Shown here: positions 1-31,791 of the stretch, one piece after another
Layout of the letters: each line of letters begins with the position of its first letter
Numbering within the stretch: the stretch's first letter is position 1
Origin: a virus
DNA: 31,791 nt
IMG/VR virus record: IMGVR_UViG_3300029309_000184
Coordinates: 1-31,791 of that record
Strand: one strand, 5' to 3'
Translations under genes and position numbers: made by a program
Notes under the pieces: generated by a model
The model's database searches: none
Told to the model about the DNA's origin: nothing
The model's input: the letters and a program-made list of their open reading frames with translations, nothing else

Positions 1-7
1 ATAGTTA

Positions 8-1060
8 TCATGCACTTATCTCCAAAGCAGTTATATTTGATTTAACATTTTGATACATAGCTGCACCACTACCACCATTTACTCTTCTTTGAAATTCATA
101 AGTAATAGCTGATGTTGTTGATGGTGAATCTAAAGCATGAATCATAACATTAGATATATGTACACTATCTCCTCTAAAGTGTGAAAGACCCATAGAACTA
201 TCGCCAATGTTAGTATTTGAACCACCACTTATTTGTCTTTCAATAGTAAAATAAACAAAATGTCCGTTTGTATCTATTAGTCCTGTTGTATGTGCCATAA
301 TTAAAATTTTTGATGATGAAGATGATGGTGTGATAGTTACATTTAAACCTGTATCTGTAAAAGATGTTTCTGAACCTTGGGATGCAGTTGAACTTGTGCC
401 TGTAACAGCTTGTAAAACTTTACCACCACCAGCATCAGCAAATTCTGCTTGTCCTACTGCTGTTGAACCACTTCCAGTTATGCTTTTTATTTTTATAAAT
501 TTATCTGCCGCAATTTGGTTATCAGGTAATTTTATTGTATAAGATTGACCTGAACTATGAGGTGGGCTTTGTAAAATAACACCATGACTATTTACATGAC
601 AATTTAATTGTATCTTACCCTCAACAGAACTGCCATCTCCTTTAGCTTCAAAACTTGGTAATGAGGAAGTTGATATTGCATTTATTTTATCTCTTGTTAC
701 TGCATCGTTTTGTATTTTAGCTTCTATAACTGAATTTGTTTGTAATTTAGATGCAGATATAGTATTATCGCTTGGAGTTCCTATTGAAAGCACATCACCT
801 AAAACTAAAATAAAATTTATAACATCACCTGTACTTAAAGCTGATGCAAACGTAATTGTAGAACCTGAAACTGTAAATGAATCTGTTGGTGCTTGGATTA
901 CTCCGTTAAGTGAAACAATAAATTGGTTTACATTATCGTAATTTGTAAAATTAGAACTACCACTTTGCATAGTGTAAGCCGATTGACCATTGACTACACT
1001 TATAGCATCTAGTTTTACAAAGTTTCCGAAAGCTGGTTGTTTTCCAATATATCTTGTCAT
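8..1060 (-). CDS. Tail fibre-like virion protein
   Basis: 350 aa, last complete gene of the leftward late unit before the map wraps round. It starts MTRYIGKQP, nearly the same tag as the fibre at 2652-4202 (MTSYIGKKP), which suggests a shared attachment segment. Residues about 45-90 hold a beta-rich fibre segment (SLNGVIQAP, then VSGSTITFASALSTGDVINF) of a kind I recognise from many phage fibres. A short repetitive stretch follows (ASKLQTNSVI, NDAVTRDKI), like a shaft that makes trimers. The C-terminal part (about 200-350) is a Ser/Thr/Gly-rich beta domain ending in LEISA and may bind the receptor. The stop TGA overlaps an ATG (bases 11-9) that reads through the map end into position 31791. 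The fibre role comes from family resemblance and position; the receptor is unknown. Confidence 0.75.
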   Translation of the reverse strand: MTRYIGKQPAFGNFVKLDAISVVNGQSAYTMQSGSSNFTNYDNVNQFIVSLNGVIQAPTDSFTVSGSTITFASALSTGDVINFILVLGDVLSIGTPSDNTISASKLQTNSVIEAKIQNDAVTRDKINAISTSSLPSFEAKGDGSSVEGKIQLNCHVNSHGVILQSPPHSSGQSYTIKLPDNQIAADKFIKIKSITGSGSTAVGQAEFADAGGGKVLQAVTGTSSTASQGSETSFTDTGLNVTITPSSSSSKILIMAHTTGLIDTNGHFVYFTIERQISGGSNTNIGDSSMGLSHFRGDSVHISNVMIHALDSPSTTSAITYEFQRRVNGGSGAAMYQNVKSNITALEISA

Positions 1061-1064
1061 TTAT

Positions 1065-1451
1065 CTATTTCTCCCAAATTTTTTTTTGTTCATTCCAACT
1101 ATAAAAATCTCCTAAAGGTGTTTCTCCATCTTTTTGAGTCAAACCATCATCATAAGTTTCAGGTGGATCTCCTATTGGTGATTCCCATATATACTCAGGT
1201 TTTTTTAAAACCCAAGATGGATAAGGTTGAGGTGGAATAAAAACATCTTCGCTTAAAATATATTTAAAACCTTTACCAGCAAAATTTGCTCTTGTTCCAT
1301 CATCAAAAGTTTGCACCCATCTTTGGTTATTATCTTTATATAAATCTTTTAAAAAATTGATACCATCTTCTTCTGTTTTAGCAATTTCGTCATTTACTAA
1401 TACCACTTCTAAAACAATATTATTTTCATCTATTTTTGCAAAACTTGCCAT
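1065..1451 (-). CDS. Small tail-fibre-associated protein
   Basis: 128 aa, starting MASFAKIDENNIVLEVVLVN. It is acidic and aromatic-rich, with a Pro/Tyr/Trp-rich C-terminal half (PPQPYPSWVLKKPEYIW) and no membrane segment. Proteins of this pattern recur next to fibre genes in marine myo- and siphoviruses and are usually left as hypothetical structural or fibre-assembly proteins. Its stop lies four bases before the next fibre gene. Its own start overlaps the stop of the glycine-rich fibre upstream by one base, so the two are probably translationally coupled. I infer a fibre accessory or chaperone role. No catalytic motif is visible. Confidence 0.6.
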   Translation of the reverse strand: MASFAKIDENNIVLEVVLVNDEIAKTEEDGINFLKDLYKDNNQRWVQTFDDGTRANFAGKGFKYILSEDVFIPPQPYPSWVLKKPEYIWESPIGDPPETYDDGLTQKDGETPLGDFYSWNEQKKIWEK

Positions 1452-2650
1452 TATCCTGTTACACTCCCACTTGAATTAAAAACTAAAACTTTATCTGTAC
1501 CATCTGTTGTAACTGTTGGCGATCCTGATGTTGTTCCTGAATAATTGGCAGTTGGTATTCTTAAAATAACAACTCCTGAACCACCAGAACCAGGTGTTTT
1601 TGTATTATCAGATGTGCCATCGCCACCATTTCCTGTGTTAGCACTTGCATCAGACGCACTAGTGCTTCTTGAACCGATTCCACCTACACTTCTCGTTACT
1701 GACGAACCTGTAATTGAAGAACCTAAACCATTTCCACCAGCGACATTTGTAGATAACGCATTATTACCAGCAGATCCAGCACCGCCACCGCTTCCAGCAG
1801 AGTTTGCATCTGTTGGCGATGAACCACCATCAAAACCTTGTCCAGCAGTACCATTTCCCCCTGTTGCCGATGTATATTGAACTCCGTCAGATGCACCTCC
1901 ACCTGACCCACCATCACCAGCAGAATTACCAGCAGTAGCATTACCACCCATACCAAATCCACCACCTATTGAAACAATATTTACTCCAGCGCCTACAATA
2001 GAACTATTTGACCCATTTGTACCACTTAAGCCATTACCTGAACCTTTTGCTCCACCACTACCAATAGTGATGGTATAAACTTGACCTGGTTGTAATCCTA
2101 TTTGTGTTTCAACTGTACTATTACGACCTGATACTTCACTAGCATAAGAATTTCTATATCCACCAGCTCCTCCCCCACCAGCATAATATCCACCTGTATA
2201 TCCAAAACCACCACCACCACCACCAGCTACACATAAAAAACCTGATATTGCATAAGCTGGGTCAGTTTCATAAGTAACATCATCATCAACTTCAGGAATC
2301 CAACCTTGCGTAGTGTCAATATAAACACAACTAATTGATTGACCATCTGTATTGTATTCAGGTTGTTTGGAAGTTGAACCTTGAAAATTTTTAGAATTTT
2401 GATTTATAATAATTTTATTTGTTCCAAATGTTCTTGAATAATCCATGAAAATAATTTGATCACCTACACTTGGATTTGATGGCATAGTAATTGTGCAAGT
2501 ATTTGATGTTGTGTTTATTGGGTAAGCTTTATTTGATTCAGCATTAAGAGTTGAAGCAGTTACTACTGATTGCCAAGCAACACCACCTACACCACTTGGT
2601 AATGCTGTAACACTAGTTAATGAGTTATTATTTAATTTAATTATAGCCAT
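1451..2650 (-). CDS. Glycine-rich tail fibre / adhesin
   Basis: 399 aa. Residues 1-135 form an N-terminal domain with TITMPSNPSVGDQIIFMD, a beta segment typical of phage fibres. From about residue 137 (FLCVAGGGGGGFGYTGG) to about 365 the chain is a Gly/Ala/Ser-rich lattice with the ends GGAGGYRNS and GSGGSGVVILRIP. This matches the glycine-rich domain found in phage and bacterial adhesins, which can fold as packed polyglycine helices. The C-terminus (TDKVLVFNSSGSVTG) is a short beta tail. The next gene upstream has the same VAGGG to VVILR architecture, so the two are paralogues or modular copies. I infer a host-recognition role. Many antisense frames open here only because GGN codons read as CCN on the other strand. 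Confidence 0.75.
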   Translation of the reverse strand: MAIIKLNNNSLTSVTALPSGVGGVAWQSVVTASTLNAESNKAYPINTTSNTCTITMPSNPSVGDQIIFMDYSRTFGTNKIIINQNSKNFQGSTSKQPEYNTDGQSISCVYIDTTQGWIPEVDDDVTYETDPAYAISGFLCVAGGGGGGFGYTGGYYAGGGGAGGYRNSYASEVSGRNSTVETQIGLQPGQVYTITIGSGGAKGSGNGLSGTNGSNSSIVGAGVNIVSIGGGFGMGGNATAGNSAGDGGSGGGASDGVQYTSATGGNGTAGQGFDGGSSPTDANSAGSGGGAGSAGNNALSTNVAGGNGLGSSITGSSVTRSVGGIGSRSTSASDASANTGNGGDGTSDNTKTPGSGGSGVVILRIPTANYSGTTSGSPTVTTDGTDKVLVFNSSGSVTG

Positions 2651-2651
2651 A

Positions 2652-4202
2652 TTATTTCCATCCTAAACTTGTTGCTTTAACACTCGTTGATTTAACACCG
2701 TTTGCTTGATTCAAAGTTTCAATTTTATATACCATATTTGAACCACTTGGTTGAGAAGAAATATCTAAATCGTGGAAAGCTAAAATTTTTGTATTTGTTG
2801 CATAAGTTCCTTCATCTACTAAAGTTCCTTGTGTAAATGTGCTTCCATTATCTCTTGATACATAAGCTTTGATGTCAGTATTAATAGTTGCAGTTCCAGT
2901 TTCATTTTCCATTAACATTACAAAATCAGATTTTGTTGGAACTGATTGTGCAGTAACAGAATTTGATATTGCAGTCATATTAGAAACTGATGGATTGGTT
3001 AATCTTCTTAAAATTACAACACCATGACCACCTCTACCAACAGGAGCTCCACTTCCTCCAGACACATAACTAGCTCCTCCTCCGCCACCAGTTCCATCTG
3101 TTCCATCTGCGTGTCCTCCTCCACCGAGTCCACCTTTACCTCCACCATGAGAGGCTGTACTTCCGTTAGGTGTGTGTGCACCTCCACCTCCACCAGCATA
3201 TCCAACTGATGTTCCAGTAATATCTATATTTAATCCTACTCCTCCTGTACCACCATATCCTCCTGATCCAGTTTGTCCGTTTCCTCCAGTTCCACCAGCA
3301 CCACCGCCGCCACCTCCAGCTTGTGTGCTATCAGTTCCAGTATCGGTTCCAGCGCTTCCACCATTGTATCCTTGATTAGCAGTTCCAGTTCCTACATTAC
3401 TTCCTCCACTTGGGTCTCCTTGACCACCACCTGAACCACCGTTATCTAATGTGTGTGCTGAATATTCATATCCATTTCCAACACCACCTCCAGCACTTAC
3501 AATGTCAGTAATGTCTGATCCTGAAATTGAACTATCAGCACCTTTTGAACCATGATGTTGTGACCATGCAGTAGGTGCAGCTCCACCAGCTCCAACAGTT
3601 ATTGTGTAAGTTGTTCCAGAACCTAAATTCAAATCTGATTCTACAGATGCTCCACCACCAGATACGGAGCCATAAGAAGTTCGTAAACCTCCCGCACCTC
3701 CTCCACCTCCTGATTCAGCAAATCCACCTGGCCCTCCTCCAGCAACAACAAGAAAGTCAACTGCTTGTGCTGAGTCTTGACTATAAGAACCAGTTGCAGA
3801 TGTATCTGTCCATCTGTACCAAGAGTAAGCTCCATCTGTTCCTGTTGTGTCAGCGTCATGGGTAACATTTGGCGAAACTCCACCAGAAACTTTACCACCA
3901 TTTACGTTTGCATTTGTAGAAGATGAACTATTAATTCCAGTGCCATCTGTAAATTCGTCTATTGATTGGTCTTGAAGATTGTATGTAGCAAGTGAACCTA
4001 CACTTGCAGTTTTAAATCCTAACAAAGCAAGATTAGTTTGTATTTTATTATCGTCAAAAGATTGTGCGTGTTGAGATACACTAGAGTTACTTATTCTTGC
4101 ATCTGCAAAAGTTCCTGATGTGATCTTACTTGTTGGAAGATCAGGAACATCATTAACAGATATTGGAACATCTGATGGTTTTTTTCCAATGTAACTTGTC
4201 AT
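2652..4202 (-). CDS. Glycine-rich tail fibre with MTxYIGKxP N-terminus
   Basis: 516 aa. It opens MTSYIGKKPSDVPISV, matching the N-terminal tag of the 350-aa fibre at 8-1060, then has a shaft-like stretch to about residue 150. The Gly-rich lattice begins at about 150 (FLVVAGGGPGGFAES), carries long GGGGGAGG runs and closes with GRGGHGVVILRRL at about 400. A separate C-terminal beta domain follows (about 405-516; AYVSRDNGSTFTQGTLV, ending LGWK), of a type common at the end of marine phage fibres. The lattice is homologous to that in the 399-aa fibre next to it, so the gene combines the anchor of one neighbour with the adhesin domain of the other. Start and stop overlap or abut both flanking genes. 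Structural role confident; receptor unknown. Confidence 0.75.
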   Translation of the reverse strand: MTSYIGKKPSDVPISVNDVPDLPTSKITSGTFADARISNSSVSQHAQSFDDNKIQTNLALLGFKTASVGSLATYNLQDQSIDEFTDGTGINSSSSTNANVNGGKVSGGVSPNVTHDADTTGTDGAYSWYRWTDTSATGSYSQDSAQAVDFLVVAGGGPGGFAESGGGGGAGGLRTSYGSVSGGGASVESDLNLGSGTTYTITVGAGGAAPTAWSQHHGSKGADSSISGSDITDIVSAGGGVGNGYEYSAHTLDNGGSGGGQGDPSGGSNVGTGTANQGYNGGSAGTDTGTDSTQAGGGGGGAGGTGGNGQTGSGGYGGTGGVGLNIDITGTSVGYAGGGGGAHTPNGSTASHGGGKGGLGGGGHADGTDGTGGGGGASYVSGGSGAPVGRGGHGVVILRRLTNPSVSNMTAISNSVTAQSVPTKSDFVMLMENETGTATINTDIKAYVSRDNGSTFTQGTLVDEGTYATNTKILAFHDLDISSQPSGSNMVYKIETLNQANGVKSTSVKATSLGWK

Positions 4203-4522
4203 TAAGATACCTGTGTTAATAATTGTAATGCAACTGTAAGATTACCTGAAGAATCATCTGATTGTGCTTGTATTTTATCAGAACTATTCAAAACGATTTT
4301 AGGTATTTCTAATGAAGAGCCACTTGGTAAAGGAACTGTGTTTAAAATCGTAAAAGCAGTTGATGAACCATTATCAAATTTTTTAAGAGTAACATTGATT
4401 GATGTTCCCCCAGTATTACATAATGTTCCAGCAATTACTAAAGATTTTGAACTAGCAGTTACTATATCCGTTAAACTATTATTAGATATTGCTACTGTTG
4501 CGTCATCAAAATTATTTGCCAT
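4202..4522 (-). CDS. Small tail-region virion protein
   Basis: 106 aa beginning MANNFDDATVAISNNSLTD. It is rich in Ser, Thr, Asn and short beta-strand patterns (SLVIAGTLCNTGG, TVALQLLTQ), with no membrane segment and one Cys. It reads like a compact beta-sandwich that could be a fibre-base or decoration protein. It lies between the fibre genes and the tail tip, overlaps the fibre stop by one base, and starts four bases after the upstream gene ends. I do not recognise a named family; the structural role comes from context. Confidence 0.6.
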   Translation of the reverse strand: MANNFDDATVAISNNSLTDIVTASSKSLVIAGTLCNTGGTSINVTLKKFDNGSSTAFTILNTVPLPSGSSLEIPKIVLNSSDKIQAQSDDSSGNLTVALQLLTQVS

Positions 4523-4525
4523 ATT

Positions 4526-4843
4526 TTAACTCCCCAATGCGACCGCAAAAGGAATAGCATTTGGGTCGGCTTCTGTTATTGTTCCTGTTACGGACATATT
4601 ACTTGTTATTGCATTTGATGAAATATTAACTTGTAATAATTCAACATTATCAGTTCCGTCATTCATCATAAGTTTTAGGACACCTGAAGAACTTGAATCA
4701 ATCCATAAACTTCCTTGTGCCACAGAACCCGGAGCTGAAGTTCCTAAATGTTGTGAATTGATTGCCGCTAAAATATTATTCAATTCAGTTCTGAAACTTG
4801 CAAATCCTTGGTTATCTAATGTTACATCCGAAACTTGGCTCAT
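4526..4843 (-). CDS. Small virion protein near the tail tip
   Basis: 105 aa. The N-terminal 35 residues look helical (FRTELNNILAAINSQH). Then comes GSLWIDSSSSGVLKLMMNDG, a motif seen in many phage fibre or baseplate proteins in which a short text-like strand carries an oligomer interface. The C-terminal part is Ala/Thr-rich. Its place between tail tip and fibres suggests a fibre adaptor or connector. No enzymatic motif. Assigned by pattern and location only. Confidence 0.6.
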   Translation of the reverse strand: MSQVSDVTLDNQGFASFRTELNNILAAINSQHLGTSAPGSVAQGSLWIDSSSSGVLKLMMNDGTDNVELLQVNISSNAITSNMSVTGTITEADPNAIPFAVALGS

Positions 4844-4862
4844 ATCTTTTTATACCTTCTTT

Positions 4863-5663
4863 TTATGTACTTGACAAGCCGTGTCCTATGGCTTGAAAAT
4901 CAAAAACTCTACTAATACCCACATTACTACTATTAAAAAATTGAATTGTAAAACCATTTTTTGACTTACTTGTAAGCGAAAAATAATCGCCTGTTTGTAG
5001 TCCTTGTCCTGCTATACCAATTGAAGGTGTAGCAAAAAATCCATTTGTAAAATTAATAGTTGTGCCTGATGCTAAAGAGGTAATATCCTCACCTGATTCT
5101 GTTCTTTTTTCAAAATTAACAGTAAATTTTAAATCATGTACTTTTGCTCTAACTTTATTATCTTCACTTGTTATCTTACATCTAAATTTAAAATATCTTC
5201 CTTTGATTGTACTTTGTTGGGCAATCTTTTGAAATGTAGTTACATCTCCAAGACTTGTTGTACTTGCTCCAACTTGTACTTCTGCTCCACATTGTATTTC
5301 TGAAGAACCATCATAAGGCCCTTTCGCATCGTCATGTAAAATAGCTCCCCTTCCGCTATCATGTAAATCATATTCATCTTCAGCGCTCATCCCAACAATA
5401 CCGCCTAAAGTAACATCATAAATAGCATCAAAAGTAAGTGTATTAGCAAATGTATAAAAACCTGAACTTTGAATATTCCCTTCAAAGTTTGTTGGATTAG
5501 ATGTTTCATCAGTTCCCCCCAAATCAAATAATCCTTCAGCAGATTCAAAATTTCCAATAGTTGAATCAAATCTAGTTATTGTATCTAGAATTAATACTTT
5601 TCTATTAGCATTATCAGTTGATATTGCTACATTTGAATCTCTTGTTCCTAAAAAATCTGCCAT
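4863..5663 (-). CDS. Tail tip-associated protein
   Basis: 266 aa, immediately downstream of the J-like tail tip gene with a one-base overlap, so almost certainly coupled to it. The N-terminal half (ISTDNANRKVLILDTITRF) and middle (GRYFKFRCKITSEDNKVRAK) are beta-rich and resemble carbohydrate-binding jelly-roll patterns. The C-terminal 75 residues (NFTNGFFATPSIGIAGQGLQ, then IGHGLSST) match an ending I have seen in tail-tip proteins of marine siphoviruses. No transmembrane helix. I infer that it completes the receptor-binding tip together with the J-like protein. Of the structural genes with no AGATCT, this is the one nearest the point where that hexamer begins to appear. Confidence 0.65.
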   Translation of the reverse strand: MADFLGTRDSNVAISTDNANRKVLILDTITRFDSTIGNFESAEGLFDLGGTDETSNPTNFEGNIQSSGFYTFANTLTFDAIYDVTLGGIVGMSAEDEYDLHDSGRGAILHDDAKGPYDGSSEIQCGAEVQVGASTTSLGDVTTFQKIAQQSTIKGRYFKFRCKITSEDNKVRAKVHDLKFTVNFEKRTESGEDITSLASGTTINFTNGFFATPSIGIAGQGLQTGDYFSLTSKSKNGFTIQFFNSSNVGISRVFDFQAIGHGLSST

Positions 5664-7822
5664 TATTCACTTATTGTTTGAGTTCTTACAAAATTTGCTT
5701 GACCACTAATATTAGTTGATACAAACGAAGCATTTGCACTTGTATTACCTAATTTATCTACTGCTTTAACACAAAAAGTTCCTGTTTGAAAGTTTACAAC
5801 TAAACTATTTGATTTTCTTCTAACAACTTTTGCTAAAGGTGTGCTTTCATTCCAAGTAGCTCCACTCGTAACATTCTGAAATCTTATTTCATACCAAGAT
5901 ATATCAAGATCTAGAACTGGAGTCCAAGATAGTTCCATTTGATTAGATCCTACTAATGATACTGATAGATCTGTTACATCACTAGGAATTTCAGTAGCTC
6001 CTATAATTTTTCTACTTGCTGAAGTATATGTACTTGATACTCCAAAACTATTGATAGCTTTAACACGAACATTATAAGTTATGTCATCTACAACATTTAT
6101 AAATTCGTGATTTAATTGTGTTCCGCTAGATATAATTTTAAAATCTGATTCTGTCGCTTTTTTTGCTTCCACTTGATAATATTGAACAAACTGATCTGTT
6201 GATGCTCCAATTAATATATTTAATCTAGTTAATACAACTCCATCAGCATATTCTATTAATTCATCTGAAAGAGTTACAGAAGCTGGTGGTTGTATTGTAA
6301 AAGGATCAGGAAGAGTTGTAGCTGGTGTTGAAGCCACTTGTCCTTTTGTAGCAAATGTATAAAAACTATCTTGATGTTCTACTAATGATAAAGTGATTGT
6401 ATAATCTGCATTAAAAACCATTTCTATTACTCTAAATGCTTTAGCACTAAATCCTAATGAAGATAATGTTATATTTACAATATCCCCAATATGTAGTTTA
6501 TAAGCATTGAATCCAGCAGTGATATTTAATCCTAAACTTTCTCTAGATCTTCTTAATATAATTTCTGCCATTTCTTCAGCTTGATAAGGACTTGTAATAG
6601 TTGCAAAATCAAATCTTCCTTCAAGCAAAAATCCACCATCAGCAGTTTTCATAGTTGCGTGTTGATCTGCACTAGGTAAACTAGAATCATCAGTTGGCGG
6701 AAAAGTAATTTGATCGGCTTGAAAATTACGATCAGGATTTATAAATGTTGCTATCACTCTATTGAATTTAGAATTTTTTGTAGGTGATGCTAAAGTAAAT
6801 CCATTTAATATATCGTCCTCTGTTAAAGATACTGAAGCTGATCCGGTTGTTTCTATAACTAATCTATATTTACCTTGAACATAAGGAAGATAACCTCTGC
6901 ATCCTCTTAATAGTTCTCTTACATTATCAATAACTTTTTTTGATGTATCTAAAACCGCATTTGTATCAAATATGTTTATATCACTTCCACTGCTGAAAGG
7001 TGTTACTTGAGTTATACATATTTGTGATGCATCCCTAAATGATTGTAAATCAATATTAGATGTTGCTATTCCTTTTCCATATCTTTCATTTCTTAAATAA
7101 TCTAATAAACAAAATGCTGGATTAGTTGAAAATGTCGGAGAAGATTCATTTAGACTAGAATCTAGAGTTACTACTTTTCTTCCTTTTATTTTAGCAGTTA
7201 CATTTGGAATCCCACCAAACACATCCGAGTTCCATTTGAACTTTAAAGCAAGATAACATATTCCGGACAATTTATGATTAGTTCCCCAAGATGATAATGT
7301 AGATAAAAGAGAAGATGCAGATTGACCATCAGCTCCAAAATGTGGCTCTATTGTTATGTAGGATTGAGCATCTTTATAAAAATTAGAATCTGAACTTGCA
7401 ACAGATCTTTGAACATTATCAGATAGAGCTCCATCAAAAGTTACTACTTTTTCATCAACTCTTATTTCTTCAATAGAATTTATTTCTCCTTCCGATAATA
7501 CAAGAGCAACATATAAAAATTCATTATCCGTTCCTGATGTTTGAATGAATACTCTCGTTCCACCTATTAATCGTTCTCCATAAACAACAGGAATTGAAGC
7601 ATTATTAGATTGTTTATTAACTAATATACCTCGTTCTGTTTCTTCAAAATCATTTGTTCCAAAATCAGGTACTTCAGGTTTTCTAGATCTTAAAAATAAC
7701 CATCCTATCGCTAACACTCCAATAGCAACAAAAGGATTTATATTACCTAAAAATTTTCCTATTCGTACCGCTTTAAAAACCTTTGTAACCGGCTCAACAA
7801 CTTTACTAACTGCACCACCCAT
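5663..7822 (-). CDS. Tail tip / host specificity protein, lambda J-like
   Basis: 719 aa, central tail tip protein. A hydrophobic N-terminal segment (about 28-45, NPFVAIGVLAIGWLFLRS) is followed by a tail-hub domain (NNASIPVVYGERLIGGTRVF, then VALVLSEGEI) of the kind found in lambda gpJ and phage-tail_3 proteins. Residues about 500-710 hold two fibronectin type III-like repeats, with hallmarks such as YNVRVKAINSFG and LDISWYEIRF. It is shorter than lambda gpJ (over 1,100 aa) but normal for small siphoviruses. It closes the distal tail and determines host range. It follows the HlyC-like gene directly and overlaps the next gene by one base. The first AGATCT hexamers of the genome occur in its 3' third. 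Confidence 0.85.
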   Translation of the reverse strand: MGGAVSKVVEPVTKVFKAVRIGKFLGNINPFVAIGVLAIGWLFLRSRKPEVPDFGTNDFEETERGILVNKQSNNASIPVVYGERLIGGTRVFIQTSGTDNEFLYVALVLSEGEINSIEEIRVDEKVVTFDGALSDNVQRSVASSDSNFYKDAQSYITIEPHFGADGQSASSLLSTLSSWGTNHKLSGICYLALKFKWNSDVFGGIPNVTAKIKGRKVVTLDSSLNESSPTFSTNPAFCLLDYLRNERYGKGIATSNIDLQSFRDASQICITQVTPFSSGSDINIFDTNAVLDTSKKVIDNVRELLRGCRGYLPYVQGKYRLVIETTGSASVSLTEDDILNGFTLASPTKNSKFNRVIATFINPDRNFQADQITFPPTDDSSLPSADQHATMKTADGGFLLEGRFDFATITSPYQAEEMAEIILRRSRESLGLNITAGFNAYKLHIGDIVNITLSSLGFSAKAFRVIEMVFNADYTITLSLVEHQDSFYTFATKGQVASTPATTLPDPFTIQPPASVTLSDELIEYADGVVLTRLNILIGASTDQFVQYYQVEAKKATESDFKIISSGTQLNHEFINVVDDITYNVRVKAINSFGVSSTYTSASRKIIGATEIPSDVTDLSVSLVGSNQMELSWTPVLDLDISWYEIRFQNVTSGATWNESTPLAKVVRRKSNSLVVNFQTGTFCVKAVDKLGNTSANASFVSTNISGQANFVRTQTISE

Positions 7823-8233
7823 CTAATTATGAAACTCCCTTTTGTATTTTTTTGAGACTCTATAAACCTTATCTTTAGAATCTAATCTTAACCAGTTAAT
7901 AGATTCATTTGTTTTTAATTTTTTCTTAAAATAATTATAAACCCAAGACATCACTTCTTTTGGTTTTCTAGAAATAATTATGTCATATAACCATAAGTTA
8001 GATCCATTATTCCATTCGTTTTTATATATCTTTGAATATTGTTGATATGTTTGTTCTGTTGATTTATTTAGATATGCCCAATTTATAAATCCATATACTC
8101 CATCTTCATCTTCAAATATTTTAAATTGATTTAATTGTATGGAAGGAATGACGTGATAATATAATTCGTGATAAGTATTATTTTGATATTTTGGAAACAT
8201 TCTATAAAGATTTATAATTTTATTTATATCCAT
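7823..8233 (-). CDS. HlyC-like toxin-activating lysine acyltransferase relative in tail module
   Basis: 136 aa from the preferred ATG. That ATG overlaps the previous stop as TAATG and follows a GGGG-containing ribosome site; an in-frame ATG 15 bases upstream would add five residues. The sequence aligns without gaps over most of its length to E. coli HlyC: HVIPSIQLNQF with NVLPAIRANQY, GFINWAYLN with AYCSWANLS, WNNGSNLWLYDII with WTSGDRKWFIDWI, and a final RLDSKDKVYRVS with RVDPKTHVGKVS. HlyC uses acyl-ACP to acylate toxin lysines, with catalytic His23 and Asp92. Here the Asp is kept (Asp84), but the His position aligns to Tyr16, with His22 and His27 nearby. It is therefore either a degenerate or re-wired enzyme or a structural cousin. 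Its place between two tail-tip genes argues for a virion-related role such as modifying or chaperoning a tail protein. Fold assignment fairly sure; activity uncertain. Confidence 0.7.
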   Translation of the reverse strand: MDINKIINLYRMFPKYQNNTYHELYYHVIPSIQLNQFKIFEDEDGVYGFINWAYLNKSTEQTYQQYSKIYKNEWNNGSNLWLYDIIISRKPKEVMSWVYNYFKKKLKTNESINWLRLDSKDKVYRVSKKYKREFHN

Positions 8234-8799
8234 TATGCTCTGCCCCATTTAATATCTAGAACTGTTTGACTAGCATAATCCATTCCAACATCAGTATTGA
8301 AGAATCTTTGTTGTGAATTATTATTTGTTTGCCTTCCTGATTTCTTTTCAAAATCTGCCCAATGAGATACTATTGTTAAATTAACACTAGATTCTGTTTC
8401 AGATTCATCTATTTGAAATGTATCTATATTGCCTGAATATAATAAAATAGGATCTGCTATTAAAGCATTATTGGAATCTAATAATCCTCTAAATATATCA
8501 ACTGAATCATTAACTACATTCTCATTAAGAACTGTTGATATAAATGTTTGATCTGCACCTGATAAAGTAAGATTTAAAGATGATTTTGTTACATCTGTTT
8601 GTTCCGTAAATGATGGAATTGAAACTAAAAATGATGAAGATAAATAAGTTTTACTAGATCCTGATACAGAAGAAGTTAAATCAAAAGCATTATCAGTTAT
8701 ATTTACAGGTGTTCCAAACCCAATAGATATAAGATGGACAGGTCTAATATCATTTGTCGCTAGTTGGTTTTGTACTGCCGTCGTTAATGTTCTTGCCAT
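8233..8799 (-). CDS. Baseplate/tail hub protein, DUF2163-like
   Basis: 188 aa (MARTLTTAVQNQLATNDIRP). The layout resembles the N-terminal part of DUF2163 proteins of gene transfer agents and phages: a start about hub orientation (PVHLISIGFGTPVNITDNAF), a run of beta strands, then DIFRGLLDSNNALIADPILLYSGNIDTFQ and a final W-containing strand. In gene transfer agents the DUF2163 gene also lies between the distal tail protein and the tip, as here. It probably forms part of the tail hub. Its start lies 50 bases inside the previous small gene. No catalytic residues are apparent. Family assignment is tentative; tail role likely. Confidence 0.65.
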   Translation of the reverse strand: MARTLTTAVQNQLATNDIRPVHLISIGFGTPVNITDNAFDLTSSVSGSSKTYLSSSFLVSIPSFTEQTDVTKSSLNLTLSGADQTFISTVLNENVVNDSVDIFRGLLDSNNALIADPILLYSGNIDTFQIDESETESSVNLTIVSHWADFEKKSGRQTNNNSQQRFFNTDVGMDYASQTVLDIKWGRA

Positions 8800-8974
8800 A
8801 TTCTTCGTAAGTTGTTCTGTTTATCTTTTCACTTCCTTTTATCATTTTATATTCAAAAGTACCATCTGGCGAGTGTTTTTTTTCTACTTCATTTGTTGTA
8901 AGATTATCATCATCTACAATCTTTTCTGCGATCACATCTACATTGATCCAATGTTTAATCAGATATTTTGGCAT
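8750..8974 (-). CDS. Small acidic/basic tail-region protein, unknown
   Basis: 74 aa starting MPKYLIKHWINVDVIAEKIV, with a charged, probably disordered C-terminal half (NDGSTKPTSDK). It overlaps the following gene by 50 bases and the preceding gene by one base, so its reading frame is tightly embedded in the tail operon. No membrane segment, no Cys, no recognised domain. Genes of this size between the distal tail and hub genes recur in related phages without assigned function. The long overlap is slightly unusual for this genome but the frame is clean and has a plausible coupled start. Confidence 0.55.
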   Translation of the reverse strand: MPKYLIKHWINVDVIAEKIVDDDNLTTNEVEKKHSPDGTFEYKMIKGSEKINRTTYEEYGKNINDGSTKPTSDK

Positions 8975-9591
8975 TAAATTGTTTCTTCTACATCAAACTC
9001 AAATTGATATAATAAATCTCCATCTTTAGTTGCTCCAACAACTCCAAACTCTTGAACATCATTTGTTAAATGAACTGTAAAATTTATATTATTATATGTT
9101 ACTACTGCATCATCAGCTAAAGCAGATCTTAAAGGTGGCTCTATCGTAACTGTGGCTGCATTTGAAGAACTCGTTACATCTTCTACAACCATATAGACTT
9201 TTGTTTGTCCAGCAAAAGTAATCATATCTCCAGCACGAAATCTATTTGCCGTATCAGCTCCAAATCCATCAAGAGCTATTGTTGTATCTCCAGCAGTATG
9301 AGATCCATTTACTGATACTGTTGATGATTCTACACCTCTAATACTTTTTAATTCAGGTGGAGAGATCGTAAAATTTTCTTTTGAAGATCTTTGTTTCATA
9401 ATAAAAGCCATAAGTTCTCCATAAATATCAGATCTTTTTCCTACTATTATTTTAATTGTAAATCTAAATCTTTGATTATCTATTTGTCTTGAAAGTTTCT
9501 TTCCTGAAATAGATTTAGAAATAATTGTATTTTGGATTGATGATAATCCTAATGTTTCAAAATTTGCTGATGAAGGGAAAGCTCCAGCCAT
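8974..9591 (-). CDS. Distal/minor tail protein
   Basis: 205 aa. The N-terminal part has the pattern of a tail ring protein (KLSRQIDNQRFRFTIKI). There follows TIALDGFGADTANRFRAGDMITF, an insertion that recurs in many minor tail proteins: a small beta-domain built around GDMITFAGQTKVYMV. The end (GDLLYQFEFDVEETI) returns to the main beta fold. It directly follows the tape measure gene, the usual place for the distal tail protein that caps the tube and anchors the tip. Assignment by position and pattern. Confidence 0.65.
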   Translation of the reverse strand: MAGAFPSSANFETLGLSSIQNTIISKSISGKKLSRQIDNQRFRFTIKIIVGKRSDIYGELMAFIMKQRSSKENFTISPPELKSIRGVESSTVSVNGSHTAGDTTIALDGFGADTANRFRAGDMITFAGQTKVYMVVEDVTSSSNAATVTIEPPLRSALADDAVVTYNNINFTVHLTNDVQEFGVVGATKDGDLLYQFEFDVEETI

Positions 9592-11420
9592 TATACTAAT
9601 TCACCCCTTCCTCTTTCAGTAAGAGCATTATTAATAATAGCAGTTATCGTTCCTCTATTTTCAACTAGAGCTTCATCAAATCCTCTTGAATCTATTGTAT
9701 TAATATTAAAATTCACTACTGCTGATCTTCCTTGTGTTCCTCTTGCATTTTGAGTTATTTGTCCTGAACTATTTGGAAAGAATAATTCAGGTCCTCTCTC
9801 TCCAACTATTGTAGGCATACCTTTCATAACAGATCCGCCTTGTGCATTACCACCTAAAAAAGATAATCCTAAATCAATAAGTCCATGTATATTTCTTCCT
9901 TTTGACATTTTATTTTGTTTATCTTTTTCAGCCGTTATTTGTTGTTCTATACCTAATTTGACTAAAAGATTCGCAATAGCAGTTTGTTCAAGAACAACTT
10001 GTACAGCTATTTTAGCGGCGATCTCAATAAGTGTAGATAATATTTTAATTAATATTTGATCTGCTAAAGCTTGGAATGTTCCTTTAAGATCTTTTCCTGT
10101 AACTATATTTTCTGCTAATCCTTGCGACATTCCCTTGATTCCCATTTCAATTATTTCAAAAGCTTGTTTTGATAATGTCGTTAGATCTTTCAAAGATTTA
10201 TTATTTAGATCTTCTAATTCTTTTCTAAATGGAGATATATTTCTTTTCAGTTTTGCCGCTTCAGCATTTGCTTCAGCAATCTTTTCACCAAACTCAACTG
10301 TTGCTATTGTATTCTTTTCTATATTTGTTCTTACATCATCAAAGAAACCTCTTATGTTTTTAGTTGATTCTTCTACTTTTTCTAAAGATCCAAAACTTAG
10401 ATCTATATCAACTCCCATTTTTTGAAGTAATTTTTTAACTTGATTTATAATAAGTCCAAGAGCTAAAACTAAAACTCTTCCTTTAGTTCCTAAAGTTAAG
10501 AAACCTAGAATACCTAATTCTCTTACGACAGGCGGAAGGAAATTTATTATATCTACAACTCCAGCAATACCAGCAATAATAGTTTTGAATACTACTTTTG
10601 TTGCATTTAATAATCCTACAAATCCAACGATAGCTTCTTCTATAAATACTACAAGACCTTTACCTAATCTATTTGCAAAATCATTTAATTGTTTTTGATT
10701 CTTAATTAATAATTCATTTACTGTAATTAAACCACCTTTTATAAAATCAAAAAATCCAGCTTGATTTGTTCCTAATTGAAATTGGAATATTTTATCTTGG
10801 ATCATAGATAAAGTTCCGTCAAAAGTAGTTCCTAAAAATTTCGCCGCTTCTCCAAACTTTCCATTCGGCCCAAATACTTCATCTAATCTTTTCTTTGTTT
10901 CCTCTAATGATACTGCAGTTCCGGATGTAAAACCTAACATTTCTCTTACACCTCGTTCTCTAAATATTTCTGCTGATGCTATTCCGGCTGATAATGATCT
11001 TTGTATTTGTTCTGCAGTAATTCTAAAATCTAATCCTGTGACGGCGGCGATATTACCTACAAGCTCTAGATTTTTTCCTAACTCATCTGCATCTTTTGAA
11101 ACAACGGCTAGATTCCCTGAAGCTTGTGCAATCTCTTGAAGTGTAAAAGGAACTTTACCAGCGAACTTAACGAGAGTATCAAATGCTTTTGCTCCTTCAC
11201 TAGCAGATCCAAATAATAGTAAGAATCTTAATCTTAATTGTTCTACTTCTCTCCCAACATTAATAAATGATCTAATTGCTACACCAGCTCCGATTCCTAA
11301 TATTGCTGATTGAACAGAAAAGATTGAAGTTCGTAATCTTGATAATCCGGCTCTTACTCCAGCTAGAGCTTGTTTTGTTTTATCTTTTGCTAATATATTT
11401 AAAACTAAATTTTGAGCCAT
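9591..11420 (-). CDS. Tail tape measure protein
   Basis: 609 aa, the second longest protein in the genome, just after the frameshifted chaperone gene, as is universal in siphoviruses. N-terminal coiled-coil/helix (LNILAKDKTKQALAGVRAGL), an early hydrophobic stretch (about 36-50), a conserved TMP core (KVPFTLQEIAQASGNLAVVS), then long hydrophobic helices at about 250-330 that would be delivered to the host membrane, more helix to about 480, and a compact C-terminal segment (GMPTIVGERGPELFFPN, INTIDSRGFDEAL). At roughly 0.15 nm per residue, 609 residues suggest a tail near 90 nm. It sets tail length and takes part in DNA entry. The ATG follows the end of the frameshift extension by two bases. 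Confidence 0.9.
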   Translation of the reverse strand: MAQNLVLNILAKDKTKQALAGVRAGLSRLRTSIFSVQSAILGIGAGVAIRSFINVGREVEQLRLRFLLLFGSASEGAKAFDTLVKFAGKVPFTLQEIAQASGNLAVVSKDADELGKNLELVGNIAAVTGLDFRITAEQIQRSLSAGIASAEIFRERGVREMLGFTSGTAVSLEETKKRLDEVFGPNGKFGEAAKFLGTTFDGTLSMIQDKIFQFQLGTNQAGFFDFIKGGLITVNELLIKNQKQLNDFANRLGKGLVVFIEEAIVGFVGLLNATKVVFKTIIAGIAGVVDIINFLPPVVRELGILGFLTLGTKGRVLVLALGLIINQVKKLLQKMGVDIDLSFGSLEKVEESTKNIRGFFDDVRTNIEKNTIATVEFGEKIAEANAEAAKLKRNISPFRKELEDLNNKSLKDLTTLSKQAFEIIEMGIKGMSQGLAENIVTGKDLKGTFQALADQILIKILSTLIEIAAKIAVQVVLEQTAIANLLVKLGIEQQITAEKDKQNKMSKGRNIHGLIDLGLSFLGGNAQGGSVMKGMPTIVGERGPELFFPNSSGQITQNARGTQGRSAVVNFNINTIDSRGFDEALVENRGTITAIINNALTERGRGELV

Positions 11421-11422
11421 AT

Positions 11423-11922
11423 TTATCTCATTGGTTTTTTTCTATCATATTCATCTTTTTCTAACATTAAAAATCCAATCCACAAGTTATATTCTACTTC
11501 GGTCATATCTAATACTTGCTTCAAGGTTATTTTTAACCTATCCGCTAGTATTAGCATATTTCTTAATTCAGGTGTAGTGTTTAGTTTTTTTTTGACTCGT
11601 AAGCAGTTGGAGCTTGTACCATAGCTGCGGAAATCTTCGCAAGTACATCAGAATCTACTTTATTCATAATATCTAATTTATCTGTTGTAGCGAATAATTT
11701 ATTTCCATCTTTATCTAAAGCTTTCATAATTACAATATCAGCTAATAGTCCAACATCATTTAGACTATCAGATCTGCTAAATAATTTTTTCTTTTCTGCT
11801 AATGTAATTGGATTCCAATAGATGATACTAGGTTTACCTTCATCATCCTTCCATTCTTCAATCTCAATAGATTGTACTCCTAAACTCTCAAAATGAGATT
11901 TAGCTCTATCAATTATTGACAT
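11423..11922 (-). CDS. Tail assembly chaperone GT fusion made by -1 frameshift
   Basis: Predicted 166-aa product formed when ribosomes slip back one base on A AAA AAC at the end of the 113-aa chaperone frame. The -1 frame then stays open for 53 codons (LNTTPELRNML, VEYNLWIGFLMLEKDEYD, ending KKPMR) and stops at 11423-11425, just before the tape measure ATG. This copies the lambda G/GT arrangement and that of most siphoviruses, where the T extension binds the tube protein and the G part binds the tape measure. The extension has no start codon and no ribosome site of its own, so the frameshift is the only sensible way to express it. The W-x-x-F-x-x-L-E pattern is typical of such T domains. Confidence 0.8.
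11581..11922 (-). CDS. Tail assembly chaperone (G-like)
   Basis: 113 aa in the zero frame, ending YESKKN. Compact helical protein with a short beta hairpin near the N-terminus (IEIEEWKDDEGKPSIIYWNP) and LAEKKKLFSRS; this is the usual pattern of phage tail assembly chaperones. It sits between the major tail protein and the tape measure, exactly where gpG is found in lambda. It is expected to be made in excess over the GT fusion and to keep the tape measure soluble until the tube polymerises. It starts seven bases downstream of the major tail protein stop. Confidence 0.85.
   Translation of the reverse strand: MSIIDRAKSHFESLGVQSIEIEEWKDDEGKPSIIYWNPITLAEKKKLFSRSDSLNDVGLLADIVIMKALDKDGNKLFATTDKLDIMNKVDSDVLAKISAAMVQAPTAYESKKN
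11584..11590 (-). other. -1 ribosomal slippery site A AAA AAC
   Basis: On the minus strand the codons are TCA AAA AAA AAC TAA, so a perfect X XXY YYZ heptamer lies one codon before the zero-frame stop. The run has nine adenines in all. A stop right after the slip is typical of tail chaperone frameshifts and raises their efficiency. I did not find a convincing downstream pseudoknot. Confidence 0.8.
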
Positions 11923-11928
11923 AAATTA

Positions 11929-12315
11929 TTATTCTGTTCCAATCGTTAAAGCACCAGTGCCTTGAAAAGTAACTGATCTAGCAACAACTCCATCTAAAGG
12001 TTGATTAACTGACATTCCTGTAACTATACCAGCTCCTTCAAATTTTCTGTCACCAGCAGAACTTCCTTCAGGTAATAATTTAAAAGTTAAAGATGCACCT
12101 GATACTAATTGTGTTTGACCACTATCAGTTTCGTCAAAATGCATTTCTAAAGTTCCTGAAAATGATGTTCTTCCAGCTATAAAAGATTTCGCCGCATCTT
12201 CCATTTTAGTTGACTCAACAACATCCCCTGTTGTTTCTAAAGTGAAAGAAGTTAATTCTCCTACTGCTGTTCCACCGATAGCAACTTGTCCTTCTTTTCC
12301 GTGATGTACTGCCAT
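11929..12315 (-). CDS. Major tail (tube) protein
   Basis: 128 aa, MAVHHGKEGQVAIGGTAVGE. Beta-rich with the features of phage tail tube proteins: an N-terminal strand and loop, LTSFTLETTGDVVESTKMED, a middle ISGTL-like strand pair (SFSGTLEMHFDETD), and a C-terminal VTGMSVNQPLDGVVARSVTFQG. It is small but within the range for compact siphoviruses. It is placed before the chaperone pair, as expected, and has a good ribosome site (GGAGAATAAA ahead of the ATG). Forms the hexameric rings of the tail tube. Confidence 0.85.
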   Translation of the reverse strand: MAVHHGKEGQVAIGGTAVGELTSFTLETTGDVVESTKMEDAAKSFIAGRTSFSGTLEMHFDETDSGQTQLVSGASLTFKLLPEGSSAGDRKFEGAGIVTGMSVNQPLDGVVARSVTFQGTGALTIGTE

Positions 12316-12337
12316 TTTATTCTCCTATTAAATTGTT

Positions 12338-12535
12338 TTACTCTTTTTCTTCGTCATCGTCAAATTCTTCTTCATCATCCCAATCGTCTGATTCTGATTC
12401 TTCAACGACTTCTTCTTTCATTTCGTTTAACATATCTTTGACTTCTTCGCAAAGCATACTTTCTTTGTCGTGAAGTTGTTCTATTTTATCTATCTTTTTT
12501 TCTATCTTTTCTATGATTTTATCTTTGTTTGCCAT
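12338..12535 (-). CDS. Small acidic coiled-coil protein
   Basis: 65 aa from the ATG at 12535, chosen because GAGAGGAT lies just upstream; a longer frame begins inside the previous gene but has no ribosome site. The N-terminal part is a charged coiled coil (IIEKIEKKIDKIEQLHDKES) and the C-terminal third is almost entirely Asp/Glu (DDWDDEEEFDDDEEKE). Such acidic tails can mimic DNA or act as chaperones. It lies between the tail terminator and tube genes. I do not recognise the family; an assembly-chaperone role is only a guess. Confidence 0.55.
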   Translation of the reverse strand: MANKDKIIEKIEKKIDKIEQLHDKESMLCEEVKDMLNEMKEEVVEESESDDWDDEEEFDDDEEKE

Positions 12536-12549
12536 TTTATCCTCTCTTA

Positions 12550-12987
12550 TTACGGTGTTCCTGATTGAAATACATACATACATCTAATTGTCATTCTTAT
12601 GCCACCAATCGGAAATAAAGTTCCTTCATCAGTTTCAACACTAACAACTTCAGTATCTAATGCATTGTTAGATCTAGTAATATCATTTTCTAGCTCGGAT
12701 TCAATACTACTGATTAATTGATTTCTTAATGTGTCAATATTAGACTCTGCTCCCTTTACAAATCCACTAATAACAAAATCAATTGTACCTTGTCTTGTTT
12801 TAGCTCCATCACCCATTTCAATATCCTCACGAGTTTCTTCGCTTGTTTGAACTATAACTGCTGGATATTGTTTATCTGATAATTCATCAATATCAAAAGG
12901 TTGTCTAGTAACCTTTTTAATTGAAGGACTTGTAATACCACTTATTGTTGAAGCTATATTAGAAGCTATATTCTCTCGTACACTCAT
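12550..12987 (-). CDS. Tail terminator-like protein
   Basis: 145 aa. N-terminal amphipathic helix (RENIASNIASTISGI), then a beta sheet (PAVIVQTSEETREDIE, TIDFVISGFVKGAESNIDTL) and a helix followed by a final strand. This order of helix, four strands and helix matches lambda gpU-type tail terminators, which cap the tube and join it to the head. The gene sits directly between the HK97 gp10-like protein and the tube region, as in HK97-like genomes. Assignment by fold pattern and synteny. Confidence 0.65.
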   Translation of the reverse strand: MSVRENIASNIASTISGITSPSIKKVTRQPFDIDELSDKQYPAVIVQTSEETREDIEMGDGAKTRQGTIDFVISGFVKGAESNIDTLRNQLISSIESELENDITRSNNALDTEVVSVETDEGTLFPIGGIRMTIRCMYVFQSGTP

Positions 12988-13451
12988 ATTCTCATTTTCC
13001 TAATTTCTTTTTCCATAAATCTTACGAATTGTTTCTGTATAATCTTTTCTGTTCTATCATTAAACCCAAAAAATATTCTTTTTGGTTCATTCAAAACTTG
13101 ATTAAATAATGCTCTTTTTCTTGTAGCTCCTCTATTAAAAAACACAGTTGCTTTTCTATTACTATGTACTTTTCCTGTTATACTATCCATCATTTCATTT
13201 GAATACCGGAGATCTACTCTAGTTGATTTACCTTCTTTTTGTAATCTTTTTAAATATGAATCTGAATATGGAGCAAATCTTCTTCTATTAATATCAATGC
13301 CTTTTCTTGTAAGTTCTTTGATTATCTCTTGTAATTGGAAACTAGCTTGAGCTAATCCTTTTCTTGTTATTGATGGAAATCTTCTAAAAAATCTATCAAA
13401 GTTTTTCTGAACAGATTTTGCATTTGTTTTTATAATAACATTAACTGCCAT
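12984..13451 (-). CDS. HK97 gp10-like head-tail joining protein
   Basis: 155 aa, strongly basic. N-terminal MAVNVIIKTNAKSVQKNFDRF, then helix and the phrase PYSDSYLKRLQKEG, DLRYSNEMMDSITGKV and NRGATRKRALFNQVL, which are the landmarks of HK97 gp10/minor tail component proteins (an early helix, a beta hairpin carrying SGxL-like turns, and a final helix). It overlaps the next gene by four bases (ATGA). It is expected to bind at the head-tail interface. Confidence 0.7.
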   Translation of the reverse strand: MAVNVIIKTNAKSVQKNFDRFFRRFPSITRKGLAQASFQLQEIIKELTRKGIDINRRRFAPYSDSYLKRLQKEGKSTRVDLRYSNEMMDSITGKVHSNRKATVFFNRGATRKRALFNQVLNEPKRIFFGFNDRTEKIIQKQFVRFMEKEIRKMRI

Positions 13452-13936
13452 TATCTAATTAGTCTATTTGAGCCGTGTAAAGGTTCTCTTTCGTTTTTGA
13501 CTATTGTTCCGTCACCTGTTGTATCGTATTCAACTCCATCTTCTAATATTGATTGCCATTCCTTATTATATTCTGACATATAATATTCACCCATTCTTTC
13601 AAATCTGTCTTTATCAGCTTCAGGTCTAAATTTAGTTAAAGCTGGAGCCATAAATCTTCCAATAAAAAGATAAACACCAGCTCTTTCAAACTGATCTAAA
13701 TTAACTTTTGTATTTACCATTTCATTAGTATTTAAAACTGTAATATCAGTATAGACATTCATCTTATAAGTAGGCCACCATTCTACTCTTAACTGTCTTA
13801 AAATATCATTAGTTGTTTGGGAAAAAAAATTCGTAGCTTCAGTATCCGTTGATGCAATACCGAATCCAAAAATATCAGGTTGATATTTAGTGACATCACT
13901 TGCAGTTATAACATTTGCTCCAGTAAAATTAGACAT
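13451..13936 (-). CDS. Head-tail connector / adaptor protein
   Basis: 161 aa, helical. MSNFTGANVITASDVTKYQP begins a domain that has helices around FFSQTTNDILRQLRVEWWP and LDQFERAGVYLFIGRFMAPA, and a helix near the end (KDRFERMGEYYMSEYNKEWQ). This helical bundle with membrane-free aromatic patches is like the connector (gp6/gp15-type) that binds under the portal. It follows the capsid genes and precedes the gp10-like gene. One-base overlap with the next gene. Family not certain, position convincing. Confidence 0.7.
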   Translation of the reverse strand: MSNFTGANVITASDVTKYQPDIFGFGIASTDTEATNFFSQTTNDILRQLRVEWWPTYKMNVYTDITVLNTNEMVNTKVNLDQFERAGVYLFIGRFMAPALTKFRPEADKDRFERMGEYYMSEYNKEWQSILEDGVEYDTTGDGTIVKNEREPLHGSNRLIR

Positions 13937-14013
13937 TATTCAGCACCTTTGAATAACCATTCAACATACTTATTCCACATTTTTCTTACTGCTTTTTTTA
14001 GTTTTTTTAACAT
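13936..14013 (-). CDS. 25-aa amphipathic microprotein, tentative
   Basis: An ATG at 14013 opens a 25-codon frame (MLKKLKKAVRKMW, then NKYVEWLFKGAE). Its stop TAA overlaps the next ATG as TAATG, the same coupling seen at many other junctions of this genome. The peptide is basic at the front and aromatic and amphipathic at the back, like a membrane-active helix. Most of it (44 bases) lies inside the 3' end of the 66-aa gene in another frame, and the ribosome site (GAAGAAGAAAA) is weak. It may be a real coupled gene or chance. Confidence 0.4.
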   Translation of the reverse strand: MLKKLKKAVRKMWNKYVEWLFKGAE

Positions 14014-14170
14014 TTTTCTTCTTCTTTGGTTTTACTACTTCTACAATTTTTTCTTTGATATTTTTTTTAACTTTGAATCCTCTTAATTCAAATTGTTTTT
14101 TGTTAGCTTCATATTGTTGTTTAGATCTAACAATTGTCTTTTTGCCGTTTGTTAATTCTATATTTTCCAT
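13970..14170 (-). CDS. Small Lys-rich protein next to the capsid gene
   Basis: 66 aa. The first half is ordered (MENIELTNGKKTIVRSKQQY, then FELRGFKVKKNI) and the last 20 residues are mostly Lys and Ser. Similar proteins with LTNGKK, RSKEQ and an ELRGFK turn followed by a basic tail occur beside capsid genes in marine phages. The ribosome site is doubled (AGGAGATAGGAGATAAAATG), suggesting high expression. The preceding 50-base gap holds a stable hairpin. It could be a minor head protein or DNA-binding factor; not proven. Confidence 0.6.
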   Translation of the reverse strand: MENIELTNGKKTIVRSKQQYEANKKQFELRGFKVKKNIKEKIVEVVKPKKKKNVKKTKKSSKKNVE

Positions 14171-14186
14171 TTTATCTCCTATCTCC

Positions 14187-14208
14187 TATGGGCGATTTCT
14201 CGCCCATA
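14187..14208 (-). promoter_or_regulatory. Hairpin with GAAA tetraloop after the capsid gene
   Basis: On the minus strand TATGGGCGA pairs perfectly with TCGCCCATA, nine base pairs around GAAA, a GNRA tetraloop. It lies 13 bases after the capsid stop and 17 bases before the next ATG. There is no U-run on either side, so it is not a classic Rho-independent terminator. A role as an mRNA 3'-end stabiliser or processing stem that raises capsid mRNA is my inference. Confidence 0.6.
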
Positions 14209-14220
14209 AGAATATGATTA

Positions 14221-15072
14221 TTAGCTTACTATACTAGAATCACCTGCTATTTCAACACCATAAGTATCGTGTAATTCACCTACACCATAAACTGCTGTTG
14301 CTACAATCTCATCTGCTCTTAAAGAAGCATCTCTTTGAGTTTCAATTTTTAGGTCTTGCATCATAGCCATTCCTAAAGCATCTCTATGGAACATAGCTGA
14401 TTTGTAATCACCTGCGTTTCCTGTATTAGCGATGTTTGAAGTTTCAAAAATTCTGATTCCACCTAAACTTCCAATGAAACCATTTCTTAATGCTTCGTTT
14501 GCAAGATCAGAAACATTTCCGGAAGTTGCAAATGTGTTTGTAATTCCTTTTTTAAGATCATAAGCAATATCCGGATGGAATACTGCTACTACATCATTTA
14601 AAGGCACATTGTTTCTTCTTAATGTTGCGATTGCTTGAAAGAAGTGTTCTACTGTTACTGCCGCCGCTGTTGATCCAACTACATTTGAGAAACCATCAAA
14701 TAGAGCTGTTAAGTCTAAATCTTGTTTCTTTGCAATTGCTTCACCAAACAATCTACCAATATCACCAGCTACATTTCTTGGAGCTGATTGCCTTGCTAGG
14801 TCTGTTAGCGTCGTCATTACGCCGTTTTCAGAACAATTTATTGTTACTGAAGTCGGATCTATTGCCGTGTTAGATAAATCAGTTGCTTCGTTTACTGCCG
14901 CTGCCGAAACAGTTGAGTAAATCGGAACTTCTACTGACTTTCCACCACCAGCAACTGCATAATTTCGTACAAGTGGTCTCATTATAGATTGTTCACTTGC
15001 TACGAATAATGCTTCTGCTACGATTTCTGTGTATAATTCTGAAACCGAGCTACTTGTTACTTCGTTTGCCAT
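14221..15072 (-). CDS. Major capsid protein
   Basis: 283 aa. MANEVTSSSVSELYTEIVAE starts an N-arm followed by LVRNYAVAGGGKSVEVPIYS, the P-domain-like KQDLDLTALFDGF and VEHFFQAIATLRRNNVPLND, VFHPDIAYDL in the A domain, and FHRDALGMAMMQDLKIETQR near the end. This is the pattern of HK97-fold coat proteins, of the shorter type without a cleaved delta domain. It directly follows the scaffold gene and has a strong GGAGAT ribosome site. Richer in GC than its neighbours and biased to optimal codons, as expected for the most abundant virion protein. Confidence 0.9.
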   Translation of the reverse strand: MANEVTSSSVSELYTEIVAEALFVASEQSIMRPLVRNYAVAGGGKSVEVPIYSTVSAAAVNEATDLSNTAIDPTSVTINCSENGVMTTLTDLARQSAPRNVAGDIGRLFGEAIAKKQDLDLTALFDGFSNVVGSTAAAVTVEHFFQAIATLRRNNVPLNDVVAVFHPDIAYDLKKGITNTFATSGNVSDLANEALRNGFIGSLGGIRIFETSNIANTGNAGDYKSAMFHRDALGMAMMQDLKIETQRDASLRADEIVATAVYGVGELHDTYGVEIAGDSSIVS

Positions 15073-15088
15073 TGTGTTTTATCTCCGT

Positions 15089-15793
15089 TTATTTATTTGT
15101 TAAATTAATTTGAACCGGTTTAGAATCTCGTTGTTTACGATATTCTGCATATCGTTTACGATCTTCTTCCTTGCTCATATCTAAATCCTGAATATTAAAA
15201 GGTTTTACAGTTTTACCACCGACAGAACTCTGGCTTCCTGTACCAGATTTACCACTTACGGAAAAATGTGGGTTCGCCTCTAAAAATTCTTTAACACGAT
15301 CTTCAATGCTAAACAACTCTCCTTTTGTGTTATAGCGAATATTATTATTATTATCAAGTATCTCTATACGATTATCATCGCTTAATCTTACTTGATTTTT
15401 AATAAGATCTACTACTTGTTGAGGATTGATAGCATTATTTTTAGATGCAACAGATAATAATGAATTATCTATTCTTTCCTTTTTAATCTCATTTTTATAT
15501 TTTAAGATTTCAGCTTCTTTTGATGCGATTCTCTCTTGCATCAATTTTTCAAGATCTGCTTTTGTTTTAGCTTCCTTGATTGCTTTTTCTTTTTGAGCTT
15601 CTTCCTCTTTTGCTTTCATATCGGCTAGATTTCTTTCATTCTTCGCCTTTTCAGCTTCTAGTCTTTGTTTGATAATATTATCAAGCTGTTCTTGAGTGAA
15701 TTGTGGTTGAGGTTTATTATCAGTTTCAGTTTGTTTTACTTCAGCTTCCTGAACATCATTTTGCGGTTGATTAACCTTTTGCTCTTCTGACAT
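15089..15793 (-). CDS. Capsid scaffolding protein
   Basis: 234 aa, highly charged. Residues about 35-110 are a long coiled coil rich in Glu, Lys and Ala (KQRLEAEKAKNERNLADMKA). The rest includes a helical segment (NPQQVVDLIKNQVRLSDD), a Ser/Gly linker (SGKSGTGSQSSVGGK) and a basic C-terminus ending LTNK, which in known scaffolds contacts the coat. Its place between MuF and capsid genes is typical. Guides assembly of the procapsid and leaves afterwards. Pattern and synteny give a firm assignment; no protease motif is seen. Confidence 0.8.
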   Translation of the reverse strand: MSEEQKVNQPQNDVQEAEVKQTETDNKPQPQFTQEQLDNIIKQRLEAEKAKNERNLADMKAKEEEAQKEKAIKEAKTKADLEKLMQERIASKEAEILKYKNEIKKERIDNSLLSVASKNNAINPQQVVDLIKNQVRLSDDNRIEILDNNNNIRYNTKGELFSIEDRVKEFLEANPHFSVSGKSGTGSQSSVGGKTVKPFNIQDLDMSKEEDRKRYAEYRKQRDSKPVQINLTNK

Positions 15794-15801
15794 TATTGCT
15801 C

Positions 15802-16791
15802 CTATATTATTAATTGTCCGTTTTTATCGTACCAATCTATATTTACATAACTCCATTGATGACGGCAGTTATACCCACCTCTAACTATAAATGGATCTCC
15901 GGGTTTTTTACCTTTCCAAGATGTAGCCCATATTTTTCTGACTTCATCAACTGTAAATATATTACCAGCACGTTTACTATATACACCATTAATTACATTT
16001 CTACAAATTGATCTAGTTGTGGGAATAATATCACCAGAATATTTTACATATTCTAATCCTGCGTCTAATGCCTTTTTTGCATTTACTTGCGCATCAAATT
16101 CCCTTAATCCATCATTTAGAATCTGACTCGCATATCTTCTCATATTCTCTCCAGCTCTATCTCTCCCAAATTTAGATTGTAAAGTTTGAACTGCTTTATC
16201 AACTCTTACTTGCATAGATTTTTTATTTTTATTTTCTTTTACAAAATCTACGAGCTTTTGAGCTTCTCTATCATCTGTCTTACTATAAATACCATTGATA
16301 GTTTGTCTTAATTCTTTTTCTAATTCTACAAAATCTCTACCAACTAATGTGTTTTGATAAATCTTATCTGATAATCGTTTTGTAAATGTATTAGAAACAT
16401 CTTTGAATTGTGTATATGTTTGAACTTTAAGATTCTTAATTAGATTCAAATCTCCCTTTGTAAGTTCTTGAAATTCAATAGGAATATTTCCTATTTCTTT
16501 AAATGCTCTTTCAATTCTTTTAGCTTGTCTATTAAATCCTTTTTTCGTTACTGTATCAGCCCATTTAAGGTATTCTGTATTTAGAATAGTTCTAATCTTT
16601 GGTCTTATTGCTATTGCCGCTTGAAGTTCTATTAATTTTCCGGCTTGTGTAGGAAGGTCTCGTCCAGCAAGTTTTACAACATCATCTTCTATCTTATCTA
16701 ATGTTCTTTGGAGTGTTCTATAATATTCTTGTTCAGCTCTATCTAAATTTCTAATTCTATAATTAGTAAATCTTTCAACTTTATCAGCCAT
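15802..16791 (-). CDS. Phage head morphogenesis protein, SPP1 gp7/MuF-like
   Basis: 329 aa. A long helical front half is followed by the MuF-type domain at the C-terminus: RSICRNVINGVYS at 260-272 and GYNCRHQWSYVNI at 306-318. Cys263 and the Cys/His/Trp of GYNCRHQW are the standard family signature. These proteins enter the head together with the portal and affect DNA ejection. It overlaps the portal stop by one base and is followed by the scaffold gene. No toxin domain is fused to it. Confidence 0.85.
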   Translation of the reverse strand: MADKVERFTNYRIRNLDRAEQEYYRTLQRTLDKIEDDVVKLAGRDLPTQAGKLIELQAAIAIRPKIRTILNTEYLKWADTVTKKGFNRQAKRIERAFKEIGNIPIEFQELTKGDLNLIKNLKVQTYTQFKDVSNTFTKRLSDKIYQNTLVGRDFVELEKELRQTINGIYSKTDDREAQKLVDFVKENKNKKSMQVRVDKAVQTLQSKFGRDRAGENMRRYASQILNDGLREFDAQVNAKKALDAGLEYVKYSGDIIPTTRSICRNVINGVYSKRAGNIFTVDEVRKIWATSWKGKKPGDPFIVRGGYNCRHQWSYVNIDWYDKNGQLII

Positions 16792-18197
16792 TAAACTGTT
16801 TCTTCTTGAACATTTTCTTCTTGAACTTCATCTTCAGTAAACTGCCCAACTTCATTTTGACTATCAACTTCATCAAAAGCTTGTGAAAGTTTTTCATCGT
16901 CATCAATTACAGATCTTATTATTTCTTTATCAATCTCTTTATTAAATGTTGGAGATTCAATATTCATAGCTTTTGCCATTGAATAGAATTGTAGATCTGT
17001 CGCATAATCTTTTATGTTAAAAGAATCTGGGTAGTTGATCTCTCCATCAAATTCTCTATTTTGGAATTGTGCATATAATCTAAATATTTGTTCTTCTGCT
17101 AATTCTAAATTATCTGCTTTTTCTGATAATCTTGCATTTAATAATTCAAATTCTGTTTGAAGTGCTATTCCTGAACTGACTTGTTGCTTCGTAGTTCTAA
17201 TAGCTCCTGTATGTGCGATTCTATTTATAGCTTCAACTTTATGTCTTATTGAATCCATTATTGAATTTAAGTTTGCTCCGGATGGTTGTAGTAAATAAGG
17301 TTTTAAATTAGGTTCTATTTCTTCAGGCATTTCAATAACGGCTCCAGCTCCAGCACTTGCATTTACACTTGGAGTCTTAACTAATGAAGGATGATTAGTT
17401 AATCTTATTAATTGTTCTATTTCAGAATATTCATTGTAAATAGATTTTTGTAAATCTGCTATATCTGCCAAGTCAGAAATTCCTATACCTCTTTTATGGC
17501 TTTTGGAATTATATAAAATAACTGCTGGTATTTTTCCGACTTGGTTAACGGCAGTATCTATTGTAGCTGGTGGTTCATTATCCTTTTGATAGATTGTATC
17601 AACTCTATCAGGAAACCACATTCTCATATAGATCCCACCATCCTTATCTACTTCCTCTCTTATCTTTAAATAATCAAGATAATATTTTCCATTTACTTCT
17701 CTTTTAAAATTCCAATCTAAAACATTTTCTGGTGTAACGATTGATATGTAAGGTCTTATTTCTTGATTTAATTCTTCAGCTCTTGTTCTTGCTTGGATAG
17801 ATGGTTTATCCAAGATCATAAAACAATGTCCATAAATAGATGCGTAATTTTGAGCTTCTTTGATTACATTATTGAAACTACTTCCATCTAGATCTGCATC
17901 TTTTAAAAATGATTCTAAACTGACATCTTCCGCTAAAGATCCAAAATCTCTTGAAGGTTTTGCTCTAAATAAAAAGGATGAATATATTTGAATGATATTT
18001 TTACAATGATTATCGCAAGGTGTGTTTGCAAGTCTTTGATTGAACTCATTATCTAATTCTAGATTGTATCTATTAAGATATTGCCCATTTGTAAAATCTG
18101 TTCCGCCCAAATAAGATCTTATAAAATATTCCCATTGAGCTACTGTTTCTTTGTAATCTTTATGAGTATCTAGTGCCTCGTCTTTTGTGTATGCCAT
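16791..18197 (-). CDS. Portal protein
   Basis: 468 aa. The order of elements is that of small siphovirus portals: an N-terminal helical clip (DYKETVAQWEYFIRSYLGG), the phrase NIIQIYSSFLFRAKPSRD, a wing (ENVLDWNFKREVNGKYYLDY, IYMRMWFPDRVDT), a stem/crown region (LQKSIYNEYSEIEQLIRLTN, KQQVSSGIALQTEFELLNAR) and an acidic tail (DEVQEENVQEETV). It has the look of DUF4055-type portals, though I cannot confirm the subfamily. It forms the twelve-part ring for DNA entry and binds the terminase. The gene overlaps the terminase by 38 bases. Confidence 0.8.
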   Translation of the reverse strand: MAYTKDEALDTHKDYKETVAQWEYFIRSYLGGTDFTNGQYLNRYNLELDNEFNQRLANTPCDNHCKNIIQIYSSFLFRAKPSRDFGSLAEDVSLESFLKDADLDGSSFNNVIKEAQNYASIYGHCFMILDKPSIQARTRAEELNQEIRPYISIVTPENVLDWNFKREVNGKYYLDYLKIREEVDKDGGIYMRMWFPDRVDTIYQKDNEPPATIDTAVNQVGKIPAVILYNSKSHKRGIGISDLADIADLQKSIYNEYSEIEQLIRLTNHPSLVKTPSVNASAGAGAVIEMPEEIEPNLKPYLLQPSGANLNSIMDSIRHKVEAINRIAHTGAIRTTKQQVSSGIALQTEFELLNARLSEKADNLELAEEQIFRLYAQFQNREFDGEINYPDSFNIKDYATDLQFYSMAKAMNIESPTFNKEIDKEIIRSVIDDDEKLSQAFDEVDSQNEVGQFTEDEVQEENVQEETV

Positions 18198-19440
18198 GTT
18201 TTCCTTCTTTGATATTCCATCTTTGAGGAATAGAATTTATCGTATTAATTGTCAAAGGTTTTATATAATCTAGCATATATCCGAGCGAATCGTTAATATG
18301 ATCATAACCTTCTTCTTTAGACGGTATATTCGTTCCTTCTTTAAATATCTGTCGTTCTAATCCTTTTATCAATGTTTTTAAAGAATTGCTAATAAAAATA
18401 TGTCTTTTGCCTTTAGAATCTTTAAGACAAGCATTCACAACATTTACTCTATCTCTTATTGCAGTATGTTTTAATTTTGCTTTAACTGTAAATCCTGAAT
18501 TTTGTAAAATAGATAAATCAGTTCTACTTCCAGCACTTGTTTTTCTTTGTCTACAAGCTGGATCAGGATATATAATTATTGGTACTTTTGTTCCGTATCT
18601 ATCTTTTATCTCTTGGCACATTTCATCAGTATTAGAGCCATAAATAACAATTTCATCTACAACATAAATAATATCTTTATCTATTTGAGCTACACAAGCA
18701 CTCATTGGATCAACATTGAAATCCATCCCAATATGTAAAGGTTTTTTCCAATCTATCTCTTTTTTTACTACACTCTCAACAGGATGAAAATTATAATACA
18801 CAGCTCCAGCATAATTCTCAAAAGTTCCTTCAAACTCTTGTCTAAATGTCCTTATATCAATATCTTGTTTTGCTTGTTCTAATTCTTCTTTAGAAACCAT
18901 CCCACCTTCTAAAGTAGTAAATTGAAAAGATTCCCATTCAGGATCATTCTTTCCTTTTAAAAATAATTCATAACTCCAATTTCCGTATCCTCTTGGAGTT
19001 CCTGTAAATAGAACTCTAGCTTCTTTATCCGCACAAGACGCTCTTAATACTTCAAACCAAGTTCTTTTATCAATATCAGCAAACTCATCAAGAATCAGAA
19101 AATCTAATCCTGTTCCTCTTAATGAGTCAAAATTTTCTGCTCCCTTTAAAGATATAACACTATTTGTTTTTTTGATTCTTATAGATAGAGTTGTTTCATT
19201 AATATCTTCTATCCAATTATATTCAGCTAATACTTTTTTGAGATCACTCCAACAGATCTCTTTCGCCATCTTTAGAGTCGGAGCTACATACCAAATAATC
19301 TTGTTTGTTTGACAAGCAAGTTTCATCATTTCTACAATTGTTAAATATGTCTTACCGAATCTTCTGCCTGATATTAAGACTCTAAATCTTTTGTTTGAGT
19401 TGGAAACCTTGAATTGCGGTTTTGTAAGCTTTACTTTCAT
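18160..19440 (-). CDS. terL: Terminase large subunit
   Basis: 426 aa from the ATG; a TTG nine bases upstream is an alternative start. ATPase: Walker A SGRRFGKT (24-31), Walker B FLILDEFAD (114-122) with catalytic Glu119, and coupling motif FTGTPRG (145-151). Nuclease: first metal-binding Asp240 in IGMDFNVDP, a further acidic site near IIYPDPACR, and the late Asp in HINDSLGYMLDY. All expected residues are present. It pumps and cuts DNA at the portal. No clear ribosome site is visible; translation is probably coupled to the upstream 83-aa gene, which it overlaps by 59 bases. Confidence 0.95.
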   Translation of the reverse strand: MKVKLTKPQFKVSNSNKRFRVLISGRRFGKTYLTIVEMMKLACQTNKIIWYVAPTLKMAKEICWSDLKKVLAEYNWIEDINETTLSIRIKKTNSVISLKGAENFDSLRGTGLDFLILDEFADIDKRTWFEVLRASCADKEARVLFTGTPRGYGNWSYELFLKGKNDPEWESFQFTTLEGGMVSKEELEQAKQDIDIRTFRQEFEGTFENYAGAVYYNFHPVESVVKKEIDWKKPLHIGMDFNVDPMSACVAQIDKDIIYVVDEIVIYGSNTDEMCQEIKDRYGTKVPIIIYPDPACRQRKTSAGSRTDLSILQNSGFTVKAKLKHTAIRDRVNVVNACLKDSKGKRHIFISNSLKTLIKGLERQIFKEGTNIPSKEEGYDHINDSLGYMLDYIKPLTINTINSIPQRWNIKEGKHGIHKRRGTRYS

Positions 19441-19633
19441 AACAATCAAATTTCAAAAATATCTTATGTTTGTTTATTTCTTTACGTCCTATTTCTTCAG
19501 TTTTTTCTATTGACTTTTGATAGCCATCAATCAAACAACTATAAACATCATCATATATATCCGGAAATTTGTGCGGATCCATACATACACCTTGATAACC
19601 TGAACACATTATAATTACTAAAACAAATTTCAT
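19382..19633 (-). CDS. Small Cys-containing exported-looking protein
   Basis: 83 aa. The N-terminus MKFVLVIIMCSGYQGVCMDP is short and hydrophobic like a signal peptide, and Cys10, Cys17, Cys33 and Cys64 could form disulphides in the periplasm. The C-terminal half is basic. It overlaps TerL by 59 bases. The 69-aa gene at 19888 and the 70-aa gene at 20921 share its build: a hydrophobic MK start and paired Cys. Function unknown; possibly superinfection exclusion or envelope interaction. Confidence 0.55.
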   Translation of the reverse strand: MKFVLVIIMCSGYQGVCMDPHKFPDIYDDVYSCLIDGYQKSIEKTEEIGRKEINKHKIFLKFDCYESKAYKTAIQGFQLKQKI

Positions 19634-19636
19634 TTA

Positions 19637-19891
19637 TCATACTTTCTTGAATTGATCTTCGTTAGGTGTGTTATTTGCTAACTCACTTAAAAATTCATTC
19701 ATTTCTTTTTCTTTATATTTTGCAATTTCTATTTCTTTTAGGTCTATTATTGTTTTTAATGTATCTACTTCTTTTTTAAGAGTTTCAATTTGAGCTTCTA
19801 GATCTGCAGTACCTTTATCTTTAAGATCAATCTTTTTTTGTGTAAGTGGTTTTAACACTTCTTTTTCTTGTTCTGTATATTTCTTCATCAT
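19637..19891 (-). CDS. Small coiled-coil protein
   Basis: 84 aa. Residues about 25-65 are a heptad-like coiled coil (LEAQIETLKKEVDTLKTIID). The ends are charged and there is no membrane segment or Cys. It lies in the run of small genes between the terminase subunits, with a four-base ATGA overlap to its upstream neighbour. No recognised family. A host-takeover or assembly adaptor function is possible but not supported by motif. Confidence 0.55.
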   Translation of the reverse strand: MMKKYTEQEKEVLKPLTQKKIDLKDKGTADLEAQIETLKKEVDTLKTIIDLKEIEIAKYKEKEMNEFLSELANNTPNEDQFKKV

Positions 19892-20097
19892 TGTATAATT
19901 TTTAATATTTTTTTTCTGCCTTGATATACTTCTGTTATCGCCTCAACCTTCATACAACTAAATTGTACTCTTTCAGGTCTAACTTCTCGTTGAGCTAATC
20001 TTTTTGATTTTAAACAATCACTCATTTTATCTTTAAAAGTGTGTTCAATCATATTTCCGTTTAATGTCATTATAAGAGCTACAACAAATTCTTTCAT
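19888..20097 (-). CDS. Small exported-looking protein with Cys pair
   Basis: 69 aa, MKEFVVALIMTLNGNMIEHT at the front, Cys28 and Cys48 suited to a single disulphide, and a basic end (YQGRKKILKI). The overall pattern (hydrophobic start, about 25-residue loop between two Cys) recurs in the phage and in marine phage genomes I know, without a named function. ATGA overlaps occur on both sides. Could be a periplasmic modulator; unknown. Confidence 0.55.
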   Translation of the reverse strand: MKEFVVALIMTLNGNMIEHTFKDKMSDCLKSKRLAQREVRPERVQFSCMKVEAITEVYQGRKKILKIIQ

Positions 20098-20255
20098 AAA
20101 ACTTTACCTTTATTAATACCTTCTTTAATCATATATTTATGTGTTCCATTTCCATTAATATTAACTTCTTTTTTGTTTTTATTTAATGTTTTAATTAATC
20201 TATCTTTTTTGATTTGTTTTATAAAATCAATAAATTGTCTATTAATTCTTTCCAT
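20094..20255 (-). CDS. Basic 53-aa protein
   Basis: ATG at 20255 opens a 53-codon frame: MERINRQFIDFIKQIKKDRL, a linker rich in Asn and Lys, then GTHKYMIKEGINKGKVL. It fills the only gap between two genes and overlaps both: its start lies 14 bases inside the upstream gene and its TGA overlaps the next ATG (ATGA). That coupling makes it a real gene rather than chance. Positively charged, no Cys, no membrane helix. Function unknown. Confidence 0.65.
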   Translation of the reverse strand: MERINRQFIDFIKQIKKDRLIKTLNKNKKEVNINGNGTHKYMIKEGINKGKVL

Positions 20256-20643
20256 TAGCTCTTACCTTATCTTTAACTACTTCTAATTGCTCCATAATTT
20301 TTTCTACATCTTTTTGAAGTCTTTGTATATTTACTTTATTATGCATCATTGATTCCATTTGTTCTTGAATCTTTTCTACATCTTTTACAAGATCTTCAAT
20401 TAATAAAAATTGTTCTGAATCTGCTGGAAGTGATCCTAGTTCTCCAAGTGGCCATTTTATTCTAAATTCAGTATTCATTTCAATATCTTTAGAATTTAGT
20501 TTATTCTGTGTTTCTAATACATTGATTCTTTCAATCACTCCAAATCCAAACCAAGCTCCAACAAGACAAGCTCCAATTATTGTAATTAAATTTCTAGCCG
20601 GAAGCTGAATACCTGTGGAATCGGAGAGCTCTAGTTTCTTCAT
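20242..20643 (-). CDS. Membrane-anchored coiled-coil protein
   Basis: 133 aa. After a 16-residue cytoplasmic start, residues 18-36 are one transmembrane helix (NLITIIGACLVGAWFGFGV). The rest projects outward and contains two coiled-coil stretches (LIEDLVKDVEKIQEQMESMM and LQKDVEKIMEQLEVVKD). This build is like an inner-membrane spanin or a holin-associated anchor, but it lies far from the endolysin. Similar proteins are widespread in marine phages as hypotheticals. Lysis is a guess; membrane topology is well supported. Confidence 0.6.
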   Translation of the reverse strand: MKKLELSDSTGIQLPARNLITIIGACLVGAWFGFGVIERINVLETQNKLNSKDIEMNTEFRIKWPLGELGSLPADSEQFLLIEDLVKDVEKIQEQMESMMHNKVNIQRLQKDVEKIMEQLEVVKDKVRANGKN

Positions 20644-20918
20644 ACATTAAAACCTTTTCGCCAAGCTTTCATACTCCAAAATGCCGGACTCAAACTCTTT
20701 TGCCCTTTTACTCTTTTTAAAACTCCACCCATACGAGCTAAAAATGATCTTTGACGAGCTGGAATATTTTTCTTTATACTCATGCCACGAAAACCAAATC
20801 TTACTATTTGAACATTATTTGTTCTGTTATTTCTCACATAAACTGCAAATTTTTTTGTTCCTTTAGCAGATCTAAAAGGTTTATTTAATTTTACTGATCT
20901 TCCTCTATATTTTGCCAT
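20640..20918 (-). CDS. Basic protein, conserved in marine phages
   Basis: 92 aa, about one-third Lys/Arg. It has the order KYRGRSVKLNKPFRS, FAVYVRNNRTNNVQIVRFGF, GMSIKKNIPARQRSFLARMG and PAFWSMKAW. This order follows a family I know from phages and giant viruses (VYVKDPKTGKVKKVxFG, IKRDxPxRRxSFRARHxC, YWSCKxW). In the usual members two Cys are present where this protein has Met/Gly, so a metal site appears lost. The function of the family is not established; a nucleic-acid-binding virion or assembly role is plausible. ATGA overlap with the membrane protein downstream. Confidence 0.6.
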   Translation of the reverse strand: MAKYRGRSVKLNKPFRSAKGTKKFAVYVRNNRTNNVQIVRFGFRGMSIKKNIPARQRSFLARMGGVLKRVKGQKSLSPAFWSMKAWRKGFNV

Positions 20919-20920
20919 AT

Positions 20921-21133
20921 CTAGTTATTATCACAATAAACTCCAAAAACTAATTCTTTTTTCCCTGATCTATTTAGATAATATCCTTGTTGATCTTCCC
21001 AAGTATGAGTTGCATTATTTTCAATCCAAATATCTGCTTGTTCAAAACAAGTATGTCTATGATCTCTATCTAATTTAATTGTGTAATATCCTTCAATATG
21101 GGCTGAAACCAAAAGGATATAAAGATATTTCAT
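20921..21133 (-). CDS. Small exported-looking protein with Cys pair
   Basis: 70 aa. MKYLYILLVSAHIEGYYTIK gives a short hydrophobic start without a clear cleavage site. Cys29 and Cys67 could pair. The middle is His/Asp/Trp-rich (RDHRHTCFEQADIWIENN). Third member of the group with 19382-19633 and 19888-20097. It overlaps the upstream zinc-type gene by four bases (ATGA). Function unknown. Confidence 0.55.
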   Translation of the reverse strand: MKYLYILLVSAHIEGYYTIKLDRDHRHTCFEQADIWIENNATHTWEDQQGYYLNRSGKKELVFGVYCDNN

Positions 21134-21330
21134 CTCAAAGTTCTAGGTCGCCATTTATTACAAACATAGGTATCTCGTACACCTCTTGTTCTAAATTGAA
21201 AACAGAATGAATGTTTTCTTGAAAAAACTCCACAGCTCCCACAGCTATATTTACCTTGTGAAGGTCTAAAATCCTGTGGCATCCTTCTTGGAATAAATTC
21301 TCCATTTGGATAAAAGTTAGATCGTTTCAT
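21130..21330 (-). CDS. Small four-cysteine (zinc or Fe-S) protein
   Basis: 66 aa with Cys30, Cys33, Cys43 and Cys57 in the order CGSC, FCFQF and YVCNKWRPR. Four cysteines in a small basic protein suggest a zinc ribbon, or possibly an iron-sulphur site as in high-potential iron-sulphur proteins. It has a basic, Pro-rich front (PRRMPQDFRP) and overlaps both neighbours by ATGA. Family not certain. Nucleic-acid binding is the simpler reading. Confidence 0.6.
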   Translation of the reverse strand: MKRSNFYPNGEFIPRRMPQDFRPSQGKYSCGSCGVFSRKHSFCFQFRTRGVRDTYVCNKWRPRTLR

Positions 21331-21467
21331 CTACCCTGACCTCTATATCTTTTTCTATGAAATTCTTTTGTATTTTTATTAGGTCTTTTAGAGTGCCTTC
21401 CGGGTCTTTTTTTACGAGTCCTTTTGACATAATTAGATACACCGAATAAAGGTCTTTTTTTAGCCAT
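21327..21467 (-). CDS. Basic 46-aa protein
   Basis: ATG at 21467 lies eight bases inside the TerS gene, and the TGA overlaps the next ATG. Translation begins MAKKRPLFGVSNYVKRTRKK and ends KEFHRKRYRGQGR, with KRPGRHSKRPNK between. The phrases KRPGRHxK and YRGQGR recur in small proteins of marine phages, so I regard it as a real conserved gene. Over 40% Lys/Arg/His; probably binds nucleic acid or is carried in the virion. Function not known. Confidence 0.65.
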   Translation of the reverse strand: MAKKRPLFGVSNYVKRTRKKRPGRHSKRPNKNTKEFHRKRYRGQGR

Positions 21468-21837
21468 TTACTTCTTCCGCATCAGCTTCAATCACTAACG
21501 GAATCGGCTCTGTTGTATTATGAGTTTCTATCTTATCTTTGAATCCTAAATAGTTTTTACTTAACCAAATCTGCATCATTGTATTATCTTTTTTCAATGC
21601 TTTATCCCACATCTTCTTCCTTAATGATGCTTTTCCCTTCTCTCTATTTTCATCAATATATTCGGCATAATTCCTAGATAATGTTCTTGGAGATATTCCT
21701 AGAATCTTTGCAATCTCATAATCCGGACATCCTATTTGTGCAAGATTAGCAAGGATATTTAGATCTATCTTTAATCTAGGTCGTCCTAATGGATTTTGTT
21801 TTTTTTGTGTTTTTGCCTTATTTTTGTCTGTTTTCAT
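21460..21837 (-). CDS. terS: Terminase small subunit-like protein
   Basis: 125 aa. GRPRLKIDLNILANLAQIGC, then DYEIAKILGISPRTLSRNYA at about 38-58, forms a helix-turn-helix that would read the packaging site. The rest (LRKKMWDKALKKDNTMMQIW, LSKNYLGFKDK) is the pattern of small terminase subunits of alphaproteobacterial and marine phages. It recruits TerL to DNA. Here it is separated from terL by eight small genes, about 2 kb, which is unusual. It overlaps the methyltransferase gene by 20 bases. Confidence 0.75.
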   Translation of the reverse strand: MKTDKNKAKTQKKQNPLGRPRLKIDLNILANLAQIGCPDYEIAKILGISPRTLSRNYAEYIDENREKGKASLRKKMWDKALKKDNTMMQIWLSKNYLGFKDKIETHNTTEPIPLVIEADAEEVNG

Positions 21838-22960
21838 ATTCTGCCTTTTTCCCTGTAAATTCTTCCCATCTTTGAATTATTACATCACAATATTTAGGAT
21901 CTTTTTCTATCCCATAGCAGATCTTGTCAGTTTTTTCACAAGCAATAATAGTAGTTCCTGATCCTAAAAAGACATCCAATACTATACTATTTTTATCTAA
22001 AAGACTAATAGCTTCCATTATAAATTTAACAGGTTTTGGGCAAGTATGATGTTCTCTTAACTTATCTAATCTATCTCCCATAAAATCAAAATAATCTAAA
22101 TTATATAATCTTTTAGGATAACCTATTGGCTTTCCCCATAAGAATATAGGTTCTACTTTTCTAAAATGAGAGAGCTTTCCCCCTGATTGTTTATTTCTAC
22201 TTAACCAATAAAAAATATCAGTAGGTTCTTTCATAAGCCAAAATTTGTTATATTTCCATCCAGCTGTCAAAAATATAAAATCGCTGTATTTTTGTATAAG
22301 AGTAAACCAAGAATCACAGAATTTAGTATATTCATCACCAGCTCTATCTACATGTAAATTATATTCATAACCTAAGCCGTACGGCGGATCAGTAAAGACC
22401 ATATTGGGTTTTTTTCCATTTAATAATTTTATATAATTATCTTCAATGGTAGAATCTCCACATAATAATCTATGATCTCCAAGATGGATTATGTCACCTT
22501 CTTTTGTTTTTACATTTTTAGGATCATCTGGAATATGATCGTCATCTGTGAGTCCTGTTTTTTCTTCAAATAATATCTTATCTAATTCTCTATCATCAAA
22601 TCCTAATACTTCTAAAGCATAGTCTTGAGTTTGTAATTCTTTGATTTCAACATTTAATAAATCATCATTCCATTCAGCTTCTTCATTTGTTCTATTATCA
22701 GCTATTCTATATGCGTTTATTTGTGATGGAGTTAAATTTTTTGCTATTGTTATTGGAACTTGTTTTAATCCTAATTGTTTTGAAGCTCTAAATCTTGTGT
22801 GTCCTACTACGATTATTCTATCTTTATCAACTACAATCGGTTGCCTAAATCCAAATTCTTTTATTGAATTAGCAACTTTTGTAATTGCTTTATCTGATAA
22901 TTTTCTTGGATTATTCTTATACGGCTTTATAGAATTAATATCCGCTTGTTCAATTTCCAT
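21818..22960 (-). CDS. ParB-domain DNA methyltransferase (beta-class, DPPY)
   Basis: 380 aa fusion. Residues about 1-125 are a ParB/Srx-like domain with IKPYKNNPRKLS and the signature VVGHTRFRAS (51-60). The methyltransferase domain follows: DPPYGLGYEY (191-200) as catalytic motif IV and, near the end, DVFLGSGTT (329-337) as the SAM-binding motif I, so the order is beta-class (N6-adenine or N4-cytosine). All core residues are present. It may protect phage DNA from host restriction or mark DNA for packaging, because its stop overlaps the terS start. The target is unknown; the excess of AGATCT in this genome makes it a candidate site. Confidence 0.88.
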   Translation of the reverse strand: MEIEQADINSIKPYKNNPRKLSDKAITKVANSIKEFGFRQPIVVDKDRIIVVGHTRFRASKQLGLKQVPITIAKNLTPSQINAYRIADNRTNEEAEWNDDLLNVEIKELQTQDYALEVLGFDDRELDKILFEEKTGLTDDDHIPDDPKNVKTKEGDIIHLGDHRLLCGDSTIEDNYIKLLNGKKPNMVFTDPPYGLGYEYNLHVDRAGDEYTKFCDSWFTLIQKYSDFIFLTAGWKYNKFWLMKEPTDIFYWLSRNKQSGGKLSHFRKVEPIFLWGKPIGYPKRLYNLDYFDFMGDRLDKLREHHTCPKPVKFIMEAISLLDKNSIVLDVFLGSGTTIIACEKTDKICYGIEKDPKYCDVIIQRWEEFTGKKAEYENRQK

Positions 22961-23060
22961 TTTGAATTATCGTTCTGATTATTGTCATACTTGGATCTAT
23001 ATCTGTTTTACTACAAGATATACAAAACAACAATATTATAATTATTAAGCTAGATCTCAA
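22950..23060 (-). CDS. 36-aa putative lipoprotein with TTG start
   Basis: Open frame of 36 codons lying between the end of the 94-aa gene and the methyltransferase and overlapping both. It has no ATG at the front; TTG at 23060 is preceded by GGAG four bases upstream. The translation RSSLIIIILLFCISCSKTD is a signal peptide with a lipobox-like CISC, then IDPSMTIIRTIIQ. Small lipoproteins with a CSKxDIDPS-type mature end occur near such genes in marine phages. Possibly involved in superinfection exclusion or lysis. The start codon is the main uncertainty. Confidence 0.55.
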   Translation of the reverse strand: MRSSLIIIILLFCISCSKTDIDPSMTIIRTIIQNGN

Positions 23061-23334
23061 TTTTCTCCATTTTTATAATACAACCTATGGGAAATATGTT
23101 TGTATCACTAAACACTTCATCTGTTTCATCATAAGAACTAAATGTAATTAAGAATTTTTTAGATTTCTTAAAAACATAAGCTTGAGTAACCATTTTAGAA
23201 ATAGGAAGTTTATCCATTTCATCTTTTGTTTTATGACCAGCATCACCGGTAATATCAAACCAACGGATTGAATAGAAATAATATTTCTTTTTATTAATGA
23301 TTGCGTGTTTATATCTCTTTTTTCTTTTCAACAT
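23050..23334 (-). CDS. Conserved protein of marine phages, unknown
   Basis: 94 aa with a basic N-terminus and the core YSIRWFDITGDAGH, VTQAYVFKKSKKFLITFSSY and FSDTNIFPIGCIIKM. The order RWxDIxGDxGH, TxAYVF, TFxSYDE, FSDxNxFPxG is a conserved pattern I have seen in marine phage proteins of unknown function. No catalytic motif can be named. It is part of the replication end of the leftward unit and overlaps the zinc-finger microprotein by 26 bases. Confidence 0.65.
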   Translation of the reverse strand: MLKRKKRYKHAIINKKKYYFYSIRWFDITGDAGHKTKDEMDKLPISKMVTQAYVFKKSKKFLITFSSYDETDEVFSDTNIFPIGCIIKMEKIEI

Positions 23335-23473
23335 CTAACTTACCTTTTCCATTACAATCTTCACAACGAGCATGTGTTTCTTCTTCGCATAAATGATAAT
23401 CAACAGAATAGAATCCTCTCCCATCACATTGAGGACATTTTATTTTATCAATTCCAACGGTATATTCTTCCAT
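23309..23473 (-). CDS. 54-aa DnaJ-type zinc-finger microprotein
   Basis: ATG at 23473 lies 34 bases inside the upstream gene and the frame ends inside the downstream one. It reads MEEYTVGIDKIKCPQCDGRG, then YHLCEEETHARCEDCNGKG. The two CxxCxGxG units (13-20 and 37-44) are the exact repeat of the DnaJ central zinc domain, plus Cys29 between them. The protein has only two of the four DnaJ repeats, enough for one zinc site. Stand-alone mini zinc fingers of this kind may bind unfolded proteins or single-stranded nucleic acid. The motif is strong evidence that this is a real gene. Confidence 0.75.
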   Translation of the reverse strand: MEEYTVGIDKIKCPQCDGRGFYSVDYHLCEEETHARCEDCNGKGKLDVEKKKEI

Positions 23474-24000
23474 TTGTGCTTCCTATATTTTTTCCCATCT
23501 TTTAAAATTATTTGCTCATGACCCCATTCACTTATAACTTTATATTCACTTTTATCCCCATTTGCTAAACTAATATTAGTATATGTATTAGTATTATTAC
23601 TTAGTAACTGTTCGCTAGTGGGCATGATACGATTTCCGTTGGGGTCATACTGCTGAAATTTGTCATAATTGACAACGGAAATTATCGTTACAGATTTATA
23701 TTTATGATCTCTATGTGGGTTAATAGTGGCTAATCTTGTCGTAATCATTCGTTTTCTTCTCAACCTTTGGATGAAAGCTCTCATACTAGAATAAGGCATT
23801 TTCCAAATTGATGCATTTTTCCTTATTGGGAATATTAATTCAGATCTTTTAACAAATACAGGATTTTCCATAAATTTAAGTTCTTTATCTTTATGGGATG
23901 CATTTGAAACAATATATAGCCATATTGCTGACTCAATTAGATTCTTAAAAGCTGGATGTCGCCAAACACTACGAAAAGCGAGGAAATATCCTGATTTCAT
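23440..24000 (-). CDS. Replisome organiser / replication initiator-like protein
   Basis: 186 aa. GYFLAFRSVWRHPAFKNLIE and AIWLYIVSNASHKDKELKF, then FPIRKNASIWKMPYSSMRAFIQRLRRKRMITTR, then SVVNYDKFQQYD are the consecutive landmarks of phage replication organiser/DnaD-like winged-helix proteins: a W-containing first helix, a wing of short strands, the SxRxFLQRL-type recognition helix and INYxxYQ. A low-complexity linker and a basic C-terminal segment (KYRKHKWKNI) follow. It may load host replisome proteins at the phage origin; no phage polymerase is present. It lies in the leftward early region, near the putative origin. Confidence 0.7.
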   Translation of the reverse strand: MKSGYFLAFRSVWRHPAFKNLIESAIWLYIVSNASHKDKELKFMENPVFVKRSELIFPIRKNASIWKMPYSSMRAFIQRLRRKRMITTRLATINPHRDHKYKSVTIISVVNYDKFQQYDPNGNRIMPTSEQLLSNNTNTYTNISLANGDKSEYKVISEWGHEQIILKDGKKYRKHKWKNIPLELIK

Positions 24001-24266
24001 TCTAGCATCCTTTTTACCTTCTCCAATAATTCTTGTTCAGTTCCGAATCTTTTGATAAATTCCTTTTTTCCTAAATGTATTGAGATCTTGCCCAAGCGAT
24101 GATGAGTTGGGCAAAGTGGAATGACATCCATATCAGAACTTCTTTGCCCCATTCCTACATTAAATCTTGGATGATGAAGCTCCGGAATAGCTCCACAACA
24201 GATACATCCTAGATCTGCTACTGATCTCATATAATCTTTTACTTTTTTAGATCTGTATCTGCCCAT
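23997..24266 (-). CDS. HNH nuclease, Ref-like
   Basis: 89 aa. The order is RSVADLGCICCGAI (Cys21, 23, 24), ELHHPRFNVG (His31, His32), MDVIPLCPTHHRLGK (Cys52, His55, His56), ISIHLGKKEFIKRFG (His64). This layout of two Cys pairs, a LHH motif, a PLCxxHH and a SIHxGKxxFxxxFG tail is that of the Ref family, whose founder in phage P1 is a RecA-dependent HNH nuclease. It may process recombination intermediates and fits the exonuclease and SSB-like genes on the other strand. All metal ligands I would expect are present. ATGA overlap with the replication gene. Confidence 0.75.
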   Translation of the reverse strand: MGRYRSKKVKDYMRSVADLGCICCGAIPELHHPRFNVGMGQRSSDMDVIPLCPTHHRLGKISIHLGKKEFIKRFGTEQELLEKVKRMLE

Positions 24267-24511
24267 AAAGTACTTTGATTTTTATCAAACGGTTTCCAAT
24301 GATAATAATATAAGATATTTGATTTTCCATTGAATTTATCAGGAACATTAATTGTCCTAATAGGTTTATCTAGTTGCGTATAAGCAACTATCATAAAATC
24401 CTTCTTATATTGTAATTTTAGATCTTCTTTTAACTTTATACAAAGATCCACATATCTGCCTTGTACTGCTATGAGATTTCCATATAGACTTTTTATTTCT
24501 TTAGTTAGCAT
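24239..24511 (-). CDS. First gene of the leftward unit, unknown
   Basis: 90 aa. N-terminal helix (LTKEIKSLYGNLIAVQGRY), a basic middle and aromatic stretch (SNILYYYHWKPFD), ending TLWADTDLKK. No Cys-His signature or membrane segment. It is the first gene downstream of the divergent control region, and its 28-base overlap with the Ref-like gene suggests coupling. Its ribosome site (AGAAGGGAAAAATG) lies right behind a 24-base palindrome whose loop can pair with it. Function unknown; early timing is inferred. Confidence 0.6.
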   Translation of the reverse strand: MLTKEIKSLYGNLIAVQGRYVDLCIKLKEDLKLQYKKDFMIVAYTQLDKPIRTINVPDKFNGKSNILYYYHWKPFDKNQSTLWADTDLKK

Positions 24512-24522
24512 TTTTCCCTTCT

Positions 24523-24546
24523 GTGCCGTTGAGGGAACAACGGCAC
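24523..24546. promoter_or_regulatory. 24-bp palindrome in the leader of the leftward unit
   Basis: GTGCCGTTG pairs perfectly with CAACGGCAC around a six-base loop. It lies 11 bases before the ATG at 24511. Read on the minus strand, the loop TTCCCT is exactly complementary to AGGGAA in the ribosome site that follows. It could therefore act as an RNA switch, or as a DNA operator for a dimeric XRE repressor. A strict pseudoknot would be cramped (only three bases between stem and partner), so partial melting or an operator role is just as likely. Confidence 0.6.
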
Positions 24547-24547
24547 T

Positions 24548-24630
24548 CGTTTATTTAAACATAAAAGGATAACTAAAAAATAACTAAAAAACTTTAATTC
24601 ATTAGTTGTTCTTTTATATCCTTTTAAACG
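24548..24630. repeat. Nested inverted repeat with tandem 11-bp direct repeat
   Basis: Blocks CGTTTA, AAAAGGAT and AACTAA on the left (24548-24576) are mirrored by TTAGTT, ATCCTTTT and TAAACG on the right (24602-24630), with different spacers. Between them ATAACTAAAAA occurs twice in tandem (24569-24579 and 24580-24590). This sits in the AT-rich gap between the two divergent units, so it is a candidate operator array or origin element. No experiment supports either. Confidence 0.5.
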
Positions 24631-24701
24631 AATCATAGCAATAATATATACGAATCGCTAAAAATAATCACTATATTTTCTAATTTGACTTGAATCATAG
24701 C
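24630..24701. repeat. Direct repeat GAATCATAGC, two copies
   Basis: GAATCATAGC occurs at 24630-24639 and 24692-24701, with a partial third copy (GAATCGCTA) at 24652. Spacing of the two full copies is 62 bases. Short direct repeats in a divergent promoter region suggest repressor sites or iterons; the copies are too few to be sure. Confidence 0.4.
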
Positions 24702-24735
24702 TCTAAAAACCTTGATTTTATTGAGTTTTTTGATA

Positions 24736-24764
24736 TTGACTTTTCAACCTGAATTTGAGAATAT
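24736..24764 (+). promoter_or_regulatory. Candidate early rightward promoter
   Basis: TTGACT at 24736-24741 resembles a sigma-70 -35 box. Seventeen bases further on lies GAATAT (24759-24764), a weak -10. This places a start close to the ATG at 24774, leaving a short leader for the preferred ATG at 24804. It is the best match I see between 24680 and 24800, but the -10 is poor. Confidence 0.35.
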
Positions 24765-24803
24765 TTTTAGAATATGAAAATAAAAACTAACAAAAGGGAA
24801 AAA

Positions 24804-25127
24804 ATGACTAAAAAAACGATACTAGATGACTTTGAATATATTTATTTCTTTGAAGATGATGGAATTTTAAGAGGAGTTCCAAAATATAAAGGTGTAAAAT
24901 ATAACAAAGATCAAAAACAAGATATAAAATTAGCTATAAAGAAAAATGGTTATAAATTTTATACTGTTGGCGATGATGATGATAGCCCAAAAAATTATGG
25001 ATATTATTTTGGTAAGAATCATAATGGAAAATCGGATATTGATTTTCAACCTTTAGACTTTGCTATGGCAGATGCTGGTGATGTTTATTTGTTTTATTAT
25101 GAAAATAACAAATGGAGTCAACTATAA
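24804..25127 (+). CDS. First gene of the rightward unit, unknown
   Basis: 107 aa from the ATG preceded by AAAAGGGAAAAA, the same ribosome-site style as the first leftward gene; an in-frame ATG at 24774 has no such site. MTKKTILDDFEYIYFFEDDG and many Asp/Tyr residues (GDDDDSPKNYGYYFGK) make an acidic protein, possibly a DNA mimic or host-takeover factor. No named domain. The stop overlaps the next ATG (TAATGA). Function unknown. Confidence 0.6.
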   Translation: MTKKTILDDFEYIYFFEDDGILRGVPKYKGVKYNKDQKQDIKLAIKKNGYKFYTVGDDDDSPKNYGYYFGKNHNGKSDIDFQPLDFAMADAGDVYLFYYENNKWSQL

Positions 25128-25558
25128 TGAAAAAAAGAAACTTTAAAATAGCAAGTTGGTTTATTAGAGAAGAATTAGAGCATAAAGTTACTATTTCTTA
25201 CGATAATGAATCTGAAAGATCTTATGATCTTTTAAAAATTATGTTAGCAAAATATTGGAAGATAGATAACAGAAGATCTTTTAACAATATTGAAGTAACA
25301 GAAGAAGAATATCAAACTTGGTATGTATATTTTTTAGAATATTACATTGATGAACAATCTATATTTGTAAATTCTAAAGAAGAAAAAGAATCTAAAAGAC
25401 TTCTAAAAGCTATGAAGAAATTTTTTGGAAATCCAAATTTTGATATGGATCATAGAGCTGGATCTAAATTAAGATTTGTAAGATCTATGGTTAAATATAT
25501 GGGGACAGAAAAAGCAGAAAAAGTAGCAGAAGGGTTAAAGGATCAATGTCTAAATTAA
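25127..25558 (+). CDS. Early protein of unknown function
   Basis: 143 aa. The start at 25127 is chosen over an ATG 15 bases earlier because it overlaps the previous stop (TAATG) and is preceded by GGAG. It begins MKKRNFKIASWFIREELEHK and is helical and charged (KESKRLLKAMKKFFGNPNFD). No Cys, no membrane segment, no known motif. It overlaps the next gene by 13 bases. Unknown early function. Confidence 0.6.
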   Translation: MKKRNFKIASWFIREELEHKVTISYDNESERSYDLLKIMLAKYWKIDNRRSFNNIEVTEEEYQTWYVYFLEYYIDEQSIFVNSKEEKESKRLLKAMKKFFGNPNFDMDHRAGSKLRFVRSMVKYMGTEKAEKVAEGLKDQCLN

Positions 25559-25803
25559 TTTTAGGAACAAAACACTTTGATTTACTTAAAGATGCTAAAA
25601 AGAAATTTGGTGTGGTATTCCACCCAAATACTCCGATATTTAAAATCGGAAATACAATAGAGAGGTTATATGCAACTAAATACGGTAAAAAACCTCAAAC
25701 AATCTCAACAATACTTCAGGACAACAGATCGGATCAGGAAGGTAAAGGAAATGTTGAGAAGATTGGAAGCAAAGAAAAAGAATCTAGCTTTCAAGATGTT
25801 TGA
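25546..25803 (+). CDS. Early protein of unknown function
   Basis: 85 aa. MSKLILGTKHFDLLKDAKKK followed by VVFHPNTPIFKIGNTIERLY suggests a compact alpha/beta domain, with a charged tail rich in Lys, Glu and Ser (EKIGSKEKESSFQDV). The front half looks conserved-type (LGTKHF, GNTIERLY), while the tail looks disordered. No catalytic signature is evident. It lies between early genes with a 30-base gap to the lipoprotein. Confidence 0.5.
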   Translation: MSKLILGTKHFDLLKDAKKKFGVVFHPNTPIFKIGNTIERLYATKYGKKPQTISTILQDNRSDQEGKGNVEKIGSKEKESSFQDV

Positions 25804-25833
25804 GACTAAAAAAATATAATAGAAGGGAACATA

Positions 25834-26112
25834 ATGATAAAAAGGATAACAGGGATAGCGCTATTACTGACTTTATTAAACGGATGTGCATCATATTCGC
25901 CTATTATAGACACTAATGGCAGATCTAAATTTGAAACATCAAACGCAAAAGAAATTACAAATGATAAAATTCTTTGCAAGAAATTTGCTAAAGATAACAC
26001 TTCATTTTTTGGGAATACTATATTTTGGATATTAAGCCCTAGAGCTGAAAGTCAAACAACAGATATTACTAGAAAATGTTTAGAAGGACGCAATCACTCA
26101 GTAATGAATTAA
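25834..26112 (+). CDS. Small lipoprotein
   Basis: 92 aa. Signal peptide MIKRITGIALLLTLLNGC with lipobox LNGC, Cys18 lipidated. The mature part YSPIIDTNGRSKFETSNAKE, then NDKILCKKFAKDNTSFFGN, and finally ITRKCLEGRNHSVMN is a family I recognise in marine bacteria and their phages: YxPIIDxxGRS, EITND, CxxxAKDN, CLxGRxHSVLN. It should sit on the periplasmic side, perhaps blocking superinfection. The gene has AGAAGGGAA as ribosome site, like the first genes of both units. Confidence 0.75.
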   Translation: MIKRITGIALLLTLLNGCASYSPIIDTNGRSKFETSNAKEITNDKILCKKFAKDNTSFFGNTIFWILSPRAESQTTDITRKCLEGRNHSVMN

Positions 26113-26121
26113 AGGATGATT

Positions 26122-26445
26122 ATGAATGATATTAAAGAAGTAAAAAGAAGAATCGCTGAATTAAGAGAAAAACATCATTTAGATCCAAACGATGAATCTA
26201 TTGTAAATTCTCTTATTGGAGCAAGAATAAGATTTGTACGATTGATTAGAGGTAAGACTCAAACAAGAGTAGCAAATGCGATAGGAGTTACATTTCAGCA
26301 GATCCAAAAGTATGAGAAGGGATCTAATGGAATAAGCACTCCTAAATTAATGAAAGCATCTAAATATTTGAAATTTTCTTTTAAATGGATGTTTTCTGTT
26401 TTTAAACATAAAGAGGTAGAAAACGATGAAACCGTTAATAAATAA
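26122..26445 (+). CDS. XRE-family HTH transcriptional regulator
   Basis: 107 aa from ATG 26122, which has AAAGGA seven bases upstream; an ATG six bases earlier is too close to that site. The helix-turn-helix (about 33-90) begins GARIRFVRLIRGKTQTRVAN and includes AIGVTFQQIQKYEKGSNGIS. The signature VTFQQIQKYEKG...IS is common to alphaproteobacterial and phage XRE repressors. There is no peptidase domain, so it would not be cleaved by RecA as CI is. It may repress the divergent region at 24.5-24.8 kb. No integrase is present, so a lysogenic role is doubtful. Confidence 0.85.
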   Translation: MNDIKEVKRRIAELREKHHLDPNDESIVNSLIGARIRFVRLIRGKTQTRVANAIGVTFQQIQKYEKGSNGISTPKLMKASKYLKFSFKWMFSVFKHKEVENDETVNK

Positions 26446-27208
26446 GCAAGGCAAAAATATACAATACAATCCTAAAGCTTTTGGAAAAAGATATATGGTT
26501 GATGGAGAACCTAAATCATCTGTAACAACTGTAATAGGAAATCATCAAAATAAAAATGGATTATTATTTTGGAAAAGAAAAATGGTCTTGGATGGATTAA
26601 AGAATGTTTTGATCTCCCAAAAGAAACCTATTGATGAAATAAATAAACTAATAAAGAAGGTTGAATTATCAACTAATGAACTTGAAGAATATGCGAGAGA
26701 TATAGGAACTAATCTTCACGAATGGATAGATCTATATGTAAAAGGAAAGAAACCGGCTATTCCTAATTCTGAACCATTAAAAACTATGGTTAATAAATGG
26801 CTCAAATGGTGGAAAGCTTCTAAACTAGAGATAGTTGAGAGTGAGCTTCCTTTATATAGTTCTAAATATGATCTTGCCGGTACTTTAGATTTGATAGTTA
26901 CTCAAAAATCTTGGAAGGGTAAATTAGCTCTTCTAGATACAAAAACTTCTAAAGACTTTTATGTAGATCAAGCAATACAGATTGAAACATATAGAAGATT
27001 CCTAGAAGAAACAACCGACTTTAAAATAACATATTTAGGAATTGTTAATGTTCCTAAAGAACCATCAAAACAAGTTTCTATGATGAAACTTAAAATAGAT
27101 GATGCTTATTTTAGAGGATTCAAAGCTTCTAAATATTTGGAAGGTCTTGAATCTAAATTTAACGATAAAGTAAAAAAATGGAAGAAGGAGAATAAACGAG
27201 ATGTATAA
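26426..27208 (+). CDS. PD-(D/E)XK exonuclease, RecB/Cas4-like
   Basis: 260 aa. Expected order of motifs: SVTTVIGNH in the first third, RDIGTNLHEWID (91-102, with His98), SELPLYSSKYDLAGTLDLIV carrying Asp155, then ALLDTKTSK with Asp171 and Lys173, and QIETYRR (185-191). These are the catalytic residues of the PD-(D/E)XK superfamily as seen in RecB-like phage exonucleases. It overlaps the XRE gene by 20 bases and the SSB-like gene by eight. It probably resects DNA for recombination or repair. No iron-sulphur cysteines are present, unlike Cas4. Confidence 0.82.
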   Translation: MKPLINKQGKNIQYNPKAFGKRYMVDGEPKSSVTTVIGNHQNKNGLLFWKRKMVLDGLKNVLISQKKPIDEINKLIKKVELSTNELEEYARDIGTNLHEWIDLYVKGKKPAIPNSEPLKTMVNKWLKWWKASKLEIVESELPLYSSKYDLAGTLDLIVTQKSWKGKLALLDTKTSKDFYVDQAIQIETYRRFLEETTDFKITYLGIVNVPKEPSKQVSMMKLKIDDAYFRGFKASKYLEGLESKFNDKVKKWKKENKRDV

Positions 27209-27674
27209 AAAAGAAAAACTACCTTTTGTTGCATTATCTTATAAACTATTTTCAACAGGAAGAAAATCACCTCAATTTGAATTTAGTGTAAGAGCAACGA
27301 ATGTAAAATTAGAATGTTCTATAACTAAAAAGAAATATAGATTTTCAGAAGTCTTAAAATGGTGGCAAACTCCGGAAATACAAAAATATGCAAATGATGG
27401 ATGGGAATTGTATATAGAAACTAAACAACAAGAACCTTTTAGACAACCTAAATATGGCGAGAATCTAGAGGAGATTGTTTGTTATAGAATGAAAAAACCT
27501 TATCAGAAAAGAGGGAATCTAGGTACATTTAAGACCATAGAACAAAGTGTTCCTTTTGTTCCTCAACAATTTGCTCCGGATCACGCAGAACCCGTTACTA
27601 AAAATGATTTGGATGATATGGATGATAAGATTCCATTAGAAGGAGATAGCGATGAGTGGAACAATCAGTTCTAA
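27201..27674 (+). CDS. SSB-like protein with acidic tail
   Basis: 157 aa. The first 100 residues are beta-rich and basic, with aromatic residues (QFEFSVRATNVKLECSITKK, LKWWQTPEIQKY, GWELYIETK) as in OB-fold DNA-binding proteins. The C-terminus is strongly acidic and ends in Phe (DDMDDKIPLEGDSDEWNNQF), like the protein-binding tails of single-strand binding proteins. Its overlap with the exonuclease supports a joint role in recombination or replication. The SSB call rests on tail, context and beta pattern rather than a recognised SSB signature. Confidence 0.55.
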   Translation: MYKKEKLPFVALSYKLFSTGRKSPQFEFSVRATNVKLECSITKKKYRFSEVLKWWQTPEIQKYANDGWELYIETKQQEPFRQPKYGENLEEIVCYRMKKPYQKRGNLGTFKTIEQSVPFVPQQFAPDHAEPVTKNDLDDMDDKIPLEGDSDEWNNQF

Positions 27675-28032
27675 TATTGATGCATTAACTTTTGATAGAA
27701 AAAAAATTAATGCTCTTCTTGATTCAGTATCAAAATCTTTTACAGGAGCTTATGCTCATCTAAATGATATGGAAGATAGAGTTAAAAAAAAACACGCAGA
27801 ATTATATACATCTTTAAAAACAGATGCAACCAAGAGATCTGCTGAAGAAATAAAAGCTCTTATTATTACTGATGCTTCAATGGATGAATTATTAAAAGAA
27901 CTTTCTGATGCAAAAACAAAACATTTGCATTGGAAAGTTGAATGGGAAAAGTTGAAAACAAAGATTATGCTTTTACAAAGTGAAGTAAGACAGAATATTG
28001 AATTTAACTCATTATCAGGGAAATATGAGTAA
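27652..28032 (+). CDS. Coiled-coil early protein
   Basis: 126 aa, almost entirely helical: RKKINALLDSVSKSFTGAYA, then KTDATKRSAEEIKALIITDA and a heptad-rich end (AKTKHLHWKVEWEKLKTKIM). It overlaps the SSB-like gene by 23 bases. Helical proteins following an exonuclease and SSB sometimes help recombination, but I cannot name a family. Unknown function. Confidence 0.55.
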   Translation: MSGTISSNIDALTFDRKKINALLDSVSKSFTGAYAHLNDMEDRVKKKHAELYTSLKTDATKRSAEEIKALIITDASMDELLKELSDAKTKHLHWKVEWEKLKTKIMLLQSEVRQNIEFNSLSGKYE

Positions 28033-28058
28033 CAAAATTTGCATAGAAATATGTAAAT

Positions 28059-28119
28059 AGTAGGTGTAGTTGAAAACTTCCCTAGGTTAGTCTTTATTTG
28101 ACAAGTTGCTACACCTACT
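28059..28119. other. Structured inverted-repeat element
   Basis: AGTAGGTGTAG (28059-28069) pairs perfectly with CTACACCTACT (28109-28119). Inside, AACTT (28075-28079) pairs with AAGTT (28103-28107) across a small asymmetric bulge, leaving a 23-base loop that contains CCCTAGG. The element fills the gap after the coiled-coil gene and before the 36-aa gene. It is not a tRNA (no T-arm consensus) and has only a short T-run on the plus strand, so a terminator role is weak. It may be a regulatory RNA, processing signal or protein site. Confidence 0.5.
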
Positions 28120-28133
28120 TTAAAAATTGAATT

Positions 28134-28244
28134 ATGATGATATTTGGAAAAACAAAAAACGATTGGAAAGCCCTAGAGCTTCATTATAGAAGGGAATGGA
28201 TCTGTTTTGTTGTAGGATTTATTCTTGGATCTATAATATTCTAG
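28134..28244 (+). CDS. 36-aa membrane microprotein
   Basis: ATG at 28134 (a second at 28137) opens a 36-codon frame: MMIFGKTKNDWKALELHYRR, then EWICFVVGFILGSIIF. The last 16 residues are a transmembrane helix, and the first 20 are basic. Small proteins ending EWxCFVVGFILG are familiar to me from marine phages, so I regard it as probable. Its stop codon overlaps the stop of the convergent gene by four bases, the junction of the two transcription units. Role unknown; a holin-like or exclusion peptide is possible. Confidence 0.5.
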   Translation: MMIFGKTKNDWKALELHYRREWICFVVGFILGSIIF

Positions 28245-28498
28245 TGTCTTGTAATCTCATAATCTTTTAGATCATCATTAGCTTTGATGGGTCTATAAGT
28301 TATTTCATAATCTAGTAATATTAATCCGTTAGTTTCAAAGTTTTTGAGGATCTCTGTTTTATGTTCAAAGCTTGGAAATTTATCAATATAAGAAATAGAT
28401 ATAGCTCTTCCTAAAGCTTCATCTTCATTTAAAGGAGCAAAGAAAAATTGTGCATCTACAAATATATAATCATTATGATTCATAATTAGTTTTACCAT
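28241..28498 (-). CDS. Last gene of the leftward unit, unknown
   Basis: 85 aa. MVKLIMNHNDYIFVDAQFFF begins a compact, mostly beta/alpha protein (GRAISISYIDKFPSFEHKTE), ending YEITRH. An internal ATG six codons in is a possible alternative start, and no clear ribosome site decides. It ends the leftward unit four bases into the convergent gene. No recognised motif. Confidence 0.5.
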   Translation of the reverse strand: MVKLIMNHNDYIFVDAQFFFAPLNEDEALGRAISISYIDKFPSFEHKTEILKNFETNGLILLDYEITYRPIKANDDLKDYEITRH

Positions 28499-28516
28499 AT
28501 ATGAATCTGTTGTGTA

Positions 28517-28894
28517 TTATTTTTTCTTTATAGCTGATACTCCACGAATACCAAGAATAGTACTGAAAGCTCCTATAACTAATCCTTGATACCAAAAAGG
28601 AAGGTTTTCAAATTTTTCAAAGAAATAATCTACTCGCTCTTGTAAAGCTGGATCTCCAAAAAATACAGAATATGCTAAAATCAATAAAGGCAAACTTAAT
28701 AAAATTAAACAAAATTCATCCTTTAGATCTGAGCTCATTCTTTTGTGTTCTATTTTTTTTAATTCTACTTCACCTTTACAAGCTCGTTCTAAATATTTTA
28801 CTTCTGCTTCTGATTCTAATACCTGAGCTCTTTTCTTGTTTTGATATATTTGAGCTCCTGTCTTTAATGCTAATTTACCTAATGTGAACCACAT
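28517..28894 (-). CDS. Holin-like membrane protein
   Basis: 125 aa from ATG 28894, chosen because GGAG lies seven bases upstream; the longer frame starts TTG with no such site. The N-terminal half is a cytoplasmic helix rich in Glu and Lys (LESEAEVKYLERACKGEVEL). Transmembrane helices lie at about 61-79 (CLILLSLPLLILAYSVFF) and 101-119 (WYQGLVIGAFSTILGIRGV), followed by KKK. Two to three hydrophobic segments and a basic end fit a holin of the 3TM type found near marine phage endolysins. In lysis it would release the M15 endolysin, which lies about 2.2 kb upstream. Confidence 0.7.
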   Translation of the reverse strand: MWFTLGKLALKTGAQIYQNKKRAQVLESEAEVKYLERACKGEVELKKIEHKRMSSDLKDEFCLILLSLPLLILAYSVFFGDPALQERVDYFFEKFENLPFWYQGLVIGAFSTILGIRGVSAIKKK

Positions 28895-29145
28895 TTTAAC
28901 TCCAATGCCAACTCGCAATAATGTTTAATTTTTTCATATCTTTCTCTATCACTTTCAAATTCTTTTTTTCTTACAGCATATTTCAAAATACATCCATCTA
29001 TAAAATCAAGCTTATGGGCAACAATCAACTGAATCGGCTCTATTTTTGCGTTTTTGTAGTGAGAGCCACCTATCTGCTTATCTAGAGCTGAACCCCTCTT
29101 AAAACGCTTTATTTTAGCTTCTAGAGGGTCTTTTTTGTCCGTCAT
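28879..29145 (-). CDS. DUF3310 protein
   Basis: 88 aa. DKQIGGSHYKNAKIEPIQLI is followed by FIDGCILKYAVRKKEFESDR and IKHYCELALEL, the characteristic run of DUF3310: GGxHY, IxPxxxI, NxxxKYxxRxxxK and a helix. T7 gp1.7, a nucleotide kinase, is related to this family, but I cannot say this protein has that activity. Its position among lysis genes is not typical and suggests a separate metabolic role. Four-base overlap with the phosphoesterase. Confidence 0.75.
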   Translation of the reverse strand: MTDKKDPLEAKIKRFKRGSALDKQIGGSHYKNAKIEPIQLIVAHKLDFIDGCILKYAVRKKEFESDRERYEKIKHYCELALELKCGSH

Positions 29146-29840
29146 ACTATCTTCTTAATCCAATTGCCTTTATTATTCAAGACCATAGGTAAAAGCCGTG
29201 GGATTCCATCTAATATTATTCCACAACCCAAAATGAACCTTGTACGAAAATTCTTTGCGTAGCTCATTGAAAGAGATTTTTGATTTATTAAACATCCTAC
29301 ATTCATTCCCCAAAAGATTGCATCAGGATTAGCCCAATATTTTACCGTGAACGCCGTATGGTAATGCCCCTGCGTTACGTTCATTCCCATAGTTTGCGAT
29401 ACTTTTAAAACATCAGCAGATCTACCATGTGTAAAAAAACATTTTTGTCCGTTTGACATTTTAAGAGTTAGATCATCTATCCATTTCCATTTCTTCGTTC
29501 CAAGAAAGTCTCCATAATCTTTTAAAAATTGACGACTCATTCCAAACTTTACAGCTCTTCTATAAACAAGACTAGAATGATTACTATCTACTTCAATCAT
29601 TTTTGGAAATACAGATTCTAATTCTTTGATATATTTTTTTGAAGCATTTAATTCATGTCCGGGTGAATAAAGATCCGGATCGTGTGTATGCATATTGATT
29701 GCGTGAAAATCTAAAAGATCTCCAATGTTTACAATGAAATCAGGTTTAAATTCTTTTTTTATACATTTTAAAAACTCTATTGAGTCTTTGTGATGATATG
29801 GAATGTGCATATCTGATATAACAAGAATCCTTTTATACAT
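29142..29840 (-). CDS. Calcineurin-like metallophosphoesterase
   Basis: 232 aa from ATG 29840; a longer frame from GTG at 29930 adds 30 residues that overlap the upstream gene and look unstructured. Metal-binding motifs are complete: SDMH (9-12, D10 and H12), GDLLD (40-44, D41), SNHSS (86-90, N87 and H88), THGRS and GHYHTAF further on. This is the standard order of metallophosphoesterases that act on nucleic acids, nucleotides or phosphoproteins. A phage-encoded member could remove phosphates from DNA ends or host signalling nucleotides. The ribosome site is weak. Substrate not identifiable. Confidence 0.85.
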   Translation of the reverse strand: MYKRILVISDMHIPYHHKDSIEFLKCIKKEFKPDFIVNIGDLLDFHAINMHTHDPDLYSPGHELNASKKYIKELESVFPKMIEVDSNHSSLVYRRAVKFGMSRQFLKDYGDFLGTKKWKWIDDLTLKMSNGQKCFFTHGRSADVLKVSQTMGMNVTQGHYHTAFTVKYWANPDAIFWGMNVGCLINQKSLSMSYAKNFRTRFILGCGIILDGIPRLLPMVLNNKGNWIKKIV

Positions 29841-29875
29841 AGTACACTTATAAAGGGAAATGTGAATAAAAGCAA

Positions 29876-30073
29876 CTAATTGAGAACTGTGTAGAGAAGG
29901 TGTGTTACTGCAATCAAACAGATCGTCCACATAACTTTTTCCATTCTTGAAACTCTTAAATCTAAATGATGTAAATGATTTCCACGAATAGTTTGAATCT
30001 CGTGTTTTAGAAGTGCTATCTCACCTTCTATACGGATTAAATGTTCTTTATTTTTTTGACTTGATGTTGCCAT
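29876..30073 (-). CDS. Small coiled-coil membrane protein, XhlA-like
   Basis: 65 aa. Residues about 8-45 are a coiled coil (RIEGEIALLKHEIQTIRGNH) and residues about 48-64 form one C-terminal membrane helix (VMWTICLIAVTHLLYTVL). This build (tail-anchored coiled coil of about 70 residues) is like XhlA-type proteins that help holins. It sits between the basic cluster and the phosphoesterase, in the lysis area. It may assist holin function. Assignment by architecture only. Confidence 0.6.
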   Translation of the reverse strand: MATSSQKNKEHLIRIEGEIALLKHEIQTIRGNHLHHLDLRVSRMEKVMWTICLIAVTHLLYTVLN

Positions 30074-30077
30074 AAAA

Positions 30078-30341
30078 TTATCTTCTTTTTCTTTTAATAG
30101 CTCTTCTTACTATATCTTTATCAAAAGTGCTAGATCTTCCTCTAGCGATCATTTTGTTGACTCTGCCCATTGACCAAGCCGCCATAGAAACTCTCCTTGA
30201 TCCCCCCCCAAGAAATGCACCTTGGCCTCTCCGATAGATGGCTTTTAGATCTGCAAAGTTAAATAGTTTTGATTTTTTTGCTTTAGCTCTTAATGTTCTT
30301 GTAGTTGAAGCTGATAGAGGTTTTCTAAATTTTCTTGCCAT
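30078..30341 (-). CDS. Basic protein, conserved type
   Basis: 87 aa, about one-third Lys/Arg. Core phrases: FNFADLKAIYRRGQGAFLGG, GSRRVSMAAWSMGRVNKMIA, and ends RAIKRKRR. The order LxxxYxRGxGA, GSRxxxSxxxWxxxRVNxFI is familiar to me from cyanophage and other phage proteins of a DUF with unknown role (perhaps DUF5824). A structural or DNA-binding role is plausible. First and largest of a run of seven basic genes. Confidence 0.6.
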   Translation of the reverse strand: MARKFRKPLSASTTRTLRAKAKKSKLFNFADLKAIYRRGQGAFLGGGSRRVSMAAWSMGRVNKMIARGRSSTFDKDIVRRAIKRKRR

Positions 30342-30529
30342 TATGCTTTTGTCCTTCTATTGAGTAGATCTCTTGGAATGAATCCACCGGATCTGTATAT
30401 AGAAGAAACTTTTCTAATGAGTCTTGCTCTTCTCATTCTTTTAGATCCTTTAAGACCTGACAGATATTTTTTAGGTAATCCTGTCTTTTTATCTTTTGGA
30501 ACGCTTTTTCTTCTTTTTTTTCTTGCCAC
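30341..30529 (-). CDS. Basic protein with GTG start
   Basis: 62 aa starting with GTG, with GGAG eight bases upstream. MARKKRRKSVPKDKKTGLPK, then KYLSGLKGSKRMRRARLIRK and GGFIPRDLLNRRTKA. TGLPKKYLSGL resembles a motif in basic phage and giant-virus proteins of unknown function (TGxPKKYxxGL). More than 40% of the residues are Lys or Arg. It is overlapped in another frame by the 37-aa gene upstream. Likely nucleic-acid binding; function unknown. Confidence 0.6.
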   Translation of the reverse strand: MARKKRRKSVPKDKKTGLPKKYLSGLKGSKRMRRARLIRKVSSIYRSGGFIPRDLLNRRTKA

Positions 30530-30602
30530 TTCTTCTTCTCCGTTTCATAGGAAATTTATCTATCATTTCCCTTAAAGTTGTTGTTGTTGTAAATCCACTC
30601 AT
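30489..30602 (-). CDS. 37-aa polybasic microprotein
   Basis: ATG at 30602 follows GGGAGAG by five bases and overlaps the previous stop (TAATG). The translation is MSGFTTTTTLREMIDKFPMK, then RRRRSG, seven Lys and RSKR. A small ordered head carries a tail of nearly pure Arg/Lys. The tail is encoded in the same 41 bases as the start of the 62-aa gene, in another frame, so the polypurine stretch encodes two basic tails at once. I judge it real because of its ribosome site and coupling, but the overlap leaves some doubt. Confidence 0.5.
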   Translation of the reverse strand: MSGFTTTTTLREMIDKFPMKRRRRSGKKKKKKKRSKR

Positions 30603-30763
30603 TAAGCTCTCCCACCATATTTTCTAGACTTAACTTTCTTTCCTTTAAACTTCCCTGATTTTCTTGGAAGTAATCCTCTTGCTACTGCTGAAGCTCTCTC
30701 TGTTGCTCCAAGTCTTTTTTTATTTCTTATCTTGTTTTTTAATAAAGATAATTTAGGTTTCAT
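30602..30763 (-). CDS. Basic 53-aa protein
   Basis: ATG at 30763 overlaps the previous stop (ATGA), and the stop TAA overlaps the next start. Reads MKPKLSLLKNKIRNKKRLGA, then TERASAVARGLLPRKSGKFK and GKKVKSRKYGGRA. Clean 53-codon frame with no competing frame. Lys/Arg-rich with one short Ala-rich helix. Probably nucleic-acid or virion associated; no name for the family. Confidence 0.65.
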   Translation of the reverse strand: MKPKLSLLKNKIRNKKRLGATERASAVARGLLPRKSGKFKGKKVKSRKYGGRA

Positions 30764-30942
30764 TTTCCAGTATTCTTAAGTGCAATTCTGTGAGCTTGAG
30801 AAAAATTTTTTCCCTTTTTCATAGCTCTAGCCATAGATCTCATATGTTTCAAACTATGATGTTTTGCGTGTGATCTCATAGTTTTTTGTTGTCTAGGTTT
30901 AAGATCTTTAATTATATTCTTTATGGATGCTACTTTAACCAT
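30760..30942 (-). CDS. Basic His-rich 60-aa protein
   Basis: 60 aa: MVKVASIKNIIKDLKPRQQK, then TMRSHAKHHSLKHMRSMARA and MKKGKNFSQAHRIALKNTGK. The SHAKHHSLKHMRSM helix and the KGKxFSQAHxxAxKxxGK end recur in small proteins of marine phages as I remember them. High in Lys, His and Met. Possibly a metal- or DNA-binding factor or a small virion component. Chained by overlap to genes on both sides. Confidence 0.65.
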   Translation of the reverse strand: MVKVASIKNIIKDLKPRQQKTMRSHAKHHSLKHMRSMARAMKKGKNFSQAHRIALKNTGK

Positions 30943-31013
30943 TATCTTTTCTTTTTACCTTTTTTCTTTTTTTTCTTTTTCTTTTTAGTCATTCCACCGT
31001 AGTGATAAGGCAT
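30942..31013 (-). CDS. 23-aa polylysine microprotein
   Basis: ATG at 31013 overlaps the previous stop (TAATG), and its TAA overlaps the next ATG. The peptide is MPYHYGGMT followed by nine Lys, Gly, three Lys and Arg. The aromatic head MPYHYGGM is very like the MPY-G starts of small proteins in marine phages. It is the shortest gene proposed here; the chained TAATG junctions on both sides support it. Confidence 0.5.
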   Translation of the reverse strand: MPYHYGGMTKKKKKKKKKGKKKR

Positions 31014-31111
31014 TATTTCCTCGCTTTCTTTTTTTTAGTTTGTTTCTGTTTTTTCAATATAGCTTTTTGTAAAGCTAAAGGCAATTTCTTTTGTTTCTTT
31101 GTTAAAACCAT
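31013..31111 (-). CDS. 32-aa basic microprotein
   Basis: ATG at 31111 overlaps the endolysin stop (TAATG). Reads MVLTKKQKKLPLALQKAILK, then KQKQTKKKKARK. An amphipathic helix (LPLALQKAILKK) with a basic tail, like an antimicrobial or membrane-active peptide. It is directly behind the endolysin gene, so a part in lysis is conceivable. No family known. Confidence 0.5.
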   Translation of the reverse strand: MVLTKKQKKLPLALQKAILKKQKQTKKKKARK

Positions 31112-31605
31112 TATGCTACTACCACTCCCTTCTCCCAATTCATATCAGGTAATCCATTCAAATAATCAGATCCATCATAAGTCATAACTTGTTTTCTATT
31201 TGATCCTTTTTCATTATAACTAACGTGTATCCAACCACTATTAATATCTTGTTTATTTTTAGGTTTCCAAAATTCTAAAATTAATTGATCAAAATCACAG
31301 TTGTTTTGAATCCAATAAGCTACTTTAATATTTGGAACTCCGAATATTTCAAAATCCGCCGCTTGACCTTTTGCGTGTTGACTCGTCTTTTTGCTACCGA
31401 TAGCTTCACATAATTCTTCACTTCTATATCCTGAAGTTATTGTAACTGATTTATCAAAATGATTTCTGACCGGCTCTAATACACAATAACATAGATCTTC
31501 AAGATTTTTTATATCACCTGATCCGGGTGTATTATCTATACCTTTTCGGATAGCCGTCATTGACTTTGTAAATTCTTCTAATTTAAAATGTTTTGATAGT
31601 TGCAT
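31111..31605 (-). CDS. Endolysin, M15-type peptidase
   Basis: 164 aa. SGYRSEELCEAIG (58-70) precedes SQHAKGQAADFEI (75-87) with zinc ligands His77 and Asp84, and GWIHVSYNE (124-132) gives His127. This is the Peptidase_M15_3 signature of L-alanyl-D-glutamate or D-alanyl-D-alanine endopeptidases, cutting peptide cross-bridges in the wall. No signal peptide, so it needs the holin. All ligands are present. It has a good GGAG ribosome site (GGAGATTTAATG) and opens the downstream run of basic microproteins. Confidence 0.9.
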   Translation of the reverse strand: MQLSKHFKLEEFTKSMTAIRKGIDNTPGSGDIKNLEDLCYCVLEPVRNHFDKSVTITSGYRSEELCEAIGSKKTSQHAKGQAADFEIFGVPNIKVAYWIQNNCDFDQLILEFWKPKNKQDINSGWIHVSYNEKGSNRKQVMTYDGSDYLNGLPDMNWEKGVVVA

Positions 31606-31613
31606 TAAATCTC

Positions 31614-31791
31614 CTATTCTTTAGGATATTTGTCCTTAATTGCTTTAATAGTTTTTTTCCAACCAGCTACTCCATTATGATAAATGTCGTCAAGTTGATC
31701 TTCTATTGTGGGATATTCTTTTTTTCTATCTCTTTGATATTGGTTATTATCATATTCAGTTTGCAATTCTGCTTGTTTATCTAAAATTTGT
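31614..31791 (-). CDS. Small XkdW-like tail-region protein, runs through the map end
   Basis: In the window this is a 3' fragment of 59 codons (from QILDKQAELQ to IKDKYPKE). If position 31791 is joined to position 1, the frame continues to ATG at 11-9, giving 62 aa starting MITIQILDKQAELQ. That ATG has GGAG eight bases upstream and overlaps the fibre stop as ATGA, as expected for a true gene. The core KKEYPTIEDQLDDIYHNG, then GWKKTIKAIKDKYP, matches XkdW-type proteins near phage tail fibres, which have YPxIxEQLDxIYHxG and WxxxIxxxKxxYPK. Role unknown, probably fibre attachment or assembly. Confidence 0.75.
   Translation of the reverse strand, partial: QILDKQAELQTEYDNNQYQRDRKKEYPTIEDQLDDIYHNGVAGWKKTIKAIKDKYPKE

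Follow-up and report, generated by a model that had tools for sequence, protein, structure and literature searches.

The 61-nucleotide (nt) stem-loop at positions 28059 to 28119 is a real hairpin with a stability beyond chance, and it separates two genes that abut or overlap in closer relatives of this phage. Our preferred explanation, to which we assign a probability of about 40%, is that the element is a cis-acting intercistronic RNA hairpin that serves as a new leader of the micro-gene following it. The hairpin, which belongs to one small clade of marine viruses akin to SAR11 phages, probably tunes the micro-gene or the end of its transcript.

Fold and genomic setting of the hairpin

The window, that is, the whole stretch of 31,791 nt under analysis (record G000, 32,052 bases), is akin to the Pelagibacter phages HTVC202P, HTVC112P, HTVC026P, HTVC111P, and HTVC010P and is a relative of this group. 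Its rightward operon is short (24.8-28.2 kb). Near 24.6 kb this operon and the leftward genes are divergent, and at 28241-28244 it converges with leftward genes. The element is flanked by gene P0001 and a 36-codon gene near the 3′ end of this operon, 122 nt ahead of the convergent overlap; with a conserved open reading frame (ORF) of 36 amino acids (aa) downstream, it is one gene short of the operon's end and not beyond the last gene. The roles put forward for it in the initial annotation, namely a small RNA, a processing site, or an element at the end of the early transcript, are all candidates. Compared with L003, L004, and L006, window positions 24000-31600 fall into blocks of unequal identity, some with 0 and others with over 20 differences per 100, of the sort seen in mosaic phages. 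The features of the region are as follows.

27652..28032 (+): upstream gene P0001, the last before the element
28038..28057 (+): small 5′ hairpin TTTGCATA-GAAA-TATGTAAA, directly 5′ of the element
28059..28119 (+): the 61-nt stem-loop, from fold, sequence, and stem scan
28078..28083 (+): UUCCCU on the 5′ side of the element's loop, the same hexamer as in the loop of the leftward-leader hairpin
28120..28133 (+): 14-nt spacer from the element to the micro-gene start, with no Shine-Dalgarno sequence by the pattern used and no U-tract
28134..28244 (+): micro-gene P0004, 36 aa, conserved in Pelagibacter phages
28241..28498 (-): leftward gene converging on the micro-gene, the two overlapping at their ends, from the ORF list and junction folds

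The arms of the 11-bp outer stem (28059-28069 and 28109-28119) are paired at 11 of 11 positions, and a U-G pair (28070/28108) adds an extra twelfth. A one-sided bulge of 4 nt (28071-28074), an inner stem of 5 bp (28075-28079/28103-28107), and a 23-base loop (28080-28102) beginning with CCCTAGG complete the fold, in agreement with the initial annotation in coordinates and in each of these parts. The minimum free energy is -19.7 compared to -11.06 ± 2.69 for shuffled sequences (z = -3.21), with 3 of 200 shuffles equally stable. The stem is the sole perfect one of at least 11 bp (loop 8-60) anywhere in the window; 100 shuffled windows contained a mean of 1.1 such stems, and 0.06 with at least five G-C pairs. 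Among 61-nt segments taken in 3-base steps, two others on the + strand reach -19.3, so that the element's energy is no extreme outlier, and the - strand has six sites of greater stability (lowest -23.8). The inner fold is ambiguous, as AACUU can pair either with AAGUU (-19.7, pair probability 0.68) or with AGGUU around CCCU (-19.2, pair probability 0.21). An intercistronic hairpin with an asymmetric internal loop, as modeled here, would suit a phage RNase III site.

Five phage records contain the micro-gene, HTVC010P accounting for two of these, and no separate CDS for it stands in the gene tables of HTVC202P, HTVC111P, HTVC010P (KC465898), and HTVC034P. Its product appears membrane-like in our reading of its hydrophobic tail. 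Compared to L009 and L010, the dN is 0.087, with a dS of 1.4 against the former and 1.1 against the latter, values that indicate a gene under purifying selection. A pattern test of the window's starts found no Shine-Dalgarno sequence before the micro-gene; of the 60 starts tested by the same pattern, 28 were without one, the micro-gene's included, so that the lack is a common one here. Because of its dN/dS values, the micro-gene is very likely still translated despite having no visible Shine-Dalgarno sequence.

Several other identities of the element were considered. ARAGORN found 0 tRNA or tmRNA genes in the window, which bears out the initial annotation's view that the element is not a tRNA. 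Rfam 15 gave 0 matches in the window at the gathering score, and on 27980-28260 at E up to 5 it gave one sub-threshold match, at 28190-28230, and none for the element. A dispersed repeat (MITE or REP) was rejected, since at an E limit of 0.001 the element's own record gave 1 match. A host element was rejected as well: the six hits of a stem-pattern scan came from Ktedonobacter (2), Spirosoma (2), Saprospiraceae, and a planctomycete bin, with none titled Pelagibacter. On the stem pattern, these bacterial hits were judged to be due to chance, and with R1 not one of them reached E 1. Integron attC sites carry GTTRRRY boxes, and this identity was rejected on reading the element's sequence against them. 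Finally, the idea that the coding region of the micro-gene extends back across the element was rejected, as a TGA stops the frame in the window; in L002 the frame through the element is open, with a TTG start.

The position of the element also suggests a role in ending transcription of the rightward operon, or in protecting the 3′ end of its mRNA, near the convergence of the two operons. We consider such a role unlikely. It would be consistent with the short distance to the convergent overlap and with an 11-bp hairpin bearing a CUCUCU loop at that junction in HTVC111P, HTVC202P, and L020, which is a possible bidirectional terminator. Folds of -19 or better were also found near the junction in L011, L018, and L020. 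These hairpins and folds are listed below.

L077:31388-31427 (-): 11-bp CUCUCU-loop hairpin at operon convergence
L075:32039-32074 (-): 11-bp CUCUCU-loop hairpin at operon convergence
L020:5996-6035 (+): 11-bp CUCUCU-loop hairpin at operon convergence
L011:5759-5819 (+): stable fold (-22.7) near the convergent junction, element-free
L018:5739-5788 (+): stable fold (-19.2) near the convergent junction, element-free

However, folds of -19 or better were absent near the junction in 14 of the 17 element-free loci examined, in a scan that began at 28061, off the exact frame of the element, and a conserved gene lies downstream of the element. Moreover, neither strand carries a U-tract (the tails are UUAAAAAUUG on the + strand and AUUUACAUAU on the - strand), and the element is absent from the 4 sites returned by a terminator scan. 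An intrinsic terminator was rejected, in line with the earlier description of the element as not a good terminator.

Distribution among related phages

Scans of IMG/VR with the exact stem, the exact loop, and partly relaxed patterns returned the same four contigs, and in the four pattern scans altogether the element was found only in these. It occupies the same place in each of them, always 14 nt before the micro-gene. Across the window and the four contigs there are 0 substitutions in 61 nt, and the sole difference is one inserted bulge base; the spacer of L002 is equal in length to that of the window and differs from it in 5 of 14 letters. We compared 24 records with a micro-gene match (the window, 20 IMG/VR contigs, and 3 isolates; tblastn E up to 0.01, with the micro-genes of the window, HTVC010P, and HTVC111P as queries). 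The element is present in 5 of the 24, window included, and absent from 19, six of which have weak micro-gene matches near E 0.001 (L017, L021, L024, L025, L027, and L028).

In the closer element-free relatives, the start of the micro-gene lies directly next to the upstream stop or overlaps with it, in most cases after a purine run, as in L008-L010 (GGAGGGATAATG) and in HTVC202P, HTVC010P, and HTVC111P; the junction before the micro-gene reads GGAGGAATAAATG in HTVC034P. In the clade with the element, the hairpin and the 14-base spacer, which has no Shine-Dalgarno sequence, take the place of this junction. Because 5 of 24 records carry the element and 19 do not, and because the upstream gene abuts the micro-gene in closer relatives, the element is, by this comparison of genomes, a clade-specific insertion. 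Its absence from 19 of 24 records also indicates that it is not essential.

Two accessory genes are found between P0001 and the element in L002 and L006.

L002:2663-3565 (+): two accessory genes beside the element, with a CxxCxxCC motif in one of them

The window shows what reads as a deletion remnant of these genes at about 28026-28057, with the element kept, and the letters of 28038..28057 correspond in L002 to the last codons and the stop of accessory gene b. A search for relatives of gene b gave just the two known contigs, plus a partial match to a Rhizobium phage, and gene b could be placed in no Pfam family; the accessory gene with the CxxCxxCC motif had no Pfam match. The neighborhood of accessory genes in two contigs, together with the restriction of the element to one clade and to the same four IMG/VR contigs, would fit a passive scar, in which an inverted repeat arrived with the accessory genes as a mobile or recombination relic and has no role in the transcript. 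We regard this explanation as quite unlikely, since the element has one match in its own record, no target-site duplication was visible by eye, and the intact stem with its unsubstituted 61 nt stands against the five changes in the adjacent spacer.

The initial annotation had named the lack of a transcript or of conservation, along with a stem broken in relatives by non-compensatory changes, as evidence against the element. The stem is intact in 4 of the 4 contigs carrying it. Its letters are invariant in the clade, which means that compensatory changes are absent as well and that covariation cannot test the structure of the element. Differences within the clade amount to 0-6 per 100 in the DNA just downstream of the element and up to 21 per 100 in P0001 upstream, and the identity of the element within the clade suggests constraint weakly.

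The explanation that we prefer, a new leader hairpin of the micro-gene, starts from what is directly observed, namely the insertion and where it lies, the disappearance of the abutting or overlapping junction of the closer relatives, and the purifying selection on the micro-gene. The stem-loop would have been gained in the rightward transcript within the insertion between P0001 and the micro-gene. The hairpin would fold once transcribed and would part the micro-gene from upstream translation. The new 5′ leader, 14 nt ahead of the AUG, may act as a structured barrier or as a point of processing by an enzyme such as RNase III or RNase E, and synthesis of the peptide, encoded near the end of the early transcript, would be set at a level of its own. 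In addition, the UUCCCU may serve as a brake of the anti-Shine-Dalgarno kind, a function that the leader hairpin of the leftward genes also appears to have.

Leader hairpins of leftward genes

Hairpins in the leaders of leftward genes include the following.

24523..24546 (-): leftward-leader hairpin GTGCCGTTG-TTCCCT-CAACGGCAC, before gene 24511..24239
L009:2605-2632 (-): leader hairpin of the first leftward gene, with only 4 letters matching the Shine-Dalgarno sequence
L012:2078-2101 (-): leader hairpin of the first leftward gene, whose loop can pair with the Shine-Dalgarno sequence just downstream

The loop of the window's hairpin is complementary to AGGGAA, the Shine-Dalgarno sequence of gene 24511..24239. 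A 43-codon ORF (24505..24636, -) runs through this hairpin and the HTVC202P counterpart sits inside the annotated gp12, so that "leader" is our own reading only. Similar hairpins are found in HTVC111P and HTVC202P. L009 and L012 have other stems, with the loops TTCCCT and CTCCCT, respectively. Loop and site match as CCUCC/GGAGG in L011, CUCCCU/AGGGAG in L016, CUCUCUC/GAGAGAG in L030, UCUCUCU/AGAGAGA in HTVC111P, and UUCUCUC/GAGAGAA in HTVC202P. Over 15 leaders, which were hand-picked and of differing types, with near copies (L003, L006, L010, L029, L032, and others), L013, and L026 left out, the mean complementary run was 4.8 compared to 4.1 for permuted pairs (equaled in 410 of 20000) and 3.9 for shuffled loops (equaled in 3 of 5000). 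The leader starts for L009, L010, L020, HTVC202P, and HTVC111P were read by hand and not taken from the automatic gene start, which gave no start for L019. A second, A+T-rich hairpin lies upstream of the leader hairpin, in corresponding positions in the window (24562-24626, -) and in L012 (2117-2176, -), with 10 and 12 bp.

The element might accordingly be an anti-Shine-Dalgarno or operator copy tied to the leftward operon, acting through a shared RNA-binding protein or through pairing in trans with AGGGAA starts, an explanation that we find doubtful. The early leftward leader hairpins have changed stems and loops complementary to their own Shine-Dalgarno sequences, and the complementarity exceeds both controls, as this explanation would have it. 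Hairpins with the same pyrimidine word occur in both places, with UUCCCU in the window and CUCUC(U) in HTVC111P, HTVC202P, and L020, where CUCUC recurs in the leader loop (the L020 leader, with a stem of 6-7 bp, was identified by eye). However, both hairpins are present in only two lineages, and 7 of the 15 leaders (L009, L018, L020, L022, L024, and both of HTVC026P) match by four letters or fewer. When duplexes were ranked, the leftward leader did not enter the top 10 of the window's 61 starts, compared to 5th of 58 in HTVC111P and 2nd of 55 in HTVC202P. UUCCCU arose in the shuffled 39-nt interior of the element in 124 of 20000 single-letter shuffles (0.6%), but in 1541 of 20000 dinucleotide shuffles (7.7%). 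The pattern of pyrimidine-loop hairpins in both the leftward leader and the rightward-operon end is suggestive and unproven. We consider it improbable that these hairpins form a two-site RNA circuit in this Pelagibacter phage group, in which the leftward leader and the end of the early rightward transcript would share one anti-Shine-Dalgarno word (UUCCCU for the window's lineage, CUCUC for HTVC111P, HTVC202P, and L020) and the early hairpin would be a decoy or antisense for the switch opening the leftward operon.

A scan of the relatives' hairpins found others, of 55-63 nt, in the 5′ leader of one leftward gene in other phages. Of the 20 stretches from a pattern scan, 13 were of the L024 kind, one of them truncated where its contig stops, and 7 lacked the stem. 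Six distinct full sequences are represented among the 13 hairpins.

L024:1834-1894 (-): L024-type leader hairpin, outer-stem covariation
L029:1860-1920 (-): L024-type leader hairpin, outer-stem covariation
L055:6903-6963 (+): L024-type leader hairpin, outer-stem covariation
L061:1344-1406 (-): L024-type leader hairpin, outer-stem covariation
L062:1375-1429 (+): L024-type leader hairpin, outer-stem covariation
L065:6458-6513 (+): L024-type leader hairpin, outer-stem covariation

Both sides changed in 5 of the 11 outer-stem pairs, which 5 of 500 shuffles reach, and the covariation score was 0.260 compared to 0.151 (0 of 500 shuffles); the number of further pair types did not exceed chance (278 of 500). 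In the middle helix 62.5% of cells were paired, the inner helix is invariant, and the conserved loop region is TGAAAATCTCCC. The gene after these hairpins looks, in our reading, like one for a winged-helix protein. In the predicted fold, the flanks can pair across the hairpin and mask the Shine-Dalgarno sequence and the AUG.

The L024-type hairpins resemble the element in their length, their 11-bp outer stem, a GAAAA-(N)2-TCCC(C)TA-(A)-GGTT loop region, and a place shortly before a start codon, but they belong to another operon and another gene, and masking of the Shine-Dalgarno sequence and AUG is possible in them. Such masking by pairing around the hairpin is absent from the fold of the window's element; for the L001/L002 type, a short fold gives 5 A-U pairs around the hairpin, and a longer fold places the AUG in a separate weak hairpin. 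The loop region GAAAATCTCCC(C)TAAGGTT is near the GAAAACTTCCCTAGGTT of the window's element, and local scores between element and L024 types were as high in 36-110 of 20000 shuffles per pair. A covariance model built from the L024 types only found the element as its best match in the window, and a weak one (16.0 bits, E 0.084, filters off); over 46 sources (473 kb), the same model gave E 1.3 for the window and E 0.36 for L002, below the reverse strand of true members. A search for bridging sequences (TTGAAAAN{1,3}TCCCTAN{0,1}GGTT) yielded 23 stretches with 9 new loci (L080-L088), none of which had an element-like outer stem or reached E 1 or better with R1. A kinship of the element with the L024-type hairpins is unproven by these comparisons.

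Significance and comparison with known systems

SAR11 phages are highly abundant in the sea, and their regulatory RNAs are little described. By word search, two pelagiphage papers (PMC12753301, PMC9599517) contain none of the words "noncoding", "non-coding", and "terminator". The phages compared here provide a natural experiment, in which one conserved micro-gene is found with and without an inserted leader hairpin. Furthermore, the loop-to-Shine-Dalgarno matches suggest that the main phage operon is controlled at the RNA level.

The early region of phage T7 contains RNase III sites (R0.3-R1.3), which are hairpins of about 60 nt between early genes of a lytic phage. Like these sites, the element is intercistronic and combines a lower stem, an asymmetric internal loop, and an upper stem. 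Unlike them, it is a single site as noted here, known as a predicted fold, with an upper stem of 5 bp, and 19 of 24 related records are without it. The T4 gene 32 and ribosomal protein S15 leaders contain pseudoknots. These are similar to the window's leftward leader, in which a hairpin loop could pair with a nearby ribosome-binding site, whereas the element differs from them in that no Shine-Dalgarno sequence is seen downstream. Bulged-hairpin RNA motifs have been described in Candidatus Pelagibacter ubique at the host loci ffh and rhtB (PMC2704228). The element lies at a phage locus and has no Rfam match; it shares with these motifs the form of a single bulged hairpin and the SAR11 setting.

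Follow-up and report, generated by a model that had tools for sequence, protein, structure and literature searches.

Seven consecutive short genes for strongly basic peptides, designated A to G here, lie beside the endolysin gene in a 31,791-nucleotide stretch of viral DNA (the window), and judged by their substitution patterns all seven are conserved genes under purifying selection, the frames of only 23 and 32 codons included. Relatives usually carry the set within their capsid and packaging genes, so that its most likely task is to bind the DNA of the phage inside the head, not to aid in bursting the cell. On balance we favor a reading in which A to G encode accessory proteins of the head that are made late, bind nucleic acid and are probably packaged together with the DNA; we infer late expression because the genes lie in late modules and DNA binding because the peptides are so highly charged, and a location in the virion likewise. 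The window makes up most of a virus record of 32,052 bases and is kin to the cultured Pelagibacter phages HTVC202P, HTVC112P, HTVC026P and HTVC111P; it comes from a SAR11 (Pelagibacter) phage related to HTVC111P and HTVC202P.

The locus is transcribed from the minus strand in the order M15 endolysin, G, F, E, D, C, B, A, a 65-residue TM-like protein and a phosphodiesterase. The endolysin gene (31111..31605), which adjoins G upstream, was correctly named in a preliminary description made from the sequence, and matches Pfam Peptidase_M15_3 (E=7e-19) and the endolysin family phrog_894 (E=4e-47). G (31013..31111 from an inner ATG, 32 residues, net charge +14) consists of the motif LTKKQKKLPxALQKAIxKKQK and a Lys tail, and F (30942..31013, 23 residues, +13) of the motif MPYHYG followed by polylysine. 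E (30760..30942, 60 residues, +16) matches phrog_31838 (E=2e-5) and is followed by D (30602..30763, 53 residues, +19) and by C (30489..30602, 37 residues, +15), in which the motif GFTTTxTISELIxKRP precedes a basic tail. B (30341..30529, 62 residues, +22) starts with GTG and matches phrog_38321 (E=2e-8) and the N-terminal half of Pfam DUF5824, while A (30078..30341, 87 residues, +24) matches phrog_28338 (E=1e-13) and the C-terminal half of the same Pfam family. An ORF check reproduced all of the lengths and overlaps that had been reported for the seven genes, as well as their richness in Lys and Arg, which together account for 28–57% of residues; the net charges of +13 to +24 sum to +123. The reported chaining was also found, with TAATG at five junctions (endolysin/G, where the endolysin stop lies over the G start, G/F, F/E, D/C and B/A) and ATGA at E/D, whereas the last 41 nt of C overlap B in a different frame. 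The 65-residue protein that follows A (29876..30073, minus strand) had been called XhlA-like, a name for which we find no family support: it combines a polar N-terminal part with a C-terminal TM-like segment (max KD19 1.68), gave no significant match in Pfam or PHROG, and is regarded here as a holin candidate. A search of the window against Rfam returned no RNA family, and a scan for promoters and terminators gave a result near chance.

A further member of the set, H92 (20640..20918, minus strand, 92 residues, +25; phrog_7595, E=1e-13), lies upstream of terL in the window. The portal gene (16791..18197, minus strand; phrog_145, E=6e-62) has the head-morphogenesis gene immediately after it, and the cassette that many relatives carry at this place is therefore missing from the window. 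The head-morphogenesis gene itself has no PHROG match and was named from its position and from tblastn kinship; its relative in contig L041 matches a head maturation protease. Two other small genes of this region were recorded. An ORF of 46 residues (21327-21467, minus strand, net +18, beginning MAKKRPLFGVSNYVKRTRKKRPGRHSKR) adjoins the putative small terminase gene, and similar ORFs precede H92 in HTVC202P, 026P, 111P and 112P. Directly after H92 is a 133-residue protein (20242-20643, minus strand; phrog_20984) that carries a TM segment at its N terminus, resembles a coiled coil in the remainder and is possibly an envelope or lysis protein.

An open frame with a high charge proves little in DNA of this kind, since the Markov-shuffled region yielded about 1.1 ORFs of at least 23 residues with a net charge of at least 0.22 per residue in every 2.9 kb. 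Synonymous-site statistics on homologues drawn from up to 20 loci are more telling, and they indicate coding constraint across A to G, with dN/dS between 0 and 0.30. The pooled values are 0.28 for A, 0.30 for B, 0.16 for C, 0.12 for E, 0.18 for F and 0.07 for G (15 sequences), and 0 for D, where the nine variable columns among only four distinct sequences are all third-position and synonymous; these values are rough because the pairs depend on one another, changes at synonymous sites have almost saturated, the sample for D is four and the C/B overlap was included. The neighboring endolysin and phosphodiesterase genes gave 0.12 and 0.16, and pN was smaller than pS in nearly all pairs. Conserved motifs are visible by eye in F (MPYHYG), G (LTKKQKKLPxALQKAI) and C (GFTTTxTISELI), and E has four conserved His residues (H25, H29, H33 and H51) that are invariant in an alignment of 34 sequences from several genomic sites and suggest a metal-binding helical hairpin. 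The remark that simple length filters miss several of the genes holds in the GenBank annotation of the isolates, which in each genome leaves out between one and three basic ORFs that belong to the set or resemble it: F has no entry in HTVC202P or HTVC111P, and HTVC026P lacks entries for F, for G and for an ORF of 36 residues.

In order to place the genes in relatives, a tblastn census was made of loci from IMG/VR and a phage collection, with the identities of portal, scaffold, capsid and terminase genes confirmed against PHROGs. The B-A order is constant and the genomic site varies. The distinct A regions number 194: 130 have head or packaging genes around them, 48 are at the lysis site and 16 show no recognized neighbor, counts that are not unbiased frequencies because the loci were gathered by similarity to A and other cassette genes of the window. 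Within the head group, A is found between the portal and head-maturation genes in 106 regions, between the head-maturation gene and scaffold-capsid in 13, ahead of terL in seven, between terL and portal in two and at other head positions in two. At head sites the gene that follows is usually H92, which adjoins B-A in most of those loci. Contigs L245 and L247 read portal-B-A-..-G-F-E-H92-head morphogenesis, all inside the head module, and Prochlorococcus phage MED4-184 has portal, head morphogenesis, a phrog_2423 protein, F (beginning MPSHYGSMK), B, A, E, H92, a further gene and the major head protein. Each of A, B, D, E, F and G was found in head modules of relatives, and C at the lysis site only; D is rare at the lysis site and common at the head site, mainly after A. 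Where A and B are at the head site, G-F-E-C or F-E-C is usually still beside the endolysin and holin-like genes, and the type of endolysin varies among relatives (M15, lysozyme, others) while the peptides persist. Whatever the site, A occurs exactly once in all 30 contigs longer than 20 kb and E once in 27 of them. The proposal of a shared job for the cluster is well borne out: B-A, often with E, F, G and H92, travels as a group through several sites, with A in single copy in all of the long contigs. Gene order is conserved across many contigs.

The relative HTVC112P, which has neither A, B nor E, carries two unrelated-looking basic ORFs of 35 and 65 residues at the same lysis site (L168:30261-30565), the shorter of them unannotated, which suggests that charge as well as sequence is kept at this place. 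In Pelagibacter phage Hodr, which belongs to a different phage type, a homologue of E and an ORF of 39 residues resembling G lie beside the terminase gene (L172:10533-11529). Homologues of A also turn up on bacterial genome contigs (L371-L374) assigned to bins of Flavobacteriaceae, Opitutae, marine Alphaproteobacteria and Rickettsiales; these are probably phage contigs.

Comparison of the A proteins indicates that the sites exchange genes. The A protein of the window shares 82% identity with the head-site A of L041 and only 49–57% with the A proteins of most relatives that carry the gene at the lysis site. A quick tree of 56 A proteins, built on only 88 columns, places it within a clade of 23 rows (SH-aLRT 99) made up of 18 portal-site members, three lysis-site members including the window and two that were unplaced. 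A lysis-site gene within a mostly portal-site clade implies exchange, and parts of the cassette are, on this sequence evidence, interchangeable between the head and lysis places. The same history would account for the polypurine segment from which two basic tails had been said to be written in different frames. The overlap is real, and it looks secondary: in genomes where B-A is elsewhere, C has 44–51 residues with a different basic tail of its own, and where B-A follows C the tail is shorter and is read from the start of B, the common segment having arisen when B-A was joined behind gene C.

Sequence profiles connect the cassette with known families. B and A joined together align to DUF5824 (PF19141) over positions 1-115, nearly the whole profile, with 30.0 bits against a cut-off of 25, whereas A alone scores 20.3 bits and stays below it. 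In the T4-like phage HTVC008M, gp130 is a cytidyltransferase ending in the B and A halves with the H92 gene next to it, and in Methylophilales phage Melnitz (L379:4203-6155) a single protein combines the cytidyltransferase, the A half of DUF5824 and H92 (phrog_7595). Cytidylyltransferases of this group have been reported in the virion proteomes of S-CREM2 and S-SZBM1, and the S-CREM2 authors consider that theirs may have co-purified (PMC10665884, PMC9146016). We asked if these virion proteins carry DUF5824 and rejected the idea, as both lack it; given this and the possible co-purification, they lend indirect support only. The 46-residue basic family phrog_2423, matched in 427 phage records, neighbors the cassette in several relatives, and in Acinetobacter phage LZ35 (L366:1344-2678) it forms the N-terminal 35 residues of the head maturation protease (E=4e-15), so that it may be a prohead-targeting module. 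Homology between E and phrog_2423 is suggestive only (hhalign probability 49%), and profile comparison of A with E revealed no relation. Neither the profiles of A, B, E and H92 nor one phrog_2423 sequence retrieved a meaningful match among PDB sequences, E reaching zinc fingers only at E values of 0.3–7.

Taken together, these observations are best accommodated by a kit of late, nucleic-acid-binding microproteins that would serve head assembly and DNA packaging. The peptides most likely enter the prohead, where their Lys/Arg tails would bind the packaged DNA; the short conserved part of each may act in targeting or docking while the basic part touches DNA phosphates, like the internal proteins of T4. 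Gene neighborhood would count for a role in the head rather than prove a location in the virion, and our literature search found neither a virion proteome of HTVC111P-type phages nor expression data for this phage group. Three points count against the packaged reading. The available charge is limited: one copy of each of the seven peptides supplies +123 against 64,104 phosphates, so that tens of copies of each would be needed for even 10% neutralization (50 sets give about 10%). The quartet G-F-E-C stands beside the lysis genes in most of the head-site genomes examined. In some viruses capsid charge scales with the size of the genome, and tailed phages with packaging motors have been placed outside that group (PMC7096446); their motors are not thought to require protein condensers. 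A more far-reaching version, in which A to G, H92 and related micro-cations form a DNA-condensing kit of interchangeable genes that shuttles between head and lysis modules and acts as a counter-ion system for packaged DNA, is accordingly held as a speculative and rather doubtful extension.

Three tasks had been suggested for the cluster beforehand, namely packaged DNA-condensing peptides, RNA-binding takeover factors and membrane-active lysis helpers, and the head and packaging neighbors favor packaged DNA binding. They would suit equally a related explanation, that the peptides act in morphogenesis by binding to DNA, terminase, portal or scaffold and are then absent from the mature virion, and the position of B-A, most often directly after the portal gene or beside the head-maturation gene, agrees with it. 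Such transient factors appear unlikely to us, as a large number of separate basic peptides would be more in keeping with a DNA ligand needed in stoichiometric amounts than with a factor that acts catalytically. A role in host takeover, as binders of ribosome, RNA polymerase or nucleoid, draws on the readiness with which small Lys/Arg-rich proteins bind RNA and on the almost pure polylysine tails of F and G; since the neighbors are structural and lysis genes in nearly all contexts, with no early module, this suggestion found no support here and is improbable.

The lysis proposal, that the peptides are disruptin-type helpers which break the outer membrane, has the location of the window's cluster in its favor: the overlap of the endolysin stop with the start of G, and the fact that in many genomes G-F-E-C keeps its place next to an endolysin or holin gene although B-A lies elsewhere. 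Disruptins are cationic amphipathic peptides that are needed for lysis in some phages lacking spanins (PMC12819732). In A to G no TM segment was found, and the most amphipathic 15-residue window has a negative mean hydrophobicity in all seven; moreover, six of the seven lie inside head modules in relatives, away from endolysins, and the peptides are retained when the endolysin is swapped for another type. The proposal is thus weakened, and we consider it very unlikely. An origin of some of the frames by chance, through an A-rich coding strand that opens basic frames, would fit the yield of the shuffled sequences and the position of the C tail in a purine run common to B, and its likelihood is close to negligible, being largely refuted for A to G by purifying selection in seven frames, conserved motifs and an order kept across many contigs.

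The preliminary description knew of no system of this shape. This stands for the kit as a whole, its spread over several sites and its exchange, which are undescribed in the literature and databases searched; it does not stand for the parts, since PHROG families for A, B, E and H92 exist already and B with A amounts to Pfam DUF5824. None of these families has an assigned function, and no paper naming DUF5824 was found in the literature search. If the proposed role is correct, a function class (head/DNA accessory) would be available for the widespread, functionless families DUF5824 and PHROGs 28338, 38321, 31838 and 7595; standard annotation of abundant marine phages would be seen to lose several conserved genes from each genome; and neutralization of packaged DNA by encoded peptides in tailed phages would become a testable question. 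Should the condensing kit be real, the small tailed phages that infect the ocean's most abundant bacteria would use protein counter-ions that are thought unneeded in tailed phages.

Among known systems, DUF5824 is related by sequence: B and A together cover nearly its whole profile, and both halves are fused in HTVC008M gp130, whereas here they are two coupled genes of 62 and 87 codons with Lys/Arg-rich ends and no cytidyltransferase domain. In working terms the closest analogy, without membership of the class, would be the T4 internal proteins IPI, IPII and IPIII, small proteins that enter the prohead through a short N-terminal targeting sequence (PMC7697877, PMC3012670) and whose lysines contact the phosphates of packaged DNA (PMC3012670). 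A to G are likewise basic, with conserved N-terminal motifs in F, G and C. The window copy is at the lysis site, and 130 of the 194 distinct regions in relatives adjoin head or packaging genes; no sequence relation to the T4 proteins was found, and the present genes are smaller and more numerous. T7 gp6.7 and gp7.3 (core, nozzle) are also small accessory proteins, belonging to the head or the portal region, and the cited source does not present them as polybasic DNA ligands (PMC11784390). The PhiKT disruptin resembles the peptides in being short and cationic and in its association with lysis (PMC12819732), which applies to the window, but not to A and B of most relatives nor to G-F-E of L245 and L247; disruptins are amphipathic membrane-active helices, whereas A to G have no such segments and in relatives lie mostly at head sites. 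Baculovirus P6.9, a small basic core protein packaged with dsDNA (PMC5899202), comes from an unrelated virus and is unrelated in sequence, and would offer a functional analogy only.
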